From Bradyrhizobium sp. 186 (lineage in GTDB: Bacteria > Pseudomonadota > Alphaproteobacteria > Rhizobiales > Xanthobacteraceae), in contig NZ_CP082164.1 of the NCBI RefSeq assembly GCF_023101685.1, positions 1-64,000 on the forward strand: a stretch of 64,000 nucleotides of DNA. The letters are read 5' to 3'. The notes beneath the pieces were generated by a model that had not been told where the DNA came from, made no database searches, and saw only the letters and a list, made by a program, of their open reading frames with translations. The translations under genes and the position numbers were made by a program. Shown here in pieces: positions 1-64,000 of this stretch (the stretch's first letter is position 1; each line of letters starts with the position of its first letter).

Positions 1-855
1 ATGACCGTGATTGACGAACCGCAGCAGGAACAGACCAGCGTGGTCCCGCAGGGCCATCCGCGCATCCTGGCGCTCGCGAATCAGAAGGGCGGTGTGGGAA
101 AAACAACCACAGCGATCAATCTCGGCACGGCGCTCGCGGCGATCGGCGAGCGCGTCCTGATCGTTGATCTCGATCCGCAGGGCAACGCATCGACCGGGCT
201 CGGCATCGATCGCCGCAACCGCTCCTGCTCGACCTATGACGTGCTGATCGGCGAAGCGAGCCTGCGTGAGGCGGTGGTCGCCACCGCTGTGCCGCGGCTG
301 CACATCGCGCCCTCGACCATGGACCTCTCCGGCCTCGAGCTCGAGCTCGGCACCACACCCGGCCGCGCCTTCAAGCTGCGCGACGCGATCGGCTCGCTCA
401 ACAACAACGTCTCGCCGGACGCCGACTACACCTATGTGCTGATCGACTGCCCGCCCTCGCTCAACCTGCTCACGGTGAATGCGATGGCCGCGTCGGATGC
501 GATCCTGGTGCCGCTGCAATGCGAGTTCTTCGCGCTGGAGGGTCTGTCGCAACTGCTCCAGACGGTCGAGCAGGTGCGTTCGACGCTCAATCCGAACCTG
601 TCGATCCACGGCATCGTGCTGACCATGTTCGACTCGCGCAACAACCTCTCGAACCAGGTCGTCGCCGACGTCCGGCAGTTCATGGGCGAGAAGGTCTACA
701 AGACCATGATCCCGCGCAACGTGCGCATCTCGGAAGCGCCGTCCTACGGCAAGCCGGTGCTGGTCTACGATCTCAAATGCGTCGGCAGCGAAGCTTACTT
801 GCGGCTTGCCACCGAAGTGATCCAGCGCGAGCGCGAACTGCGCACCACGCATTGA
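1..855 (+). CDS. parA: Chromosome partitioning ATPase ParA
   Basis: ParA/MinD-type ATPase that uses ATP-dependent DNA binding to move ParB-parS origin complexes apart during chromosome segregation. A short variable N-terminus leads into the deviant Walker A motif KGGVGKTT (about residues 29-36, with the signature lysine at 29), then a Walker A' segment LIVDLDPQGN (~54-63) and a Walker B-like VLIDCPPS (~146). At 284 aa it has the usual length for chromosomal ParA (Soj). parB follows on the same strand after a 140-bp gap that carries a palindromic repeat, so the two are probably co-transcribed but translated separately. The ATG is the first base of the window, so upstream signals cannot be seen. 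Family assignment is very secure. Confidence 0.97.
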   Translation: MTVIDEPQQEQTSVVPQGHPRILALANQKGGVGKTTTAINLGTALAAIGERVLIVDLDPQGNASTGLGIDRRNRSCSTYDVLIGEASLREAVVATAVPRLHIAPSTMDLSGLELELGTTPGRAFKLRDAIGSLNNNVSPDADYTYVLIDCPPSLNLLTVNAMAASDAILVPLQCEFFALEGLSQLLQTVEQVRSTLNPNLSIHGIVLTMFDSRNNLSNQVVADVRQFMGEKVYKTMIPRNVRISEAPSYGKPVLVYDLKCVGSEAYLRLATEVIQRERELRTTH

Positions 856-860
856 ACGAC

Positions 861-943
861 GTAGGGTGGGCAAAGGCGTCTTCGCCGTGCCCACCATCTT
901 CCGCCACATAACCGGTGGGCACGCTTCGCTTTGCCCACCCTAC
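861..943. repeat. Intergenic palindromic repeat, family A (parA-parB gap)
   Basis: An inverted repeat fills most of the parA-parB gap. The outer arms GTAGGGTGGGCAAAG (861-875) and CTTTGCCCACCCTAC (929-943) are perfect complements, and inner GTGCCCACC/GGTGGGCAC arms make a second stem. A second copy lies at 12882-12964. In the transcript it would fold into a strong hairpin between the two partition genes. Confidence 0.85.
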
Positions 944-995
944 AATTCGAAATTCAGTTCTGGAGTGTTGCTACGTGAATCCAAGGGAGCTGGCG

Positions 996-1880
996 ATGGC
1001 CGACGAAGCGCGTTCGCGACTGGGCCGGGGTCTTGCGAGTCTGATCGGTGACGTCGGCGGCGAGGCGGCGCATGTCGAGCGGCCGCGCGCGCAGCGCAAG
1101 GTGCCGATCGAATTCATCAAGCCCAATCCGCGCAACCCGCGCCGCACCTTTTCCGAAGTCGAGCTCAAGGAACTCTCGGACTCCATCAAGCAGCACGGCG
1201 TGATCCAGCCGATCGTGGTGCGCCCGGTGAAGGGCGCGCAGGACCGCTACGAGATCATCGCCGGCGAGCGGCGCTGGCGCGCCTCGCAAATGGCCGGTCT
1301 GCATGAAGTGCCGATCGTGCCGGTTGACATCAGCGACAGCGATGCACTGGAGTTCGCGATCGTCGAGAACGTGCAGCGCGAAGACCTCAACCCGATGGAA
1401 GAGGCGCAGGGCTATCACGCGCTCGCCAACGAGTTCAAACGCAGCCAGGACGACATCGCAAGAGTCGTCGGCAAGAGCCGCAGCCATGTCGCCAACATGA
1501 TGCGGCTGACGAAGCTGCCGGGCGAAGTGCAGGCTTTCATCGCGACCGGTCAGTTGACCGCCGGGCATGCCCGCGCACTGATCGGCGTGCCCGATCCGCT
1601 CGCATCCGCCAAGCGCATCGTCGAGGAGGGCCTCAACGTCCGCCAGGCCGAGGCGCTCGCGCATGAAGAGGGCGTGCCGGAGCGCAAGCCGCAGAAGGCG
1701 CGCGTCGGGGCCAAGGAAAAGGACCCTGACACGATCGACCTGGAGAAACGCGTCAGCGATGCGCTCGGCCTCAAGGTCACCGTCAGCCACCGCGACCCCG
1801 GTGGCTCCGTGCAGATCAACTACCGCAACCTCGATCAGCTCGACGAGGTGATGCGTCGGCTCGCGAAGGGCGGGATCTAG
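996..1880 (+). CDS. parB: Chromosome partitioning protein ParB
   Basis: ParB/Spo0J-family CTPase clamp that binds parS sites, spreads on DNA and stimulates ParA. The N-terminus has the ParA-stimulating motif LGRGLASLIGD (~residues 8-18). A ParB/sulfiredoxin domain follows with the CTP-binding box GERRWRAS (~93), then a KorB-like helix-turn-helix region (SQDDIARVVGKSRSHVANM, ~150-168) and a C-terminal dimerisation domain. The ATG at 996 is preferred over an upstream in-frame start because AAGGGAG lies 8-14 bases before it and the protein then begins MADEARSRLGRGL as its relatives do. Length is 294 aa. No parS palindrome was noticed close by. Confidence 0.96.
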   Translation: MADEARSRLGRGLASLIGDVGGEAAHVERPRAQRKVPIEFIKPNPRNPRRTFSEVELKELSDSIKQHGVIQPIVVRPVKGAQDRYEIIAGERRWRASQMAGLHEVPIVPVDISDSDALEFAIVENVQREDLNPMEEAQGYHALANEFKRSQDDIARVVGKSRSHVANMMRLTKLPGEVQAFIATGQLTAGHARALIGVPDPLASAKRIVEEGLNVRQAEALAHEEGVPERKPQKARVGAKEKDPDTIDLEKRVSDALGLKVTVSHRDPGGSVQINYRNLDQLDEVMRRLAKGGI

Positions 1881-1993
1881 CCCTCTTTCCGTTCACCCTC
1901 ACCCTGAGAGCCGCGCGTTCCGCGCTTCAGGATGAGAGCATGCACCGTCCTGGTCAAAGGGCTCCTCGCAATGACGCATGGACAGAACCCGGC

Positions 1994-3022
1994 TCAGCCC
2001 CGTCGCTTCGCATTCGCAGCGATGGCCATCAGCGTGCGCTGTGCGATCGCGGCGGCGAGGGTGGATTGCTTGCGGGTGTCTAGCGCTGCAGTGGCGAGCT
2101 GCTCGATGATCCCCGCAAGCCGCGCCACGCTGAAATTGCGCAGCGCCGTTTCGACCGCCGGCTTTCGTGAAAAGTGCAGCCGTGGAAATCCGCCGTCGAG
2201 CACGGTGGAGGCGGGCGCGCCATCGGCGATGGCGAGCGCGGATTTGTGCAGCCATGCTGCCTGGCGCTGCGCGGCGGAGATGATCACGCCGGGATAGGTG
2301 CCGGCGATCATCGCCTTGGCGAATTCGTTCTCGACGATGTCCGGCCGGCCGGCGAAGGCGCCGTCGACGATCGGATCGAGTTTCAGCTCGGAGGCGTCGG
2401 CCACCACGGCCATCACGTCATCCAGCGTGATCTCGCCCTTGCCGTGGGCGTAGAGCGTGAGCTTGCGCAGCTCGTTGCGCGAGGCCTGGCGGTCGCCGCC
2501 GAGAAAGGACATCAGCGCAGCGCGGGCGTCCTGCGCGATGCGCAAGTTCGCGATGCGGAGCTCGTCCTCCATCAGCTTGGCCAGGTCGCGCTCGGTGTCG
2601 GGATAGCAGCCGATCGCCACGGCCATCTTGGCGCGCTCGCATGCTTTGCGCAGCGGCGACTCCGGACGCAGCTCGCCGGCCTCGATCACGATCCGGCAAT
2701 CCCTGACGGACATCTCCGCCAGCGTGTCGATGCCGCTGGCAAAACTGCGTGAGCCGGCACGCACGCGGATGGCGCGGCGACCGCCGAACAACGGGACGGT
2801 CATTGCTTCATCGACCAGACGCGACGGTTCAGCGGAGAGCTCGTCGCCGTCGAGTTTCACCAGCGAGAACGGATCGTTGGGGTCGTCGACGGCGGAGGCG
2901 ATCAGTGCATCGGCGCGTTCGCGCACGAGACCGGCATCAGGACCATAGAGCAGGATGATTGGTCGGCCCGCGTCGGGCCGGGCCAGGAAGGCGTCGATCT
3001 CTTTTCCGCGCAGCGCGACCAT
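1994..3022 (-). CDS. holA: DNA polymerase III subunit delta (HolA)
   Basis: Delta subunit of the clamp loader, which opens the beta sliding clamp during replication. The 342-aa protein starts MVALRGKEIDAFLARPD and continues with IILLYGPDAGLVRERADAL, the RuvA/AAA-like N-terminal region of alphaproteobacterial HolA. The Walker A is degenerate, as expected for delta, which does not hydrolyse ATP. The C-terminal helical collar domain includes WLHKSALAI. A GTG four codons upstream (3034) is in frame, but the ATG at 3022 is preferred. It lies downstream of lptE and leuS on the same strand, separated from lptE by a palindromic repeat. This leuS-lptE-holA order is typical of rhizobia. Confidence 0.93.
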   Translation of the reverse strand: MVALRGKEIDAFLARPDAGRPIILLYGPDAGLVRERADALIASAVDDPNDPFSLVKLDGDELSAEPSRLVDEAMTVPLFGGRRAIRVRAGSRSFASGIDTLAEMSVRDCRIVIEAGELRPESPLRKACERAKMAVAIGCYPDTERDLAKLMEDELRIANLRIAQDARAALMSFLGGDRQASRNELRKLTLYAHGKGEITLDDVMAVVADASELKLDPIVDGAFAGRPDIVENEFAKAMIAGTYPGVIISAAQRQAAWLHKSALAIADGAPASTVLDGGFPRLHFSRKPAVETALRNFSVARLAGIIEQLATAALDTRKQSTLAAAIAQRTLMAIAANAKRRG

Positions 3023-3036
3023 GTTGCCTAACACTC

Positions 3037-3125
3037 GTCATTCCGGGCGCGCGCAAGGCGCGAACCCGGAATCCAGAGGTGGAGGATCGAGATTCCGGGT
3101 TCACGCTTCGCGTGCCCGGAATGAC
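3037..3125. repeat. Intergenic palindromic repeat, family B
   Basis: The two ends are inverted copies: GTCATTCCGGG at the left, CCCGGAATGAC at the right. Inside are a second pair, AACCCGGAATC and GATTCCGGGTT. Related copies occur at 27712-27805, 41053-41148 and 46535-46574. Confidence 0.85.
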
Positions 3126-3133
3126 AAAGGTAA

Positions 3134-3685
3134 TTACGTGCCCGCGGTGAAGAACGAGGCGAGCCGGGTCGTGATGTTCTCGGCGATCTCGTTGGCGGCA
3201 CGATCCTCGGCATCGCGAACGGCACGGTTACGCGAGAAGCGCTGGTAGGAGCCGGGCATGTCATAGGACACGCGCGAGAACGTGCTGCCGGTCATCACCG
3301 ACTTGTTGGTCGCGATCTCGATCAGGTTGTACTGGGCGTCGATGCCGTAGTTTTCGCTGGTCGGCAGACCGGTACTGGGATCGACTATCAGGGACGACCT
3401 GCTGGAGTTGAAGCGCAACACCAGGCGGTGGGTCGGCGGCATACCCGTGGCAGTGCCGTAGAGCTTAAAGGCAAGGGAGTTACGGATCTCCACCCCGACG
3501 CGGGCCTCGCGAGAAGCATTGGCCTTGTCCACCGGCGGGAGATCGATCCCCATCAGCTTTTCGCGCAGGCCGGGGGTACCGTCGGTATGCTCGGCATACA
3601 TCGGCTGGAAGCAGCCGGCCGTCAGCGCCGCCAATGCGGCGACCGCCAGCAAGCGGGCTGCGATGCGGATCCTAGCCGACAACAT
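3134..3685 (-). CDS. lptE: LPS-assembly lipoprotein LptE
   Basis: Outer-membrane lipoprotein that plugs the LptD barrel and helps place lipopolysaccharide in the outer leaflet. It has a signal peptide with a lipobox: the hydrophobic stretch [14 protein letters not shown] ends at Cys25, the predicted lipidated residue. It is 183 aa, normal for alphaproteobacterial LptE. Its first bases overlap the 3' end of leuS by 14 bp on the same strand, so the two are translationally coupled, an arrangement conserved in rhizobia together with holA. The sequence diverges fast in this family, so the call rests on lipobox, size and context as well as similarity. Confidence 0.87.
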
Positions 3686-6296
3686 TCACGATCCTCTTGG
3701 GGACGATGATCACCTTGCGGACGGGCTTGCCGTCCAGGGCCAGCTTTACCGCATCGAGGGCCAAAACGGCAGCCTCGATTTCCGGATTCTGGGCCGCTGT
3801 TGCAACCGTGACCTCACCCCGTTTTTTGCCGTTGACCTGAACCACCAGGGTCACGGCGTCTTCAACCAGCAAATCGCGTTCGATTTGCGGCCAATTGGCC
3901 TCGGAAACCAGCCCCGGCTGGCCCAGCAGCTGCCAGCACTCCTCGGCCAGATGCGGCATCATCGGCGAGAACAGCTGGACCAGGATATGGCCGGCTTCCC
4001 GGATCGCCCAGGCGAGGTCAGGGGCAGGCTGGCCGGGCCGCTGTAGCGCCTCGGACAGGGCATTGGCGAATTCGCGGATATGGGCGAGGCAGACGTTGAA
4101 GTGCAGCCGCTCGATGCCGGTGGTGATCTTGTCCAGCGCGCCATGGGCGGCCTTGCGCAGGGCGGTCGCATCCGGGCCGAACGAAGCTGGCCGGGCCGCC
4201 GGCGCGCCCTTGCCAAGTTCCGCAGCCTCGTTCACCAGCCGCCACAACCGCTGCACGAAGCGCGAGGCGCCTTGGACGCGCTCGTCGCTCCAGATCACGT
4301 CGCGGTCGGGCGGGGAGTCCGACAGCATGAACCAGCGCGCGACGTCGGCGCCGTAGGTCTCGATGATGTCGTCGGGGTCGACCGTGTTCTTCTTCGACTT
4401 CGACATCTTCTCGATCGCGCCGATCTGGATGTCTTCGCCGGTTGCCAGCAGCGTGGCGCGGCGGCCGTTGCCGCCGGTCTCGATCTTCACTTCGACCGGC
4501 TGAACATAGGTGCCGTCGGCCTTCTGGTAGGTCTCGTGCACCACCATTCCCTGCGTGAACATGCCGGCGAACGGCTCGTCCATCGCGATGTGGCCGGTCG
4601 CCTTCATCGCGCGCACGAAGAAGCGGCTGTAGAGCAGATGCAGGATCGCATGCTCGACGCCGCCGATATACTGGTCGACCGGCATCATCCGGTTCGCGAC
4701 CGCAGGCGTCGTCGGCGCGTTCTCGTTCCAGGGATCGGTGAAGCGCGCAAAGTACCAGGACGAATCCACGAAGGTGTCCATGGTGTCGGTTTCGCGCAGC
4801 GCCTTAGCCCCGCATTGCGGGCACGCCACGTGCTTCCAGCTCGGATGATGGTCGAGCGCGTTGCCCGGCTTGTCGAAGGTCGCATCGTCCGGCAGCTTCA
4901 CCGGCAAGTCTACATCCGGCACCGGCACCACATCGCACTTCGGGCAGTGGATGACGGGAATCGGGCAGCCCCAATAGCGCTGGCGTGAAATGCCCCAGTC
5001 GCGCAGGCGGAAATTCACCTGACGCTCGCCGACCGGCGCGTTGCCGCGCAGCTCGTTTTCCAGGCGTTTCGCGACTTCGTCCTTGGCCTGCTCGATGGTC
5101 ATGCCGTCGAGGAAGCGCGAATTGATCATGCGGCCGTCGCCGTCATAGGCGGTGTCGGTGATCACGAAACTCTTCGGGTCCTGGCCCTCGGGGCACACCA
5201 CCGGCGTGTTGCCGAGATTGTACTTGTTGACGAAGTCGAGGTCGCGCTGGTCGTGCGCGGGGCAGCCGAAGATCGCGCCGGTGCCGTATTCCATCAGCAC
5301 GAAGTTGGCGACATAGACCGGCAGCTTCCAGGTCGGATCGAACGGGTGAATCGCACGGATGCCGGTATCAAAACCCTGTTTCTCGGCGGTGTCGATGATC
5401 TCCTGGGCCGTGCCCATCCGCTTGATCTCGCCGATGAACTCGGCGAGCTTCGGATTCTTTGCGGCGGCCGCCTGTGCCAGCGGATGATCGGCCGAGATCG
5501 CCATGAATTTTGCGCCGAACAGCGTGTCGGGGCGCGTCGTGAAGATCTTCAGCTCGCTCTCGCCGGCCGGCGTCGTCACGGTGTCCAGCGCAAAGCGGAC
5601 AAGCAAGCCTTCCGAGCGGCCGATCCAGTTGCGCTGCATCAGCCGCACCTTGTCGGGCCAGCGGTCCAGTCCATCCAGCGCGGCGAGCAGCTCCTGCGAG
5701 TACTTCGTGATCTTGAAGACCCACTGGTTCATTTCCCGTTGTTCGATAACGGCTCCTGAACGCCAGCCACGGCCGTCGATCACCTGCTCGTTGGCGAGCA
5801 CGGTCATGTCGACGGGGTCCCAGTTCACCTTGCGCTTCTCGCGCTCGGCGAGGCCGGCGCGCATGAAGTCCAGAAACATCTTCTGCTGATGCTTGTAATA
5901 GCTGGGATCGCAGGTCGCGATCTCCCGGCTCCAGTCCAGCGACAGCCCGATCGAGCGGAGCTGCTTCCTCATCGCGGCGATGTTGTCGTAGGTCCAGGCT
6001 TTCGGTGCGACCTTGCGCTCGATGGCGGCGTTTTCGGCCGGCAGGCCGAAGGCGTCCCAGCCCATCGGGTGCAGCACGTTGAACCCCTTGGCGCGCATGA
6101 AGCGGGCCAGCACGTCGCCGAGCGTGTAGTTCCGGACATGGCCGATATGGATGCGCCCGGATGGGTAGGGGAACATCTCGAGCACGTAGTATTTCGGGCG
6201 CGAATCGTCGTTCCTGGAGACGAAGATCGCCTGTTCGTCCCAGGCGGCTTGCCAGCGCGGTTCGGCGTCGCGGGCGTTATAGCGTTCGGAGGTCAT
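3672..6296 (-). CDS. leuS: Leucyl-tRNA synthetase
   Basis: Class I aminoacyl-tRNA synthetase that charges tRNA-Leu. The HIGH signature is in [15 protein letters not shown] near residues 43-57, and KMSKS appears in [10 protein letters not shown] in the C-terminal half. The CP1 editing domain is present, with the threonine-rich segment [10 protein letters not shown] and [10 protein letters not shown] zinc-ribbon-like segment has CPKC and CPQCG. At 874 aa it is full length, and WGCPIP and tRNA-binding C-terminal regions are intact. It is probably the first gene of the leuS-lptE-holA group. Confidence 0.98.
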
Positions 6297-6664
6297 GGAA
6301 TCGTTGGTTTTTCGTGAGTTCGAGCCGGTCTGAAGACGGCGGACTAGGCCACAAAAGCGGCCGTGGGGTCAACGGGTTGGATACCCGCGACGGTTTGCCG
6401 GAGCGCCGTGGCGATGCATGGTCGGGACGGCTGGCGGGGGGCCGATGGGCGGCGATCCCAGCCCGACCCTCATCACGCGCGGGCACGTCAGTTTGGCGGC
6501 ATGTCCGGATATTCGCATCCGAATCATCTCGCCTCAGGTTGTGCGGCGCCGGTTCCAATGAAAATGTACCCCGGCGCAATAGAGCGCTTCGCAGCATTCT
6601 GTCATGTCGGGACGAATGCAGGCTTTGTCGATTCCGATCTGACTGCCGCCGCCGCCGGGCGATA
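6297..6664. other. 368-bp intergenic region without a supported gene
   Basis: This stretch lies between the start of leuS and the stop codon of the diguanylate cyclase gene. Short open frames cross it on both strands, but none has a recognisable domain or a convincing ribosome-binding site. It should contain the leuS promoter. No RNA gene was recognised. Confidence 0.5.
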
Positions 6665-8362
6665 TTAACCCGCCATCATCATCTCGGCCGCACCGTTCTC
6701 CACGTGCACGATGCCGTGCTCGACGACATTATTGCGGCCGCGGTGCTTGGCTGCGTAGAGCGCGGCATCTGCCGCTTCGATCAGATCACCCGGGCGCAGG
6801 GTCTCGTTGGGCCGCGTCGCGGCGACGCCGATCGAGACGGTAACGATCATGTGGTTCGAGGTGATGTGCGGCAGGCAAAGCTTCAGCACGGCTGCGCGCA
6901 CCTGTTCGCCGATCTCGAGGGCGCGCGTCAGATCGGTGTTCGGCAGCAGCAGGCAGAATTCCTCGCCGCCGTAGCGTGCCGCAAAGCCCATCGTGTCGGC
7001 CGCGATGCCGGACAACGATTCGCCGAGCCGGGTCAGGCAGGAATCGCCCTCGAGGTGGCCGTAGGTGTCGTTGAACAGCTTGAAATGGTCGACGTCGATC
7101 ATTAGCAGCGCCAGGTCGCTGTCATACTGCTGCGCGCGCATCCATTCGAAATCGAGCCGGCTCTGGAAACCTCGGCGATTGGCGAGGCCCGACAGCATGT
7201 CGATCGACGCCATCACCGTCAGCCTGTCGTTGCTCGCGATCAGCTCGCGCTCGCGCTGGCTCAATTGCGCCGCCATCGCATTGAGCGCGCGTGCCAGCGG
7301 CACGAATTCGGACGGCAGGCGATTGCGCGCGGCGCGGGCCGACAAATCACCTTCGCCGAGACGTTTGGCCATGTCCGCGAGCATCTCGATCGGCTTGATC
7401 ACGAGCTTCTCGGCGGCGATCAGCGCGCCGAGCAGAACGAACACGACGACGAAGGCGAGCTGGAGATAGGCGGTGCGGATGTCGCGGCTGACCGCCGCAG
7501 ACACCTTGTCCTCGTCGATACTGGCGATCAGGCGGGCGTTGGTGCCGGCAATGCGGATGTAGCTGACCGCACGCCGGGAGCCGTCGGCGGCCAGGAAAGA
7601 CAGCGAGCCCTCGTCCTGGTCCGAACGCAACGCCTTGTCGGCGATCGCCGACATCAGCGGCATGTTGTCCAGGGGCCGGCCTACCGCGCTGTGCTGGTCG
7701 GCGGGCGCGGCCAGCACGGTGCCGGCGCTGTCGACCAGCACCGCGGTGATGCCGGCGCGGCCGCCGAGATTGCTCATGACCTTCGACATCCAGTCGAGAT
7801 TGACCGTTGCCAGCACGACGGCATCGGATACGCCGCTGAACGCGGACACCGGATAGACCGCCATGACGGTCGGTGCCGGCACGGGCCGCGACAGGATGAA
7901 GTCGCTGAGAACGAAGCGGCCGGTTTCCTGCGCCTGCTGGAAATAAGGCCGGTCGCTGAGGTCGAGGCCGACATACATGTTATTGGTCGCGCACTGGATG
8001 CGTCCGTCCTGACCGGCGATCAACAACGTGCGGATCCAGGGAAGGCTCGACGGCAGGCTCGCGCGCAGCACGTCGCAGCTCTTGCTGATGCCGCCGGCGG
8101 AGGCGCGGATGAAGGCTTCCGATTTCAAGATGGTCTCGACCGATGAGATCACCTCGCGCTGCGCATCGGCGCTGTGCCTTGCGACGGTGGTGAATTCGGC
8201 CGCGGCCTGCGCGATCTGCTTCGCCCGCGTGTCTTCGAGCGAACGGATGCGCTCGAGCATCAAGGGCGCCACCAGAATCACCGCGAGCAACGCAAGCCGC
8301 GCCCGGATTCCGAGGACCTGCTTGAGTTTTGCTCGTTTGCGGTTGAAACTGACGTTTGCCAT
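6665..8362 (-). CDS. Membrane-bound diguanylate cyclase (sensor-HAMP-GGDEF)
   Basis: Synthesises c-di-GMP from two GTP in response to a periplasmic signal. In order: an N-terminal membrane helix (LALLAVILVAPLML), a periplasmic dCache-like sensor (~35-280, with DLSDRPYFQQA typical of such domains), a second membrane helix (LAFVVVFVLLGALIAA), a HAMP domain, and a C-terminal GGDEF domain. The active-site motif is GGEEF within AARYGGEEFCLLLP, so catalysis is plausible. At the inhibitory I-site position five residues before GGEEF there is DTMG instead of RxxD, so product feedback is probably absent. The ATG at 8362 (MANVSF) is chosen; another in-frame ATG at 8380 would add six residues. It stands alone between leuS and the divergent yggS-type gene. 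Confidence 0.9.
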   Translation of the reverse strand: MANVSFNRKRAKLKQVLGIRARLALLAVILVAPLMLERIRSLEDTRAKQIAQAAAEFTTVARHSADAQREVISSVETILKSEAFIRASAGGISKSCDVLRASLPSSLPWIRTLLIAGQDGRIQCATNNMYVGLDLSDRPYFQQAQETGRFVLSDFILSRPVPAPTVMAVYPVSAFSGVSDAVVLATVNLDWMSKVMSNLGGRAGITAVLVDSAGTVLAAPADQHSAVGRPLDNMPLMSAIADKALRSDQDEGSLSFLAADGSRRAVSYIRIAGTNARLIASIDEDKVSAAVSRDIRTAYLQLAFVVVFVLLGALIAAEKLVIKPIEMLADMAKRLGEGDLSARAARNRLPSEFVPLARALNAMAAQLSQRERELIASNDRLTVMASIDMLSGLANRRGFQSRLDFEWMRAQQYDSDLALLMIDVDHFKLFNDTYGHLEGDSCLTRLGESLSGIAADTMGFAARYGGEEFCLLLPNTDLTRALEIGEQVRAAVLKLCLPHITSNHMIVTVSIGVAATRPNETLRPGDLIEAADAALYAAKHRGRNNVVEHGIVHVENGAAEMMMAG

Positions 8363-8471
8363 CTTCGCGACCCACCCCATCTGGCAAGGTAAAGCGAAGG
8401 GTTCAAAAACCCTTTCGTGAACTCGGTAAAATTGGAACTACCTCCGCAACAATCAGTGCCGAGCCGACATC

Positions 8472-9161
8472 ATGACCGAAGCCAACGCCGTGCCGCTAAC
8501 CGCTCATTCACCAAACGGGCTCGCCGCCGTGGAAGCGGAAATCGCGCGCGCCTGCAAGGAAGCGCGGCGCGAGCGGAGCTCGGTGACGCTGATCGCGGTG
8601 TCCAAGACTTTCGCCGCGGATGCAATTACCCCGGTTATCGGCGCCGGACAGCGCGTATTCGGCGAGAATCGTGTGCAGGAGGCCAAGGGCAAGTGGCCTG
8701 AGTTAACGTCTGCTTACCCGGATATCGCGCTGCACCTGATCGGGCCGCTGCAATCCAACAAGGCGAAAGAGGCGGTGGCGCTGTTCGATGCCATCCATTC
8801 GGTTGACCGTCCGAGCATTTGCCAAGCGTTAGCCAAGGAAATCGAATCCCAGAACAAGCACCCGCAGCTGTTCGTCCAGATCAATACCGGCGAGGAGGCG
8901 CAGAAGGCCGGCGTCGCGCCCGGCGAGGCCGACGCCTTCCTCGCGAACTGCCGCGACACCTATGGGCTGACCATCTCCGGGTTGATGTGCATTCCGCCGG
9001 TCGACGAGCCGCCGGCGGCGCACTTCGCGCTGACGGCCAAGATCGCCGCGCGCAACGGTTTGACAAATCTCTCGATGGGCATGAGCGCCGATTTTGCCAC
9101 CGCCATCATGCTCGGCGCCACGCATGTGCGCGTGGGGTCGGCGATCTTCGGGCATCGGTGA
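8472..9161 (+). CDS. YggS/PROSC-family PLP homeostasis protein
   Basis: Pyridoxal-phosphate-binding protein of the YggS/YlmE/PROSC family, thought to buffer PLP and affect amino-acid pools; no enzymatic reaction is established. It is a single-domain alanine-racemase-like TIM barrel of 229 aa. The PLP lysine is in LIAVSKTFAADAI (~residue 40). Other conserved segments are FGENRVQEAKGKW, LHLIGPLQSNKAKEA, IHSVDRPSICQALA, INTGEEAQKAG and GMSADFATAIMLGATHVRVG, which bind the cofactor phosphate. In many bacteria this gene sits near division genes; here its neighbour is a hydratase gene on the opposite strand, 18 bp away tail to tail. Confidence 0.95.
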   Translation: MTEANAVPLTAHSPNGLAAVEAEIARACKEARRERSSVTLIAVSKTFAADAITPVIGAGQRVFGENRVQEAKGKWPELTSAYPDIALHLIGPLQSNKAKEAVALFDAIHSVDRPSICQALAKEIESQNKHPQLFVQINTGEEAQKAGVAPGEADAFLANCRDTYGLTISGLMCIPPVDEPPAAHFALTAKIAARNGLTNLSMGMSADFATAIMLGATHVRVGSAIFGHR

Positions 9162-9179
9162 CGGCGGAGTGCGCGGCGC

Positions 9180-9965
9180 CTACGCGAACCCCACCGACAC
9201 TTTTCCCAACACGCCAAAATCCACCGCAAATTGATCGCCGGCCTGGATCGGCAGCGGCGGATGACACGTGCCTGTCGTCACCACCTCCCCTGCCCTCAAG
9301 GTGAGGCCGAGCCCGCGCAGCTCGTTGGCAAGCCAGGCCAGCGCAACACGGGGGTCGCCGAGAACGTTCCTGCCGTGGCCGACGTAGCGCTGATCGCGCA
9401 GCACGGTCACGGGCCGCTCCTCGACGAGATCCATCGCGCGCCAATCGGCCCTGGCCGGCGCGCCCAGCACGAACAAATGCGCGCAGGCGTTGTCGGCGAT
9501 GAGCTGGGCTTCGCCGGCGCTGGCGAAATCGGCAAAGCGCGAATCCGGAATCTCGATCGCGGGATGCAAGGTGTCGACGGCGGCGAGCACCTCGTCCACG
9601 CCGTAGGGCTCCGCGCGCGGCGGCAGATCGCGCCCCATGCGGAAGGCGAATTCAGGTTCGCCGACGCGCATCTCGTTGCCCTTCATCGACGCGGTGCCGC
9701 CATCGGCAATGACGGTGTCGCTTAAGATGCGTCCAGCCATCGGGCCCGCCACGTTGATATGCTTCTGTCCGGCCTCGCTGGTTGCCGCGATCTTCCAGCC
9801 GAACAGTTTTGCGGCCGATTGCGTTTCGAGCGCGGCCTGCACGGCGTAGCCCTCGACGCGGCTCTGTGGGCGCAGAGAAATCTCCAGCGTGTCAAGCTTG
9901 GTGCCGTCACACCAATGTTGAACGAGGGCGCGCGATGCGGCGGCGATCTGATCCTTGTCGAGCAT
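9180..9965 (-). CDS. FAH-superfamily 2-keto-4-pentenoate hydratase-like protein
   Basis: Belongs to the MhpD/2-oxopent-4-enoate hydratase branch of the fumarylacetoacetate hydrolase superfamily, which adds water to 2-hydroxy-dienoates in aromatic meta-cleavage pathways. Recognisable segments are GWKIAATSEAGQKHINV, the metal-site region VGEPEFAFRMGRDL with Glu-x-Glu (EPE), LHPAIEIPDSRFADF and the C-terminal VVTTGTCHPPLPI. Length is 261 aa, standard. No other aromatic-degradation gene is nearby, so the physiological substrate is unknown. It ends 18 bp from the oppositely oriented yggS-type gene and starts only 6 bp after the stop of the L,D-transpeptidase gene, so those two are probably one transcript. 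Confidence 0.88.
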   Translation of the reverse strand: MLDKDQIAAASRALVQHWCDGTKLDTLEISLRPQSRVEGYAVQAALETQSAAKLFGWKIAATSEAGQKHINVAGPMAGRILSDTVIADGGTASMKGNEMRVGEPEFAFRMGRDLPPRAEPYGVDEVLAAVDTLHPAIEIPDSRFADFASAGEAQLIADNACAHLFVLGAPARADWRAMDLVEERPVTVLRDQRYVGHGRNVLGDPRVALAWLANELRGLGLTLRAGEVVTTGTCHPPLPIQAGDQFAVDFGVLGKVSVGFA

Positions 9966-9971
9966 GTGTCC

Positions 9972-10565
9972 TCACCCGATGATGATTCTTGTTCGCGGTC
10001 CCAGCCGCCGCAGCAATTGTAGCATCGCCGCTTTTGTCATGGAGATGCAGCCCGCGGTCGGCCCGAAATTGTCGCGGGCCAGATGCAAGAACACCGCGCT
10101 GCCGCGGCCGGCGATGCGCGGCCTGGTGTTGTGGTCGATCTCGATGATGAAGTCATAGAGATGGTCGGCCCGCTTGAGCCGGTCGCCGCCCTGCTCCCGC
10201 CCGAGCCGGACCGGCCGATTGTAGTGGCGGTCGCTGGGGTCCTCACACCAGCCGTCCGCGGCAGTGATGGTCCGCGCCGGCAGGAAGGTCTGCGGGCGGC
10301 TGTGGCGGTCGCCACGCCACCATAATTGCCGCGGCCGGAAGCTGCCCCGCGGGGTGCCGCCGTCGCCCTCGCGCTTGTTGGCCAGAATGCCGCCGCGTCC
10401 CAACGCCACCGGAATCGTCAGCTGTCCGGCCGTCAGCCAGCCTCGGCGCGGATTACCGGCAGCAGGCCTAACGCGGATCACGACGAGCGGGCCCGAGCGC
10501 CTTTTCCTGACGTAACCGACTGAAGTAACTTCATTTTTCATGCGAACGTGCGATGTCGAATTCAT
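9972..10565 (-). CDS. L,D-transpeptidase (YkuD domain) family protein
   Basis: YkuD-type catalytic domain that cross-links peptidoglycan stem peptides or attaches proteins to them. The signature HLARDNFGPTAGCIS (~residues 165-179) supplies the conserved His, the nucleophilic Cys and a downstream Ser. The N-terminal half (TPRGSFRPRQLWWRGDR) matches the DUF/YkuD-like proteins that are compact and lack a LysM domain. No clear signal peptide is seen with either in-frame start (10565 or 10541), which is common in annotated members of this compact subgroup. The start is uncertain. It is followed closely by the hydratase gene on the same strand. Confidence 0.86.
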   Translation of the reverse strand: MNSTSHVRMKNEVTSVGYVRKRRSGPLVVIRVRPAAGNPRRGWLTAGQLTIPVALGRGGILANKREGDGGTPRGSFRPRQLWWRGDRHSRPQTFLPARTITAADGWCEDPSDRHYNRPVRLGREQGGDRLKRADHLYDFIIEIDHNTRPRIAGRGSAVFLHLARDNFGPTAGCISMTKAAMLQLLRRLGPRTRIIIG

Positions 10566-10744
10566 TACAGGACATTCATCAAGGCGCCCTGCTATTCTGG
10601 GTTAGAGTGGTTCTCGCTTGTGAATCGGTAACAGCCCACTACTTCAACACGAACAACAATAATAACGGCGACCCCTAACTTTCCCATCACGGCTGAGCGC
10701 GGCATGCATGCGCGCCGAGCCGGACCCCAAAAGGATGATCCCCT

Positions 10745-11431
10745 ATGGCCAATGCCCGCAAGATCCTGATCGTGGATGACGACACCGATCTGCGCGATAC
10801 GTTGGTGGAGCAATTATCGCTGCACGAAGAATTTGAAGCCTCCGCCGTCGATACCGGCGCCAAGGGCGCAAGCGCCGCAAAGGCCAACTCCCCCGATCTC
10901 GTCCTGATGGATGTTGGCCTGCCCGACACCGACGGCCGCGAGGTGGTCCGGTCCCTGCGTAAGGGCGGATTCAAGGCCCCGATCATCATGCTGACCGGGC
11001 ACGACACCGATTCCGATACAATTCTGGGCCTGGAATCCGGCGCCAACGACTATGTCGCAAAACCCTTCCGCTTCGCCGTGCTGCTCGCCCGCATCCGCGC
11101 CCAGCTCCGCCAGCACGAAGCCAGCGAGGATGCTGTGTTTTCGGTCGGCCCCTACAGTTTCCGCCCGGGCTCCAAGATGCTGACCGCGGCCAATGCCCGC
11201 AAGGTCCGGCTGACCGAGAAGGAAACCGCGATCCTTCGCTTCCTGTACCGGGCCGGCCAGATGCCCGTCTCGCGCGAGACCCTGCTCCAGGAGGTCTGGG
11301 GGTACAATTCCGGTGTCACCACCCATACGCTGGAAACCCACATCTACCGTCTTCGCCAGAAGATCGAGAAGGACGCCGCCAACCCGGAAATCCTGGTGAC
11401 GGAAGCCGGTGGCTACAAGCTGGTGCCGTGA
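10745..11431 (+). CDS. OmpR/PhoB-family response regulator
   Basis: Two-component response regulator that probably controls transcription. An N-terminal receiver domain (~1-120) has the acidic pair DDD in ILIVDDDTD, the phospho-acceptor Asp in LVLMDVGLPD (~56), the Thr in MLTGHD and the Lys in YVAKPF. A C-terminal winged helix (~130-228) shows the OmpR pattern LTEKETAILRFL, EVWGYNSGVTTHTLETHI and YRLRQKIE. No histidine kinase gene is adjacent, so it is an orphan in this window. The next gene encodes a lone cyclic-nucleotide-binding domain on the same strand, 58 bp downstream. The 179-bp upstream region holds its promoter, but I see no defined operator. Confidence 0.95.
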   Translation: MANARKILIVDDDTDLRDTLVEQLSLHEEFEASAVDTGAKGASAAKANSPDLVLMDVGLPDTDGREVVRSLRKGGFKAPIIMLTGHDTDSDTILGLESGANDYVAKPFRFAVLLARIRAQLRQHEASEDAVFSVGPYSFRPGSKMLTAANARKVRLTEKETAILRFLYRAGQMPVSRETLLQEVWGYNSGVTTHTLETHIYRLRQKIEKDAANPEILVTEAGGYKLVP

Positions 11432-11489
11432 TACGCTTTGGGGGTGCACGAATCGTTTTAGATCGCGTGCCCGCGAGCTTCGGACCTGA

Positions 11490-11933
11490 ATGTCAATCGA
11501 CGACGACGTAGTGCTTCTAGAGCGTGTCCCGACATTGCGCCTGTTGGGAGACGCCTCGTTGCGCATGCTGGCGATCGGCTCCGAGCAGCGTGACTTCGTG
11601 CGCGGCGACGTCCTGTTCAATCTCGGCGACGATGCCGATGCCGGCTTCGTGGTCCAGCGCGGCGCCTTTCGGGTCGATGACGGCGCCGGCGCTGAAATGA
11701 TCGCCGGTCCCGGCGCGCTGATCGGCGAGCTTGCGCTGGTGGTGCCGATGAAGCGGCCGTCGAGCGCGATCGCGATCGAGCACTCTTCCGTCATCCGCGT
11801 CGCGCGCAGCCTGTTTCAGCGCGTGCTCGAAAGCGATCCGGCCGCAGCGGTTCGCCTTCGCGACGAATTCGCCGTTCGCTCGAGCCAGATCGCCAGCGAT
11901 ATCTTGATGGCGGGTGCGAAGCTGACCATTTAG
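11490..11933 (+). CDS. Stand-alone cyclic-nucleotide-binding domain protein
   Basis: A 147-aa protein made almost entirely of a Crp/Fnr-type beta-roll. The phosphate-binding cassette is visible as IGELALVVPMKRPSSAIA (~78-95), with the Gly-Glu pair and an Arg before the SSA segment. A C-terminal helix follows, but there is no DNA-binding helix-turn-helix, so it is not a classical Crp regulator. It may act as a small ligand-sensing partner protein. It lies 58 bp after the response regulator gene on the same strand, suggesting joint expression; a functional link is only inference. Confidence 0.83.
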   Translation: MSIDDDVVLLERVPTLRLLGDASLRMLAIGSEQRDFVRGDVLFNLGDDADAGFVVQRGAFRVDDGAGAEMIAGPGALIGELALVVPMKRPSSAIAIEHSSVIRVARSLFQRVLESDPAAAVRLRDEFAVRSSQIASDILMAGAKLTI

Positions 11934-11940
11934 CCGCTCC

Positions 11941-12026
11941 GTAGCCCGGATGGAGCGAAGCGCAATCCGGGAATTGCTGTTACGAAAAGAGAAGTCCCGG
12001 ATTTCGCTGCGCTCCATCCGGGCTAC
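11941..12026. repeat. Intergenic palindromic repeat, family D
   Basis: Arms GTAGCCCGGATGGAGCGAAG (11941-11960) and the nearly complementary GCTGCGCTCCATCCGGGCTAC segment at its right end pair into a long hairpin. Inner CAATCCGGGA and TCCCGGATTTC pair as well. It separates two convergent genes and could also end transcription. Confidence 0.85.
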
Positions 12027-12040
12027 AAGCTTCTTCGCCG

Positions 12041-12856
12041 TCACACCTCCAGTGTCACCGTCACCGGCACGTGGTCCGACGGACGCTCCCAGCTCCGCGC
12101 GTCGCGCAAGATCCTGAAATCGCTGACCGCGTCCTTCAAGGCGCGCGAGACCCAGATGTGATCGAGCCTGCGGCCGCGGTCGCCGACGGTCCAGTCGGCG
12201 GAGCGGTAGCTCCACCATGTGTAGACCTTCTCCGACATCGGAATACGCTCGCGCGCGACGTCGATCCACTCGCCGGCGTTCAGCGCCGCCTGAAGCTTCT
12301 CGGTCTCGACCGGAGTGTGCGACACCACTTTCAGGAGCTGCTTGTGCGACCACACGTCGTTCTCGTGCGGGGCGACGTTGAGATCGCCGACCAGGATGTG
12401 GCGGTCTTCGCCACGCGGATGCAGCGGCTCGCACGCTTTCAGCTCGTCGAGGAAGCGAAGCTTGTGGTCGAATTTCTCGTTCAGCGCGGGATCGGGAATG
12501 TCGCCGCCGGCGGGCACGTAGAAATTATGCAGCACCAGCGGCTTTGCGATGTTGGCCTTCTCGCCGAACGACACCGAGATGTGGCGCGAATCCACCTTGT
12601 CGCAGAAGGTGCGGATGTCCTTGGACTCGAACGGAATCTTCGAGACGATGGCGACGCCGTGATAGCCCTTCTGCCCGTTCAGCGCGACATGCTCATAGCC
12701 GAGCCGCTTGAAGCGCTTCAGCGGAAAGGCATCGTCGATGCACTTGGTCTCCTGGAGGCACAGCACGTCCGGCCGCGCACTCTTGAGAAACTTCGCGACC
12801 AGATCGATGCGCAGCCGCACCGAGTTGATGTTCCAGGTTGTCAGGGAAAGACGCAT
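12041..12856 (-). CDS. xth: Exodeoxyribonuclease III (ExoIII/APE1 family)
   Basis: Mg2+-dependent AP endonuclease and 3'-5' exonuclease of base-excision repair. Family motifs are TTWNINSVR at the N-terminus, LCLQETKCID (catalytic Glu, ~37), the Tyr/Asp region NFYVPAGGDIPD, ILVGDLNVAPHENDVWS (Asp-x-Asn), RLDHIWVS and the terminal SDHVPVTVTLEV (Asp-His). The ATG at 12856 places the start at MRLSLTTWNINS, matching relatives; the longer frame upstream is repeat DNA. Length is 271 aa. It is separated from lolA by a family A palindrome. Confidence 0.96.
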   Translation of the reverse strand: MRLSLTTWNINSVRLRIDLVAKFLKSARPDVLCLQETKCIDDAFPLKRFKRLGYEHVALNGQKGYHGVAIVSKIPFESKDIRTFCDKVDSRHISVSFGEKANIAKPLVLHNFYVPAGGDIPDPALNEKFDHKLRFLDELKACEPLHPRGEDRHILVGDLNVAPHENDVWSHKQLLKVVSHTPVETEKLQAALNAGEWIDVARERIPMSEKVYTWWSYRSADWTVGDRGRRLDHIWVSRALKDAVSDFRILRDARSWERPSDHVPVTVTLEV

Positions 12857-12881
12857 GAGGGACGCGTCATAGCAAGCTCTC

Positions 12882-12964
12882 GTCGGTGGGCAAAGGCGCA
12901 AAGCGTCGTGCCCACGTCTTTTCAAGCTCGTGGCATGGATGGTGGGCACGCTTGCCCACCCTAC
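12882..12964. repeat. Intergenic palindromic repeat, family A
   Basis: A second copy of the element at 861-943. The left arm GGTGGGCAAAGGC and the right arm GCTTGCCCACCCTAC are inverted, with inner GTCGTGCCCAC and GGTGGGCACG arms. It lies between lolA and the exonuclease III gene, both on the minus strand. Confidence 0.8.
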
Positions 12965-12975
12965 GGCGTCTCTGC

Positions 12976-13836
12976 TTAACCCGGCGACGGGCCGTAATTG
13001 GTGAAGTCGATCTTGAACATGCCGGGGTCGAGCTTCTTGCCCGCATCGAGATTGTAGACCGCAATCGTGGTGTCGTAGCCCTGCGGGTCGGTGACGGTCC
13101 ACTGCTTCAATTGGCCGTCCTTGGCGCCGAACATCAACATCAGCCGGCTGGTGCCGACCAGGGCCTGCTTCTCCTCGATGGTGACACTGACGAAGACGTC
13201 GTCTGCGGTGACATTGACGACGTTGGTGTCCTTCATCAGGTCGATGCGATCAGACAGCAGGAAACGGAGCGGCGTCTGCGACAGCGGATAGACGTCTTGC
13301 GTGGCGAGCTTGCGGTCGCGCACCACGACCGACGATCCGTCGGCGACGATGTCGATCGGGCTCGGCGCATCATATTCGAAGCGCACCTTGCCCGGCTTCT
13401 GGATGTAGAAGTCGCCCTGGGTTTTGCTGCCGTCGGGGCCGACCTGGACGAAATTCCCGACCAGCGTCTGAAGCGAGGAGAGGTAGGCGCTGACCTTGGC
13501 CGCCTGCGCCTTCTGGTTGGCGTCGAAGGTCTGGAAGATGCTGCTCGGCACGTTGCGGCGTGGGTCCGGAATCACCGGATTCGGTGGCACCTGGGTCGCA
13601 CCCGTGATCGACGGCCCCCCCGAGGGCGGAGCACCGTCACGGCCCTTCGGCGCGGGCTTTGGCACGGGTACGGTCTGCGCAAAAGACGTCGCGGTCACCA
13701 TCGCGGCGGTGACGAGAAGCACGCCGGCCACGCGCGCGCTGCGCGCAGCGATGGAGGCAGCGAATCGAATGTCCGGATGTCTGATCAACGCGTCGTCCTG
13801 TGTGGCTAGGCGCCTTTTTAGCGTGATTTCGGGCAA
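12976..13836 (-). CDS. lolA: Outer-membrane lipoprotein carrier protein LolA
   Basis: Periplasmic chaperone that takes lipoproteins from LolCDE to the outer membrane. A signal-like hydrophobic segment (ARVAGVLLVTAAMVTATSFA, ~33-52) is followed by a proline-rich linker and then the LolA fold: LQTLVGNFVQVGPDGSKTQG, DFYIQKPGKVRFEYD, DGSSVVVRDRKLATQDVYPL and PLRFLLSD. At 286 aa it is longer than enterobacterial LolA because of the N-terminal extension and proline-rich linker, which is usual in Bradyrhizobium-like homologues. The true start could be further in. It follows ftsK on the same strand after a 47-bp gap, a conserved rhizobial order. Confidence 0.92.
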   Translation of the reverse strand: MPEITLKRRLATQDDALIRHPDIRFAASIAARSARVAGVLLVTAAMVTATSFAQTVPVPKPAPKGRDGAPPSGGPSITGATQVPPNPVIPDPRRNVPSSIFQTFDANQKAQAAKVSAYLSSLQTLVGNFVQVGPDGSKTQGDFYIQKPGKVRFEYDAPSPIDIVADGSSVVVRDRKLATQDVYPLSQTPLRFLLSDRIDLMKDTNVVNVTADDVFVSVTIEEKQALVGTSRLMLMFGAKDGQLKQWTVTDPQGYDTTIAVYNLDAGKKLDPGMFKIDFTNYGPSPG

Positions 13837-13883
13837 AAGCAGATAACGTTTTTGCGTGAAATGCTATTTTGAGGCGACTCGCC

Positions 13884-16355
13884 TCACATGTGGCTGTCTT
13901 CTTCCTCGACCAGAATCTCGCGCTTGCCGGCGTGATTGGCGGGGCCGACAATGCCTTCCAGTTCCATGCGCTCCATCAGCGATGCGGCGCGGTTATAGCC
14001 GATTTGCAGGCGGCGCTGGATGTAGCTGGTCGAGGCCTTGCGGTCGCGCTTGACGATGGCGACGGCCTGCGAGAACAGATCGCCGCCGCCGTCCGCGCCC
14101 ATGCCGGTGGCGTCGAACACCGCGCCGTCCTCGTCCTCGGTCGGCTCCTCGGCCGTGACCGCTTCGAGATATTCCGGCTGTCCTTGCGTCTTCAGGTGGC
14201 GCACCACCTTCTCGACTTCCTCGTCCGAAGCAAAAGGTCCGTGCACGCGGCTGATGCGGCCGCCGCCGGCCATGTAGAGCATGTCGCCCTGGCCGAGCAG
14301 TTGCTCGGCGCCCATCTCGCCCAAAATGGTGCGGCTGTCGATCTTGGAGGTGACCTGGAAGGCGATGCGGGTCGGGAAGTTCGCCTTGATGGTGCCGGTG
14401 ATGACGTCGACCGACGGACGCTGCGTCGCGAGGATCACATGCAATCCGGCGGCGCGCGCCATCTGCGCGAGGCGCTGCACCGCGCCTTCGATGTCCTTGC
14501 CGGCGACCATCATCAGGTCGGCCATTTCGTCGACGATGATGACGATGTAGGGCAGCGGCTCGAGCGAGAGCTTCTCTTCCTCGTAGATCGCCTTGCCGGT
14601 CTCCTTGTCGAAGCCGGTGTGCACCGTGCGCGTTGGCTCCTCGCCTTTGGCCTTCACTTCGAGCAGGCGCGCATTGTAGCCGTCGATATTGCGCACGCCG
14701 AGCTTGGCCATGTTCTTGTAGCGCTCTTCCATCTCGCGCACGGCCCATTTCAGCGCGACGACCGCCTTCTTCGGGTCGGTCACAACAGGCGTGAGCAGAT
14801 GGGGGATGCCGTCATAGACGGAGAGTTCGAGCATCTTCGGATCGACCATGATCAGCCGGCACTGATCAGGGCGCAACCGGTAGACCAGGCTGAGGATCAT
14901 GGTGTTGATGGCGACCGACTTGCCGGAGCCGGTGGTGCCGGCGATCAGCATGTGCGGGGTGCGGGCGAGATCGATGATGACGGGATCGCCGCCGATGGTC
15001 TTACCGAGGCAGAGCGGCAGCTTCGCGACCGTCTCGATGGTTTCCTTGGCGACCAGCAGCTCGCGCAGATAGACCTTTTCACGATGCGCGTTCGGCAGCT
15101 CGATGCCGATGGCATTGCGGCCGGGCACGACAGCGACGCGCGCCGACAGCGCGCTCATCGAGCGGGCGATGTCGTCGGCCAGGCCAATCACGCGCGACGA
15201 CTTGATGCCGGGCGCGGGCTCCAGCTCGTACAACGTGACCACAGGGCCCGGATTGGCCTTCACGATCTCGCCGCGCACGCCGAAGTCTTGCAGCACGCCT
15301 TCGAGCGCGCGCGAATTGGCTTCCAGCTCGGCCTTGCTGAGCGGCTGGCGATCGCCGGCCTTGGGCGCGGCCAGCACGGACACGGACGGAAGCTCGAACT
15401 TGTCGGAGGATTTCTTGGCGAGAGCCTTCGGCGCGGCCTTCTTGCGCGGCGCGCGCGCGGCCGGCGCTTCCTCTTCCTCCTCGTCGTCTTCCTCGTGCTC
15501 CTCCTCGTAATCCTTGTCCTCGGACTGTGGCGAGATCGACGGCGCGGCACGGCCGGCACCGAGATTCGGTTCCTGCCGGTCGAAGGCAATCGCACGGGGC
15601 TTCGGTCCGCTCGAGACCAGCGAGCGATAGGCGGTGCCGAGCAGCCAGATCAGTCGCGCCTTGGTGCTCATCAGTGCGTGGAACAGCCAGCCCAGCGACA
15701 CCGAGCCGCGATCGCTGCCCTCGTTTTCGTCGAGCGGCGTATCGTCATCCTCGATCGGCGCAACCTCTTCGTCGCGCTCGCGTGCGCCGAGACCGCAGGC
15801 GATCAGGAAGGTCGCGGCCATCGCGACGAACAAGATTGCGCCGAGCACGATGCGATAGATCGTGCCGGCCGGTCCGAAAATCACCGCGGGCGCGCGCACC
15901 AGCGCGTCGCCGACGACACCGCCAATTCCGGTCGGCAGCGGCCAGGCGCCGCCATGCGGCCAGCAGCTCGCAAAGCCTGCCGCGATTACCGTGCAGAGAA
16001 TCCAGCAACCAAGTCGCAGCGCTTCGCGATCGAACGGGCGATGGGTCAGCATGCGCCAGCCCCACACGGCCACCGTCAGGATCAGCATGATTGCGCCGAG
16101 CCCGAGGATCTGCATCGCGAGGTCGGCGCCGATCGCGCCGGCATAGCCGAGAATGTTGCGGATCGGCCGCGAGGTCGCATGGCTGAGACTGGGATCCTGC
16201 ACCGACCAGGTCATCAGCGCGGCCGAGGCGACGCCCGAGAGCGTGATCAGTCCGAGACCGGTGAGCTCGCGCACGCGGCGCGTCAGTGCCTCGCGGATCG
16301 AGGGCGGCAGATGGCCGACCAGGGGAATGACACGTTCGATTGTCGACATGCTCAT
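13884..16355 (-). CDS. ftsK: DNA translocase FtsK
   Basis: Septal motor that pumps chromosome ends and activates dimer resolution at division. Four or more membrane helices lie in the first ~200 residues ([74 protein letters not shown]). An acidic/basic low-complexity linker (about residues 260-310, runs of Glu/Asp then Lys/Ala) precedes the motor. The Walker A is [13 protein letters not shown] and the Walker B is [11 protein letters not shown]. RecA-like motor segments such as [12 protein letters not shown] are intact. The C-terminal gamma winged helix ([20 protein letters not shown]) binds polar KOPS sequences. Length is 823 aa. A dapC-type gene lies 9 bp upstream on the same strand. Confidence 0.97.
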
Positions 16356-16364
16356 GGGCCCCGC

Positions 16365-17579
16365 CTAACCCAGAGTTTCGACCAGGCGGTGCAGCGCCGC
16401 CGCCGTGGTCTCACCATCCTGCACCAATGCGAGGCGAATGTAGCCTGCACCGGGATTGAAGCCGTCGGGCTGGAGCCGTGCCAGGTAGCTGCCGGGCACC
16501 ACGCGCACGCCTGCTTCCTTGAAGAGCCTGACCGTTAGGGCCACGTCGTCGCCGAGCTCGGACGTGTTGAGCCAGACGCAGAAGCCGCCATCGGGCCGGC
16601 GATAGCCGTAACGATTGCCGATGATCTGGTCGGCGAGATCGAACTTGATCCGGTAGAGCCTGCGATTCTCCTCGACATGCGCCTCGTCGCCGTAAGCGGC
16701 GGTCGCGACATGCTGGAGCGCCGCCGGCACCTGCGGCGCCGCGACGTTGCGCAGCTCGAGAAACATGCTGATGAATTTCTTGTCGCCGGCGGCGAAGCCG
16801 ACGCGCATGCCCGGCAGGTTGGAGCGCTTCGACAGCGACTGGAACGCGACCACGCGGGTGAAGTCGGGACCGGCGCATTCGAGCGCACTGCCCGGCGCTT
16901 CGCGGGTGTAGATTTCCGAATAGCATTCGTCGCTGAGGATGACGAAGCCGTAGCGGTCGGAGAGCTGCTTCAAGCGAAGAAAATAGTCGCGCGATGCGAC
17001 CGAGCCTTGCGGGTTGGCGGGCGAGGCGAGGTAGAACGCCACCGTGCGCGCCAGCGTGGCCTCGTCGATAGCGTCGAGATCGGGCAGGAAGCCGTTCTCG
17101 ACCGTGGTCGGCAAGTAGATCTGCTCGCAGCTAGCTGCACGGGCGCCGGCGCCGTAGACCGGATAGAACGGGTTCGGCATCAGGATCGCGGGCTTGCCGA
17201 GGCGCGGGCCGACGTAACGCGCGGCCGTGATCGCGGCGAAGAACAGCCCTTCGCGGCTGCCATTGAGGACGAGGACCTCGCTCTCGGGATCGAGCGGCCG
17301 CGGCAGCTTGAAGCGCGACGACAGCCAGGTGCTGGCGGCTTTCCGGAACGGCTCGATGCCTTTGCCGAGAGGATAGCGGCCGAAATCGGCGATGTGCTTT
17401 GCCAGCACCGGGCCGACGAAATCCGGCACCGGATGCTGGGGCTCCCCAACTGCAAGCGTAATCAAGGGCTTGCCCGGCTGATGCGGCGCCAACAGCTCGT
17501 TCAGCCGGATGAAGGGCGAGCGTTCGCTGTCGGAGCTTCCACTGCCCTGCGGCGCACGGGATGAAGCGGTCATTGCCAT
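16365..17579 (-). CDS. Class I/II aminotransferase, DapC-like (N-succinyl-LL-diaminopimelate aminotransferase)
   Basis: PLP-dependent fold-type I aminotransferase of 404 aa, in the group annotated as succinyldiaminopimelate aminotransferase in rhizobia, which would act in lysine and peptidoglycan precursor synthesis. Conserved parts are LITLAVGEPQHPVP, GRYPLGKGIEPFR, VLNGSREGLFFAA, MPNPFYPVY, SPANPQGSVAS, LSDECYSEIY and the Schiff-base lysine in FQSLSKRSNLPGMRVGF, then GYIRLALV at the end. It starts 9 bp before ftsK. An in-frame ATG two codons in (17573) is an alternative start. Substrate specificity is inferred from family membership only. Confidence 0.85.
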   Translation of the reverse strand: MAMTASSRAPQGSGSSDSERSPFIRLNELLAPHQPGKPLITLAVGEPQHPVPDFVGPVLAKHIADFGRYPLGKGIEPFRKAASTWLSSRFKLPRPLDPESEVLVLNGSREGLFFAAITAARYVGPRLGKPAILMPNPFYPVYGAGARAASCEQIYLPTTVENGFLPDLDAIDEATLARTVAFYLASPANPQGSVASRDYFLRLKQLSDRYGFVILSDECYSEIYTREAPGSALECAGPDFTRVVAFQSLSKRSNLPGMRVGFAAGDKKFISMFLELRNVAAPQVPAALQHVATAAYGDEAHVEENRRLYRIKFDLADQIIGNRYGYRRPDGGFCVWLNTSELGDDVALTVRLFKEAGVRVVPGSYLARLQPDGFNPGAGYIRLALVQDGETTAAALHRLVETLG

Positions 17580-17858
17580 TCGTTGGGCGCCAGCACTGTT
17601 GGAACTGCCGGTCGCATGAATACGCCGGCCGGAAGCGGTTCAGTTCACCATAGATAGGGCGAGGTTAAGACGCGATTAACCATCGGTTGGCGCGCCCGTC
17701 CAGAGTGGAATAATGAGGCCGGATAACAACGGAATGCGCCGCGCCCGCGAGGCCGTCGGCCCCCGTATCGTGTGTTTCGAGCAAGCGCAGCCGCAATCGC
17801 GCGGTCAAGGCGGGCGAGTGCGTCCGCGTCGCCGTCTACGATACGCCCTATCGGGCTT
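17580..17858. other. 279-bp intergenic region
   Basis: It lies between the dapC-type gene and the GFA gene, both read leftward, so it should carry the dapC-type promoter. Only short shadow frames cross it. No RNA gene or repeat was recognised. Confidence 0.4.
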
Positions 17859-18263
17859 CTAACGCGCCGGGAGCTTCTCGAACGCCGGCATGCCTGCGGG
17901 AATCGCATGGAATTCCTGCTTGTCGCAGGTGTAGATCGCCATCTGCGGATGGAACCGCGCAGGCTCGTCCAGCGTGCCGACCTTCACGATCGCGGCCGGC
18001 AGACCCGGAACCTTGGTCACCAGATGCGTGCCGCATTCGGCGCAGAATTCACGGGTGACCGCGCGTTCGAGGTCCTTGCGCGAAAATTGCTTGGGATGTC
18101 CAGTGATGTAGCTGAAGCCGGCCGCCGGCATCGCGATGAAGGTGTTGGGCGCGCCGCCCGAGATGTACTGGCACTCGCGGCAATGGCATTGCGCCTGCAT
18201 CATCGGATCGCCCTCGGCCACGTAGCGCACTTCGCCGCAATAGCATCCGCCTTCCAAACGCAT
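17859..18263 (-). CDS. GFA-family (glutathione-dependent formaldehyde-activating-like) protein
   Basis: Small zinc-binding protein of 134 aa in the GFA/CENP-V family. The ligand cysteines are at GGCYCGEVRY (~6-8), CHCREC (~26-31) and CAEC (~74-77), the standard pattern of a structural and a second zinc site. The start MRLEGGCYCG is normal. Despite the family name, most homologues have no proven formaldehyde activity, so function is unassigned. It is a single gene downstream of, and on the same strand as, the caspase-like gene's region, with 125 bp between its start and that gene's stop. Confidence 0.9.
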   Translation of the reverse strand: MRLEGGCYCGEVRYVAEGDPMMQAQCHCRECQYISGGAPNTFIAMPAAGFSYITGHPKQFSRKDLERAVTREFCAECGTHLVTKVPGLPAAIVKVGTLDEPARFHPQMAIYTCDKQEFHAIPAGMPAFEKLPAR

Positions 18264-18388
18264 GACGACCTCCCCGATTGTCGTTCGTTATGGTCGATAT
18301 TTCTGCGCGGGTCGCCGGGAATGGCAATCTTTTTCTTTGGCGCGAGCGGTACAAAAAATACGTCTCCCCCGCAGCTGACCGTGCGTTC

Positions 18389-19987
18389 CTATCTCTTGGC
18401 GAGGCCGCAGCCGTTGAACCCTCGGCCGCGCCAGCACCCGCTGCTCATGCACTCTGCTTCCAGTCGCGGGCAAGCGGTTGAAGCGCAATCCGCGCGGCCA
18501 CCGAGACCGACACACGCCACCGCGCACTTGCCCCGCATCGCCGAGCAGCTCAGCCCTCCGCCGGTCTGCCGGGATTGTCCACCCTCGCGCTGCTGGGGTG
18601 GGATCACGGCTGTCTTGTCGTCGCGTTTTGCGCCGCGCTTCGGATCAGCCTGGGCCGGATTTGCATCCGGGCTCTGCGGTGCCAGCTTCGACAATTCCAT
18701 CCGGCACGGCCGCGTAGTTTCGGTGCGAACGCCGGCTCCGCCCGAATCCTTCAGCGCGAGGACGATCTTGTATTGATAGGGACTGCCGGCGGGCCGACGC
18801 AGCGGGTCGTTCTCGCCGATGATGCCTTTGACCAAGATGCTGGACCTGCCATCGGCCTCTATCCTTCCATCGTAGACGGTCGAACCCGGCTTGCCCTCGT
18901 CGCCAAAAGCCGCGTGAAGCACCCCGTCCTTGATGCGCAGGGCATACTGATAAAAGCCTTCCGCAAATGGCGGTCGGCTCTCGCAGGTTTCCTTGCCGAT
19001 CCAGGTTCCGTCGAAGGCGGTGCTGCGTATCACGTCATCTGCGGATTTCGTCAGCGCCGCGAGACGGGACTTCGCAAGGTCCGCGAACGCGCAGGCCGGG
19101 AAGCGCGCGAGGTGGTCCTTGAAGGCGGCAAGCGACCCGAGCGCTTCCGCGCTGCGCCAATGATCTCCGGCCTCCGCGCAGGAGTCGGCCTGAGGGGCGG
19201 CAGGGGACAACGCTGCCGTCTCGGGCTTGCCGTTCAGATAGAACTCGCCGAAGAACGACAGTGAAAGCTCGGGTACCTGAGTGCCCTTGGTCCGCTGGTA
19301 GACGCCGGCGCTGATCGTCTGAAACACCGTATTGATGCTGTCCCTGTCACGGATGTGCTGCAGGAACGCGCTGGTATAGGGACTGTTGCGGCCGTTGCCG
19401 TCATCGGCGGTGCGCCCGGCCTGGGTCGCATAGGAGATAATGGTGCCCTCCGGGCTCTCCATCTTGGCCAGCCCGCGTCCGAGGGTCACGCCGCGACCCT
19501 GGCCGACATTTCGCCGGAGCTCGTCGGCGAATGGATTGTCGCGGCAGGCGTCGAGCACGAGGATCCGCAGGTTCTTTGCCTGCTGCAGATCCGCGAGGAT
19601 CTCGTCCGCGCGCACCAGGCGCCTCAGGTCGACCTCGTCGCGGACGACGGCATCGACGGGCACCAGATAGTTGACGCCGGCGACCTGAAGGGCGTGCCCG
19701 CTGTAATAAAACAGGGCAACGTCAGCGCCCCGGGCCTCGCGCGCGAAGCGAAGAACGGCGTCCTGCATGGCGGACTGATCGAGATCTGTCGCGACGAGGG
19801 GATCGAATCCTGATCGTTTCAGGGCCGCTCCAACGTCGACCGCATCATTGGTCGGATTGGGCAGCGCGGGAACGTTCCTGTAGGCGCTGTTTCTGATCAC
19901 CAGCGCGACGCGCTTGTCGGCCTGGGCTTCCAAAACGGACAGGACGAGCAGCCATGAACACAATGCGAGGCGAATGAACAGGCGCAT
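18389..19987 (-). CDS. Secreted caspase-like protease (peptidase C14/metacaspase-type) with Cys-rich tail
   Basis: Clan CD cysteine protease. The chosen ATG at 19987 gives a signal peptide (MRLFIRLALCSWLLVLSVLEAQA), then the p20-like domain starting DKRVALVIRNSAY. The catalytic dyad is His98 in FYYSGHALQ and Cys148 in LVLDACRDNPF. After the catalytic domain (~25-260) there is a proline/alanine linker, a beta-rich middle region of no known family (~340-450), and a C-terminal tail of about 50 residues with eight cysteines. Total length is 532 aa. Exported caspase-like proteins with extra domains are frequent in bradyrhizobia, but substrates are unknown. Upstream on the same strand is the amtB1 terminator, so it has its own promoter. 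Confidence 0.87.
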   Translation of the reverse strand: MRLFIRLALCSWLLVLSVLEAQADKRVALVIRNSAYRNVPALPNPTNDAVDVGAALKRSGFDPLVATDLDQSAMQDAVLRFAREARGADVALFYYSGHALQVAGVNYLVPVDAVVRDEVDLRRLVRADEILADLQQAKNLRILVLDACRDNPFADELRRNVGQGRGVTLGRGLAKMESPEGTIISYATQAGRTADDGNGRNSPYTSAFLQHIRDRDSINTVFQTISAGVYQRTKGTQVPELSLSFFGEFYLNGKPETAALSPAAPQADSCAEAGDHWRSAEALGSLAAFKDHLARFPACAFADLAKSRLAALTKSADDVIRSTAFDGTWIGKETCESRPPFAEGFYQYALRIKDGVLHAAFGDEGKPGSTVYDGRIEADGRSSILVKGIIGENDPLRRPAGSPYQYKIVLALKDSGGAGVRTETTRPCRMELSKLAPQSPDANPAQADPKRGAKRDDKTAVIPPQQREGGQSRQTGGGLSCSAMRGKCAVACVGLGGRADCASTACPRLEAECMSSGCWRGRGFNGCGLAKR

Positions 19988-20060
19988 GAAATGAGCCCCA
20001 ATCGGCCCATGATATTCCTCAACGCCGACACAAAGCAATTTGTGCGGGCACTCCGCGAGG

Positions 20061-20098
20061 ACAAAAAGAAAGGGGCTCCAACTTGCGCTGGAGCCCCT
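20061..20098 (-). terminator. Rho-independent terminator of glnK1-amtB1
   Basis: Perfect 10-bp stem AGGGGCTCCA (20071-20080)/TGGAGCCCCT (20089-20098) with an 8-nt loop. Read on the minus strand it is followed by TTCTTTTTGT, a U-rich tract. It lies about 80 bp after the amtB1 stop codon. Confidence 0.9.
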
Positions 20099-20142
20099 CA
20101 ACGGTCGGGGCATTGCCGGGTATGTGCCCAAACCGTAGTTCT

Positions 20143-20170
20143 GGGCGCGATCCCCGAACGGATCGCGCCC
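20143..20170. other. Perfect GC-rich hairpin just after amtB1
   Basis: An 11-bp perfect stem, GGGCGCGATCC and GGATCGCGCCC, with a 6-nt loop, starts 12 bp after the amtB1 stop codon. It has no U-tract, so it may protect the 3' end of the transcript or slow polymerase before the true terminator. Confidence 0.7.
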
Positions 20171-20181
20171 CGGGAGAACAC

Positions 20182-21630
20182 TTACATGTTGTAGGCGCGC
20201 TCGGTGTGCTCGGTGATGTCGAGGCCTTCACGCTCGGTCTCGACATTGGCGCGCAGGCCAACGATCACATCGACGACCTTGTAGAGGATCGCCGAACCGA
20301 TACCCGACCACACCAGCGTGGTGCAGACGCCCCAGAGCTGGGAGACCATCTGCGCCGCGAAGTCGTAATCGGCAACCTTCGGCGGGATCGCTGTGTAGTC
20401 GACGATACCGGCGCCGCCGAGGGCCGGGTTGACGAGGATGCCGGTGCCGAGAGCGCCGATGATGCCGCCGACACAGTGCACGCCGAACACGTCGAGGGAG
20501 TCATCGTAGCCGAGCGCGTTCTTCACCACGGTGCAGAAGAACAGGCAGACCACGCCGACGACCAGGCCGAGGACGATCGCACCCATCACGCCGGAGAAGC
20601 CGGCCGCAGGCGTGACCGCCACGAGGCCCGCGACAGCGCCGGAGATGATGCCGAGCACGGAGGGATGACCCTTCACGATCCACTCCGCGAACATCCACGA
20701 CAGCGCAGCGGCCGCGGTGGCGACGAAGGAGTTGGTCATGGCGAGGGCGGCGCCGCCGTTGGCTTCGAGGTTGGAGCCGGCGTTGAAGCCGAACCAGCCG
20801 ACCCAGAGCAGCGAGGCACCGATCATCGACATGGTCAGCGAGTGCGGAGCCATCAGCTCCTTGCCGTAGCCGACGCGCTTGCCGATCAGCAGAGCGCCGA
20901 CGAGACCTGCGATGCCGGCGTTGATGTGCACCACGGTGCCGCCCGCGAAGTCGATCGCGCCCTTCTTGAAGATCCAGCCGGCGTCGGCGTTGATCTCGTC
21001 CAGCTTGGCCTGGGCCGCGGTCTTCGCCGCCGCATCACCCGCCGCAGCGAGTGCCTTGGCCGCATCCTGGATCATGTCCGGGCCGGGCCAGTACCAGACC
21101 ATGTGCGCGATCGGGAAGTAGATCAGCGTGACCCAGAGCGGGATGAACAGCGCGATCGCCGCGAACTTCATGCGCTCGGCAAAGGCGCCGACGATGAGGG
21201 CGGGCGTGATCGCCGCGAAGGTCATCTGGAAGCATATATAGATGAGCTCCGAGATGTTGGCGTCGACGCTGAAGGTCGCGGCCTTCGAGTCGGTGGTGAC
21301 GCCCATCATGAAGGCCTTGGAGAAGCCGCCGATGAAGTCGGAGCCGCCGGTGAAGGCGAGGCTGTAGCCGTACACGGCCCAGATCACGGTGACGACGCAG
21401 ACGGTGTAGAACACCTGCATCAGGACCGAGAGCATGTTCTTGGAGCGGACGAGGCCGCCGTAGAACAGCGCGAGGCCGGGGATCGTCATCAACAGCACGA
21501 GCACTGTCGATGTCAGCATCCAGGCGTTGTCTCCCTTGTTGACCGTTGGCTCGGCGTAGGCTGCGGTCGCAGCGAACATGCCGACTGCGAGGGCGGCCAG
21601 TCCCGCGCCATAGGGACGCTTAAACGTCAT
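20182..21630 (-). CDS. amtB: Ammonium transporter AmtB1
   Basis: Trimeric ammonium channel of the Amt/MEP/Rh family. From the ATG at 21630 the protein has a cleavable signal (MTFKRPYGAGLAALAVGMFA ... AYA) and eleven predicted membrane helices. The twin-histidine pore residues are in VVHINAG and DVFGVHCVGG, and the signature stretch AITPALIVGAFAERM is present. A hydrophilic, alanine-rich loop of about 40 residues (AAKALAAAGDAAAKTAAQAK) occurs between helices, as in several rhizobial AmtB. Length is 482 aa. It lies 38 bp downstream of glnK1; GlnK is expected to block the channel when nitrogen is plentiful. Confidence 0.96.
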   Translation of the reverse strand: MTFKRPYGAGLAALAVGMFAATAAYAEPTVNKGDNAWMLTSTVLVLLMTIPGLALFYGGLVRSKNMLSVLMQVFYTVCVVTVIWAVYGYSLAFTGGSDFIGGFSKAFMMGVTTDSKAATFSVDANISELIYICFQMTFAAITPALIVGAFAERMKFAAIALFIPLWVTLIYFPIAHMVWYWPGPDMIQDAAKALAAAGDAAAKTAAQAKLDEINADAGWIFKKGAIDFAGGTVVHINAGIAGLVGALLIGKRVGYGKELMAPHSLTMSMIGASLLWVGWFGFNAGSNLEANGGAALAMTNSFVATAAAALSWMFAEWIVKGHPSVLGIISGAVAGLVAVTPAAGFSGVMGAIVLGLVVGVVCLFFCTVVKNALGYDDSLDVFGVHCVGGIIGALGTGILVNPALGGAGIVDYTAIPPKVADYDFAAQMVSQLWGVCTTLVWSGIGSAILYKVVDVIVGLRANVETEREGLDITEHTERAYNM

Positions 21631-21668
21631 TTCATTTACTCCTGATTGGATTTTGGTTGAGCGCGAAA

Positions 21669-22007
21669 TCAAAGGGCCGCGGCGTCGGCCTCGCCGGTGC
21701 GGATGCGAACCGCATGGTCGAGGTTGATGACGAAGATCTTGCCGTCGCCGATCTGTCCGGTTTTGGCGGCGGACGTGATCGCATCGATCGTCTTGTCGAC
21801 CTGGTCGGAGGCGACAGCGACTTCGATCTTGATCTTGGGCAGGAAGCTCACGGCGTATTCGGCGCCGCGGTAGATTTCCGTATGGCCCTTCTGGCGGCCA
21901 TATCCCTTGACTTCCGTCACCGTAAGACCGTGAACGCCGATGGCGGTCAGGGCGTCACGGACTTCTTCCAGCTTGAATGGCTTGATAATCGCCATAACAA
22001 TTTTCAT
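21669..22007 (-). CDS. glnK: Nitrogen regulatory protein P-II (GlnK1)
   Basis: Trimeric PII signal protein that reads ATP/ADP, 2-oxoglutarate and, through uridylylation, glutamine. The start [16 protein letters not shown] at 22007 gives the canonical 112 aa. The T-loop [18 protein letters not shown] carries the uridylylation target Tyr51. The ATP-binding [10 protein letters not shown] is intact. It is first in the operon with amtB1, which is the usual arrangement for a membrane-associated GlnK. A likely sigma-54 promoter lies about 107 bp upstream. Confidence 0.97.
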   Translation of the reverse strand: MKIVMAIIKPFKLEEVRDALTAIGVHGLTVTEVKGYGRQKGHTEIYRGAEYAVSFLPKIKIEVAVASDQVDKTIDAITSAAKTGQIGDGKIFVINLDHAVRIRTGEADAAAL

Positions 22008-22113
22008 GGGTCCTATCCCCGCTTGGGCCCGGTCCGGACGTGGCCGGGCGTTTCTCGACTGGTTCGCCACGAGGGAGAAAGTTCACTACGCGGGCACAGC
22101 CAGGACCCCTAGA

Positions 22114-22129
22114 ATCAAATGCCGTGCCA
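22114..22129 (-). promoter_or_regulatory. Candidate sigma-54 promoter of glnK1-amtB1
   Basis: On the minus strand the sequence is TGGCACGGCATTTGAT. It matches the RpoN consensus TGGCACG-N4-TTGC at all -24 bases and at TTG of the -12 element. Spacing and the 107-bp distance to the glnK1 start suit an NtrC-activated promoter. No convincing NtrC site was delimited. Confidence 0.7.
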
Positions 22130-22318
22130 GATCGGGCGCGTTGCCTAACGGACTATGAAAACGGGGGTTTTCGCGTTTGGCGGGTATTGCGGCGCGGTGC
22201 GCTATTACGTCGCGCCCAATACGTGATCATGCCTGCTTAAAATGAAGGCACGACAGGCTGCCGACACAATGTTGCTCACGTGTCGGGCAGCAGAAAGGTA
22301 ATTTGGTAAGGTCGGCGC

Positions 22319-22520
22319 TTATCGCAGGGCTTCACCGTGCTGCGAAATATCGAGCCCCTCCAAGTCGTGCTCACGGGATACGCGCAAGGGCACGAACAGG
22401 CCGACCAGCTTGAGCAAGACGAAGCTCACGCGGCCGACCAGGCGCGGTAGCGCGGCCAGAGGGCCGGACCAGCACCTGCTGCGGGCGGCATTCGATCAGG
22501 GCGGGGTGCCGCTGCCGTTG
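22319..22520 (-). pseudogene. 3' remnant of an amtB2-like gene
   Basis: The minus strand here encodes the C-terminal end of an ammonium transporter close to AmtB2: VSFVLLKLVGLFVPLRVSRE followed by HDLEGLDISQHGEALR and a TAA stop (22319-22321). Over 22335-22429 I count 6 mismatches in 95 bases against amtB2 at about 23963-24057. Upstream of that the match decays (CTGCTGCGG and TCGATCAGG blocks are still recognisable), then ends near the clpP-like stop. Only this tail survives, so it cannot make a transporter. It lies between the clpP-like gene and glnK1. Confidence 0.88.
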
Positions 22521-22528
22521 TCGGACCG

Positions 22529-23131
22529 TCAGGCGGCGTCGCGTTCCGCAAAGACCCTGTCGATCAGTCCCCATTCGACCGCTTGTTTCGCGGTCATAAA
22601 GTGGTCGCGGTCCAGAGTCCGTTCCACCTCCTCCTCGGGACGCCCGCAATGCTGTGCATAGAGCCGGATGATGCGCCGCTTGGTTTCCTGCATTTCGGTT
22701 GCATGGATCAGGATGTCGGACGCTTGGCCCTGGAAGCCGCCGAGCGGCTGATGCACGTGGAGGCTCGCATTGGGCAGGGCAGCGCGGTGACCGGGCTCGC
22801 CGGCCATCAGCAGGAACGAGCCCATGGAGCGCGCGGTGCCCATGCACAGCGTATGGACCGGCGCCTTGATGAATTGCATGGTGTCGTACATCGCCAGTCC
22901 GCTGGTGATCACGCCGCCATAGGAATTGATGTAGAGATTGATCGGCTTGTTCGGATTCTCCGCCTCCAGGAACAGCAGCTGCGCGCAAACCAGTCCGGAC
23001 GTCGCATCATTGACCTCGCCGTTCAGGAAGATGATGCGCTCGCGCAAGAGCCGCGAATAGATGTCGAAGGATCGCTCGCCGCGGGCGGACTGTTCGACGA
23101 CTATAGGGACGAGTTGCAGCATGTCGCGCAT
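22529..23131 (-). CDS. ClpP-like serine protease (divergent paralogue)
   Basis: ATP-dependent Clp protease proteolytic-subunit family, 200 aa from the ATG at 23131, which has GGAGG about 6 bases upstream. The triad is intact by alignment: Ser102 in [11 protein letters not shown], His127 in LHVHQPLGG and Asp176 in LDRDHFMT. The usual SPGG of the oxyanion strand is SYGG ([12 protein letters not shown]), which is atypical, and the N-terminal axial loop differs from housekeeping ClpP. The neighbour upstream is not clpX, so it probably is an accessory ClpP. It follows the SRPBCC and ArsR genes on the same strand (41-bp gap), bounded downstream by the amtB remnant. Confidence 0.88.
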
Positions 23132-23172
23132 CGGCGACCTCCATTTCTGCAGGTGATGAAGTCTGTTTGTCG

Positions 23173-23526
23173 TTAGGCCGCGCGCATCAGGCAGCAATTG
23201 GCATTGGCCGCCTGCGGCAGCTTTGCTCGATCGTCGCAGGCTTGCTGGATGATGCGAACGCGGGTGCCGCCGGTTTCGTTTGGTTCGATCCGGAAGGTGA
23301 CGTGGCTTTCGCGAAACGGCGGTTCGGAATCGCGGAGGCGGTAGCGCACCTCTTCGCCCGCGATCGATGATTCAGGTTCGGCGCCCGCAAGGTCGGAGCC
23401 CGGCAGCCAGCGCTCGCGCAGGGCCGGAATGGTCACGGCGCGCCAGACCTTCGCCGGCGGCGCATCGAGGTCATATTCGAGCACCAGGGCTGGGGCGGCG
23501 TGATCAGGCTTCACTGCGTCGCTCAT
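23173..23526 (-). CDS. SRPBCC/AHSA1-domain protein
   Basis: Small START-like (SRPBCC) protein of 117 aa. The family start [18 protein letters not shown] is followed by [31 protein letters not shown] and [14 protein letters not shown]1-type proteins of this kind are commonly encoded beside an ArsR regulator, and that is so here: the arsR-type gene ends 12 bp upstream. The ligand is unknown; a hydrophobic pocket is expected from the fold. The short C-terminal tail ([11 protein letters not shown]) contains a Cys pair of unclear role. Confidence 0.86.
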
Positions 23527-23538
23527 TGATCCAGGTCC

Positions 23539-23853
23539 TTATTGGTCCATGTCCTTCAAGAGACCGGCGAGCGCTTCCATGCGCTTCGGCCAGTAGGCGC
23601 GGTAGCGCGCAAGCCATGTCCCGATGGTGGCGATCCCGTCCGGGTCGACCTCGTAGTTCACAAAGCGGCCCTGCCGCTGTTCGCGCACCAGGCCTGCCCC
23701 ACGCAGCACCGCGAGATGCTGCGACATCGCCGGTTGGCTGATCTCCAATCCGTCGCGCAAAGCGCTGGCATTCAGGCTTCCGCCAGCGAGCTTTTCAAAG
23801 ACCTTTCGACGCGTCGGGTCGGCCAGCGCCTTGAAGATGTCGGCTTCGATCAT
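23539..23853 (-). CDS. ArsR-family transcriptional regulator
   Basis: Winged-helix repressor-type protein of 104 aa. The start MIEADIFKALADPTRRKVFE is the typical ArsR/SmtB beginning, and the recognition region is ISQPAMSQHLAVLRGAGLV, then VREQRQGRFVNYEVD for the wing. No metal-binding Cys pair (ELCVC-type) is seen, so it belongs to the non-metal group that pairs with SRPBCC genes. A perfect 26-bp palindrome ends 4 bp upstream of the start codon and is the obvious autoregulatory operator. First gene of the arsR-SRPBCC-clpP cassette. Confidence 0.92.
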   Translation of the reverse strand: MIEADIFKALADPTRRKVFEKLAGGSLNASALRDGLEISQPAMSQHLAVLRGAGLVREQRQGRFVNYEVDPDGIATIGTWLARYRAYWPKRMEALAGLLKDMDQ

Positions 23854-23856
23854 GAT

Positions 23857-23882
23857 AACACATAAGCACGTGCTTATGTGTT
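23857..23882. promoter_or_regulatory. 26-bp perfect palindrome, probable ArsR operator
   Basis: The left arm AACACATAAGCA (23857-23868), CG at the centre, and TGCTTATGTGTT (23871-23882) form an uninterrupted palindrome. It sits 4-29 bp upstream of the arsR-type start codon, leaving no room for a Shine-Dalgarno sequence outside it, so the message may be leaderless or the site may overlap the ribosome-binding region. Confidence 0.85.
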
Positions 23883-23946
23883 GCGCAAGCCCGAAGTGAG
23901 CTGCGGCCGTCCAGTGTTTCGAGCGACCCGCTGGCAGCCTGATGTG

Positions 23947-25248
23947 CTACTGCAATGCCTCTCCGTGCTGCGAAATATCCAGCCCCTCCAGCTCGTGCTC
24001 ACGCGATACGCGCAAGGGCACGAACAGCCCGACCAGCTTGAGCAGGACGAAGCTCACACCGGCCGACCAGACGAAGGTGACGGCGACCCCGTAGAGCTGG
24101 AGTAACAGCTGCTGCGGATGGCCCTCGATCAGGCCGGCGGTGCCGCCGATCGCGCTGGTTGCGAACACGCCGGCCATCAGGGTGCCCGTCAACCCGCCGA
24201 TGCCGTGGACGCCGAACACGTCGAGCGAATCGTCATAGTCGAAGCGGCGCTTCAGCCAGGTGCAGGCCCAGTAGCAGACGAGGCCGGCGATCACGCCGAT
24301 GACGATGCCGTGCCATGGTGCGACGAAGCCCGAGGCCGGCGTGATGGTGCCGAGGCCCGCGACCGCGCCGGAGATCATGCCGAGCACGGAGGGCTTGCGT
24401 CGTGTCGACCATTCGATCGCCCCCCAGGTCAGCGCGCCGGAGCAGGCTGCAAGATGGGTCGCAATGATCGCCATGACCGCGCGCGAGTTGGCGGCGCCCG
24501 CCGAGCCGCCATTGAAGCCGAACCAGCCCACCCACAGCAGCCCCGTGCCCATCACCGCGAGCGAAAGATCGAACGGCGACAGATTTTCGGTGCCATAACC
24601 ATGACGGCGTCCCATCACCTTGGCTGCGACGAGGCCGCCGGTGCCGGCCGACAGATGCACAACGAGGCCGCCGGCGAAATCCACCACGCCCATGCTGGCG
24701 AGAAAGCCACCGCCCCACACCCAATGCGCCAGCGGAATGTAGACGAAGATGAACCAGCCGATCGAGAACAGCAGATAGGCGGAGAACCGCATTCGGTCGG
24801 CGACCGAGCCCGCGACCAGTGCCACCGTGATGATCGCAAAGGTCATCTGGTACAGCATGAACAGCGATTCCGGGATCGTCTTCGCGGCCGGGTTCACGCT
24901 GTCCATCGTCATGCCGACGAGGAACCAGCGGTCGAGCGTGCCGATCCACGGGCCGTCGCCGACGAAGCACAGCGAATAACCGAATGCGACCCAGAGAATG
25001 GAGATCAGCGTCACCGCGGCAAGGCTCTGCGCCATGGTCGCGAGCACGTTCTTCTTGCGCACCATGCCGGAATAGAACAGCGCCAGCCCCGGGATTGTCA
25101 TCATCAGCACCAGCGCGGTGGCGACGATCATCCAGGCGGTGTCGGCGGTGTTGATCTCGGGGCCCGCGGCGTGCGCCGGCGATGCAATGATGCACGCAAG
25201 TCCGACCGGCGCAGCCATAGACGCCGCGCGGCGCAACAATCCCGCCAT
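23947..25248 (-). CDS. amtB: Ammonium transporter AmtB2
   Basis: Second Amt/MEP/Rh channel in the window. From the ATG at 25248 (MAGLLRRAASMAAPVGLAC) there is a signal peptide, then eleven predicted membrane helices in 433 aa. Pore histidines are in LVVHLSAG and DVFGVHGIGG; MIVATALVLMMTIPGLALFY matches the first helix of AmtB1 closely. It lacks the long alanine-rich loop found in AmtB1, so it is a distinct paralogue rather than a recent copy. It is paired with glnK2, 74 bp upstream. The nearly identical C-terminal end of this gene recurs as a remnant at 22319-22520. Confidence 0.96.
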   Translation of the reverse strand: MAGLLRRAASMAAPVGLACIIASPAHAAGPEINTADTAWMIVATALVLMMTIPGLALFYSGMVRKKNVLATMAQSLAAVTLISILWVAFGYSLCFVGDGPWIGTLDRWFLVGMTMDSVNPAAKTIPESLFMLYQMTFAIITVALVAGSVADRMRFSAYLLFSIGWFIFVYIPLAHWVWGGGFLASMGVVDFAGGLVVHLSAGTGGLVAAKVMGRRHGYGTENLSPFDLSLAVMGTGLLWVGWFGFNGGSAGAANSRAVMAIIATHLAACSGALTWGAIEWSTRRKPSVLGMISGAVAGLGTITPASGFVAPWHGIVIGVIAGLVCYWACTWLKRRFDYDDSLDVFGVHGIGGLTGTLMAGVFATSAIGGTAGLIEGHPQQLLLQLYGVAVTFVWSAGVSFVLLKLVGLFVPLRVSREHELEGLDISQHGEALQ

Positions 25249-25322
25249 GTCATTTTCCCCAGCATATTGATTGCGTCGCACGCTGTGGCGTCGTTGCCCG
25301 GTGCGATCGAAGAAGAGCGAGT

Positions 25323-26772
<1,450 letters not shown>

Positions 26773-26791
26773 CTCTGAGCATGATCCAAAC

Positions 26792-26827
26792 ATCGCCTTA
26801 AGTGCGATCAATCGCGCTTAAGGCGAT
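26792..26827. terminator. Inverted repeat between convergent genes, likely bidirectional terminator
   Basis: The two arms at 26792-26808 and 26811-26827 (ATCGCCTTAAGTGCGAT and ATCGCGCTTAAGGCGAT) match at 16 of 17 positions, with a 2-nt gap. It lies between the convergent GYF_2 and thioesterase genes and touches the latter's stop codon. There is no U-tract on either strand. Confidence 0.7.
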
Positions 26828-27690
26828 CAGCTCTTCCGCTCGCGCACGGAGCCTTCCTGCGCGACGGAGGCGACGAGCGTGCCATCCGGCTTGAAGATCA
26901 GGCCGCGGGTCAAGCCGCGGCCGCCCTGGGCGCTCGGTGAATCCTGCACGTAGAGCAGCCATTCGTCGGCGCGGAAGGGGCGGTGAAACCACATCGCGTG
27001 ATCGAGGCTCGCCGGCATCATGCGCTTGTCGAACAGCGTGCGGCCGTAGCGTGCCATCACGGCATCGAGCAGCGAGAAGTCCGACGCATAGGCCAGCGCG
27101 CAGAGGTGCAGCGCCGGATCGTCCGGCAGCGTTGCCGCGGTCTTGATCCAGACGTGGATGCGGCCGTCGTCGATCTTCTCACCGAAATAGCGGCCGAGCT
27201 CCACGGGACGCAGCTCGATCGGCCGATCGGATTCATAGTAGCGGCGGATGAAGTCCGGCATCTCGCGGAACATCGGCTGCTTCGCCACCTCCTCCGCCGT
27301 GAGCTTTTCCGGCGGCGGCACGTCCGGCATCTTTTCCTGGTGGTCGAACGCGCTCTCTTCCTCAGCGTGGAACGACACCATGATCGAGAAGATCGCGTTG
27401 CCATGCTGGATCGCAGTGACGCGGCGCGTCGAATAGCTCTTGCCGTCGCGCAGGCGCTCGACCTGGTAGATGATCGGGATCTGCGGATCACCCGGCAGGA
27501 TGAAATAGCAATGCAGCGAGTGCGGCAGCCGGCCCTCGACCGTGCGGCAGGCCGCAACCATGGCCTGCCCGATCACCTGCCCGCCGAACACCCGCTGCCA
27601 GCTCGTCTTCGGGCTGTTGCCGCGGAACAGATTCACCTCGAGCTGTTCGAGGTCAAGGATCGCGATGAGGTCGATCAGGCTTTTGGACAT
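26827..27690 (-). CDS. tesB: Acyl-CoA thioesterase II (TesB)
   Basis: Double-hotdog acyl-CoA thioesterase, 287 aa, that releases free fatty acids and CoA. The start MSKSLIDLIAILDLEQLEVN at 27690 and the segments RVFGGQVIGQAMVAA, LHCYFILPGDPQIPIIY, RRVTAIQHGNAIFSIMVSFH and ASLDHAMWFHRPFRADEW match TesB. The catalytic Asp is likely the one in LAYASDFSLLD. The upstream frame that reaches 27867 is repeat DNA, so it is not used. Confidence 0.94.
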   Translation of the reverse strand: MSKSLIDLIAILDLEQLEVNLFRGNSPKTSWQRVFGGQVIGQAMVAACRTVEGRLPHSLHCYFILPGDPQIPIIYQVERLRDGKSYSTRRVTAIQHGNAIFSIMVSFHAEEESAFDHQEKMPDVPPPEKLTAEEVAKQPMFREMPDFIRRYYESDRPIELRPVELGRYFGEKIDDGRIHVWIKTAATLPDDPALHLCALAYASDFSLLDAVMARYGRTLFDKRMMPASLDHAMWFHRPFRADEWLLYVQDSPSAQGGRGLTRGLIFKPDGTLVASVAQEGSVRERKS

Positions 27691-27711
27691 ATGGTGCTTT
27701 CTCAGGATCCC

Positions 27712-27805
27712 GTCATTCCGGGGCATCGCGGCAGCGATGAACCCGGAATCTCGAGCTGACAATCTCTGGATTCCGGGTTCGCGCTTACGCGCGCCCCGGA
27801 ATGAC
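27712..27805. repeat. Intergenic palindromic repeat, family B
   Basis: GTCATTCCGGGGC at the left is complementary to GCCCCGGAATGAC at the right; inner AACCCGGAATC and GATTCCGGGTT pair too. It separates the divergent tesB and ubiH-type genes. Confidence 0.88.
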
Positions 27806-27889
27806 AAACTGGGCCGTTCCGCCCTTGTTTCACCGCACTGTTTCGCCCACCTCAAGTCTGCTAGCAAGACCAGGATTTAGCCGGGAATT

Positions 27890-27925
27890 TTGGCAGGAAA
27901 CTTGGCAGGAAACTTGGCAGGAAAA
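27890..27925 (+). repeat. Three tandem 12-bp repeats containing the ribosome-binding site of the UbiH-type gene
   Basis: TTGGCAGGAAAC occurs at 27890-27901 and 27902-27913, and TTGGCAGGAAAA at 27914-27925. Each unit has an AGGAAA that can pair with 16S rRNA; the last one lies about 8 bases before the ATG at 27933. The tandem array could change length by slippage and so alter expression. Confidence 0.85.
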
Positions 27926-27932
27926 ACTTGGT

Positions 27933-29153
27933 ATGTCGGTACAGGGTAGCATTGTCATTGGCGGCGGCGCGTTTGCCGGCCTCGCGCTGGCCCTAGCGCT
28001 GCGGCAGGGGCTCGGGCCCGAGATTCCCGTCATCGTTGCCGACCCCGCGCTTGCGACACGGCCGAGCCGCGACCCGCGCGCGACCGCGATCGTGGCCGCT
28101 TGTCGCCGGCTGTTCGAGGCGATAGGCGCCTGGGACGACGTCAAGGGCGAGGCGCAGCCGATCCTCGACATGGTCGTCACCGATTCCAAGCTGGAAGACG
28201 CCACGCGTCCGGTGTTTTTGAACTTTGCCGGCGATGTCGCGCCTGGCGAACCCTTCGCGCACATGGTCGAGAACCGACGCCTGATCGATGCACTGGTGGT
28301 GCGCGCCGAGGCCGAGGGTGTCGAGCTCCGCGCCACCACCGTGGCGTCCTACGATTCGCGCGCCGACGGCATCGAGGTGACGCTCGGCGATGGCAGCGTC
28401 GTCGCGGCCAGCCTCCTGGTCGCCGCTGACGGCGCAAGGTCGAAACTGCGCGAACGCGCCGGCATTGCCACCCATGGCTGGGAGTATGACCAGTCCGGCA
28501 TCGTCGTCACCGTCGGTCACGAGCGCGATCACGAGGGGCGTGCGGAAGAACACTTTTTGCCCGCAGGCCCATTCGCGATCCTGCCGCTTTCCGGCAAGCG
28601 ATCGTCACTGGTGTGGACCGAGCGCCGGGCGGAAGCCGCGCGCATCGTGGCTCTGAGCGATGAGGAGTTTCACGGCGAGCTCGAGCAGCGCTTTGGCCTG
28701 CACCTCGGCGAGGTGAAGGCACTCGACAAGCCGCGCGCGTTTCCGCTGTCCTATTTTGTCGCGCGCTCCTTCATCGGCGAACGGCTGGCGCTGGTTGGCG
28801 ATGCCGCGCATGTCATCCATCCGATTGCGGGCCAGGGCCTCAACATGGGGCTGAAGGATGTCGCCGCATTGGCCGAGGTCGTCGTCGACGCCGCGCGACT
28901 CGGCATGGATATCGGCGAGGCCGGCGTGCTCGAGCGCTACCAGCGCTGGCGGCGCTTCGACACCATGGCGATGGGGGTTGCCACCAACTCGCTGAACTTC
29001 CTGTTTTCCAACCAGTCGACGCTGCTGCGCACCGTGCGCGACATCGGCCTCGGCCTTGTCGACCGCGCGCCGCCGCTGAAGAATTTGTTCATCCGCGAGG
29101 CCGCCGGACTCACCGGCGAGGTGCCGCGGTTGTTGAAGGGCGAGGCGCTGTAA
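27933..29153 (+). CDS. UbiH/UbiF/COQ6-family FAD-dependent hydroxylase
   Basis: Flavoprotein monooxygenase of the ubiquinone-biosynthesis group; it would hydroxylate the aromatic ring of a ubiquinone precursor. The 406-aa protein begins MSVQGSIVIGGGAFAGLALA, an FAD-binding Rossmann start. The second FAD motif is GERLALVGDAAHVIHPIAGQ followed by GLNMGLKDVAALAE, diagnostic of this family. DGARSKLRERAGI is the middle DG motif. The ATG at 27933 is chosen over upstream in-frame starts, which run through repeat DNA. Which ring position it modifies cannot be told from sequence. Confidence 0.93.
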   Translation: MSVQGSIVIGGGAFAGLALALALRQGLGPEIPVIVADPALATRPSRDPRATAIVAACRRLFEAIGAWDDVKGEAQPILDMVVTDSKLEDATRPVFLNFAGDVAPGEPFAHMVENRRLIDALVVRAEAEGVELRATTVASYDSRADGIEVTLGDGSVVAASLLVAADGARSKLRERAGIATHGWEYDQSGIVVTVGHERDHEGRAEEHFLPAGPFAILPLSGKRSSLVWTERRAEAARIVALSDEEFHGELEQRFGLHLGEVKALDKPRAFPLSYFVARSFIGERLALVGDAAHVIHPIAGQGLNMGLKDVAALAEVVVDAARLGMDIGEAGVLERYQRWRRFDTMAMGVATNSLNFLFSNQSTLLRTVRDIGLGLVDRAPPLKNLFIREAAGLTGEVPRLLKGEAL

Positions 29154-29179
29154 TTCTCGCTGGCGCCGCACTCTCCACT

Positions 29180-29226
29180 GTCGTCCCGGACAAGCGAGCG
29201 TAGCGAGCGCTGATCCGGGACCCATA
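29180..29226. repeat. Left part of a family C palindrome, interrupted by IS copy 1
   Basis: GTCGTCCCGGACAAGCG ... GATCCGGGACCCATA ends exactly where the IS begins. The right part (30599-30689) resumes with ACCACAGGGAG and ends GGGTCCCGG ... CCGGGACGAC. Joined, they make a palindrome whose inner arms are GGGACCCATAACCACAGGGAG-like and CTCTGTGGTTGGGTCCC. The same family is split by IS copies 2 and 3. Confidence 0.85.
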
Positions 29227-29481
29227 TGTGGACGGCCCCCGTGGCACAAGAGCTTTTTGGTGAGATCGGATCGCTTGCATCCATATGTCCGGCCTGTTGA
29301 GTGCGATGGATTAGATCGCTGGCCAAGATGGTTTGCGCGATGCGGGTTCCAAACAACCCGGCGACCTGCTGGCGGCCAATGGGTCCCACGGAATGTCTCG
29401 CATCGTTGCTCGATCGATCGCTCCATCTGCTCCTGCAGCTCCGGGTCGGCCGGCGAGCGAGCCCGCCGGTCGGCCAATCTG
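29227..29481 (-). ncRNA. Candidate guide (seek/bridge) RNA region of IS copy 1
   Basis: IS1111-group elements are known to encode a guide RNA in the non-coding end downstream of the transposase. Here that end is 255 bp and strongly conserved among the copies. It contains ATGGGTCCC (29379-29387), the exact complement of GGGACCCAT that flanks the insertion, and CCATATGT (29281-29288), an exact copy of the target-IS junction at 29222-29229. A GGGTT/AACCC hairpin lies at 29344-29359. The transcript's limits are not determined; its existence is inferred from family knowledge and these matches. Confidence 0.6.
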
Positions 29482-30522
29482 TTAGGCGGGGACTACCGCG
29501 GCGGCATTCAACCGTGCCGCGTCGTAACTCTCGCCGCTGATCATCAGCTTCCAGGCGATGCGGGCCACCTTGTTGGCGAGCGCCACGGCCGCAAGCTTCG
29601 GCGGCTTGCGCGCAATCAGCGCCAGCAGCCAACGTGAGTGTTGGCCGCGGCCTCGTCGGGCCTGCTGGATCACGGCCGTGGCCCCGATCACGAGCAGCCG
29701 CCTCAGATCCTCGTCGCCCGCCCGGGTGATCTTGCCAAGCCTGGTCTTGCCGGCGGTGGAGTGGTCCTTGGGCGTCAATCCCACCCAGGCCGCAAAGTGA
29801 CGACCGGAGCGGAACGCCCGCGGATCCGGCGTCTTCATCACCAGCGCGGTGGCAACGATCGGACCGACCGAGGGGATCTGCGCCAAACGCCGGCCCATGG
29901 CATCGCCACGGTGCCAGGCCATCAGCCTGGCTTCGATCGCCTCCAGCTCGCTCTCGAGCTTGGCGCATTCGCGGCCCAGCACGACAAACAGCTCGCGCGC
30001 CAGGACGGGAAGCGTCTCGTCCTGCGCAATCTGCGCCAGCAACGGCTCGATCTTGTCCAGCCCCTTGGGCGCAATCAGGCCAAACTCCGCCGCATGGCCG
30101 CGGATCGTATTGGTCAACTGAGTGCGCCGGGCGATCAGCCCGTCGCGGATGCCCGTCAGCATCAATGCGGCTTGCTGCTCGGCGCTCTTCACCGGCACGA
30201 ACCGCATGGTCGGTCGGCTCATCGCCTCGCAAAGCCCTTCCGCGTCCCGTCCGTCGTTCTTGTTCCGCGACACGTAGGGCTTCACCAGTTGCGGCGCCAT
30301 CAGCTTCACCTCGTGGCCGAGCTTGCGAAGCTCTCGCGCCCAATGTTGCGAAGCCCCGCAGGCCTCCATCCCGATCACGGTCGGCGGCAACTTGGTGAAG
30401 AACTCGAGCACCTGCTTGCGCGAAAGTTTCTTGCGCAGCACAGGCCGCTCATCCTCATCAACCCCATGCAGCACAAAAATATACTTCGACGTATCCATTC
30501 CAATGCGGATAATCTGGTTCAC
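29482..30522 (-). CDS. IS110-family transposase (DEDD recombinase), copy 1
   Basis: RuvC-like DEDD transposase of 346 aa. Acidic residues are visible at Asp10 (IIRIGMDTSK), Glu53 (VIGMEACGAS), Asp90 and Asp93 (NKNDGRDAEG). The C-terminal Transposase_20 domain has IPSVGPIVATALV and the serine-bearing HSTAGKTRLGKITRAGDEDL. The start is taken as GTG at 30522, because AGGAG lies 7 bases upstream and the frame before it runs into the IS terminus. Copies 1 and 2 have almost identical proteins. It should be active, with both domains intact. Confidence 0.93.
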   Translation of the reverse strand: MNQIIRIGMDTSKYIFVLHGVDEDERPVLRKKLSRKQVLEFFTKLPPTVIGMEACGASQHWARELRKLGHEVKLMAPQLVKPYVSRNKNDGRDAEGLCEAMSRPTMRFVPVKSAEQQAALMLTGIRDGLIARRTQLTNTIRGHAAEFGLIAPKGLDKIEPLLAQIAQDETLPVLARELFVVLGRECAKLESELEAIEARLMAWHRGDAMGRRLAQIPSVGPIVATALVMKTPDPRAFRSGRHFAAWVGLTPKDHSTAGKTRLGKITRAGDEDLRRLLVIGATAVIQQARRGRGQHSRWLLALIARKPPKLAAVALANKVARIAWKLMISGESYDAARLNAAAVVPA

Positions 30523-30718
30523 GGGCGGCTCCTGCGAATGAGTTTCTGACAACCTCATTCTGGCACACTGATGCCGTAGGGGGCCGTCCACCCCATCAAC
30601 CACAGGGAGTGGTTATGACGCGAGATGGCAACTCCGAGCCTTCGCCAAACTACTCTCTGTGGTTGGGTCCCGGCCTTCGCCGGGACGACACCGAGAATAT
30701 TGCGCGGCCATCGCGCCC

Positions 30719-30919
30719 TCAATCGATCTTGCGCGCCTCTTCCGGCAGCATGATCGGGATGCCGTCGCGGATGGGATAGGCGAGTTTTGCGGAGCGCGAG
30801 ATCAATTCCTGCTTCGCCGAATCGAACTCCAGCGGGCCCTTGGTCAGCGGGCAGACCAAAATCTCCAGCAGTTTGGGATCGACGCTGTTTTCGGGGCGTT
30901 CCGTGGGCGCGTTCATCAT
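30719..30919 (-). CDS. Trm112/UPF0434-family protein, duplicated copy
   Basis: 66-aa protein identical to the one at 31193-31393. The start [18 protein letters not shown] leads into [15 protein letters not shown] and [20 protein letters not shown], the UPF0434/YcaR signature. The family folds like a zinc ribbon, but here only one Cys (VCP) is present, so zinc binding is not supported. Copy within the first unit of a tandem repeat; its upstream region contains the truncated tetR tail instead of the full gene, but the 55-bp region directly before the start codon is the same. Confidence 0.88.
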
Positions 30920-30974
30920 GATCTCCGGCGGTCGGTTGCCTCTAGCACAGAAAATCGCGGCCGCCCATCGCGCT

Positions 30975-31075
30975 TTAGGCCGACACCATCCGCAGGATCT
31001 CGTCGAGCAGGACCTGGAGCCGTGGAGCTGGAACCGGCGCTCCCGACAGCGCGAAGCCGAGAAACGTCCAGTACA
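30975..31075 (-). pseudogene. Truncated 3' end of the tetR gene in repeat unit 1
   Basis: It encodes the last ~33 residues of the TetR regulator ([20 protein letters not shown], then [12 protein letters not shown] and stop), then breaks at the repeat junction. An open frame continues upstream to 31196 through unrelated repeat DNA, but that fusion has no regulator domain and is not expected to be functional. Confidence 0.9.
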
Positions 31076-31549
31076 ACAGGGAGTGGTTATGACGCGAGAT
31101 GGCAACTCCGAGCCTTCGCCAAACTACTCTCTGTGGTTGGGTCCCGGCCTTCGCCGGGACGACACCGAGAATATTGCGCGGCCATCGCGCCCTCAATCGA
31201 TCTTGCGCGCCTCTTCCGGCAGCATGATCGGGATGCCGTCGCGGATGGGATAGGCGAGTTTTGCGGAGCGCGAGATCAATTCCTGCTTCGCCGAATCGAA
31301 CTCCAGCGGGCCCTTGGTCAGCGGGCAGACCAAAATCTCCAGCAGTTTGGGATCGACGCTGTTTTCGGGGCGTTCCGTGGGCGCGTTCATCATGATCTCC
31401 GGCGGTCGGTTGCCTCTAGCACAGAAAATCGCGGCCGCCCATCGCGCTTTAGGCCGACACCATCCGCAGGATCTCGTCGAGCAGGACCTGGAGCCGTGGA
31501 GCTGGAACCGGCGCTCCCGACAGCGCGAAGCCGAGAAACGTCCAGTACA
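31076..31549. repeat. 474-bp tandem duplication, unit 2
   Basis: Second unit, which joins on to the intact tetR gene and is therefore likely to represent the ancestral right-hand boundary. No base difference from unit 1 was seen, so the duplication is recent or maintained by recombination. Confidence 0.93.
31193..31393 (-). CDS. Trm112/UPF0434-family protein
   Basis: 66-aa conserved small protein. [20 protein letters not shown] and [17 protein letters not shown] identify the Trm112p-like/UPF0434 family; eukaryotic Trm112 activates methyltransferases, but the bacterial role is not settled. It is downstream of tetR on the same strand with a 55-bp gap. In other rhizobia this gene commonly sits beside the LON-domain and YbbN genes, which here lie 5 kb away. 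Same protein as the copy at 30719-30919. Confidence 0.9.
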
Positions 31550-31979
31550 GGATTTGCGCGCGGGCCTGCGCCATCGCGGGCGTCAGTCCGCGCCGCTCCA
31601 GCAGCGTCTCGACGTAGTCGAGCCTGCGGCGGTCGATGGCACGAACCGCTCCCTGAGCGGCTGCATCGAACGCCGCCCAGTTGCGCACCGCCCGCTCGAG
31701 ATCGAGCCGCGCCCCAAACGTCCTGCGCAGCAGCGCTTTCAGCGGCTCATCGTTGTCGGCCTCGACATCGGCGATGATCTGCTCGGCCGCGATCTCGCGC
31801 CAGCGCTTCAAGATGGCAGCGTGGAACGCGCCGAGATCGGCAAAATGCCAATAGAAGCTGCCGCGCGAGACGCCCATGGTCTTCGCCAGCGGATCGGCCT
31901 TCAGCGCGGTGAAGCCGCTTTTCGTGAGCGCCCTGAGACCCTGGTTGATCCAATCGTCGGCGGAGAGCTGTTCGGTCAT
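31449..31979 (-). CDS. TetR/AcrR-family transcriptional regulator
   Basis: 176-aa regulator from the ATG at 31979 ([18 protein letters not shown]). The helix-turn-helix is visible as [20 protein letters not shown] followed by [11 protein letters not shown], with a helical ligand-binding domain beyond. It is divergent from a small membrane-protein gene, and two 14-bp near-palindromes (32002-32015 and 32047-32060) occupy the shared promoter, so it probably represses both its own gene and the membrane-protein gene. The ligand is unknown. The 3' third of the gene is duplicated in the neighbouring tandem repeat. Confidence 0.92.
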
Positions 31980-32001
31980 GTCGGATTCCCAGGAACCGAC
32001 C

Positions 32002-32015
32002 ATACACTACTGTAT
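32002..32015. promoter_or_regulatory. Candidate TetR operator site 1
   Basis: ATACACTACTGTAT is an imperfect palindrome 22 bp upstream of the tetR start. It resembles site 2 at 32047-32060 (10 of 14 positions or more shared). Confidence 0.7.
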
Positions 32016-32046
32016 TGACAGCTGGGGGCAAGCAGGCGCATAAACA

Positions 32047-32060
32047 ATACAGTGCTGTAT
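32047..32060. promoter_or_regulatory. Candidate TetR operator site 2
   Basis: ATACAGTGCTGTAT is a near-perfect palindrome (ATACAG-TG-CTGTAT) just upstream of the membrane-protein gene, centred 45 bp from site 1. It overlaps that gene's likely core promoter or leader. Confidence 0.78.
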
Positions 32061-32074
32061 GGATGGAGTTGCCC

Positions 32075-32425
32075 ATGCGCGACCTTCTGCTGCAATGTTC
32101 CGGCGCTGCCGCGATCGTGCTGGCGCTGATTCACGGCATGCTCGGCGAGACCAAAGTGTTCGCTCGCGCCTCTATCGAGCCGCCGCGGCTGCGCACGCTG
32201 ATCCGGCTGGTCTGGCAGGCCGGTACGGTGGCGTGGATCGGCGGCGGCGTGCTGCTGCTCGCCGCGCCCTGGATGGAATCGAACATCGCGCGCCACTGGA
32301 TCGTCGTGACGCTCGCGATCGTGTTCGGCTTCGCGGCGCTGGCCAATGCCTGGGCGACGCGCGGGCGTCATTTCGGCTGGGTCGGGATGAGTGCCGTCAC
32401 GGCACTCGCGGTTGCCGGCTATTAG
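32075..32425 (+). CDS. Small four-helix membrane protein of unknown function
   Basis: 116 aa from the ATG at 32075, which has GGAG six bases upstream; an in-frame ATG at 32063 is less likely. Four hydrophobic segments are evident: LLLQCSGAAAIVLALIHGML, LVWQAGTVAWIGGGVLLLAA, WIVVTLAIVFGFAALANAWA and FGWVGMSAVTALAVAGY. No catalytic motif was recognised. Its divergent arrangement with tetR and the two shared operators suggest it is the regulator's target, for instance a stress- or drug-related membrane protein, but that is inference. Confidence 0.8.
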   Translation: MRDLLLQCSGAAAIVLALIHGMLGETKVFARASIEPPRLRTLIRLVWQAGTVAWIGGGVLLLAAPWMESNIARHWIVVTLAIVFGFAALANAWATRGRHFGWVGMSAVTALAVAGY

Positions 32426-32641
32426 CGGATGTGCGTCGACCCATGAGGTTACCCATGAGACGTAAGGCCGCAGCAACGCGTGAGAAGCACACTGTGCCTG
32501 GAGCGCACTGATCTTTTTGCCGATGTTAGAACTTCTCTAAAGCAATCCACGCCCGAACCGGATTGACTTGACCATCGCCTTTGCTTCCTTCGATGTCGCT
32601 TCGCGCAAGGCGTTGCGCACACGACAGAGGAGGAGACGTTC

Positions 32642-32920
32642 GTGAAGGTCATTCGTGTTGTTGCCATTGCACTGACGATCGGGATTGGCATGGGGTCCAC
32701 GGCCATGGCCGACGGCTTCAAGGATTGCACCAAGCTCGACAAGGCGTCGTGGAAGCCGGCGACCGACGCCGAAGCCAAGGCCAAGGCGCTGGGCTACGAG
32801 GTGCGGCGCTCCAAGATTGAAGGCTCGTGCTATGAGGTCTATGGCGTCAAGGAAGGCAAGCTTTACGAGCTGTTCTACAGCCCGGAAGATCTCAGCCTGA
32901 AGCACACCATTGCAAAGTAA
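32642..32920 (+). CDS. Secreted PepSY-like small protein
   Basis: 92 aa starting with GTG at 32642, preceded by the strong GAGGAGGAG. A signal peptide (MKVIRVVAIALTIGIGMGST AMA) is followed by a ~68-residue domain that resembles PepSY/DUF2874: KALGYEVRRSKIEGSCYEVY and GKLYELFYSPEDL. Two Cys residues (KDCTKL and GSCYEV) may form a disulfide. It is 38 bp upstream of the cytochrome b gene on the same strand. PepSY-like proteins beside cytochrome b genes occur in many proteobacteria; a regulatory or heme-related role is inferred from this. Confidence 0.85.
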   Translation: MKVIRVVAIALTIGIGMGSTAMADGFKDCTKLDKASWKPATDAEAKAKALGYEVRRSKIEGSCYEVYGVKEGKLYELFYSPEDLSLKHTIAK

Positions 32921-32958
32921 ACGGCGCCAAGCGAACCGCACAAAGTAAACCGAGGCGT

Positions 32959-33549
32959 ATGACAGAAGCGGTGCCAGAAGCGCGCGGGGAGCCCAGTCGG
33001 GCCCCCGCGGATCGAACCGCTTCGCGGCAGGTCGAGGTCTGGGACCTCCCGCTGCGCCTCTGGCATTGGGTTCTCGCCGTCTGTGTTCTGGTCGCCTGGT
33101 TCACGCCCACCGTCTATGACGGGCTTCACCGCATTGTCGGCTATGCCGTGATCGCGCTTCTCGCCTTCCGCCTGGTCTGGGGGTTTTGGGGAAGCCGCTA
33201 CTCACGTTTTCGCATGGTCGGGGTCAGGCTTCGCGCCGCGCCAAGCTATCTCTGGAATCTGCGCCGCGGCATCAGCGGCCGCTATATCGGGCTCAACCCC
33301 GCCGGCACCTTGATGCTGGTAGCGCTGCTGCTGTCGCTCGCGGTCTCGGTGATCACCGGCGCGATGTCGGTGACCGCCACCTTCTTCGGCGTCTGGTGGA
33401 TCGAGGACACCCACGCTTATGCGTCGGACGCCGTCATCGTCCTCGCCGTGCTGCATGTGGTGGGCGTGGTGCTGATGGGACTGCTCCAGCGCGAGAACCT
33501 GATCCGCGCGATGATCACGGGTCGCAAGCGTATCCGCGGTCACTCCTAA
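32959..33549 (+). CDS. Cytochrome b561-type membrane protein (Ni,Fe-hydrogenase cytochrome b-like)
   Basis: 196-aa diheme b-type cytochrome. After ~25 polar residues, VEVWDLPLRLWHWVLAVCVL carries an axial His, and more His residues follow in YDGLHRIVGYAVI, WWIEDTHAYASD and VLHVVGVVLMG, placed as in four-helix cytochrome b561 or hydrogenase cytochrome b subunits. It probably passes electrons between the quinone pool and a periplasmic partner. Forms an operon with the PepSY-like gene 38 bp upstream. No hydrogenase or sulfite/formate partner is next to it, so the donor is unknown. Confidence 0.9.
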   Translation: MTEAVPEARGEPSRAPADRTASRQVEVWDLPLRLWHWVLAVCVLVAWFTPTVYDGLHRIVGYAVIALLAFRLVWGFWGSRYSRFRMVGVRLRAAPSYLWNLRRGISGRYIGLNPAGTLMLVALLLSLAVSVITGAMSVTATFFGVWWIEDTHAYASDAVIVLAVLHVVGVVLMGLLQRENLIRAMITGRKRIRGHS

Positions 33550-33767
33550 GCAGGACCGGGTTATTTCGAACCGATAGAGCCTCGAGCCCGCCGAAGCCGT
33601 AGTTTCACGGGAATTAAGCCCCTCGCCCGCCCAGGCTACCGGTAAACGGCACCATTGTTGAGCTTGGGTTTACCTTTCGATAGGCATGCAACCGAGCATT
33701 GCAGAAAATTAACGCGAAGAAAGCCAATTGGATCAATCGTCGAAATATTGACGAGGGAGCGATCTGA

Positions 33768-36269
33768 ATGTTCCGCGTTTTTACCTGCGTCACGGAAGAC
33801 CATGATTGGCGGCTTGTCATGCTCGCTGGTCTGGTTTGCTTCATTGCAAGTATTGTGGCCGTCAGCATCTTTCATCGCGCGATCGCGTCGCGAGCTCGGG
33901 CGCGGCTGATCTGGATTGCGATCGCGGGCGCCGCCATCGGCTATGGAATTTGGGCAACGCATTTTGTCGCAATGCTCGCCTATGAGCCCGGCGTCTCAAC
34001 CAGTTACGGCATCGTTCTGACAGCGCTGTCGCTCGCCGCGGCGATGATCCTGACGTCAGGTGGTTTTGGCGTTGCCGTCAGTAACTCCGGCCGATGGCGC
34101 GCGGCTGCCGGCGGCGGCATCATAGGCGCCGGTATTGCGAGCATGCACTATCTCGGCATGTGGGCCCTCGAAGTGCCTGGCCGCGTGACCTGGTCGTCGG
34201 AGCTGGTGTTCGTCTCGATCGCCCTCGGCATGGTCCTGGGCTACGCTGCACTCGCGGTCGCCCTGGCCCGCAACGACAAATGGGGGACCTTCGTCGCGGC
34301 GCTGCTGCTGACGCTCGCAATCGTGTCGCATCATTTCACGGCTATGGGGGCCGTGCAGATCGTTCCAGACCCGACGTTGAACGGCGGTACCTTGTCGCTT
34401 TCTCCCAGCTTTCTTGCCGTGGCAATTGCAGGTGTGGCTCTGTCAGTGCTCGGGATGAGTTTTGTCGGTGTGCTGGCGGATCGCCGGCTTGCGACCAGAA
34501 CCAGCAGATTCGAGGAAATCATCAGTGAGCTTTCGCTCGCCAGGCAACAGGTGGAAGATTCGCAAAAGGAAATCCAGGACCAGAAAATCAGGCTGGACAC
34601 GGCCATCAACAACATGGTCGAGGCCCTGTGCATGTTCGATGCAGAGAAGCGACTTGTCGTCTGCAACGAGCGCTATGCCCTACTCTATCGGCTGCCGCCG
34701 GAACTGCTGAGAACGGGCACATTGCACACGGACATCATCAGGCATCGTATTATGAATGGCATCCTCAAGGGCGACCCCAGCGAGGGTGCTGCCGAGCAAT
34801 TCATCTCGAAGTTGGCCGCGTTGCCGTTCGATGCAGTCTCGAGCAGGATCGACGAGTTTGCAGATGGTCGGTTGATCTGCGTGACGCGACAGCCAATGGC
34901 CGGCGGCGGGTGGGTGGCCACGCATCTCGACGTTACCGAGCAACGCCGGTCCGAGGCCAAGATCGCTCATATGGCGCAACACGATGCGCTGACCGATCTG
35001 CCAAATCGCGTGCTGCTCAGGGAACGGATGGAGCATGCCATTGCAGTTACGCGCAATGGCGGCCTTGATCTGGCCGTGCTCATGCTTGACCTCGATCGCT
35101 TCAAGGAAGTCAACGACACGCTTGGACATCCGGCGGGCGATTCCCTGCTGCGCGCCGTCGCTGCGCGTTTGCGCGAATGCACCACGGAAACCGCGTTGAT
35201 CGCTCGGCTGGGCGGCGACGATTTCGCAGTGATCGACTACGTGATCAACCCAGCCCTGGAGGCCGCGACCCTCGCTGAGAACATCAGAAAGGCGCTTTGC
35301 GAACCCTTCGATCTCGGCGATCACCAGGTCACAGTAGGCACCAGCATCGGTATTGCCATCGCGCCGCGCGATGGCAACGATTCCGACGTGATCATGAAGA
35401 GCGCGGATCTCGCCCTCTACTCGGCCAAGAGTGGTGGACGTGGTGCATTCCGCTTCTTCGAGCCGGAACTCGACGAGCTCATGCATGCGCGACGCAACCT
35501 GGAGCGCGACATGCGGGATGCGCTTGCCGGCGGTCAATTCGAGCTCCACTACCAGCCATTCGTCAATGCCGCGACCGGCAAGACCAGCGGCTTCGAGGCA
35601 TTGCTACGTTGGCATCACCCGCAGCGAGGTCTGGTCATGCCCAGCGAATTTATCCCGCTTGCGGAGGAGACCGGCTTGATCGTGCCGCTGGGAGAATGGG
35701 TCTTGAGGAACGGCTGTGCGGAAGCCGCCAAATGGCCTGCCCATCTCAGGATCGCGATCAACCTGTCTCCCGCTCAATTCAGGAGCAAGGAGCTTGTCCC
35801 GGTCATTATCGGCGCGCTGGCGAGTTCGGGAGTTGCGCCGCACAGGCTCGAGCTGGAGGTTACCGAGACGGCGATCATGCATGACAGCCAAGCTGTGTTC
35901 GCAGTACTCGGTCAACTGCGCGAGCTCGGGGTGCGAATCGCCCTGGACGATTTCGGCACCGGCTATTCATCGCTGAGCTTTCTGCAAAGATTCCCATTCG
36001 ACAAGATCAAGATCGACCGCAGTTTCGTCAACGAGCTGTCCAGCGCGAGGGCAGAGGCGCACCATCTCGCGCGAGCAGTGGTTCGTTTCGCAGTCAGCCT
36101 CGGCAAGACCACGACCGCCGAAGGCGTCGAAACGAAGGAGCAGCTGGACATTCTCCGTGAAGAGGGGTGCATCGAAACGCAAGGCTACTATTTCAGCCGA
36201 CCGATGCCTGCATCCAGCATCGCCAAAATGCTGCGGCGGGGTGCTGGAACAGCCGTCCGCGCTGCGTGA
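33768..36269 (+). CDS. MHYT-PAS-GGDEF-EAL c-di-GMP signalling protein
   Basis: 833-aa membrane protein. The N-terminal MHYT sensor (~1-235) has the repeated motifs THFVAML, MHYLGMW and HHFTAMG in seven hydrophobic helices, thought to bind copper and sense O2, CO or NO. A coiled linker (ISELSLARQQVEDSQKEIQD) and a PAS-like region (~290-395) follow. GGDDF lies in LIARLGGDDFAVIDY in place of GGDEF, a substitution often still active. The EAL domain has GFEALLRW, ETAIMHD and DDFGTGYSSLSF, with the acid pair kept, so phosphodiesterase activity is plausible. The RxxD I-site is absent (TETA). Either or both activities may operate; the sequence does not settle which. Confidence 0.94.
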   Translation: MFRVFTCVTEDHDWRLVMLAGLVCFIASIVAVSIFHRAIASRARARLIWIAIAGAAIGYGIWATHFVAMLAYEPGVSTSYGIVLTALSLAAAMILTSGGFGVAVSNSGRWRAAAGGGIIGAGIASMHYLGMWALEVPGRVTWSSELVFVSIALGMVLGYAALAVALARNDKWGTFVAALLLTLAIVSHHFTAMGAVQIVPDPTLNGGTLSLSPSFLAVAIAGVALSVLGMSFVGVLADRRLATRTSRFEEIISELSLARQQVEDSQKEIQDQKIRLDTAINNMVEALCMFDAEKRLVVCNERYALLYRLPPELLRTGTLHTDIIRHRIMNGILKGDPSEGAAEQFISKLAALPFDAVSSRIDEFADGRLICVTRQPMAGGGWVATHLDVTEQRRSEAKIAHMAQHDALTDLPNRVLLRERMEHAIAVTRNGGLDLAVLMLDLDRFKEVNDTLGHPAGDSLLRAVAARLRECTTETALIARLGGDDFAVIDYVINPALEAATLAENIRKALCEPFDLGDHQVTVGTSIGIAIAPRDGNDSDVIMKSADLALYSAKSGGRGAFRFFEPELDELMHARRNLERDMRDALAGGQFELHYQPFVNAATGKTSGFEALLRWHHPQRGLVMPSEFIPLAEETGLIVPLGEWVLRNGCAEAAKWPAHLRIAINLSPAQFRSKELVPVIIGALASSGVAPHRLELEVTETAIMHDSQAVFAVLGQLRELGVRIALDDFGTGYSSLSFLQRFPFDKIKIDRSFVNELSSARAEAHHLARAVVRFAVSLGKTTTAEGVETKEQLDILREEGCIETQGYYFSRPMPASSIAKMLRRGAGTAVRAA

Positions 36270-36281
36270 GCATTCAGGCCG

Positions 36282-36959
36282 CTACTGCAACGGCGGATCG
36301 CCCGAGGTGCGCTTCTTGGCCAGATCCATCTCGGTGATCGCGATCAAAATCTCGGCACGGGTCTTCAGGTCCGGCGCCTCGAGCATGGCCTGCTTCTCGG
36401 CCGGGCCGTAGGGCGACATCATTGCGAGTGCATTGACGAGCGCCTCATTGGGCGCGCTTTCGACGCCTTCCCAGTCGACCTTGAGATTGTTGGCCTTCAA
36501 GAAGTCTGCCAGCGCCACCAGCAGCGCCTCGCGGTTAACTTCGTCCTCACCCACGCGCGCGGTAAAATCGTCGGCGAAGGCGAAGAAATCTACTTTGCAC
36601 TGCCGGTAGGCGGTCAGCACCTCGAGCTCTTCGAGCACCTTGAAACGTGAGACCCCGGTGAGCTCGAGGATGTAGCGGCCGTCGCCGGATTCGGCGAGCT
36701 GGGTGATGCGGCCGACGCAGCCGACGCGGAACAGCGTCGGCTTATCGGAGTTCTTCGGCGAATGCGCCATGTCCGGCTGGATCATGCCGATCAGGCGATG
36801 GCCATCGCGAAAGGCATCGTCCACCATCGCGAGGTAGCGCGGCTCGAAGATGTTGAGCGGCATCTGGCCACGCGGCAGCAGCAGCGCGCCCGGTAGCGGG
36901 AACACCGGAATGATTTCCGGAAGGTCGGCGGGCCCGCGATATTCGATATTGATCGGCAT
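36282..36959 (-). CDS. LON peptidase substrate-binding (N-terminal) domain protein
   Basis: 225-aa protein of the Lon-N domain only; no AAA+ or peptidase part. Motifs are IIPVFPLPGALLLPRGQMPL, NIFEPRYLAMVDDAF and VSRFKVLEELEVL. It is 33 bp downstream of the YbbN-type gene on the same strand, a pairing usual in rhizobia. The role is uncertain but may involve protein binding or quality control. Tail-to-tail with the MHYT protein gene, 12 bp apart. Confidence 0.92.
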   Translation of the reverse strand: MPINIEYRGPADLPEIIPVFPLPGALLLPRGQMPLNIFEPRYLAMVDDAFRDGHRLIGMIQPDMAHSPKNSDKPTLFRVGCVGRITQLAESGDGRYILELTGVSRFKVLEELEVLTAYRQCKVDFFAFADDFTARVGEDEVNREALLVALADFLKANNLKVDWEGVESAPNEALVNALAMMSPYGPAEKQAMLEAPDLKTRAEILIAITEMDLAKKRTSGDPPLQ

Positions 36960-36992
36960 CTGCCCGGTCCTCGCTGGTCTTGCCAGCTGGCC

Positions 36993-37916
36993 TTACGAAA
37001 ACAGGATGATCGACAAACGCTTTCGTCCCTCGACGGTCGCATCGTCGGCGCCCCCCCAGGCCTCGAAGAACTGCACGAGCTGCTTGCGCGCGCCGTCGTC
37101 GTTCCATTTGCGGTCGCGCTTGATGATCGCGAGCAGCTGCTCGGTCGCCGCCGCCCGGTTGCCCTGCGCGTTGAGTGCGGTCGCAAGGTCGAATCGGGCC
37201 TGATGATCGAGCGGGTTTGCGGCGACTTTCTGTTCCAGCTCGGCGACCGGGCCGAGCGACTCCGCCTGCTCGGCGAGATCGATGGCGGCCTGCACGGCCT
37301 TCACCGCGGCGTCGTTGCGCTTGGATTCCGGCACCATGGCCAGCGTCTGCTTGGCCTGCTCCATCGCGCCGGAGGTGACGTAGCACTTTGCGAGGCCGGC
37401 AAGCGCCGCGATGTTGGTCGAATCGTGCGAGAGCACCTCGGCATAGATCTGCGCGGCGGCGGCGGCGTCGCCCTCAGCGAGCACGGCCTCGGCCTCTTGC
37501 AGGATTTCCGCGACATTCGGCTCACCCGGCGCGGTCACGCCCTTGGTCAGCTTTTCGATGAAGGCGTTGACCTGGCTCTCCGGCACCGCGCCCATGAAGC
37601 CGTCGGCGGGCTGGCCGTTGACGAAGGCGATCACGGCCGGGATCGACTGGATGCCCATCTGGCCCGGAATCGCCGGATGCTGGTCAATGTTCATCTTGAC
37701 CAGCTTGACCTTGCCCTTGGCGGCCTTGACCGCCTTTTCGAGCACGGGAGTGAGCTGCTTGCAGGGGCCGCACCACTCCGCCCAGAAGTCGATCAGAACC
37801 GGCTGGCGCTTCGATTCCTCGATGACATCCTTCACGAAGGTCTGGGTGGTCGTGTCCTTGATCAGATCGGCGGCAGCCGGGCCCGCCGCTCCGTTACCCT
37901 GGTCGATGATCGTCAC
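36993..37916 (-). CDS. ybbN: YbbN-type thioredoxin/TPR co-chaperone
   Basis: 307-aa protein with an N-terminal thioredoxin domain (~25-130) and a C-terminal tetratricopeptide-like region. The redox motif is WCGPC in LIDFWAEWCGPCKQL, so unlike E. coli YbbN (CnoX), whose motif is degraded, this one keeps both cysteines. TPR-like helices are in AAAQIYAEVLSHDSTNIA and AANPLDHQARFDLATAL. It is placed upstream of the LON-domain gene on the same strand. Family members hold unfolded proteins for GroEL and protect against oxidation. Confidence 0.92.
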   Translation of the reverse strand: MTIIDQGNGAAGPAAADLIKDTTTQTFVKDVIEESKRQPVLIDFWAEWCGPCKQLTPVLEKAVKAAKGKVKLVKMNIDQHPAIPGQMGIQSIPAVIAFVNGQPADGFMGAVPESQVNAFIEKLTKGVTAPGEPNVAEILQEAEAVLAEGDAAAAAQIYAEVLSHDSTNIAALAGLAKCYVTSGAMEQAKQTLAMVPESKRNDAAVKAVQAAIDLAEQAESLGPVAELEQKVAANPLDHQARFDLATALNAQGNRAAATEQLLAIIKRDRKWNDDGARKQLVQFFEAWGGADDATVEGRKRLSIILFS

Positions 37917-38190
37917 GGGATCCCCTTGTCTGATGTCTGGAATGGCGGCTCTTTAGCACGTCGCCAATTCATATGCTTCGCTGTCGGCCTAAAATTGGGC
38001 CGGGGCGGCCGAATTTCAATCCATGGCGGCCGATTCGCCGGTTCCCGAGTATTTTTGGCCGATTTGGCCGGGATTGGGGTCCATATGGGGCTCAAGATGC
38101 GAATCTATGCCGCCGGTAGCTGTTGCATTCGCCGCTTGGTTTTGGCATACGACAGCCGTTGCCGGTCGCGTCACGCGGCCGACACAGGAT

Positions 38191-38265
<75 letters not shown>

Positions 38266-38341
38266 ATTTTTCCCAAAGCATCCAGCCTGACAGGTGCGGA
38301 TCGTGGTTTTCCACGCCGCTGGCGGCTGTGTTGGGTCTGCA

Positions 38342-39328
38342 ATGACAATCATGGTCACCGGCAGCGCAGGGCACCTCGGGGAGGCCATTCTTCGGAGGCT
38401 GCGGGCGCGCGGTTCACCTGTGCATGGGGTTGATTTGAAACCGTCAGCCTGGACCGATGCCGTCGGCTCGATCATCGACCCGGACTTCGTGCGGCGCCAG
38501 ATGGCCGGCGTCACCGCCGTCATCCACACCGCGACCCTGCACAAGCCGCATGTGGCGACCCACGCTAGGCAGGACTTCGTCGACACCAACGTCAGCGGCA
38601 CGCTCAATCTGCTCGAGGCGGCCGGGGCCGCCGGGGTGCGGAGCTTTGTTTTCACCAGCACCACCAGCGCGTTCGGCTCCCAGCTCAGGCCGGAGGCGGG
38701 ACAGGCCGCGGTGTGGGTCACCGAGGATCTGCCGTCGGTGCCGAAAAACATCTACGGCACGACCAAGCTGATGGCGGAAAATCTGTGCGAGCTGTTCTTT
38801 CGCGAGCGCGGTCTGCCCGTCGTCATCCTGCGAACCTCGCGCTTCTTTCCGGAGGCCGATGACGATGCCATGATGCGCGAGGCTTACGCGCTGGAGAACG
38901 CGCAGGCCAATGAGCTGCTGTATCGCCGGCTGGATATTGCCGACGCGGTGAGCGCCCATCTTGCCGCCGTCGAGCGCGCGCCGGCGATCGGCTTCGCCCG
39001 CTACATCGTCTCCGCCACGAGCCCGTTCGAGCCGCGCCATCTCGCGGACCTTGCCCGCGACGCGCCCGGTGTCGTGCGCGAACTCTATCCGGATTGCGCA
39101 GAGCTCTATTCGGCGCGGGGCTGGCGCCTGTTCCCTGAGATCGATCGCGTCTACGTCAACGATCGGGCGCGGCGCGAATTGGGCTGGCGTCCCGAATTCG
39201 ACTTTGCCCATGTCCTGGGCAGCCTTCGCACCGGACAGGATTTTCGCAGCGCGTTGGCGCGCGAGATTGGCTCAAAAGGCTATCATGAGACGACATTCGA
39301 CGGCGGGCCCTACCCCGTCGCCTCGTGA
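38342..39328 (+). CDS. NAD-dependent epimerase/dehydratase family protein
   Basis: Extended short-chain dehydrogenase/reductase of 328 aa. The Rossmann motif VTGSAGHLGEAIL (~5-17) and the catalytic pair in NIYGTTKLMAENLC (YxxxK) are clear; DTNVSGTLNLLEAAGAAGV and TSTTSAFG fit the same family. The start is taken as ATG 38342 (MTIMVTGSAGHLG); an ATG at 38351 is possible. Substrate is unknown; the sequence YGTTK in place of the usual YxASK-type is normal in this superfamily. It is 77 bp downstream of the tRNA gene. Confidence 0.88.
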   Translation: MTIMVTGSAGHLGEAILRRLRARGSPVHGVDLKPSAWTDAVGSIIDPDFVRRQMAGVTAVIHTATLHKPHVATHARQDFVDTNVSGTLNLLEAAGAAGVRSFVFTSTTSAFGSQLRPEAGQAAVWVTEDLPSVPKNIYGTTKLMAENLCELFFRERGLPVVILRTSRFFPEADDDAMMREAYALENAQANELLYRRLDIADAVSAHLAAVERAPAIGFARYIVSATSPFEPRHLADLARDAPGVVRELYPDCAELYSARGWRLFPEIDRVYVNDRARRELGWRPEFDFAHVLGSLRTGQDFRSALAREIGSKGYHETTFDGGPYPVAS

Positions 39329-39707
39329 TCGCCGCTTTTGCTGTTTTGCTCGATGCATCAAATGTCTGTCTGGTGTCACCGGGCGCAAATTGGCCTGAGC
39401 CTTTCTACTTTGCATGGGGTTGTTTTCGCGATTTTTGTTCGGCTCGATGCTGGTGCTGCCTGTAAATTCGCCGCGCCACTTTGATTCCGCGTTGCAGCGA
39501 GATCGTTGTCACCACGAGGCCGTGTCGAGAGAAAATCCGTCTCAACTTGTATTGAGCACAACCGCGGTGCACGCGACGCGCTTCTCACCGCTCGCAGATG
39601 TGCTAACCTTTTTGCGTCTGCCCTCTCGACAGACTCCGAACCTCGCCTCTCGACTAGCAAAACAAAATAACGTGCAGCCCTGATGGCTGCCTTAGGGGAG
39701 TGACGCG
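39329..39707 (+). other. 379-bp intergenic region with a leader hairpin
   Basis: More AT-rich than its surroundings, this should hold the promoter of the PQQ sugar dehydrogenase gene. The only structure seen is GCAGCC-CTGAT-GGCTGC at 39674-39690, a hairpin 17-34 bp before the start codon, next to GGGGAG as ribosome-binding site. The 89-aa open frame across it has no support. Confidence 0.5.
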
Positions 39708-40988
39708 ATGAAATTCCATCGATCCGTCTTTCAATCCATCCTGGCGCTTGCAGCGGTTGCCCTTCTTGCGGGGACAAGCGTCGGTCATGCGCAGCAGCAG
39801 GACAAGAATCGGACTCTGAAGAAATACGAATCCGGCACCAAGGAATTCTGGACCCATCCGCCGGATGACTGGTTCCTCGGCGACGAGACCGAGGCGCAGA
39901 AGGGCCTGGCGCCGCCGTCGGGGCCGCCCACTGGCGCGTCGGAGGCCGAGCTCGCGGCGATGATGAAGAAGATCAAGCTGCCGGCGGGCTTCAAGATCGA
40001 GGTCTATGCGCCCGGTGTTCTCGCGGCACGGCAGATGGCCTGGGGTGACAAGGGCACGCTGTTCGTCGGCTCGTTCGGCCTCGGCAACGTCTATGCGATC
40101 AAGGACAACAACGGCAAGAAGGAGGTCAAGACCATCCTCAAGGGCCTGAACATGCCCACCGGTCTCGCCTTCAAGGACGGCGCTCTCTACGTCATCGCGG
40201 TGGACAAGCTGATCCGTTACGATAACGCGGAAGCCAATCTGGACAAGCTCGGTGACGGCAAGGTCGTGTATGACGACATGCCCTCCTACGCCGCGCATGG
40301 CTGGAAATACATCGCGGTCGACAAGGAAGGCTGGTTCTTCCTGCCGTTCGGACCGCCCTTCAACATCGGCGTTCCCCCGACCAGCGTCTCGCAGATCCGG
40401 CGCGTCGATCCCAAGACCGGCAACGCCGAAGTCTATGCGCTCGGCGTCCGCAACTCGGTCGGCGGCGACGTCGATCCGCGCACCGGAAAGCTCTGGTTCA
40501 CCGAGAACGCCCGCGACTGGGTCAGCGACGATCTGCCCAGCGACAAGCTGAACATGATCTCCAAGATCGGCGAGCATTTTGGCTATCCCTACTGCCACCA
40601 GGGCGACCTGCCCGATCCGAAGTTCGCCATGGGCCACAAATGCTCCGAGTTCACGCCGCCGGTGCTGAATCTCGGCGCACATGTCGCTCCGCTCGGCATG
40701 AAGTTCTATACCGGCGAGCAGTTCCCCGCCGAGTACAAGAACAACATCCTCATCGCTGAGCACGGCTCCTGGAATCGCCACAAGTACCAGGGCGCCCGCA
40801 TCATGCGCGTGATCGTCGGGCCCGACGGTAAGAACGCCAAGCAGGAGGTGTTCGCCTCCGGCTGGCTCGAGGGCGACCAGGGCTATCTCGGCCGTCCCGC
40901 CGACATCATCCTCGCCAAGGATGGCTCGATCCTCGTCGCCGACGATTGGGCCGGCGCGATCTACCGCATCAGCTACAGCAAGAAGTAG
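39708..40988 (+). CDS. Periplasmic PQQ-dependent sugar (sorbosone-type) dehydrogenase
   Basis: 426-aa exported beta-propeller of the glucose/sorbosone dehydrogenase group. A signal peptide ends near VGHAQQQD. SQIRRVDPKTGNAEVYALGV and RNSVGGDVDPRTGKLWFTEN are the family's most conserved parts, then WVSDDLPSDKLNMISKIGEH and FGYPYCHQGD, typical of L-sorbosone dehydrogenase-like proteins. Propeller strands repeat G-x-D/N tyrosines (KDGALYVIAVDKLIRYD). It would oxidise sugars and pass electrons to a cytochrome c; a diheme cytochrome c gene is next downstream, but a strong terminator and a palindrome lie between them, so they are not one transcript. Substrate unproven. Confidence 0.93.
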   Translation: MKFHRSVFQSILALAAVALLAGTSVGHAQQQDKNRTLKKYESGTKEFWTHPPDDWFLGDETEAQKGLAPPSGPPTGASEAELAAMMKKIKLPAGFKIEVYAPGVLAARQMAWGDKGTLFVGSFGLGNVYAIKDNNGKKEVKTILKGLNMPTGLAFKDGALYVIAVDKLIRYDNAEANLDKLGDGKVVYDDMPSYAAHGWKYIAVDKEGWFFLPFGPPFNIGVPPTSVSQIRRVDPKTGNAEVYALGVRNSVGGDVDPRTGKLWFTENARDWVSDDLPSDKLNMISKIGEHFGYPYCHQGDLPDPKFAMGHKCSEFTPPVLNLGAHVAPLGMKFYTGEQFPAEYKNNILIAEHGSWNRHKYQGARIMRVIVGPDGKNAKQEVFASGWLEGDQGYLGRPADIILAKDGSILVADDWAGAIYRISYSKK

Positions 40989-40999
40989 CGTAATTTGAA

Positions 41000-41042
41000 A
41001 AAGAGGCTGCGGCCGGGAGACGGCCGCAGCCTCTTTGCTTTT
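41000..41042 (+). terminator. Rho-independent terminator of the PQQ sugar dehydrogenase gene
   Basis: Perfect 16-bp stem AAAGAGGCTGCGGCCG (41000-41015)/CGGCCGCAGCCTCTTT (41021-41036), loop GGAGA, followed by GCTTTT. It begins 11 bp after the stop codon. Confidence 0.96.
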
Positions 41043-41052
41043 CAGCTCCAAT

Positions 41053-41148
41053 GTCGTTCCGGATCACGCGTTAGCGCGAGTCCGGAACCCATAACCCCGA
41101 CTGGTGGTTATGGATTCCGGGCTCGTGCTTCGCACGCCCCGGAATGAC
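41053..41148. repeat. Intergenic palindromic repeat, family B
   Basis: GTCGTTCCGGATCACGCG ... GAACCCATAACC at the left and GGTTATGGATTCCGGGC ... CCGGAATGAC at the right are imperfect inverted arms. The centre CCCATAACC is like the site used by the three IS copies in family C, but it is unoccupied here. Confidence 0.82.
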
Positions 41149-41175
41149 GAGCCTGTCAGATCGGAATTTTCAATC

Positions 41176-41769
41176 ATGCACCGGCAGTACATCTCGCACG
41201 CAATCAGCGTGGTTGCGCTCCTCACGCTCGGCTTCCTTCCCGCCCAAGCCGCCGATGTCGCAGCCGGCAAGGCCAAAGCAGAAATCTGCGCCGGCTGCCA
41301 CGGCGACAACGGCATCTCGCAGATGGAGAACATCCCCTCGCTCGCCGGCCAGCCCGATCAATACACGCAGTGGCAGCTCGTGTTCTTCCGTGCCGGCTCG
41401 CGCAAGAACGAGCAGATGCAGCCGATCGTCGAGCAGATCAACAACGAGGACATCCGCAATCTCGGCGCCTATTTCGCCTCGCTGACGCCGCCGAAGGGTC
41501 CGGAGGACAACGACCCCGATCTCTCGAAGAAGGGCGCGCAAGCCGCCGCCGGCCGCCGCTGCGCCTCATGCCACACCGATAGCTATGCCGGGACCAAGGC
41601 AATTGCGCGGCTTGCCGGCCAGCGCGAGGAATATCTCGTGAAGGCGCTGCACGACTACAAGACGAGCCAGCGCGTCGGCGGTGCCGGCGCCGCCATGGCC
41701 GACGTCGCCTACTCCCTGAGCGAAGAAGAGATCACCGCGCTCGCGCATTACCTCGCGCATTTGCAGTAG
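41176..41769 (+). CDS. Diheme cytochrome c (c4-like)
   Basis: 197-aa exported cytochrome from the ATG at 41176; a signal peptide ends near AQAAD. Two heme-binding motifs are visible: CAGCH in AEICAGCHGDNGIS (~37) and CASCH in GRRCASCHTDSY (~134), each followed by a Met region (QMEN and AMAD) for the axial ligand. Two class I cytochrome c domains of ~90 residues are in tandem, as in cytochrome c4. It would carry electrons in the periplasm, possibly from the upstream PQQ dehydrogenase to an oxidase. The longer frame starting at 41104 overlaps the palindrome and is not used. Confidence 0.93.
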   Translation: MHRQYISHAISVVALLTLGFLPAQAADVAAGKAKAEICAGCHGDNGISQMENIPSLAGQPDQYTQWQLVFFRAGSRKNEQMQPIVEQINNEDIRNLGAYFASLTPPKGPEDNDPDLSKKGAQAAAGRRCASCHTDSYAGTKAIARLAGQREEYLVKALHDYKTSQRVGGAGAAMADVAYSLSEEEITALAHYLAHLQ

Positions 41770-41783
41770 CTTCACACTCCGCC

Positions 41784-41832
41784 GTCGTCCCGGACAAGCG
41801 CGCCCCAAGCGCGCGCAGATCCGGGACCCATA
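41784..41832. repeat. Left part of a family C palindrome, interrupted by IS copy 2
   Basis: GTCGTCCCGGACAAGCGCG ... GATCCGGGACCCATA ends at the IS. The right part (43205-43310) begins ACCAGAGGGAG and ends CTATGGGTCCCGGAT ... TCCGGGACGAC. Confidence 0.85.
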
Positions 41833-42087
41833 TGTGGACGGCCCCCGTGGCACAAGAGCTTTTTGGTGAGATCGGATCGCTTGCATCCATATGTCCGGCC
41901 TGTTGAGTGCGATGGATTAGATCGCTGGCCAAGATGGTTTGCGCGATGCGGGTTCCAAACAACCCGGCGACCTGCTGGCGGCCAATGGGTCCCACGGAAT
42001 GTCTCGCATCGTTGCTCGATCGATCGCTCCATCTGCTCCTGCAGCTCCGGGTCGGCCGGCGAGCGAGCCCGCCGGTCGGCCAATCTG
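41833..42087 (-). ncRNA. Candidate guide (seek/bridge) RNA region of IS copy 2
   Basis: The same 255-bp non-coding end as in copy 1, identical by eye, including ATGGGTCCC (41985-41993) and CCATATGT (41887-41894). Same reasoning and same uncertainty about transcript limits. Confidence 0.58.
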
Positions 42088-43128
42088 TTAGGCGGGGACT
42101 ACCGCGGCGGCATTCAACCGTGCCGCGTCGTAACTCTCGCCGCTGATCATCAGCTTCCAGGCGATGCGGGCCACCTTGTTGGCGAGCGCCACGGCCGCAA
42201 GCTTCGGCGGCTTGCGCGCAATCAGCGCCAGCAGCCAACGTGAGTGTTGGCCGCGGCCTCGTCGGGCCTGCTGGATCACGGCCGTGGCCCCGATCACGAG
42301 CAGCCGCCTCAAGTCCTCGTCGCCCGCCCGGGTGATCTTGCCAAGCCTGGTCTTGCCGGCAGTGGAGTGGTCCTTGGGCGTCAATCCCACCCAGGCCGCA
42401 AAGTGACGACCGGAGCGGAACGCCCGCGGATCCGGCGTCTTCATCACCAGCGCGGTGGCAACGATCGGACCGACCGAGGGGATCTGCGCCAAACGCCGGC
42501 CCATGGCATCGCCACGGTGCCAGGCCATCAGCCTGGCTTCGATCGCCTCCAGCTCGCTCTCGAGCTTGGCGCATTCGCGGCCCAGCACGACAAACAGCTC
42601 GCGCGCCAGGACGGGAAGCGTCTCGTCCTGCGCAATCTGCGCCAGCAACGGCTCGATCTTGTCCAGCCCCTTGGGCGCAATCAGGCCAAACTCCGCCGCA
42701 TGGCCGCGGATCGTATTGGTCAACTGAGTGCGCCGGGCGATCAGCCCGTCGCGGATGCCCGTCAGCATCAATGCGGCTTGCTGCTCGGCGCTCTTCACCG
42801 GCACGAACCGCATGGTCGGTCGGCTCATCGCCTCGCAAAGCCCTTCCGCGTCCCGTCCGTCGTTCTTGTTCCGCGACACGTAGGGCTTCACCAGTTGCGG
42901 CGCCATCAGCTTCACCTCGTGGCCGAGCTTGCGAAGCTCTCGCGCCCAATGTTGCGAAGCCCCGCAGGCCTCCATCCCGATCACGGTCGGCGGCAACTTG
43001 GTGAAGAACTCGAGCACCTGCTTGCGCGAAAGTTTCTTGCGCAGCACAGGCCGCTCATCCTCATCAACCCCATGCAGCACAAAAATATACTTCGACGTAT
43101 CCATTCCAATGCGGATAATCTGGTTCAC
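42088..43128 (-). CDS. IS110-family transposase (DEDD recombinase), copy 2
   Basis: 346-aa protein, seemingly identical to the copy 1 transposase at the sites examined: Asp10, Glu53, Asp90 and Asp93 of the DEDD domain and HSTAGK of the C-terminal domain. GTG start at 43128 with AGGAG upstream. Intact and probably active. Confidence 0.93.
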   Translation of the reverse strand: MNQIIRIGMDTSKYIFVLHGVDEDERPVLRKKLSRKQVLEFFTKLPPTVIGMEACGASQHWARELRKLGHEVKLMAPQLVKPYVSRNKNDGRDAEGLCEAMSRPTMRFVPVKSAEQQAALMLTGIRDGLIARRTQLTNTIRGHAAEFGLIAPKGLDKIEPLLAQIAQDETLPVLARELFVVLGRECAKLESELEAIEARLMAWHRGDAMGRRLAQIPSVGPIVATALVMKTPDPRAFRSGRHFAAWVGLTPKDHSTAGKTRLGKITRAGDEDLRRLLVIGATAVIQQARRGRGQHSRWLLALIARKPPKLAAVALANKVARIAWKLMISGESYDAARLNAAAVVPA

Positions 43129-43331
43129 GGGCGGCTCCTGCGAATGAGTTTCTGACAACCTCATTCTGGCACACTGATGCCGTAGGGGGCCGTCCACCCC
43201 ATCAACCAGAGGGAGGAGTGGTTACGGGGATTCGGAGTGACGCCTTCGCGCAGCAACTCAAATTCGTGGCTATGGGTCCCGGATCTGCGCTTACGCTTGT
43301 CCGGGACGACAGCCAGATGTTGGGCCGCGAG

Positions 43332-44255
43332 CTACTCCGCCCGCTGCTTCTCGTACGCCTTCAAATGCGTATAGGCGATGCGCAGCTTTGGCACCGGCAC
43401 CTTGGCGGCGTCGCCCCGCGCGATGAGGTCGCCGATGACGTGATCAGCTTCGACCGGAAAGCCTGCCTTGACGTCGCGGAACATCGAGGCCGTCATCGGC
43501 GAGCCTTCGGTGGTGAGCAGACCCTTGACGCGTTCGAAAAACGGGCCGCCCGGCGTATAGCCTGACGCTGTGGCGATGGCGCTGGTTTCATCGAGCATGC
43601 CGAGCAGAAAATCCCTGCCGCCGGGCGCGGCCAGAATGTTGCCGACGGAGGTGCGCATCAGGCTGGTCGAGGCGGCGAGCGAGGAGAGGAACACCCATTT
43701 CTCCCACATGTCCTGCATGATGTTCTGGCTGGCGGTGGCACCATTGATGCCGCTCTTGAACGCTTCGTCGATCGCCTTGACGCGCTCCGACAGCTGGCCG
43801 TCCCGCTCGCCGTAATTGATCGACTGCATCGGCTGAAGCTGCACCACCTCGCGCTTCTCGTTCAGCGTCGCGGCGATGGCGCAGAGACCGCCGAGCACGC
43901 GCTCCTTGCCGAACTTGCTGTCGAGCGTGTCGAGATGCTTCATGCCGTTGAGCATCGGAATGATCGCGGTATTCGGCCCGACCGCCGCCGCAAAGGATTT
44001 GATGGCGTCGTCAAGGTCGAACGCCTTGCAGCTCAGCAGCACGACGTCGAACTTGTCCTTGAGTTTGTCCGCCTCGACCCGCGGCGGATCCTTCAGCGTC
44101 ACATCGCCATTCGGGCTCTTGATCACGAGGCCGGCGCTCGCAAGCTCGGCGGCGCGCCGCGGCCGGACCAGGAAGGTGACGTCGCGGCCGGCCTGCAACA
44201 GCCTACCACCAAAATAGCCGCCGATGGCGCCGGCGCCGACCACGAGGATACGCAT
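43332..44255 (-). CDS. 2-dehydropantoate 2-reductase-family protein (PanE/ApbA)
   Basis: 307-aa NADPH-dependent reductase; true PanE makes pantoate for coenzyme A. The start MRILVVGAGAIGGYFGGRLL is the nucleotide-binding motif, GPNTAIIPMLNGMKHLDTL follows in the middle, and the lysine in MWEKWVFLSSLAA is the expected catalytic residue. C-terminal helical domain with GGPFFERVKGLL is intact. Paralogues in bradyrhizobia are many, so the ketopantoate specificity is unproven. It is on the minus strand, downstream of the HCCA isomerase-type gene after a 99-bp gap holding a palindrome. Confidence 0.86.
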   Translation of the reverse strand: MRILVVGAGAIGGYFGGRLLQAGRDVTFLVRPRRAAELASAGLVIKSPNGDVTLKDPPRVEADKLKDKFDVVLLSCKAFDLDDAIKSFAAAVGPNTAIIPMLNGMKHLDTLDSKFGKERVLGGLCAIAATLNEKREVVQLQPMQSINYGERDGQLSERVKAIDEAFKSGINGATASQNIMQDMWEKWVFLSSLAASTSLMRTSVGNILAAPGGRDFLLGMLDETSAIATASGYTPGGPFFERVKGLLTTEGSPMTASMFRDVKAGFPVEADHVIGDLIARGDAAKVPVPKLRIAYTHLKAYEKQRAE

Positions 44256-44281
44256 GGGAAAACTCCGTTGTTATTCTTGGC

Positions 44282-44347
44282 GAATGGCGAATAGGGAGTA
44301 GCGAATAGCAAACACGATTTCCACTCGCTATTCGCTACTCGCCATTC
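44282..44347. repeat. Intergenic inverted repeat, family E
   Basis: GAATGGCGA, a 5-bp ATAGG insert, then GAGTAGCGAATAGC at the left pairs with GCTATTCGCTACTCGCCATTC at the right. It lies between panE-type and HCCA-isomerase genes. The left arm can pair continuously if the insert is bulged. Confidence 0.8.
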
Positions 44348-44354
44348 ATACGCT

Positions 44355-44996
44355 TCACTTTCCCGACACCATCTCCTCGACCTCACGCAACTGCTCCTTG
44401 CCGAAGAACATCTCATCGCCGACGAAGAAGGTCGGCGAGCCGAACGCACCGCGCGCGACGGCCTCTTCGGTGTTCTTGATCAGCTTGCCCTTCACCTCGC
44501 CCTCCTGGGCGCGGGCGAACAGTTTTTGGGCATCGAGGCCGGAGGATGCGAGCGCCTTCGCCGCGATCTCCGGATCATCCATTTTCTTCGGCTCGCGCCA
44601 CATATGGTGGAACGCGGCCTCGACATATTCTTCGAACACGCCTTCGAGCTGCGCCGCGATCGCCGTGCGCATCAGGTTCAGCGTGTTGACGGGGAAGAAG
44701 GGATTCATGACATAGGGCGGGACCTTGAAGCGCTTGATGAAGCGCTCGGTCTCGACCGCCTGGAATTCGCGCTTGTTCTTGACGCCGGCGAGTGTCTCGG
44801 CCGGCGACTTGTTGTTGGTCGACTTGAAGATGCCGCCGAGCAGAATCGGCACGTACTCGAATTTCACGCCAATCCGCTGCTCGATCGCCGGGATCGCCAG
44901 ATGGCTGAGATAGGCGTTCGGGCTGCCGAAATCGAACAGGAATTGCGGAGCTGTGCGGGTCAAATTCGTCCTCCCTGACGTCGCTTTTCTTTGCAT
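44355..44996 (-). CDS. 2-hydroxychromene-2-carboxylate isomerase-family protein (DsbA-like fold)
   Basis: 213-aa protein of the HCCA isomerase/kappa-GST group. From the ATG at 44996 the thioredoxin-like domain begins FLFDFGSPNAYLSHLAIPAI, where the usual Cys-x-x-Cys is Ser-Pro-Asn, the isomerase-type active site. GSPTFFVGDEMFFGKEQL is the conserved C-terminal cis-Pro region. It would isomerise a glutathione-linked aromatic intermediate or have a detoxification role. The next genes to the right (DUF2239, GST) are not in an operon with it. Confidence 0.87.
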   Translation of the reverse strand: MQRKATSGRTNLTRTAPQFLFDFGSPNAYLSHLAIPAIEQRIGVKFEYVPILLGGIFKSTNNKSPAETLAGVKNKREFQAVETERFIKRFKVPPYVMNPFFPVNTLNLMRTAIAAQLEGVFEEYVEAAFHHMWREPKKMDDPEIAAKALASSGLDAQKLFARAQEGEVKGKLIKNTEEAVARGAFGSPTFFVGDEMFFGKEQLREVEEMVSGK

Positions 44997-45123
44997 TGTG
45001 GCGCGGGGGGCGCCGTAGGTCCACCGCTTAATGATGGTCATAATACCTTGGTGATTCGGTCAGATCGCGCGCCGGATCGACTGCTTGCGCCACAGCGATG
45101 TGCAAGCAAGTGCTTCGCGCGGT

Positions 45124-45711
45124 TTACGCGCGGTCGCTGTAGGCGAGCTTGACGACGTGGTCGCGGATGTCGGCGGGCCAGTCGGCGATCAGTCCGGTGA
45201 AGCGCCGCCGGTCATCCGCGAACAGCGCGCGCGAGGCTTCCTCGAACTGCGGCAGGTTGCCCGCCATGGTCGACATGAAGTGGTAGGCCGAATCGCGCGC
45301 CTGCCGCTCGCGGTCCTTGTCGCCGCTCGCGCGCCTCGCCTCGTCGACGAGCTTTCGCAGCGCGACCGAAGCGCCGCCGGGTTGGACGTTGAGCCACTCC
45401 CAGTGCCGTGGCAGCAGAGTCACCTCGCGGGCAACCACGCCGAGCTTCGGTCGGCCGCGGCCGCGCGGCGCGCTCGGCGGCGCCGTCTCCTCGCTCGGGG
45501 TCGGGGCAAGCCGCGCCAGCACCTCGCGATCCTCGCCGCGCAGATCGAAATCGATCGAACGACCCGTCCCGTCGTCGAAGACGATGATCGGCTCGCCCTG
45601 TTGGATCGCAGTCCGCTTGACGGCGAGCGCGACATCCCCTGCCGGGCCGGAGGCTAGCCGGCGTTGACCGATGAAGGCTGTAAAAGTCCCTTGCATTGGA
45701 ATCATTGCCAT
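45124..45711 (-). CDS. DUF2239-family protein
   Basis: 195-aa cytoplasmic protein of DUF2239. Characteristic parts are TFTAFIGQRRLASGPAGDV, IIVFDDGTGRSIDFDLRG, GRGRPKLGVVAREVTLLPRH, WEWLNVQPGGASVALRKLV and SAYHFMSTMAGNLPQFEEAS. No catalytic residues are known. Start codons at 45711, 45705 and 45696 are all in frame; none has a strong ribosome-binding site. It is divergent from a glutathione S-transferase gene, and the 150-bp intergenic region holds two TACCCGGG sites. Confidence 0.84.
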   Translation of the reverse strand: MAMIPMQGTFTAFIGQRRLASGPAGDVALAVKRTAIQQGEPIIVFDDGTGRSIDFDLRGEDREVLARLAPTPSEETAPPSAPRGRGRPKLGVVAREVTLLPRHWEWLNVQPGGASVALRKLVDEARRASGDKDRERQARDSAYHFMSTMAGNLPQFEEASRALFADDRRRFTGLIADWPADIRDHVVKLAYSDRA

Positions 45712-45733
45712 ATTGATCAGGCCGCCGATTTTA

Positions 45734-45768
45734 TACCCGGGTAAATTGCCGGCGTCAATATACCCGGG
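45734..45768. promoter_or_regulatory. Pair of TACCCGGG elements in a divergent promoter region
   Basis: TACCCGGGTA (45734-45743) is a perfect 10-bp palindrome, and TACCCGGG recurs at 45761-45768, 27 bp further along. Both lie between the DUF2239 and GST genes, so they are likely operator sites of one regulator. The regulator is not identified in this window. Confidence 0.6.
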
Positions 45769-45859
45769 CGAAAATATGCGCTGGGACGGCTCGACAACGC
45801 TCGCTCGGGCTGGCACGAACGCGCGGCCGATCGACCACGCCCAAGCTGGGGACCTTCCG

Positions 45860-46525
45860 ATGCTGACCGTTCATCACCTCAACAATTCACGCTCGCAGCG
45901 CGTGCTGTGGCTGCTCGAGGAGTTGGGCGTGCCCTACGAGATCGTGCGCTATCAGCGTCAGCCCGACATGCGTGCGCCGAAGGAGTTGCGTGCGATCCAC
46001 CCGCTCGGCAAGTCGCCCGTCATCACCGACAACGGCAACACCATCGCCGAGTCCGGTGCGATCATCGAATATCTCATCGCCACCTACGGCAATGGCCGAC
46101 TGATCCCGCCGCCGAACACGCCGGAGCGGCTGCGCTTCACCTACTGGCTGCACTATGCTGAAGGCTCGGCGATGCAGCCGCTGCTGTTAAAACTGCTGTT
46201 CACGCTCATGCCGAAGCGCGCGCCGGCTTTGCTGCGGCCCCTGGTGCGCAAGGTCTCGAACCAGGCGCTGACGGCGCTGGTCAATCCGCAGATCAAGCAA
46301 CACATGGACTATTGGGAAGGCGAGCTCGGCAAGAGCGAATGGTTCGCCGGCAGCGAATTCACCGCAGCCGATATCCAGATGAGCTTTCCACTCGAAGCAG
46401 CCCAGGCGCGCGGCGGACTCGAGCAGGGCCATCCCAAGGCGATGGCGTTCCTCGAACGCATCCATGCGCGCCCTGCGTACAATCGCGCACTCGAGAAGGG
46501 CGGACCGTATCAGGTGGGACGGTAG
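45860..46525 (+). CDS. Glutathione S-transferase
   Basis: 221-aa cytosolic GST from the ATG at 45860. The N-terminal thioredoxin-like domain has the Ser/Cys site region LNNSRSQRVLWLLEELGVPYE and the glutathione-binding NTIAESGAIIEYL (ES motif), then an all-helical C-terminal domain with EWFAGSEFTAADIQMSF. It would conjugate electrophiles with glutathione or reduce peroxides; subclass was not determined. A palindrome follows directly. Confidence 0.93.
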   Translation: MLTVHHLNNSRSQRVLWLLEELGVPYEIVRYQRQPDMRAPKELRAIHPLGKSPVITDNGNTIAESGAIIEYLIATYGNGRLIPPPNTPERLRFTYWLHYAEGSAMQPLLLKLLFTLMPKRAPALLRPLVRKVSNQALTALVNPQIKQHMDYWEGELGKSEWFAGSEFTAADIQMSFPLEAAQARGGLEQGHPKAMAFLERIHARPAYNRALEKGGPYQVGR

Positions 46526-46534
46526 TTAGTTTCC

Positions 46535-46574
46535 GTCATTCCGGGTTCGATGCTTCGCATCGCCCCGGAATGAC
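46535..46574. repeat. Short family B palindrome
   Basis: GTCATTCCGGG at the left and CCCCGGAATGAC at the right, separated by GATGCTTCGCATC, which is itself a near palindrome. It can serve as a terminator between the convergent GST and MFS genes. Confidence 0.85.
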
Positions 46575-46588
46575 AGCATCAAGTCGCC

Positions 46589-47887
46589 CTAACCATCAGC
46601 GTGCAGCACGCGGCCCTTCGTCTCTGGCAATGCGAACGCGGCGATGAAGAACACTGCGTACGCGACGACCGCAAATATCGCGATCGCGTTGGCGAGCGAC
46701 GTCGACGCCGACAGCGCACCGACCAGATAAGGAAACAGCGCGCCGATGCCGCGGCCGAAATTGTAGCAAAAGCCCTGGCCTGAGCCGCGCAACCGCGTCG
46801 GATACAGCTCGGTCAGGAACGCTCCGATGCCGGAGAAATAGCCCGAGGCGAAGAAGCCGAGCGGAAAGCCGAGCAGCCAAAGGATCTCGTTGGTCAGCGG
46901 CAGCTGCGTATAGAGCAGCACCACCGCGATGGCGCCGAGCGAGAACGTCAGGAACAGATTGCGCCGACCGATGCGGTCGGCGAGCCAGGCACCGACGAGA
47001 TAACCGATGAAGGAGCCGATGATCAGCGTCGAGAGGTAGCCGGTCGAGCCAACGATCGACAGATGCCGCTCCTTGGTCAGGAATTGCGGCACCCAGAACG
47101 TGATCGCGTAATAGCCGCCCTGGCAGCCCGTCGCCATCAGCGAGGCCAGGATCGTGGTCTTCAGGATCGGGCCTGAGAAAATCTCCCAAAGTGCCGGGCG
47201 ATCGCCGCTCGCGGCCTGCTTGGCGCGGGTCGCAGCCGAGATCTCCGGCTCGGTGACGGAGCGGCGGATGTAGAACACCAGCAGCGCCGGCAGCGCGCCG
47301 ATCACGAACATCCAGCGCCACGCCGTCTCCGCCGGCAAAGCCGAGAACAGGATCGCCTGCGATAGCACCGCGAGGCCCCAGCCGACCGCCCAGCCCGACT
47401 GCACCGAGCCGACCGCGCGTCCGCGATATTGCGGCCGGATCGCCTCGCCCATCAGCACCGCACCTGCGGCCCATTCGCCGCCGAAGCCCAGGCCGAGCAC
47501 GGCACGCGCGATCAGAAGCTGCTCGAAATTCTGCACGACTGCGCAAACCAGCGAGAAGAACGAGAACCAGATGATGGTGATCTGGAGCGTCCTGACCCGG
47601 CCGATGTGGTCGGAGAGATAGCCGCCGAGCCAACCTCCGATGGCGGAGGCCAGCAGCGTCACGGTGCCGGCAAGGCCCGCCGAGCCGGCGTCGACCTTCC
47701 ACAGCGCGATGATGGTGCCGATCACCAGCGGATAGATCATGAAGTCCATGCCGTCGAGCGCCCAGCCCGCCGCGCAGGCCCAGAACGTCCGCCGCTCCGG
47801 CGTGTTCATGTCGCGATAGAAGGCGAGAAGGCTGGTGTCTTCGATCTCGGCGCGTTCGATGCGCTCGGTCGGATCGGCTGTGCTCAT
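46589..47887 (-). CDS. MFS transporter (sugar/carboxylate:H+ symporter-like)
   Basis: 432-aa major facilitator with twelve predicted helices. From the ATG at 47887 the first cytoplasmic part precedes FWACAAGWALDGMDFMIYPL, where the D-x-x-D arrangement in helix 1 is usual for the AAHS/SHS and related anion-proton families. GGYLSDHIGRVRTLQ and AWLADRIGRRNLFL are the two inter-helix signature loops (GxxxDRxGRR). WAAGAVLMGEAI and GIGAFLTELYPTRLRGSGQG match aromatic-acid/sialate-like transporters. Substrate unproven. It is on the minus strand 94 bp downstream of the gamma-glutamyltransferase. Confidence 0.9.
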   Translation of the reverse strand: MSTADPTERIERAEIEDTSLLAFYRDMNTPERRTFWACAAGWALDGMDFMIYPLVIGTIIALWKVDAGSAGLAGTVTLLASAIGGWLGGYLSDHIGRVRTLQITIIWFSFFSLVCAVVQNFEQLLIARAVLGLGFGGEWAAGAVLMGEAIRPQYRGRAVGSVQSGWAVGWGLAVLSQAILFSALPAETAWRWMFVIGALPALLVFYIRRSVTEPEISAATRAKQAASGDRPALWEIFSGPILKTTILASLMATGCQGGYYAITFWVPQFLTKERHLSIVGSTGYLSTLIIGSFIGYLVGAWLADRIGRRNLFLTFSLGAIAVVLLYTQLPLTNEILWLLGFPLGFFASGYFSGIGAFLTELYPTRLRGSGQGFCYNFGRGIGALFPYLVGALSASTSLANAIAIFAVVAYAVFFIAAFALPETKGRVLHADG

Positions 47888-47981
47888 GTGCGTTTCCCGG
47901 CAGTTTCTTTGGCCGGGCGGTGGTAGCACGCGCGGCGGCCTGTGCAAGCGGCGCGGGCCGCGGCGCTATGCAGGGGCAGAG

Positions 47982-49733
47982 TTACTGTCCCGCTGCTTCC
48001 GCACCCCGCGTGCGTGGATCAGGCGCGCCGAGCGGCCCATTGGCGGTCACCGCGATCGAATTGGCGGAAGTCTGTCCCATCGGTTCGACGATGAGGTGGT
48101 CCATCGCCTTCAGATCGAACAGGACATCGTCGGGAAAGCCGCGCTCGACGCGCACCTCGTCCGGCAGCCATTGGTGATGCAGCCGCGGTGCCGCAACGGC
48201 GGCCGCAACGTCCATCTTGTAGTCGAGGACGTTGACGATCACCTGGAGCACGGTCGAGATGATGCGGCTGCCACCGGGCGAGCCCGTCACCAGCACCGGC
48301 TTGCCGTCCTTCAGCACGATGGTCGGCGACATCGACGACAGCGGCCGCTTGCCGGGCCCGGGCAGATTGGGCTCGAAGCCAACGAGGCCGTAAGCATTGG
48401 CGGCGCCAACCGCCGCGGTGAAATCGTCGAGCTCGTTGTTGAGCAGTACGCCAGTGCCGTTGGCGACGAGGCCGACGCCATAGCTGAAGTTCAGCGTGTA
48501 GGTGTTGCTGACGGCATTGCCGCGGCTGTCGACGACGGAGAAATGCGTGGTGTTGCTGCCTTCGCGCGGCGAAGTCGCGGCGGCGGTCAGCTGGCTCGAC
48601 GGCGTGGCGCGATCGGTGGAGATGGTTGCGCGCAGCTTGGTGGCATAGTCCTTTGCGGTGAGCGTCTCGATCGGCGCCTTGACGAAAGCGGGGTCGCCGA
48701 GATAGCGCGCGCGGTCGGCATAGGCGCGCTTCATGGCTTCGATGAGAAGATGCAGCGACGCCGGCGAACCCTGTTTCAGCTGCGCGAGCTGAAAGCCTTC
48801 GAGAATGTTGAGGGTCTCCACCAACACGACCCCGCCGGACGAGGGCAACGGCATTGAGACGATGTCATAGCCGCGATAGCTGCCGCGCACGGGCGCGCGG
48901 GTCACCGCTCGATACGCTTTCAGATCCGCCGATGTCATGATGCCGCCGGCGTCGGAGACGGCCTTGGCGAGCTTGTCTGCGACCGGCCCCTCATAGAAGC
49001 CGCGCGGACCTTGCCTGGCTACGATCGACAGCGTTTCCGCGAGGTCGCTCTGCACCAGCCGATCTCCTTCGCCGAGCGACGTGCCGTCCGGCCGTGAAAA
49101 AACTCTGGCCGTGGAGGGCCAACGCGCGAGACGCCGGTGCCAACCCGGCAAGCTGTCGGCCATGTCGTCGCTGACCACGAACCCGTCGCGGGCGAGCGCG
49201 ATTGCGGGCTCGAGCAGTTGCGCCAGCGTGAACTGGCCCGAGCCATATTTCTCCAATGCCAGAGCCAGTCCCGCCACCGTGCCGGGCACGCCGATGCCGA
49301 GCGCGGAATCGCGCGACTTCGCGGCGTCGGGTTTGCCGTCGGGTCCGAGGAAGATCTGCGTCGTCGTTGCCGCCGGCGCGGTCTCGCGATAATCAATTGC
49401 GATGTCTTCGTTCCGCTCGGCCGAATGGATCACCATGAAGCCGCCGCCGCCGATATTGCCGGCGCGCGGATAGGTCACGGCCATCGCGAAGCTGGTCGCG
49501 ACCGCGGCATCGACGGCACTGCCGCCTCGCCGCAGGATATCGGCGCCCACCTGCGCAGATATCTTTTCCTGCGCCACCACCATGCCGTGCTCGGCGGCGA
49601 CCGCGTGCACCGTGTCGAGTGCCGGTGGAACATAGGCCCGCCGTGCCTCCTGCGCAGTGGCAGGCGCGAGACCAAACGCCAGAGTCGCAATGAATGCGAA
49701 AAACGTCCGCCGTGTCGAAAATGACGACATCAT
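47982..49733 (-). CDS. ggt: Gamma-glutamyltransferase (periplasmic)
   Basis: 583-aa N-terminal nucleophile hydrolase that splits glutathione and gamma-glutamyl amides, with transfer to water or amino acids. A signal peptide (RTFFAFIATLAFGLAPATAQ) is followed by the large chain. The autocleavage/catalytic threonine is in EGSNTTHFSVVD, and other signatures are NIGGGGFMVIH, LPSSGGVVLVETLNILEG, LNNELDDF and GKRPLSSMSPTIVL. ATG 49733 or 49730 is the start. Both subunits are in one gene, as usual. Confidence 0.95.
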   Translation of the reverse strand: MMSSFSTRRTFFAFIATLAFGLAPATAQEARRAYVPPALDTVHAVAAEHGMVVAQEKISAQVGADILRRGGSAVDAAVATSFAMAVTYPRAGNIGGGGFMVIHSAERNEDIAIDYRETAPAATTTQIFLGPDGKPDAAKSRDSALGIGVPGTVAGLALALEKYGSGQFTLAQLLEPAIALARDGFVVSDDMADSLPGWHRRLARWPSTARVFSRPDGTSLGEGDRLVQSDLAETLSIVARQGPRGFYEGPVADKLAKAVSDAGGIMTSADLKAYRAVTRAPVRGSYRGYDIVSMPLPSSGGVVLVETLNILEGFQLAQLKQGSPASLHLLIEAMKRAYADRARYLGDPAFVKAPIETLTAKDYATKLRATISTDRATPSSQLTAAATSPREGSNTTHFSVVDSRGNAVSNTYTLNFSYGVGLVANGTGVLLNNELDDFTAAVGAANAYGLVGFEPNLPGPGKRPLSSMSPTIVLKDGKPVLVTGSPGGSRIISTVLQVIVNVLDYKMDVAAAVAAPRLHHQWLPDEVRVERGFPDDVLFDLKAMDHLIVEPMGQTSANSIAVTANGPLGAPDPRTRGAEAAGQ

Positions 49734-49831
49734 CAAACTTCCGCCGTGGCCCTCCGGCCAATTCACACGCGTCGCTATAATGCTATACGGTTTGCGCCAA
49801 CAGAGGCAAAACTGTTTGTGATGGGAAATGA

Positions 49832-51223
49832 ATGATGACGACGATCGCCTCGGACGCGCGCCTGGCCGGCACGGAACGGACCTATCCGCCGCGCGCTGCC
49901 GTCATCAGCTGGATCTTCTTTGATTGGGCTGCGCAGCCCTATTTCACGTTGATCACGACCTTCGTGTTCGCCCCCTATTTCGCGACCAGCATCGCGCCCG
50001 ATCCCGCCACGGGGCAGTCGTTGTGGGGCTTTGCAGCCGCCGCGGCCGGCCTGGTCATTGCGCTGCTGTCGCCGGTGCTTGGCGCCATTGCCGACGCGTC
50101 CGGCCAGCGCAAGCCGTGGATCGCGACGTTCGGCGCGATCCTGGTGCTCGGCTCCAGCGCGATGTGGATCGGCAAGCCCGGCGACCCCGGCATCATTCCG
50201 CCGCTGCTCACCGCCTTTGCGCTCGCCAGCGTCGGCGCGGAGTTCGCGACCGTGTTCAACAATGCGATGATGCCGACGCTTGTGCCGCCGGAGCGGATCG
50301 GGCGGCTCTCGGGCAACGGCTGGGCCACCGGCTATGTCGGCGGCATCACCAGCCTGAGCATCGTGCTCGGCTTCCTCGCCGCCAATCCCGAGACCGGGCG
50401 CACGCTGCTTGGTTTCACGCCGCTGTTCGGGCTCGATCCCGCAACCCACCAGGGCGATCGCATCACCGGACCGCTGACGGGGTTGTGGTTCATCATCTTC
50501 GTGACACCGATGTTCCTGTTCACGCCGGACTATCCGGCCAAACGCCCCGTGCGTAAGGCGCTGCGCGAGGGCCTGTCGGATTTGAAGCGATCGCTGGGTG
50601 AGTTGCCGAAGCAAAAGTCGCTCGCAGCGTTTCTGCTCGCCAACATGATCTACACCGACGGATTGGTGTCGCTGTTTGCTTTCGGCGGCATCTATGCCGC
50701 CGGTACTTTCGGCTGGCACACGATCCAGATCGGTACTTTCGGCATCATGCTGGCGATCGCGGGCACCTTCGGTGCTTGGCTCGGTGGCAAGCTCGACGAT
50801 TCTCTCGGGCCGAAGCGCGTGATCACGGGCAGCATGCTGATCCTGCTGCTGTCGCTCGCAGCGATTCTGCTGGTCGACAAGGATTCGATTTTCTTCATCA
50901 AGGTCGCTCCTCCCGTACCGGGCGGCGCGCTCTTCGCTGGAGCGGCCGAGCGCGCCTATCTCGTGCTGGGCTGCCTGATCGGTGCGGCCGGCGGCCCGCT
51001 CCAGGCTGCCTCGCGAACGCTCCTGATTCGCCTCGCGCCGAAGGATCGCATCGCGCAGTATTTTGGTCTGTTCGCGCTGACCGGAAAGGTGACGTCCTTC
51101 ATCGGTCCGCTGCTGATCGGCGTGATCACGGCTGTAACCGCGAGCCAGAAGGTCGGCATGGCCGTGCTGGTGGTGTTCTTCGTCGCGGGCCTGGGATTGT
51201 TGGCGCGGGTGAGGGAAGAATAA
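49832..51223 (+). CDS. MFS transporter, UMF1/Atg22-like
   Basis: 463-aa membrane protein with about twelve helices. ISWIFFDWAAQPYFTLITTF at the N-terminus and the GASGQRKPWIA-like loop (IADASGQRKPWIATFG) mark the UMF1/vacuole-effluxer (Atg22) group; LPKQKSLAAFLLANMIYTDG, LVSLFAFGGIYAAG and FGLFALTGKVTSFIGPLLIG are further conserved parts. Family proteins export amino acids or other small molecules, but the substrate is unknown. Divergent from gamma-glutamyltransferase with a ~100-bp gap; a link through released amino acids is speculative. Confidence 0.9.
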   Translation: MMTTIASDARLAGTERTYPPRAAVISWIFFDWAAQPYFTLITTFVFAPYFATSIAPDPATGQSLWGFAAAAAGLVIALLSPVLGAIADASGQRKPWIATFGAILVLGSSAMWIGKPGDPGIIPPLLTAFALASVGAEFATVFNNAMMPTLVPPERIGRLSGNGWATGYVGGITSLSIVLGFLAANPETGRTLLGFTPLFGLDPATHQGDRITGPLTGLWFIIFVTPMFLFTPDYPAKRPVRKALREGLSDLKRSLGELPKQKSLAAFLLANMIYTDGLVSLFAFGGIYAAGTFGWHTIQIGTFGIMLAIAGTFGAWLGGKLDDSLGPKRVITGSMLILLLSLAAILLVDKDSIFFIKVAPPVPGGALFAGAAERAYLVLGCLIGAAGGPLQAASRTLLIRLAPKDRIAQYFGLFALTGKVTSFIGPLLIGVITAVTASQKVGMAVLVVFFVAGLGLLARVREE

Positions 51224-51232
51224 AACTCCGCC

Positions 51233-51260
51233 GTCGTCCCGGCGAAGGCCGGGACCCATA
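51233..51260. repeat. Left part of a family C palindrome, interrupted by IS copy 3
   Basis: GTCGTCCCGGCGAAGGCC followed by GGGACCCATA, ending at the IS. The right part (52631-52744) begins ACCCCATGAAGGAG and ends TATGGGTCCCGG ... CCGGGACGAC, with a perfect GCGCAATTGCGC at its centre. Confidence 0.85.
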
Positions 51261-52630
51261 TGTGGACGGCCCCCGTGGCACAAGAGCTTTTTGAGAGATC
51301 GGATCGCTTGCATCCATATGTCCGGCCTGTTGAGTGCGATGGATTAGATCGCTGGCCAAGATGGTTTGCGCGATGCGGGTTCCAAACAACCCGGCGACCT
51401 GCTGGCGGCCAATGGGTCCCACGGAATGTCTCGCATCGTTGCTCGATCGATCGCTCCATCTGCTCCTGCAGCTCCGGGTCGGCCGGCGAGCGAGCCCGCC
51501 GGTCGGCCAATCTGTTAGGCGGCCCCTGCCGCAGCGGCATTCAACCGCGCCGCATCGTAACTCTCTCCCGTCACCATGAGCTTCCAGGCGATGCGGGCCA
51601 CCTTGTTGGCGAGCGCCACGGCCGCAAGCTTCGGCGGCTTGCGCGCAATCAGCGCCAGCAGCCAACGTGAGTGTTGGCCGCGGCCTCGTCGGGCCTGCTG
51701 GATCACGGCCGTGGCCCCGATCACGAGCAGCCGCCTCAAGTCCTCGTCGCCCGCCCGGGTGATCTTGCCAAGCCTGGTCTTGCCGGCAGTGGAATGGTCC
51801 TTGGGCGTCAATCCCACCCAGGCCGCAAAGTGACGACCGGAGCGGAACGCCCGCGGATCCGGCGTCTTCATCACCAGCGCGGTGGCAACGATCGGACCGA
51901 CCGAGGGGATCTGCGCCAAACGCCGGCCCATGGCATCGCCACGGTGCCAGGCATCAGCCTGGCTTCGATCGCCTCCAGCTCGCTCTCGAGCTTGGCGCAT
52001 TCGCGGCCCAGCACGACAAACAGCTCGCGCGCCAGGACAGGAAGCGTCTCGTCCTGCGCAATCTGCGCCAGCAACGGCTCGATCTTGTCCAGCCCCTTGG
52101 GCGCAATCAGGCCAAACTCCGCCGCATGGCCGCGGATCGTATTGGTCAGCTGAGTGCGCCGGGCGATCAGCCCGTCGCGGATGCCCGTCAGCATCAATGC
52201 GGCTTGCTGCTCGGCGCTCTTCACCGGCACGAACCGCATGGTCGGTCGGCTCATCGCCTCGCAAAGCCCTTCCGCGTCCCGCCCGTCGTTCTTGTTCCGC
52301 GACACGTAGGGCTTCACCAGTTGCGGCGCCATCAGCTTCACCTCGTGGCCGAGCTGGCGAAGCTCCCGCGCCCAATGTTGCGAAGCCCCGCAGGCCTCCA
52401 TCCCGATCACGGTCGGCGGCAACTTGGCGAAGAACTCCGCCACCTGCTTGCGCGACAGCTTCTTGCGCAAGACCGGCTGCTCCGCCGCATCAACCCCATG
52501 CAGCACGAAAATATACTTCGACGTATCCATTCCAATGCGGATAATCTGGTTCACGGGCGGCTCCTGCGAATGAGTTTCTGACAACCTCATTCTGGCACAC
52601 TGATGCCGTAGGGGGCCGTCCACCCCATCA
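51261..52630 (-). mobile_element. IS110-family (IS1111 subgroup) insertion sequence, copy 3 (degenerate transposase)
   Basis: 1370 bp; same orientation, ends and insertion point as copies 1 and 2. Differences include the loss of one base near 51291 (TTTTTGAGAG against TTTTTGGTGAG), a diverged 3' end of the transposase gene, and one deleted base in the transposase near 51950. The non-coding end still contains ATGGGTCCC and CCATATGT. Confidence 0.9.
51515..52554 (-). pseudogene. IS110-family transposase, frameshifted (copy 3)
   Basis: Reading leftward from a GTG at 52554, the frame matches copies 1 and 2 through EAIEARLM and then changes frame, because GCCAGGCCATCAG in the intact copies is GCCAGGCATCAG at about 51945-51955 (one C lost). 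The remaining C-terminal domain (IPSVGPIVATALV to the end) stays open in the other frame. The N-terminal acidic residues are kept, but a full-length protein cannot be made without frameshifting. It might be moved by the transposase of copies 1 and 2. Confidence 0.9.
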
Positions 52631-52762
52631 ACCCCATGAAGGAGTTACCGCGCGAGATTCCCTCTCCGAGTCTTCGTCAAACTGCTCCCTGTGGGGTATG
52701 GGTCCCGGCCCCCCGTGCGCAATTGCGCACTAGGCCGGGACGACCCGTGGAGAGTTTAGCGC

Positions 52763-54355
52763 TTAGTGCCTGAAGTGCCGCGTCCCCGTGAACACCATGG
52801 CGATGCCGTGTTCGTCGGCGGCCTTGATCACCTCATCGTCGCGCATTGAGCCGCCGGGCTGCACCACGGCGGTGGCGCCGGCTTCGATGCAGGCGAGCAT
52901 GCCGTCGGCGAACGGGAAGAACGCATCCGACGCCACGACCGAGCCCTTGGTGAGGGGCGCGGCGAGCTTCAGCTCGTTGGCTGCATCCTGGGCTTTTCGC
53001 GCCGCGATCCGCGCTGAATCCACCCGGCTCATCTGGCCTGCGCCGATGCCGACGGTGGCGAGATCCTTGGCGTAGATGATGGTGTTGGACTTGACGTGCT
53101 TTGCGACGCGGAACGCGAATTTCAGGTCGCGCATCTCCGCATCCGTCGGCGCACGCCTGGTCACGACCTTGAAAGTCATGTCGTCGACCACGGCGTTGTC
53201 GCGGCTCTGCACGAGAAGGCCGCCCGCGACCGTCTTGGCGGTCAGGCCCGGCGCACGCGGATCGGGCAGGCTGCCTGCAAGCAGCAGGCGCAGATTCTTG
53301 CGCGCACCGATGATGGCGATCGCTTCCTCGCTGGCGTCGGGGGCGATGATCACTTCGGTGAAGATTTTTGTGATCTCGCGCGCGGTGTCGGCGTCGAGCG
53401 GGCGGTTCATCGCAATGATGCCACCATAAGCGGAGGTGGAATCGCAGGCCAGCGCCTTTCGATAGGCGTTGACGAGGTCGGAGCCCTCCGCGACGCCGCA
53501 GGGGTTGGCGTGCTTGACGATGACGCAGGCAGCGGTGCGTTTCGCGTCGAACTCGCCGATGCATTCATAGGCCGCATCGGTGTCGTTGATGTTGTTGTAG
53601 GAGAGCTCCTTGCCCTGCAACTGCCGTGCGGTGGAGACGCCCGGACGTTTGTCGGGCGTCGCATAGAATGCCGCGGTCTGGTGCGGGTTCTCGCCGTAGC
53701 GCAGCGACTGGATCAATTTGCCGCCGAAGGCGCGGAAGTCAGGCGCGTCGATCTCGAGCTGCCGGTTGAACCAGTTCGAGATTGCGGCATCATAGGCCGC
53801 GGTACGCGCATAGGCCTTTGCAGCGAGCCGCCGGCGCAAGCCAAGCGTCGTCGCGCCCTTGTTTGCGGCGAGCTCATCGAGCACGGCCTGATAGTCCTGC
53901 GCCTCGACAACGACGGCAACGTCGTCATGGTTCTTCGCGGCGGCGCGGATCATCGCGGGGCCGCCGATGTCGATGTTCTCGATGCAATCCTCGAAGCCTG
54001 CGCCCTTCTCGACCGTCGCTTCGAACGGATAGAGGTTGACGACAAGAAGATCGATCGGCGCGATGCCATGCGTCTTCATCGCCGAGGCATGTTCGGCATT
54101 GTCGCGAATCGCGAGCAGGCCGCCATGTACCTTCGGATGCAGTGTCTTGACGCGGCCGTCCATCATCTCGGGAAAGCCGGTCAGCTCGGAGACGTCTTTT
54201 ACCTTGAGGCCGGCGGCGGCGATCGCCTTGGCGGTGCCGCCGGTCGAGACCAGCTCGACGCCATGGGCGCCAAGCGCCTGGGCGAATTCGATCAGGCCGG
54301 CTTTGTCGGAAACAGAAAGCAGAGCGCGGGTGACGCGGCGGGGATGGTCAGTCAT
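52763..54355 (-). CDS. purH: Bifunctional AICAR transformylase/IMP cyclohydrolase PurH
   Basis: 530 aa carrying out the last two steps of IMP synthesis. From the ATG at 54355 the N-terminal MGS-like cyclohydrolase domain (~1-200) has [47 protein letters not shown] and [12 protein letters not shown]. The transformylase domain has [40 protein letters not shown] (the Lys-His-Ala-Asn-Pro-Cys-Gly loop), [20 protein letters not shown] and [20 protein letters not shown]. Intact and full length. An upstream 46-codon extension has no support. Confidence 0.98.
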
Positions 54356-54521
54356 GAGCAAGATCCTCTGTCTTAAGGAGTGTCTATGCCCAGGCGCGCG
54401 GCAGCTATGTCCCGCGCTTCCCGATGGTGCTCCATCCAAGGTCGCCAGTTGCGCGAGCGAGCGCTCGATAGCAGCTTTTCGCGCTGTTCTCAACGACTAG
54501 ATATGACCAACCCGCACCGGT

Positions 54522-56279
54522 TTACAGCGGAAGTTCCGGCTCGCGCCGGGCGTTGCGGCGGGCATTGGTGACGGTCGGCGAGGCGGTCGAGCGCACAAAG
54601 CTCCAGCGGATCGAGGGCGCCTGGCGGGCGTCCTGCCGGATCACGATCTGCGCGGTGCGGCGGGGCCCGTCATTTCCCGCCAGGAACACGCTGTCCTCGA
54701 GATCGACCTTGTCGTCGAGCGCCTCGAAGGTCCAGACGTCGCGGTTGGGCAGCACCAGCATGACGCCGCGGGCGTCCGACAGCCGGCTCGCCTTCACCGC
54801 CGGATGCAGATGGAAGCGCAGCGCGAAATCGGCATCACTGCCCTTGAGCCGCGCGCCTTGTGGCGGCGACAGCGTGTCCTCGCCGTCGATCCGCGCGCCG
54901 TCATTGGCGACCATCAGCACGCGACGATGGATCGCACCGAACTTGGCCATGTAGCCGTCATGCGACGTCGTGAGCAGCGTGCCGTTCTGCACGATCTCGC
55001 GATAGCTCTCGACCTCGACGGGCCCGCTGACGACGAGCGCGCCATGCAGCAGCCGCTTTATCGCCGACATCTCGACGAACTGGCAGAATGAAGTGTCGTG
55101 ATAGGTTAGCGTCGAATGCGCAGGCGTCCCGCGCGCGAACGGCCGCCAGTTGTCGCGCCCCGTCGTCGGCATGCCGCAATTGGTGACGATGCGGCTGATG
55201 CCGGAGGATAGTTCGAACGACAGGCAACCGGCATGGGCGTCGTGGCTGACGCCCGCCGGCGGCGGCGGGCCGGTGTCGATGATCAGCGTGGTCTGGCCGG
55301 CGTCGAGACGCTGGAAGCCGGTATGCGGCATGTTCGCCATCGGCGCGCCGTGGGTGTCGTCATAGGCGAGCAGCGTGGCGAGCAGGTCCGAAGGCGTTGC
55401 GCTCATGCCGTTGAACAGCGCGAAATTGCCGTCGCCGTGCCGGAAGAAGCGCAGCATCGGCATCATGCGGTCGATCGCGTTGAGAAGTGCGGGCGGCGGC
55501 GCGATGTTGCGCGCGGCAAAGGTCTGCCGCAACGGCAGCAGGTCGATCAGGAGCTCGATCAGCGCGCCCGGGTTGCGTGAGATGTGGCCGCCGTCGGGCA
55601 GGATCTGCCGCTGCAGCTCGTCCGAGAGCTTTTTCGAGGCACTGCGGATGTGCTTCGCCTGGTTGGCGAGGCACAGTGCCGTGTAGCACAGCGCGATCAG
55701 CACCTGGAGCTTCGGCACCCCGTCGGGGATGTTGAGCATGGTGTAGCGGAGGAAGCGGATCTCGCGCGCCAGCGCGCGCAGATAGCGGCGGTAGAACTTG
55801 TTGTCGGTGTCGTTGAGCACCAGCGGCGCCTGCGACAGCAGCGAGATCACGCGCCGCGCCAGCACGTCGGCGCGGCGTGCGACGGGACGGCGCTTGTTGG
55901 CGGGGTTGGCGATCCAGTCCTCGACCAGTGCGCGCGCATTCGCCCGCGTCAGCGCGGTATCGGCGGCGCGCAAGTGTCGCAGCCAGCCGAACCCGAGCAG
56001 CGCGACTTCCCAATCCTCCGACGGCGGCTCGAGATCGAAGATCGAGCGTCCGTGGCAGTTGACGATCTTGCCGGCGAAGACGAAGCGGCCGGCATAGATC
56101 TCGGCGGCGCGAGTCGCGTCCGCCGTGCGCAGATCGTGCGGTGCGATTATCAGCCGGTCGGTGCGGCCCGGCCAGACCCGCGACAGGGCCACGGAGCCGC
56201 CGCTCGCGCGCGCGAGCATGTTCCGCGCGAAGCGGTTCATGACCAGCGTCGAGATACGTCTGCGTTGAGCGACCGACAC
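54522..56279 (-). CDS. Heparinase II/III-family protein
   Basis: 585-aa protein with an alpha/alpha-toroid N-terminal half and a beta-sandwich C-terminal heparinase II/III domain. Conserved parts include RFVFAGKIVNCHGRSIFDLE, LPDGGHISRNPGALIELLID, MRFFRHGDGNFALFNG (as RFFRHGDGNFALFNGM), DAHAGCLSFELSSG and GTPAHSTLTYHDTSFC. Such proteins in rhizobia lie near purH and rsmB; they are thought to act on cell-surface or extracellular polysaccharides, but the reaction here is unknown. No signal peptide is obvious at this start; ATG 56240 is a possible alternative. It reads in the same direction as purH, 166 bp upstream, and after rsmB. Confidence 0.87.
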   Translation of the reverse strand: MSVAQRRRISTLVMNRFARNMLARASGGSVALSRVWPGRTDRLIIAPHDLRTADATRAAEIYAGRFVFAGKIVNCHGRSIFDLEPPSEDWEVALLGFGWLRHLRAADTALTRANARALVEDWIANPANKRRPVARRADVLARRVISLLSQAPLVLNDTDNKFYRRYLRALAREIRFLRYTMLNIPDGVPKLQVLIALCYTALCLANQAKHIRSASKKLSDELQRQILPDGGHISRNPGALIELLIDLLPLRQTFAARNIAPPPALLNAIDRMMPMLRFFRHGDGNFALFNGMSATPSDLLATLLAYDDTHGAPMANMPHTGFQRLDAGQTTLIIDTGPPPPAGVSHDAHAGCLSFELSSGISRIVTNCGMPTTGRDNWRPFARGTPAHSTLTYHDTSFCQFVEMSAIKRLLHGALVVSGPVEVESYREIVQNGTLLTTSHDGYMAKFGAIHRRVLMVANDGARIDGEDTLSPPQGARLKGSDADFALRFHLHPAVKASRLSDARGVMLVLPNRDVWTFEALDDKVDLEDSVFLAGNDGPRRTAQIVIRQDARQAPSIRWSFVRSTASPTVTNARRNARREPELPL

Positions 56280-56397
56280 GCCTTGCCTTGTAGGGGGAGA
56301 GGATTCCGACGAATCCTTATTAATCCCAAAAACGGCCGTCTGACACCACCTTGAAAGGACGCGAATCAGCGTCGCGGCAGCAAAATCCGGTGCAAAA

Positions 56398-57744
56398 TCA
56401 GGATTTAACGAGCCGGGCCGCGAAGAATCCGTCGAGCCCGCCGAGCTTTGGATCGGCGTTCGGCAGATGGCTGGGCAGGGTGCGCAGGTCGCCGTCGGAA
56501 GTGATGATCTCGGAGAGCCCTGAGACCTCGGACGCTTCGATCGGCACTCGCCGAAGCGCAGGCTCTGCGGCCAGCAGCGCGGCGATGGCCTGCTCGCCCT
56601 CTTCGGGTTCCAGCGAACAGGTGCAGTAGACCAGCGTTCCGCCCGGCTTGAGCAGCGAGACGGATTTTTGCAGCAGCCGCTGCTGGAGCGTGGTCAGCGC
56701 GGCGATGTCGGACTCCTGCCGGAGCCACGCCACGTCGGGGTGACGACGAATCGTGCCGGTCGAGGTGCAGGGCGCATCGATCAGGATACCGTCGAGGCCG
56801 TCCGCCGGGCCGGCCCATTCCACGGCGTCGGCGACGACAGTCTCGGCCTGGAGCGACAAGCGCGCCAGATTTTCGCGCAGCCGCGCCACCCGGGCGGGCG
56901 AGCGGTCGATCGCCGTGACATGCGCGCCGGCCTGCGCCAGTTGCGCGGTCTTGCCGCCGGGGGCGGCGCAGAGATCGGCGATCGATTTGCCGGCGATGTC
57001 GCCGAACAGCCGGGCCGGCAGCGCGGCGGCGGCGTCCTGCACCCACCATTGTCCCTCGGCGAAGCCGGGCAGCATGGTCACCGCGCCGTGCAGCACGGTG
57101 CGCACCGATCCGGTCGGCAGCACCTCGCCATGCAGCCGGCTCGCCCATTGCGTGGCGTCCGACTTCACGGTCAGATCGAGCGAAGGCTCGTGGCCGAGCG
57201 CGAGTGCCATATCCCTTGCGACTGTCTCGCCGTAATGCGCGCTCCAGCGCGCGAGCAGCCAGGGCGGCAGGTCCAGCGACTGCGCGGCAACCTCCTCCAC
57301 CAGCGCCTTGCCCTCACGCGCGCAACGGCGCAGCACGGCGTTGACGAGGCCGGCATAGCGCGCGGCGCGGCGGTCGGATTGCACGAGGCGAACGGAGAGG
57401 TCGACGGCGGCGTGGTCGGGTACGTCCATCCAGAGAATCTGGGCGGCGCCGATCAGAAGCGCGCTCTGCGCACGCGGCGCATCAGATGGAATGCCCTTGT
57501 CGAGCAGGCGAGAGAGCACGTGGCCGAGCGTGCCCAGCCGGCGCAGGATGGTCGCAACCAGGCGCCGCATCAGCGCGCGGTCGCGGTCGGCGAGCGTCTT
57601 CAGTCCGGGATGGGCGCCGGCGCCATCGAGCTGTTCGTCGAGCGTGCGGCGCTTGTGCAGCACACCGTCGACGATGTCGGCGGCGATCCGCCGTGCCGCG
57701 AGACCGGGCACTTCGGACGGAGGAGCGAAACGTTGAGATGGCAT
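56398..57744 (-). CDS. rsmB: 16S rRNA (cytosine-967 C5) methyltransferase RsmB
   Basis: 448-aa SAM-dependent m5C methyltransferase that modifies 16S rRNA. An N-terminal NusB-like RNA-binding domain (~1-150: ALMRRLVATILRRLGTLGHV, AQILWMDVPDHAAVDLSV) precedes the catalytic domain. The SAM site is IADLCAAPGGKTAQLAQAGA; the two active-site cysteines are in LIDAPCTSTGTIRRHPD and LVYCTCSLEPEEGE. The start MPSQRFAPPSEVPGLAARR is usual for alphaproteobacteria. It is followed by the heparinase-like gene on the same strand, 118 bp away. Confidence 0.95.
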   Translation of the reverse strand: MPSQRFAPPSEVPGLAARRIAADIVDGVLHKRRTLDEQLDGAGAHPGLKTLADRDRALMRRLVATILRRLGTLGHVLSRLLDKGIPSDAPRAQSALLIGAAQILWMDVPDHAAVDLSVRLVQSDRRAARYAGLVNAVLRRCAREGKALVEEVAAQSLDLPPWLLARWSAHYGETVARDMALALGHEPSLDLTVKSDATQWASRLHGEVLPTGSVRTVLHGAVTMLPGFAEGQWWVQDAAAALPARLFGDIAGKSIADLCAAPGGKTAQLAQAGAHVTAIDRSPARVARLRENLARLSLQAETVVADAVEWAGPADGLDGILIDAPCTSTGTIRRHPDVAWLRQESDIAALTTLQQRLLQKSVSLLKPGGTLVYCTCSLEPEEGEQAIAALLAAEPALRRVPIEASEVSGLSEIITSDGDLRTLPSHLPNADPKLGGLDGFFAARLVKS

Positions 57745-57930
57745 GCGGCTTAAGGTTCTTAGCGAGCGGCAGTTCCGCCGAAGGGGCGCATGCCTTAACA
57801 GCCCAGCTGTGGCACGCGAATATGCCGAATGTAAGAATGGCCTCCGGCTTTTTCATCCCCCCGGAACGAACTTAGGAAATGCGTTATTGGACGTCGCGCG
57901 GCGGGTCGTCCTGCGCTAGAAAGGCGGACA

Positions 57931-58128
57931 ATGAGTGACCAGCCTCCCGTTCCCGATCGCAAGCCATTGCCGCCGGCCGCCCAGCGTGCGCTCGCCGAAG
58001 CCGAGGCGCGGCGAGAGGCTGCCGCGGCCCAAGCCAAGGCGGCACCGAAGGAGCTTCAGGGACCGAAGGGACCGGAGCCAACCCGCTACGGTGACTGGGA
58101 GCGCAAGGGCATCGCCTCCGACTTTTGA
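57931..58128 (+). CDS. DUF1674/SDHAF4-like small protein
   Basis: 65-aa protein: MSDQPPVPDRKPLPPAAQRA, an alanine/glutamate-rich middle, and the signature GPEPTRYGDWERKGIASDF at the C-terminus. This C-terminal box is the conserved DUF1674 motif shared with eukaryotic SDHAF4, which helps assemble succinate dehydrogenase (the flavoprotein subunit). Divergent from rsmB by 186 bp, an arrangement common in rhizobia. The role in bacteria is inferred from the eukaryotic homologue. Confidence 0.9.
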   Translation: MSDQPPVPDRKPLPPAAQRALAEAEARREAAAAQAKAAPKELQGPKGPEPTRYGDWERKGIASDF

Positions 58129-58167
58129 GCCCTCTGCTGGCCGACCGAGTCGGTCCGCGACCAGCCG

Positions 58168-60063
58168 CTACAGATAGCGATGCTCCTGCAAGTAACGGAT
58201 GATGTGCTCGCAGGCCGCTTCGGTCGAGAGCTCCGAGGTGTCGATTGTGATCTCCGGCGCCTGCGGCGTCTCGTAGGGATGGTCGATCCCGGTGAAGGCC
58301 AGCAGTTCTCCTGCCCGCGCCTTGCGATAGAGGCCCTTGGGATCGCGGCGCTCGCATTCGGCCAGCGGGGTCGCGACATGGATCTCGATGAATTCGCCCG
58401 CCTCGACCCGGTGCCGCGCCATCTCGCGCACGCTGCGGAACGGCGAGATCAGCGCGACCAGTGCGATCATGCCGGCGTCGACGAACAGCGCCGCGATCTC
58501 CGCGGCGCGCCGGACGTTCTCTATCCTCTCCGCGCTGGAAAAGCCGAGGTCGCGATTGATGCCGTGACGGAGATTGTCGCCGTCGAGCAGTGCGGCATGG
58601 CGTCCGAGCTCGGCGAGCCGCCGGTCGACGAGATCGGCGATTGTCGATTTGCCGGCGCCGCTCAGGCCCGTGAACCAGAGTATGCAGGGCCGCTGCTGCT
58701 TGAGCCGCGCCCGCACGGACTTGTCGACGGAGAGCCGCTGCCGATGAACGTTGGTGGCACGGCGCAGCGAAAGGTTGATCATTCCCGCCGCGGCGGTACG
58801 GTGGCTGATCGGATCAATGAGGATGAAGCTGCCCATCTCGCGATCGTCACGATAAGCCTCGAAAACCAGCGGGCGGTCGAGATTGAGGTGGACGTAGCCG
58901 ATTTGGTTTGCATCCAGCGTCGTGGCGCTTTCCTGCGCCATGGTGTCGATGGCGATGCGGTGCTTGAGCGTCGAGATCACCGCGCCGGTCGAGGCCGCGC
59001 CGCATTTGAGCATGTAGCGCCAGCCCGCGATCATGGCGTCGTCATCGAACCAGACGAGATGGGCCGCCAGTTGATCCGAAACCTGCGGCGCGGGTCCCGC
59101 CGTCAGCACGTCGCCGCGGCTGACGTCGATCTCGTCGGTGAGCGTGAGCGTCACCGACTCGCCCGCGTTGGCGCAATCGCGCTCGCCGCCGGGCGTGAGA
59201 ATGCGCGCGACGTGGGTGAGACGGCCCGACGGCTGCACGCTGACCGCCTCGCCGGTCGCAATCGTACCGCTGGCGATCCGTCCGCAAAAGCCGCGAAACT
59301 CCGCATGCGGCCGGTTGACCCATTGCACCGGCAGCCGGAACGGCCGCTGCGAGATGTCGCCGGCCACGTCCACCGATTCCAGATACGCCGTGACGGTCGG
59401 CCCCGTGTACCAGGGCATGCGCGCGCTCGCGGCGACGATGTTGTCGCCGTCAGGCGCCACGACGGGGATGCATTGGACCCGGGAGATTCCGAGCTGACCC
59501 GCCAGGGTCAGGTATTCGGCGGTAATGGCCGCATAGCGGTCCCCGTCAAAACCGATCAGATCCATCTTGTTCACGGCGAGGACGACGTGGCGTACTCCCA
59601 GAAGCGACAGGATGTGGCTGTGGCGCCGGGTCTGCGTGATCAGGCCCTTACGCGCGTCGACCAGCACCACGGCGAGATTCGCGTTGGACGCGCCGGTTGC
59701 CATGTTGCGCGTATACTGCGCATGTCCCGGCGTGTCGGCGACGATGAACCGTCGCAGCGGAGTGGCGAAGAACCGGTAGGCGACATCGATCGTGATGCCC
59801 TGCTCGCGCTCGGCCTGCAAGCCGTCGACCAGAAGCGCGAAATCGAGATTGCCGCCGGTGGTGCCGGCGGTCTTGCTCTCGGAGGCCAGCGCGTCCAGCT
59901 GGTCGTCGAGCAGCGTCTTGGAGTCGTAGAGCAGGCGGCCGACCAACGTGCTCTTGCCGTCGTCGACGCTGCCGCAAGTGACGAAACGCAGCGTCGGCCT
60001 GTCGTCCTGCTCCAGCCGCGGCGCATCGATCGCCGCGATCGTGGGTGCCTCGTGATAGGACAT
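58168..60063 (-). CDS. cysN/cysC: Bifunctional sulfate adenylyltransferase subunit 1/APS kinase CysNC
   Basis: 631-aa fusion protein, the same architecture as rhizobial NodQ. From the ATG at 60063 the CysN GTPase domain has G1 GSVDDGKSTLVGRLLYD, G3 DTPGHAQYTRNMATGA, and G4 NKMDL, followed by beta-barrel domains 2 and 3 to about residue 430. The C-terminal APS kinase (~440-631) has GLSGAGKSTIADLVDRRL and DGDNLRHGINRDLGFS. With CysD it makes APS from sulfate and ATP, then phosphorylates it to PAPS. Its ATG overlaps the cysD stop codon by one base, so translation is coupled. Ends 40 bp from the DUF1674 gene. Confidence 0.97.
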   Translation of the reverse strand: MSYHEAPTIAAIDAPRLEQDDRPTLRFVTCGSVDDGKSTLVGRLLYDSKTLLDDQLDALASESKTAGTTGGNLDFALLVDGLQAEREQGITIDVAYRFFATPLRRFIVADTPGHAQYTRNMATGASNANLAVVLVDARKGLITQTRRHSHILSLLGVRHVVLAVNKMDLIGFDGDRYAAITAEYLTLAGQLGISRVQCIPVVAPDGDNIVAASARMPWYTGPTVTAYLESVDVAGDISQRPFRLPVQWVNRPHAEFRGFCGRIASGTIATGEAVSVQPSGRLTHVARILTPGGERDCANAGESVTLTLTDEIDVSRGDVLTAGPAPQVSDQLAAHLVWFDDDAMIAGWRYMLKCGAASTGAVISTLKHRIAIDTMAQESATTLDANQIGYVHLNLDRPLVFEAYRDDREMGSFILIDPISHRTAAAGMINLSLRRATNVHRQRLSVDKSVRARLKQQRPCILWFTGLSGAGKSTIADLVDRRLAELGRHAALLDGDNLRHGINRDLGFSSAERIENVRRAAEIAALFVDAGMIALVALISPFRSVREMARHRVEAGEFIEIHVATPLAECERRDPKGLYRKARAGELLAFTGIDHPYETPQAPEITIDTSELSTEAACEHIIRYLQEHRYL

Positions 60064-61022
60064 CAGAAGTAGCCTTCCGCTTTCTTGCGCTCCATCGACG
60101 CCGGACTGTCCCGGTCGATCATGCGTCCCTGCCGTTCGGAGATGCGTGAGGCCATCATCTCCCGCACGATCTCCGGCACGGTTGCCGCCGTCGAAATCGT
60201 TGCGCCGGTGAGGGGATAGCAGCCCAGGGTGCGGAACCTGACCGAGCGCCATCGCGGCGCTTCGTCGAAGCGCAGCGGCATCCGTTCGTCGTCCACCATG
60301 ATCAGCGTGCCGTCGCGCTCGACCACTGGGCGCGGCGCGGCCAGATAGAGCGGAACGATCGGGATGTTCTCGAGCAGGATGTAGTCCCAGACGTCGAGCT
60401 CGGTCCAGTTCGACAGCGGAAACACCCGCATGCTGTCGCCAGGCGCGAGCAGTGTATTGTAGAGACTCCACAATTCCGGCCGCTGGTTTTTCGGATCCCA
60501 GCGATGCGCCGCGCTCCGGTGCGAAAAGATGCGCTCCTTGGCGCGCGACTTCTCCTCGTCGCGCCGGGCGCCTCCGATCGCGGCGTCGAAGCCGTGGAGG
60601 TCCAGCGCCTGTCGCAACGCCTGCGTCTTCATGACGTCGGTGTAGCGGGCCGAGCCGTGGCTGAAGGGATCGATACCCTGGCTCCGGCCCCCGTCATTGA
60701 CATGGACGATCAGATCGAGGTCGAGCTCGCGCGCGCGGCGGTCGCGAAACGCGATCATCTCGCGGAACTTCCAGGTCGTATCGATGTGCAGCAGCGGAAA
60801 CGGCGGCTTGCCGGGATGAAACGCCTTCATCGCGAGGTGCAGCAGCACCGAAGAGTCCTTGCCGATCGAATACAGCATCACCGGTTTGCGAAACTCGGCC
60901 GCCGTCTCTCGCAGGATGTGAATGCTTTCCGCTTCCAGGCGCCGAAGATGGCTGGTGGTGCTGCGGACCTGCTCAGTCCTTTCCGGGAGGGCAGGCTCGG
61001 CGATCGTGGGAATGTCCAGCAT
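60063..61022 (-). CDS. cysD: Sulfate adenylyltransferase subunit 2 CysD
   Basis: 319-aa PP-loop ATP sulfurylase small subunit. The ATP-binding loop is [20 protein letters not shown] (~48-67), followed by [38 protein letters not shown] and [13 protein letters not shown]. It is intact and of normal length. The ATG at 61022 is 5 bp after the stop codon of the sulfotransferase-like gene, and its stop overlaps the cysNC start by 1 bp. Hence all three genes form a tight operon. CysDN drives sulfate adenylylation with GTP hydrolysis by CysN. Confidence 0.97.
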
Positions 61023-61027
61023 GGTGA

Positions 61028-62047
61028 TCACGCGGCCGCAGCGAACCAATCGCCGAACAAGCGCGCCGACGTCGCCGCGCTCAGGTCGAGATCGCGAGCG
61101 CACGCCGTGACCGAGGCGCGATAGGCATCATTGAGCCCGCAGCGCTCCAGAATGTTCATCTGGGTTTCGCTCAGCGAGGCCGTTGCGCGGCGCTGGTAGC
61201 GATAGGCGGTATCGGAGGTGTGCAGATTGGGCACCTTGTAGATCGTCGCTTCGCTCGGGAAGATGACGCGCGCGTTGTTCACCTGCGTTTGTCCTGGCTC
61301 CCGCCAGGACGTCACGGCATTTTCGGTAAAGCTGGTCGAAAGACCAAGGCGGTCGAACAAGGTACGAACCGACGATATGGCCTCCTTGCTCACCTCATAA
61401 ACGTAGTGAGTGACCGGAACGCCCTGTTGCTTCGCGTAGCTTGCCACCCGAACCGCGCTGAGCGCGGCGATGACATAATGCTGCAGCAACGTACTTTCCG
61501 GCGCGCGAGAAATCAGCTTCTCGAGCCATGACGCTAGGGCGCTTGCCGGCTCGCGATCGAGCATGATGAGGTGCAGTCGGTGCCGCGGATAACCTGCTTC
61601 GATCAATAGCTGTAGCGGGTTGAACAGACTCTCGGCGGGCACGTAGGGCCCGATCGTCTCCTTGCTGAAGATACTCGGCTCATCGGTCGCTGACGGCACG
61701 ATCCAGGGCGTCAGCGATTGGCCGACGAGCGCATCGCGCAGGATGGCCTTCAGCGGCTGATAATATGAGGGCATCCCGGTCATGCCGAACAGGTTGCTCA
61801 GGGCTGTCGATCCGACCCGGGCCTTGCCGCATGCGAAATAAAGCATCGGGAAGTCTTGCGCCGGGCGATGCCGGAAGTCCTCGGCAAGGCACTCCGTTAC
61901 TTCGCGCATCAACGTTTCGAGCGTGACGGTTCTGGTCTGGAATTCGCCAACTGGCGAAAGCGGCATGATGTCAAGGGAACCGTGCTGCTGCCGAACCAGG
62001 TCGGCGATTCGTTCGAGCGAATCGGCTGAGGTCACGTCGATGTTCAT
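61028..62047 (-). CDS. Sulfotransferase-family protein in the cysDNC operon
   Basis: 339-aa protein with a P-loop-like PAPS site: [19 protein letters not shown] (~70-88), akin to the 5'-phosphosulfate-binding loop of sulfotransferases. The 3'-phosphate-binding region looks like [17 protein letters not shown] (~160-176). Overall similarity to a named family is loose, so the substrate is unknown. It is the first gene of the sulfotransferase-cysD-cysNC operon, and CysDNC would make its donor PAPS. No cysH, cysI or cysJ is near, which argues against a role only in sulfur assimilation and for sulfation of a surface molecule or metabolite. No signal peptide is seen, so it acts in the cytoplasm. Confidence 0.75.
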
Positions 62048-62209
62048 GTCGGGAAGCTCGCTGGAGCAGGTTCCGCAAGCGCAGTTGCTCGCGAGTTCAT
62101 CTCCAACCTATAGTTGCCGGAGATGCCGGTCAAACCCGTGTGATCCCGGGGGGGCTGTGCAGTCGGGCGAGCGAGCACCGAAGATGTGCTCGCCGCTTTG
62201 TTGGCGGGC

Positions 62210-63928
62210 TCAGGCGGCGCGCACAGTGTGGAGGAATTTCTCGACCTCCGCCTTCAAGAGACCGCTTTCGCTGGACAGCGAGCGCGCCGATGCCAGCACT
62301 TGTGCTGAAGCCGAGCCGGTGGCGCTGGCACCGTGACTGACCTGGGCGATCTTGTCGGCGACCTCGACCGTTCCCTTCGCGGCTTCGCTGACGTTGCGAG
62401 CGATCTCGGACGTCGCAGCACCCTGCTCCTCGATGGTCGCAGCGATGGTCGTCGAGATGTCCGAAATCCTGGCGATGGTCGCGCCGATCTCCTTGATCGC
62501 GCCGACGGAGTCCTGCGTCGCGGTCTGCATGCCGGCGATCTGCGCGCCGATTTCCTCGGTCGCTCTCGCGGTCTGGGCCGCGAGCGCCTTGACCTCGCTC
62601 GCCACCACGGCAAACCCGCGGCCGGATTCGCCGGCGCGCGCCGCCTCGATGGTGGCGTTCAGCGCCAGAAGGTTGGTCTGTTCGGCTATCGCCGTGATCA
62701 ATTTCACGACGTCGCCGATCCGGCCCGCAGCCTTGAGCAACTCGTTGATCCGGGCGTCGGTGCGCTCGGCCTGTTTCACCGCCTCGCCGGCGATGCGGCT
62801 GGAATCGTGGACCTGCCGGCTGATCTCGACCACCGACGCGCTCATTTCCTCGGCGGCGGACGCCACGGCTCCGACATTGGCGGATGCTTCCTCGGAGGCT
62901 GCCGCCACCATTCCGGAGAGCTGTTCGGTCTCTTCCGCGGTCCCCGACAGTGTGCCGGCGGTGGATTCGAGTTGCTGGGAGGCCGCCGACACCGAGTCGA
63001 TGATGCCGCCGACCGCAGCTTCGAACGCGCCGGCGAGGCTCATCATCTCATCCGTGCGCCGTGCGGCCGCAGCGGCTTCCTGATCCTTCTGCTCGGCCTC
63101 CATCTGCTCGATGCGAATCAGATTGTCCTTGAAGGTGTGGGCCGCGCGGGCGTTGTCACCGATTTCGTCGCCGCGGGCGGTGTAGGGAATCTCGACGGCC
63201 TTGTTGCCACCGGCGAGTTGCAGGAGCACGTCGCCGATCCGCCGGATCGGCCGGGCGATGCTCAATACCGAAAAGACCGCGGAGCCGATCAACATCAGCA
63301 CGACGAATACGCCGACGATCAATGCGAAGCTGGCGACACGATCCAGTTCCGCCAGCAACTCGCCTTTGCGTCGCACCGCGAATTCGTTGGCGACGCCCAC
63401 CAGGTCGTCGATGCGTTTGCTGACTTCCCGGGCCGCCGGGCGCATATGTTCTGAGAGAATGCTCGCCCTCGCCGTTTCGGCCGCGGCCCTGGCGCCGCCA
63501 GCGGGCGCGCCGATGACGGCCCGTTGCGCCGCCGCCAGCTCGACGGCACTGGCCAGATAGGCGTCCACGAATTTCTTGGTCTCACGGTAGGCATCCTGTG
63601 TGACCTTCCGCGTCGCCCGTTCTGTTGCGGCGTTGATTTCCGTACCGGCCTCAGTCGCCTGGGCGCGGACAATGTCGAGGAGCTTGTCGACCTCTTCGAC
63701 TGACGGCGCCGAGCCGATCTCGATGGCGGCGAGCTGCGCCCGCGCCATCGCCGTCTGAGTCGCCTGCGCGTTGCTCTTGTTGAGGTAGTTGACGATGACC
63801 AGGCGGTTGGATTCCGCGATCGTCCGGTTGCCGAGCATCTGGTTGGCCAGGATGCCGCCGACCAGCAGAACGCTGATGCCGGTGACGATGCCGAGCTTTG
63901 TTCCAATGCGAAAATTGAATGACCCCAC
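62210..63928 (-). CDS. Methyl-accepting chemotaxis protein
   Basis: 572-aa receptor. The start is taken as GTG at 63928, because AAGGAGAT lies 5-12 bases upstream; an in-frame ATG at 63967 would lack such a site. The first helix is [20 protein letters not shown] and the second [20 protein letters not shown]; between them is a ~160-residue alanine-rich helical sensor region. A HAMP domain follows ([18 protein letters not shown]), then a signalling domain with the highly conserved tip [19 protein letters not shown] and [15 protein letters not shown]. Ligand unknown. Next to the sulfotransferase operon, 162 bp apart. Confidence 0.95.
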
Positions 63929-64000
63929 CGCTATCTCCTTGCGCCGCCGCACATCAGGTAGTCGCAACCAAAGATTGAGATTTAGGTAAGATTCGCGGGT

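Follow-up and report, generated by a model that had tools for sequence, protein, structure and literature searches.

The non-coding 3′ end of an IS1111-type element from Bradyrhizobium very probably encodes a guide RNA whose target-reading segments change with the insertion site

The closest described systems are the seekRNAs of IS1111 elements and the bridge RNA of IS621. The IS1111 elements ISEc11, ISPa11 and ISKpn4 (Siddiquee et al. 2024, PMC11187229) encode a seekRNA in the 3′ non-coding region (NCR), have a DEDD transposase and subterminal inverted repeats (sTIRs) with 7- and 3-nt extensions, place the top-strand guide before the bottom-strand guide, and insert without duplication; ISPa11 also targets a REP palindrome. 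A seekRNA copurifies with its transposase and is required for transposition, and IS1111 elements form a circular intermediate in which the ends abut. In ISEc11, an IS deprived of the segment transposes again once the segment is provided in trans as RNA, and in the published IS1111 elements the joining of the ends creates a promoter (PMC11187229). The bridge RNA of IS621 (Durrant et al. PMC11208160; Hiraizumi et al. PMC11208158) reads target and donor halves on opposite strands and has cross-loop handshake bases; these handshake guides pair with non-cognate DNA after strand exchange (PMC11208158). Potential donor-binding bases in a multi-loop have already been reported for IS1111 elements (Durrant et al. 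PMC11208160). IS110-family elements located in REPs are also known, namely ISPa11, ISPpu9, ISPpu10 and ISRm19 (Tobes and Pareja 2006, PMC1525189).

The element analysed here belongs to the seekRNA/bridge RNA kind published in 2024, and is an unusually well-documented member of it. It shares with the IS1111 elements the 3′ NCR, the DEDD transposase, the sTIR extensions, the order of the two target guides and insertion without duplication; with IS621 it shares the reading of target and donor halves on opposite strands and, possibly, handshake bases, and with the REP-targeting elements its location in a REP. It differs from the published seekRNA elements in host and target, and also in that the available text of PMC11187229 describes target guides, and not donor guides with covariation. 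It differs from the REP-targeting elements of PMC1525189, as far as that text describes them, in that its own REP resembles the CGTC type.

The window (the whole stretch of 64,000 nt that was analysed) contains three copies of the element, whose features are given in Table 1. Judged by their sequence, the three are copies of one IS1111-type element. The transposase matches the profiles PF01548 (DEDD_Tnp_IS110) and PF02371 (Transposase_20), and the NCBIfam family NF033542 'IS110 family RNA-guided transposase' with 309 bits; the closest solved structures, by sequence, are the transposases of ISCro4 and IS621. Its DEDD region was located by eye, at MDT (9), MEA (52) and NDGRDAE (89).

Table 1. 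Features of the window, with predicted guide segments; tnp, transposase gene
Feature	Position	Strand	Description and basis
REP palindrome GTCGTCCCGG...CCGGGACCCAT	29180-29225	.	Tail = right target half; sequence
IS copy 1, complete IS1111-type element, 1372 bp	29226-30597	-	In tnp sense GATGGGG-sTIR ... sTIR-CAT
DEDD transposase gene, GTG start, 346 aa	29482-30522 (coding 29485-30522; stop 29482-29484)	-	Profile matches
Left sTIR	30579-30590	-	TGGACGGCCCCC in tnp sense, preceded by 7-nt extension GATGGGG (30591-30597)
Right sTIR	29229-29240	-	GGGGGCCGTCCA, followed by 3-nt extension CAT (29226-29228)
SeekRNA/bridge-RNA-like structured segment	29255-29425	-	Covariance model R1, 148 bits, E 1.8e-42, the model being built in part from the window sequence itself
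Right-target guide (T/RTG) GGGACCCAT	29379-29387	-	Complement of right flank ATGGGTCCC; covariation
Left-target guide (B/LTG) CGGGTT	29355-29360	-	Same sense as left flank CTGTGGTT (GGTT matches); covariation
Putative right-donor guide (RDG) CCATC	29327-29331	-	Complement of left-end start GATGG
Left-donor guide (LDG) ACATATGG	29281-29288	-	Equals IS right end ACAT + first target bases ATGG; covariation
IS copy 2, 1372 bp	41832-43203	-	Structured RNA segment 41861-42031, RTG 41985-41993, LDG 41887-41894
IS copy 3, 1370 bp	51260-52629	-	Structured RNA segment 51288-51458, RTG 51412-51420, LDG 51314-51321

The features by which the IS1111 group is recognised are present. The protein combines a DEDD (RuvC-like) domain with a C-terminal Transposase_20 domain within the expected 330-350 aa (346 aa), and the motif GL-P----S(t)G, which occasionally has TA, occurs in its TA form as GLTPKDHSTAG at residue 248. 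The sTIRs, expected to be 11-13 bp and perfect or nearly so, are the pair TGGACGGCCCCC/GGGGGCCGTCCA of 12 bp, or 13 bp with the preceding G, and have the asymmetric extensions of 7 bp on the left (GATGG[GT]G) and 3 bp on the right (CAT). The longer non-coding region lies downstream of tnp, with 241 nt from stop codon to sTIR (approximately 29241-29481) compared to about 70 nt upstream. The element uses one target in one orientation without target duplication, and, as in seekRNAs, the complement of the top strand lies 5′ of the match to the bottom strand, the RTG column preceding the LTG column. The arrangement of the IS110 group (IS621 type), which has a 5′ guide RNA with the bottom-strand guide first, is not seen, since here the RNA is at the 3′ end and the order is reversed. 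In copy 3 the transposase match is interrupted (approximately 202 aa). Its guide RNA segment nevertheless matches the covariance model R1 in full (146.7 bits), and copy 3 might therefore still act in trans as a source of guide RNA.

In the whole genome (10.8 Mb in two contigs) there are 12 full-length copies and one broken copy. In the sense of tnp, the insertion context reads left flank CTGTGGTT (variable), GATGG[GT]G, TGGACGGCCCCC ... GGGGGCCGTCCA, CAT, and right flank ATGGGTCCC. The right flank is present at the 3′ end of all 13 copies, the broken one included. There are also 18 uninterrupted GTGGTTATGGGTCCCGG sites in the genome, and none with one or two extra bases. Elsewhere in the genus, the places orthologous to copies 2 and 3 lack the IS. 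All seven of the sites aligned are uninterrupted, reading CCATAACC across the insertion point in five, CCATAATC in one (L228; L numbers denote individual loci) and CCATACC in one (L249). It follows from the empty and orthologous sites that insertion neither duplicates nor removes bases. The ends of copy 1 were set from the sTIRs, the 12 other genomic copies, the 18 empty target sites and the uninterrupted orthologous sites of copies 2 and 3; the extension lengths of 7 and 3 are fixed by empty sites.

The target half ATGGGTCCCGG is the tail of the palindrome GTCGTCCCGG...CCGGGACCCAT, so that insertion is at the CCCAT tail of REPs. The palindrome resembles the CGTC-type REPs described in PMC3733652, where, in the text available, such repeats are stated not to be associated with transposase genes. 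The target palindromes are paired in a repeat of approximately 167 bp, of which genomes of the genus have anything from several to many copies, and each repeat unit offers the IS target in its inner arms.

It had been proposed, in a sequence-only reading of the window, that the non-coding segment following the stop codon is kept in all three copies and resembles a guide RNA matching its own target. The segment is indeed kept: in the stretch 29255-29554, identity to copy 1 is 100% for copy 2 and 95% for copy 3. ATGGGTCCC lies at 29379-29387, and again at 41985 and 51412 in the other copies, and its complement GGGACCCAT is found directly beside each insertion (29217, 41823 and 51251). The RNA sense is the minus strand, which is that of the transposase. 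The same reading had noted CCATATGT at 29281-29288 as identical to the junction of target and left IS end. This sequence does equal the junction at 29222-29229, likewise in all three copies, and it is a real second guide-like segment, though on the donor side (right IS end plus first target bases). The left-target guide was not part of that reading.

A chance match was considered for the 9-mer. Among 20,000 random 9-mers from the window, 248 have a full complement in the NCR, but about 217 of these would arise simply because the 9-mer itself was drawn from one of the three NCRs, leaving approximately 0.2%. An Rfam search of 29000-31500 gave no match at E up to 1, so no described RNA family was usable. 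Sameness between the copies is a matter of descent and proves nothing alone, and the weight rests on relatives with different targets.

Relatives were gathered from two sources. From 117 genomes of the genus, 66 of which had a match at E up to 1e-60, we took 30 loci and 60 further places picked among the matches listed; a set of 84,980 species genomes gave 72 loci, with Bradyrhizobium supplying the nearest named relatives. Ends were set from the inverted repeats, and loci cut by contig ends were left out. A further 44 loci in which the script recognised no repeat pair were dropped, including L015, which does show a pair (later L273). Repeated flanks were merged to give 99 and then 93 distinct elements, with transposase identities ranging from 99.7 to 42.4% and targets that differ widely. 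In L094 and L105 the transposase is present only as short open pieces. One subgroup (L053, L157-L159 and L163-L165, from genomes G074, G110 and G054) exceeds its relatives by about 100 nt in the NCR, with 355-369 nt from stop to right inverted repeat. The statistics used one element per distinct guide (n=34), and the covariance model R1 was built from 34 of the 93.

In the column aligned with GGGACCCAT, the sequence of most relatives is complementary to the right flank of the same element. Examples are CATTCCCAT for ATGGGAATG (L156), GGTGCTCA for ATGAGCACC (L082), GCTCGGTTCA for ATGAACCGAGC (L056) and TCGCGCAACA for ATGTTGCGCGA (L093). The right guide matches its own right flank in 7.00 of 9 bases, compared to 4.36 (sd 0.20) when shuffled, and the left guide matches its own left flank in 5.65 of 8, compared to 2.89; in both cases (n=34) none of 20,000 shuffles reached the observed match, although the shuffles treat related elements as independent and such counts overstate significance. 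The change of 9-mer with flank that had been suggested as a check is therefore found. For the right guide, only 26 of 34 elements have their own flank as best or joint best match, and for the left guide only 21 of 34. The right guide reads flank bases 2-9, with base 1 matching in only 35%, and the left guide reads the last six bases, of which the window element itself matches only four (GGTT). Within the 93, the right flank is missed in L094, L097, L177 and L061. A search for the left-target guide by longest common substring gave mostly noise, and the guide became clear only after alignment.

As the shuffles ignore relatedness, the corrective is provided by a transposase tree and by further elements. 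On a quick tree of the 34 model elements, the right-flank hexamer must have changed at least 19 times and the guide at least 26 times. In the close relatives L192/L201 and L088/L093, guide and flank have switched together. L179 and L183 have the right guide in common and differ in the left guide, each left guide matching its own flank; by this comparison the right and left target guides can change separately. These observations bear on the suggestion that the transposase or the fold of the REP DNA alone dictates the target, with the NCR serving as a terminator or end-binding site and the 9-mer being a coincidence fixed by descent. We consider this highly improbable. The window copies are near-identical by descent, the target is a palindrome, and protein recognition has been proposed for REP-targeting elements (PMC1525189); however, where the target of a relative differs, its 9-mer differs too and is complementary to the flank of that relative, and the joint switches of L192/L201 and L088/L093, together with the switch of the left pair alone in L179/L183, speak against it.

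An RNA fold was derived from the alignment. It has 22 pairs, of which 19 show changes on both sides. Paired cells amount to 92.0%, compared to 71.2% when shuffled and at most 41.7% for slid structures, and the covariation score is 0.589, compared to 0.201 and at most 0.089 respectively; the fold comes from the same alignment, and the comparison thus favours it over its slid versions. The consensus places the right-target guide opposite the left-target guide in one internal loop, which a covarying hairpin closes. A second region contains another such hairpin on a stem, preceded by CCATC and followed by ACATATGG. Minimum-energy folds of five single sequences show the consensus structure only in part and are not consistent; that of the window element has some base pairs between its two target guides. 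Guide CCCAT might pair with the donor-segment ATGG, but this pairing is absent from the alignment fold. On the evidence of the alignment, the RNA structure is conserved.

The fold also bears on the idea that the NCR acts as DNA, either through short homology that joins NCR and target or with the 9-mer as a captured remnant of the target. Short matches to flanks and ends could serve DNA homology too. Yet the compensatory changes, in 19 of the 22 pairs, belong to the fold of one strand and put the two target guides on opposite sides of a loop, and the reading of the two target halves on opposite strands is the published RNA scheme (PMC11187229, PMC11208160). An action as DNA is accordingly judged to have very little chance of being correct.

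It is concluded that the segment very probably encodes an IS1111-group guide RNA (seekRNA/bridge RNA) on the minus strand, which directs insertion together with the DEDD transposase. The elements of this conclusion visible in the sequence are the anatomy, the target, the empty sites, the change of guide with flank and the conserved RNA structure, and the interpretation of the IS1111 3′ non-coding end as guide-RNA-like is supported by the covariation and by the IS1111 features. By analogy with the published systems, we infer that the RNA is made, and that it binds and guides the transposase, with the circular form of the element as donor. The guide RNA would have two DNA-reading regions. In the second, CCATC would read the left IS end (GATGG), and ACATATGG the right IS end (ACAT) and the first target bases. 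RNA and DEDD transposase would then direct insertion between CTGTGGTT and ATGGGTCCC with no duplication. The joined ends of the window element would read ...CTCTTGTGCCACGGGGGCCGTCCACAT-GATGGGG.... In relatives, the right end of the NCR has a conserved CTTG (TTGACA in L099) immediately ahead of the right inverted repeat. Joining of the ends would yield CATGAT in the window or TATAAT in L099, which looks like a candidate junction promoter.

The donor side was analysed in the same 34 elements. In 33 of 34, the RNA segment is identical to the four terminal bases of the IS right end (3.97 of 4, compared to 3.12 when shuffled), over the right-end types ACAT, ACAC, ACAG, ATGC, ATAT and ATGT, the one miss being L097. 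The segment preceding the second stem is complementary to the left end in 5.06 of 7 bases, compared to 4.29 when shuffled (0/20,000). Of the left-end positions, base 5 matches in 29 elements, bases 4 and 3 in all 34, base 2 in 24, base 1 in 25, and bases 6 and 7 in 13 elements apiece; there is hardly any variation at bases 3 and 4. This putative right-donor segment is weakly linked to the right flank as well (1.97 of 7, compared to 1.60; 58/20,000). The donor matches give the guide order right-target, left-target, right-donor, left-donor.

Two of the guides run on into the DNA of the partner, and would thereby match the junctions of the product. The run-on of the right-end guide equals the first target bases in 2.79 of 3 positions, compared to 2.53 when shuffled (0/20,000), and matches the left end in 0.41 in the same register. 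The run-on of the left-target guide equals the left-end bases in 2.44 of 3, compared to 2.08 (0/20,000), and the target in 0.53. Informative lineages are few, namely CTG, AAG and ACG, to which the further elements add GTG (L319). L097 and L094 are misfits, two of the three bases fit in L201 and L061, and the window's own element has the run-on GTT where its left end is GAT. We give about an even chance to a reading in which the guide RNA of IS1111-type elements recognises the product junctions as well as target and donor separately, the left-target guide continuing into the left end of the IS, the guide for the right end continuing into approximately the first three target bases, and both tending to change along with their partner. 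The alternative of ATG as a core situated entirely between the two halves of the target was dropped, because the 18 empty sites carry GTGGTTATGGG with no extra bases; the triplet also follows the flank where flank and left end differ.

A less probable account is that the circular donor is what ACATATGG reads (IS right end plus a core shared with the left end). Its agreement with the first target bases would then be due to the shared core alone, with no handshake at the product junction. Most left ends do contain ATG one base further on, and their positions 2-4 match in 2.59 of 3, compared to 2.50 when shuffled (280/20,000). Where flank and left end differ, however, the guide follows the flank, as with AAG in L192, ACG in L102, and ATG where the left end is TTG; in L319, for which the right flank only was read, guide GTG equals flank GTG, and the match to the flank (2.79 of 3 against 2.53) was reached in none of the 20,000 shuffles.

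If the junctions are read in this manner, the run-on pattern would mirror the handshake guides of IS621, with differences in layout. The run-on bases are on the left-reading guides in the present element, and on the right-reading guides in IS621. The IS621 RNA is at the 5′ end, in the order LTG-RTG-LDG-RDG, while that of the present element is at the 3′ end, in the order RTG-LTG-RDG-LDG (compared with the IS621 descriptions available in PMC11208160 and PMC11208158). Among the open-licence papers listed, outside which subscription papers and preprints largely fall, none reports IS1111 guides in Bradyrhizobium REPs, or handshake guides in IS1111. Donor reading in IS1111 has until now been predicted by inspection, and the matches described here provide covariation evidence for donor guides and handshake-like bases. 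The match of guide to target accounts for the presence of the element in palindromes of the Bradyrhizobium type, and the 34 elements, with their at least 19 changes of right-flank hexamer, form a natural retargeting series for programmable RNA-guided DNA insertion enzymes.

The covariance model R1, built from the 34 elements, finds such RNAs in diverged relatives. It matched 55 of the 100 genomes searched, including the window's own, where it matches 30 places. Twelve of these are the full copies and one is what is left of the broken copy; the other 17 include a family approximately 37% identical in transposase. Of the matched loci, 46 were taken further, nine already among the 93 and 37 new; 17 of the new loci were scored first and 20 were reread later, three of the latter having no readable right flank. 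At least six contiguous complementary bases between guide and flank are present in 30 of the 34 new elements with a readable right flank (16/17 and 14/17), some of the successes being near-copies of elements already counted (such as L293 of L156) and nine of the first 17 forming one family. The failures are L288, L311, L317 and L278. As a control on the first 17, guides compared with flanks of other target families reach six bases in 0 of 170 comparisons; when the flank may come from any element with another guide, also one of the same family, 48 of 240 comparisons do so.

The family with approximately 37% transposase identity is a second one of IS110 type in the window's genome (L277 and L279-L289, at least 12 places), with the sTIR ATGGTCCGGCCG. 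It has the same RNA architecture and its own target, roughly TCCGCT / TnnGGGTCA.

An exact tandem duplication of 474 bp (30602-31075 and 31076-31549) begins 5 bp beyond the end of IS copy 1. It takes in part of a short gene that resembles one for a Trm112-like protein.
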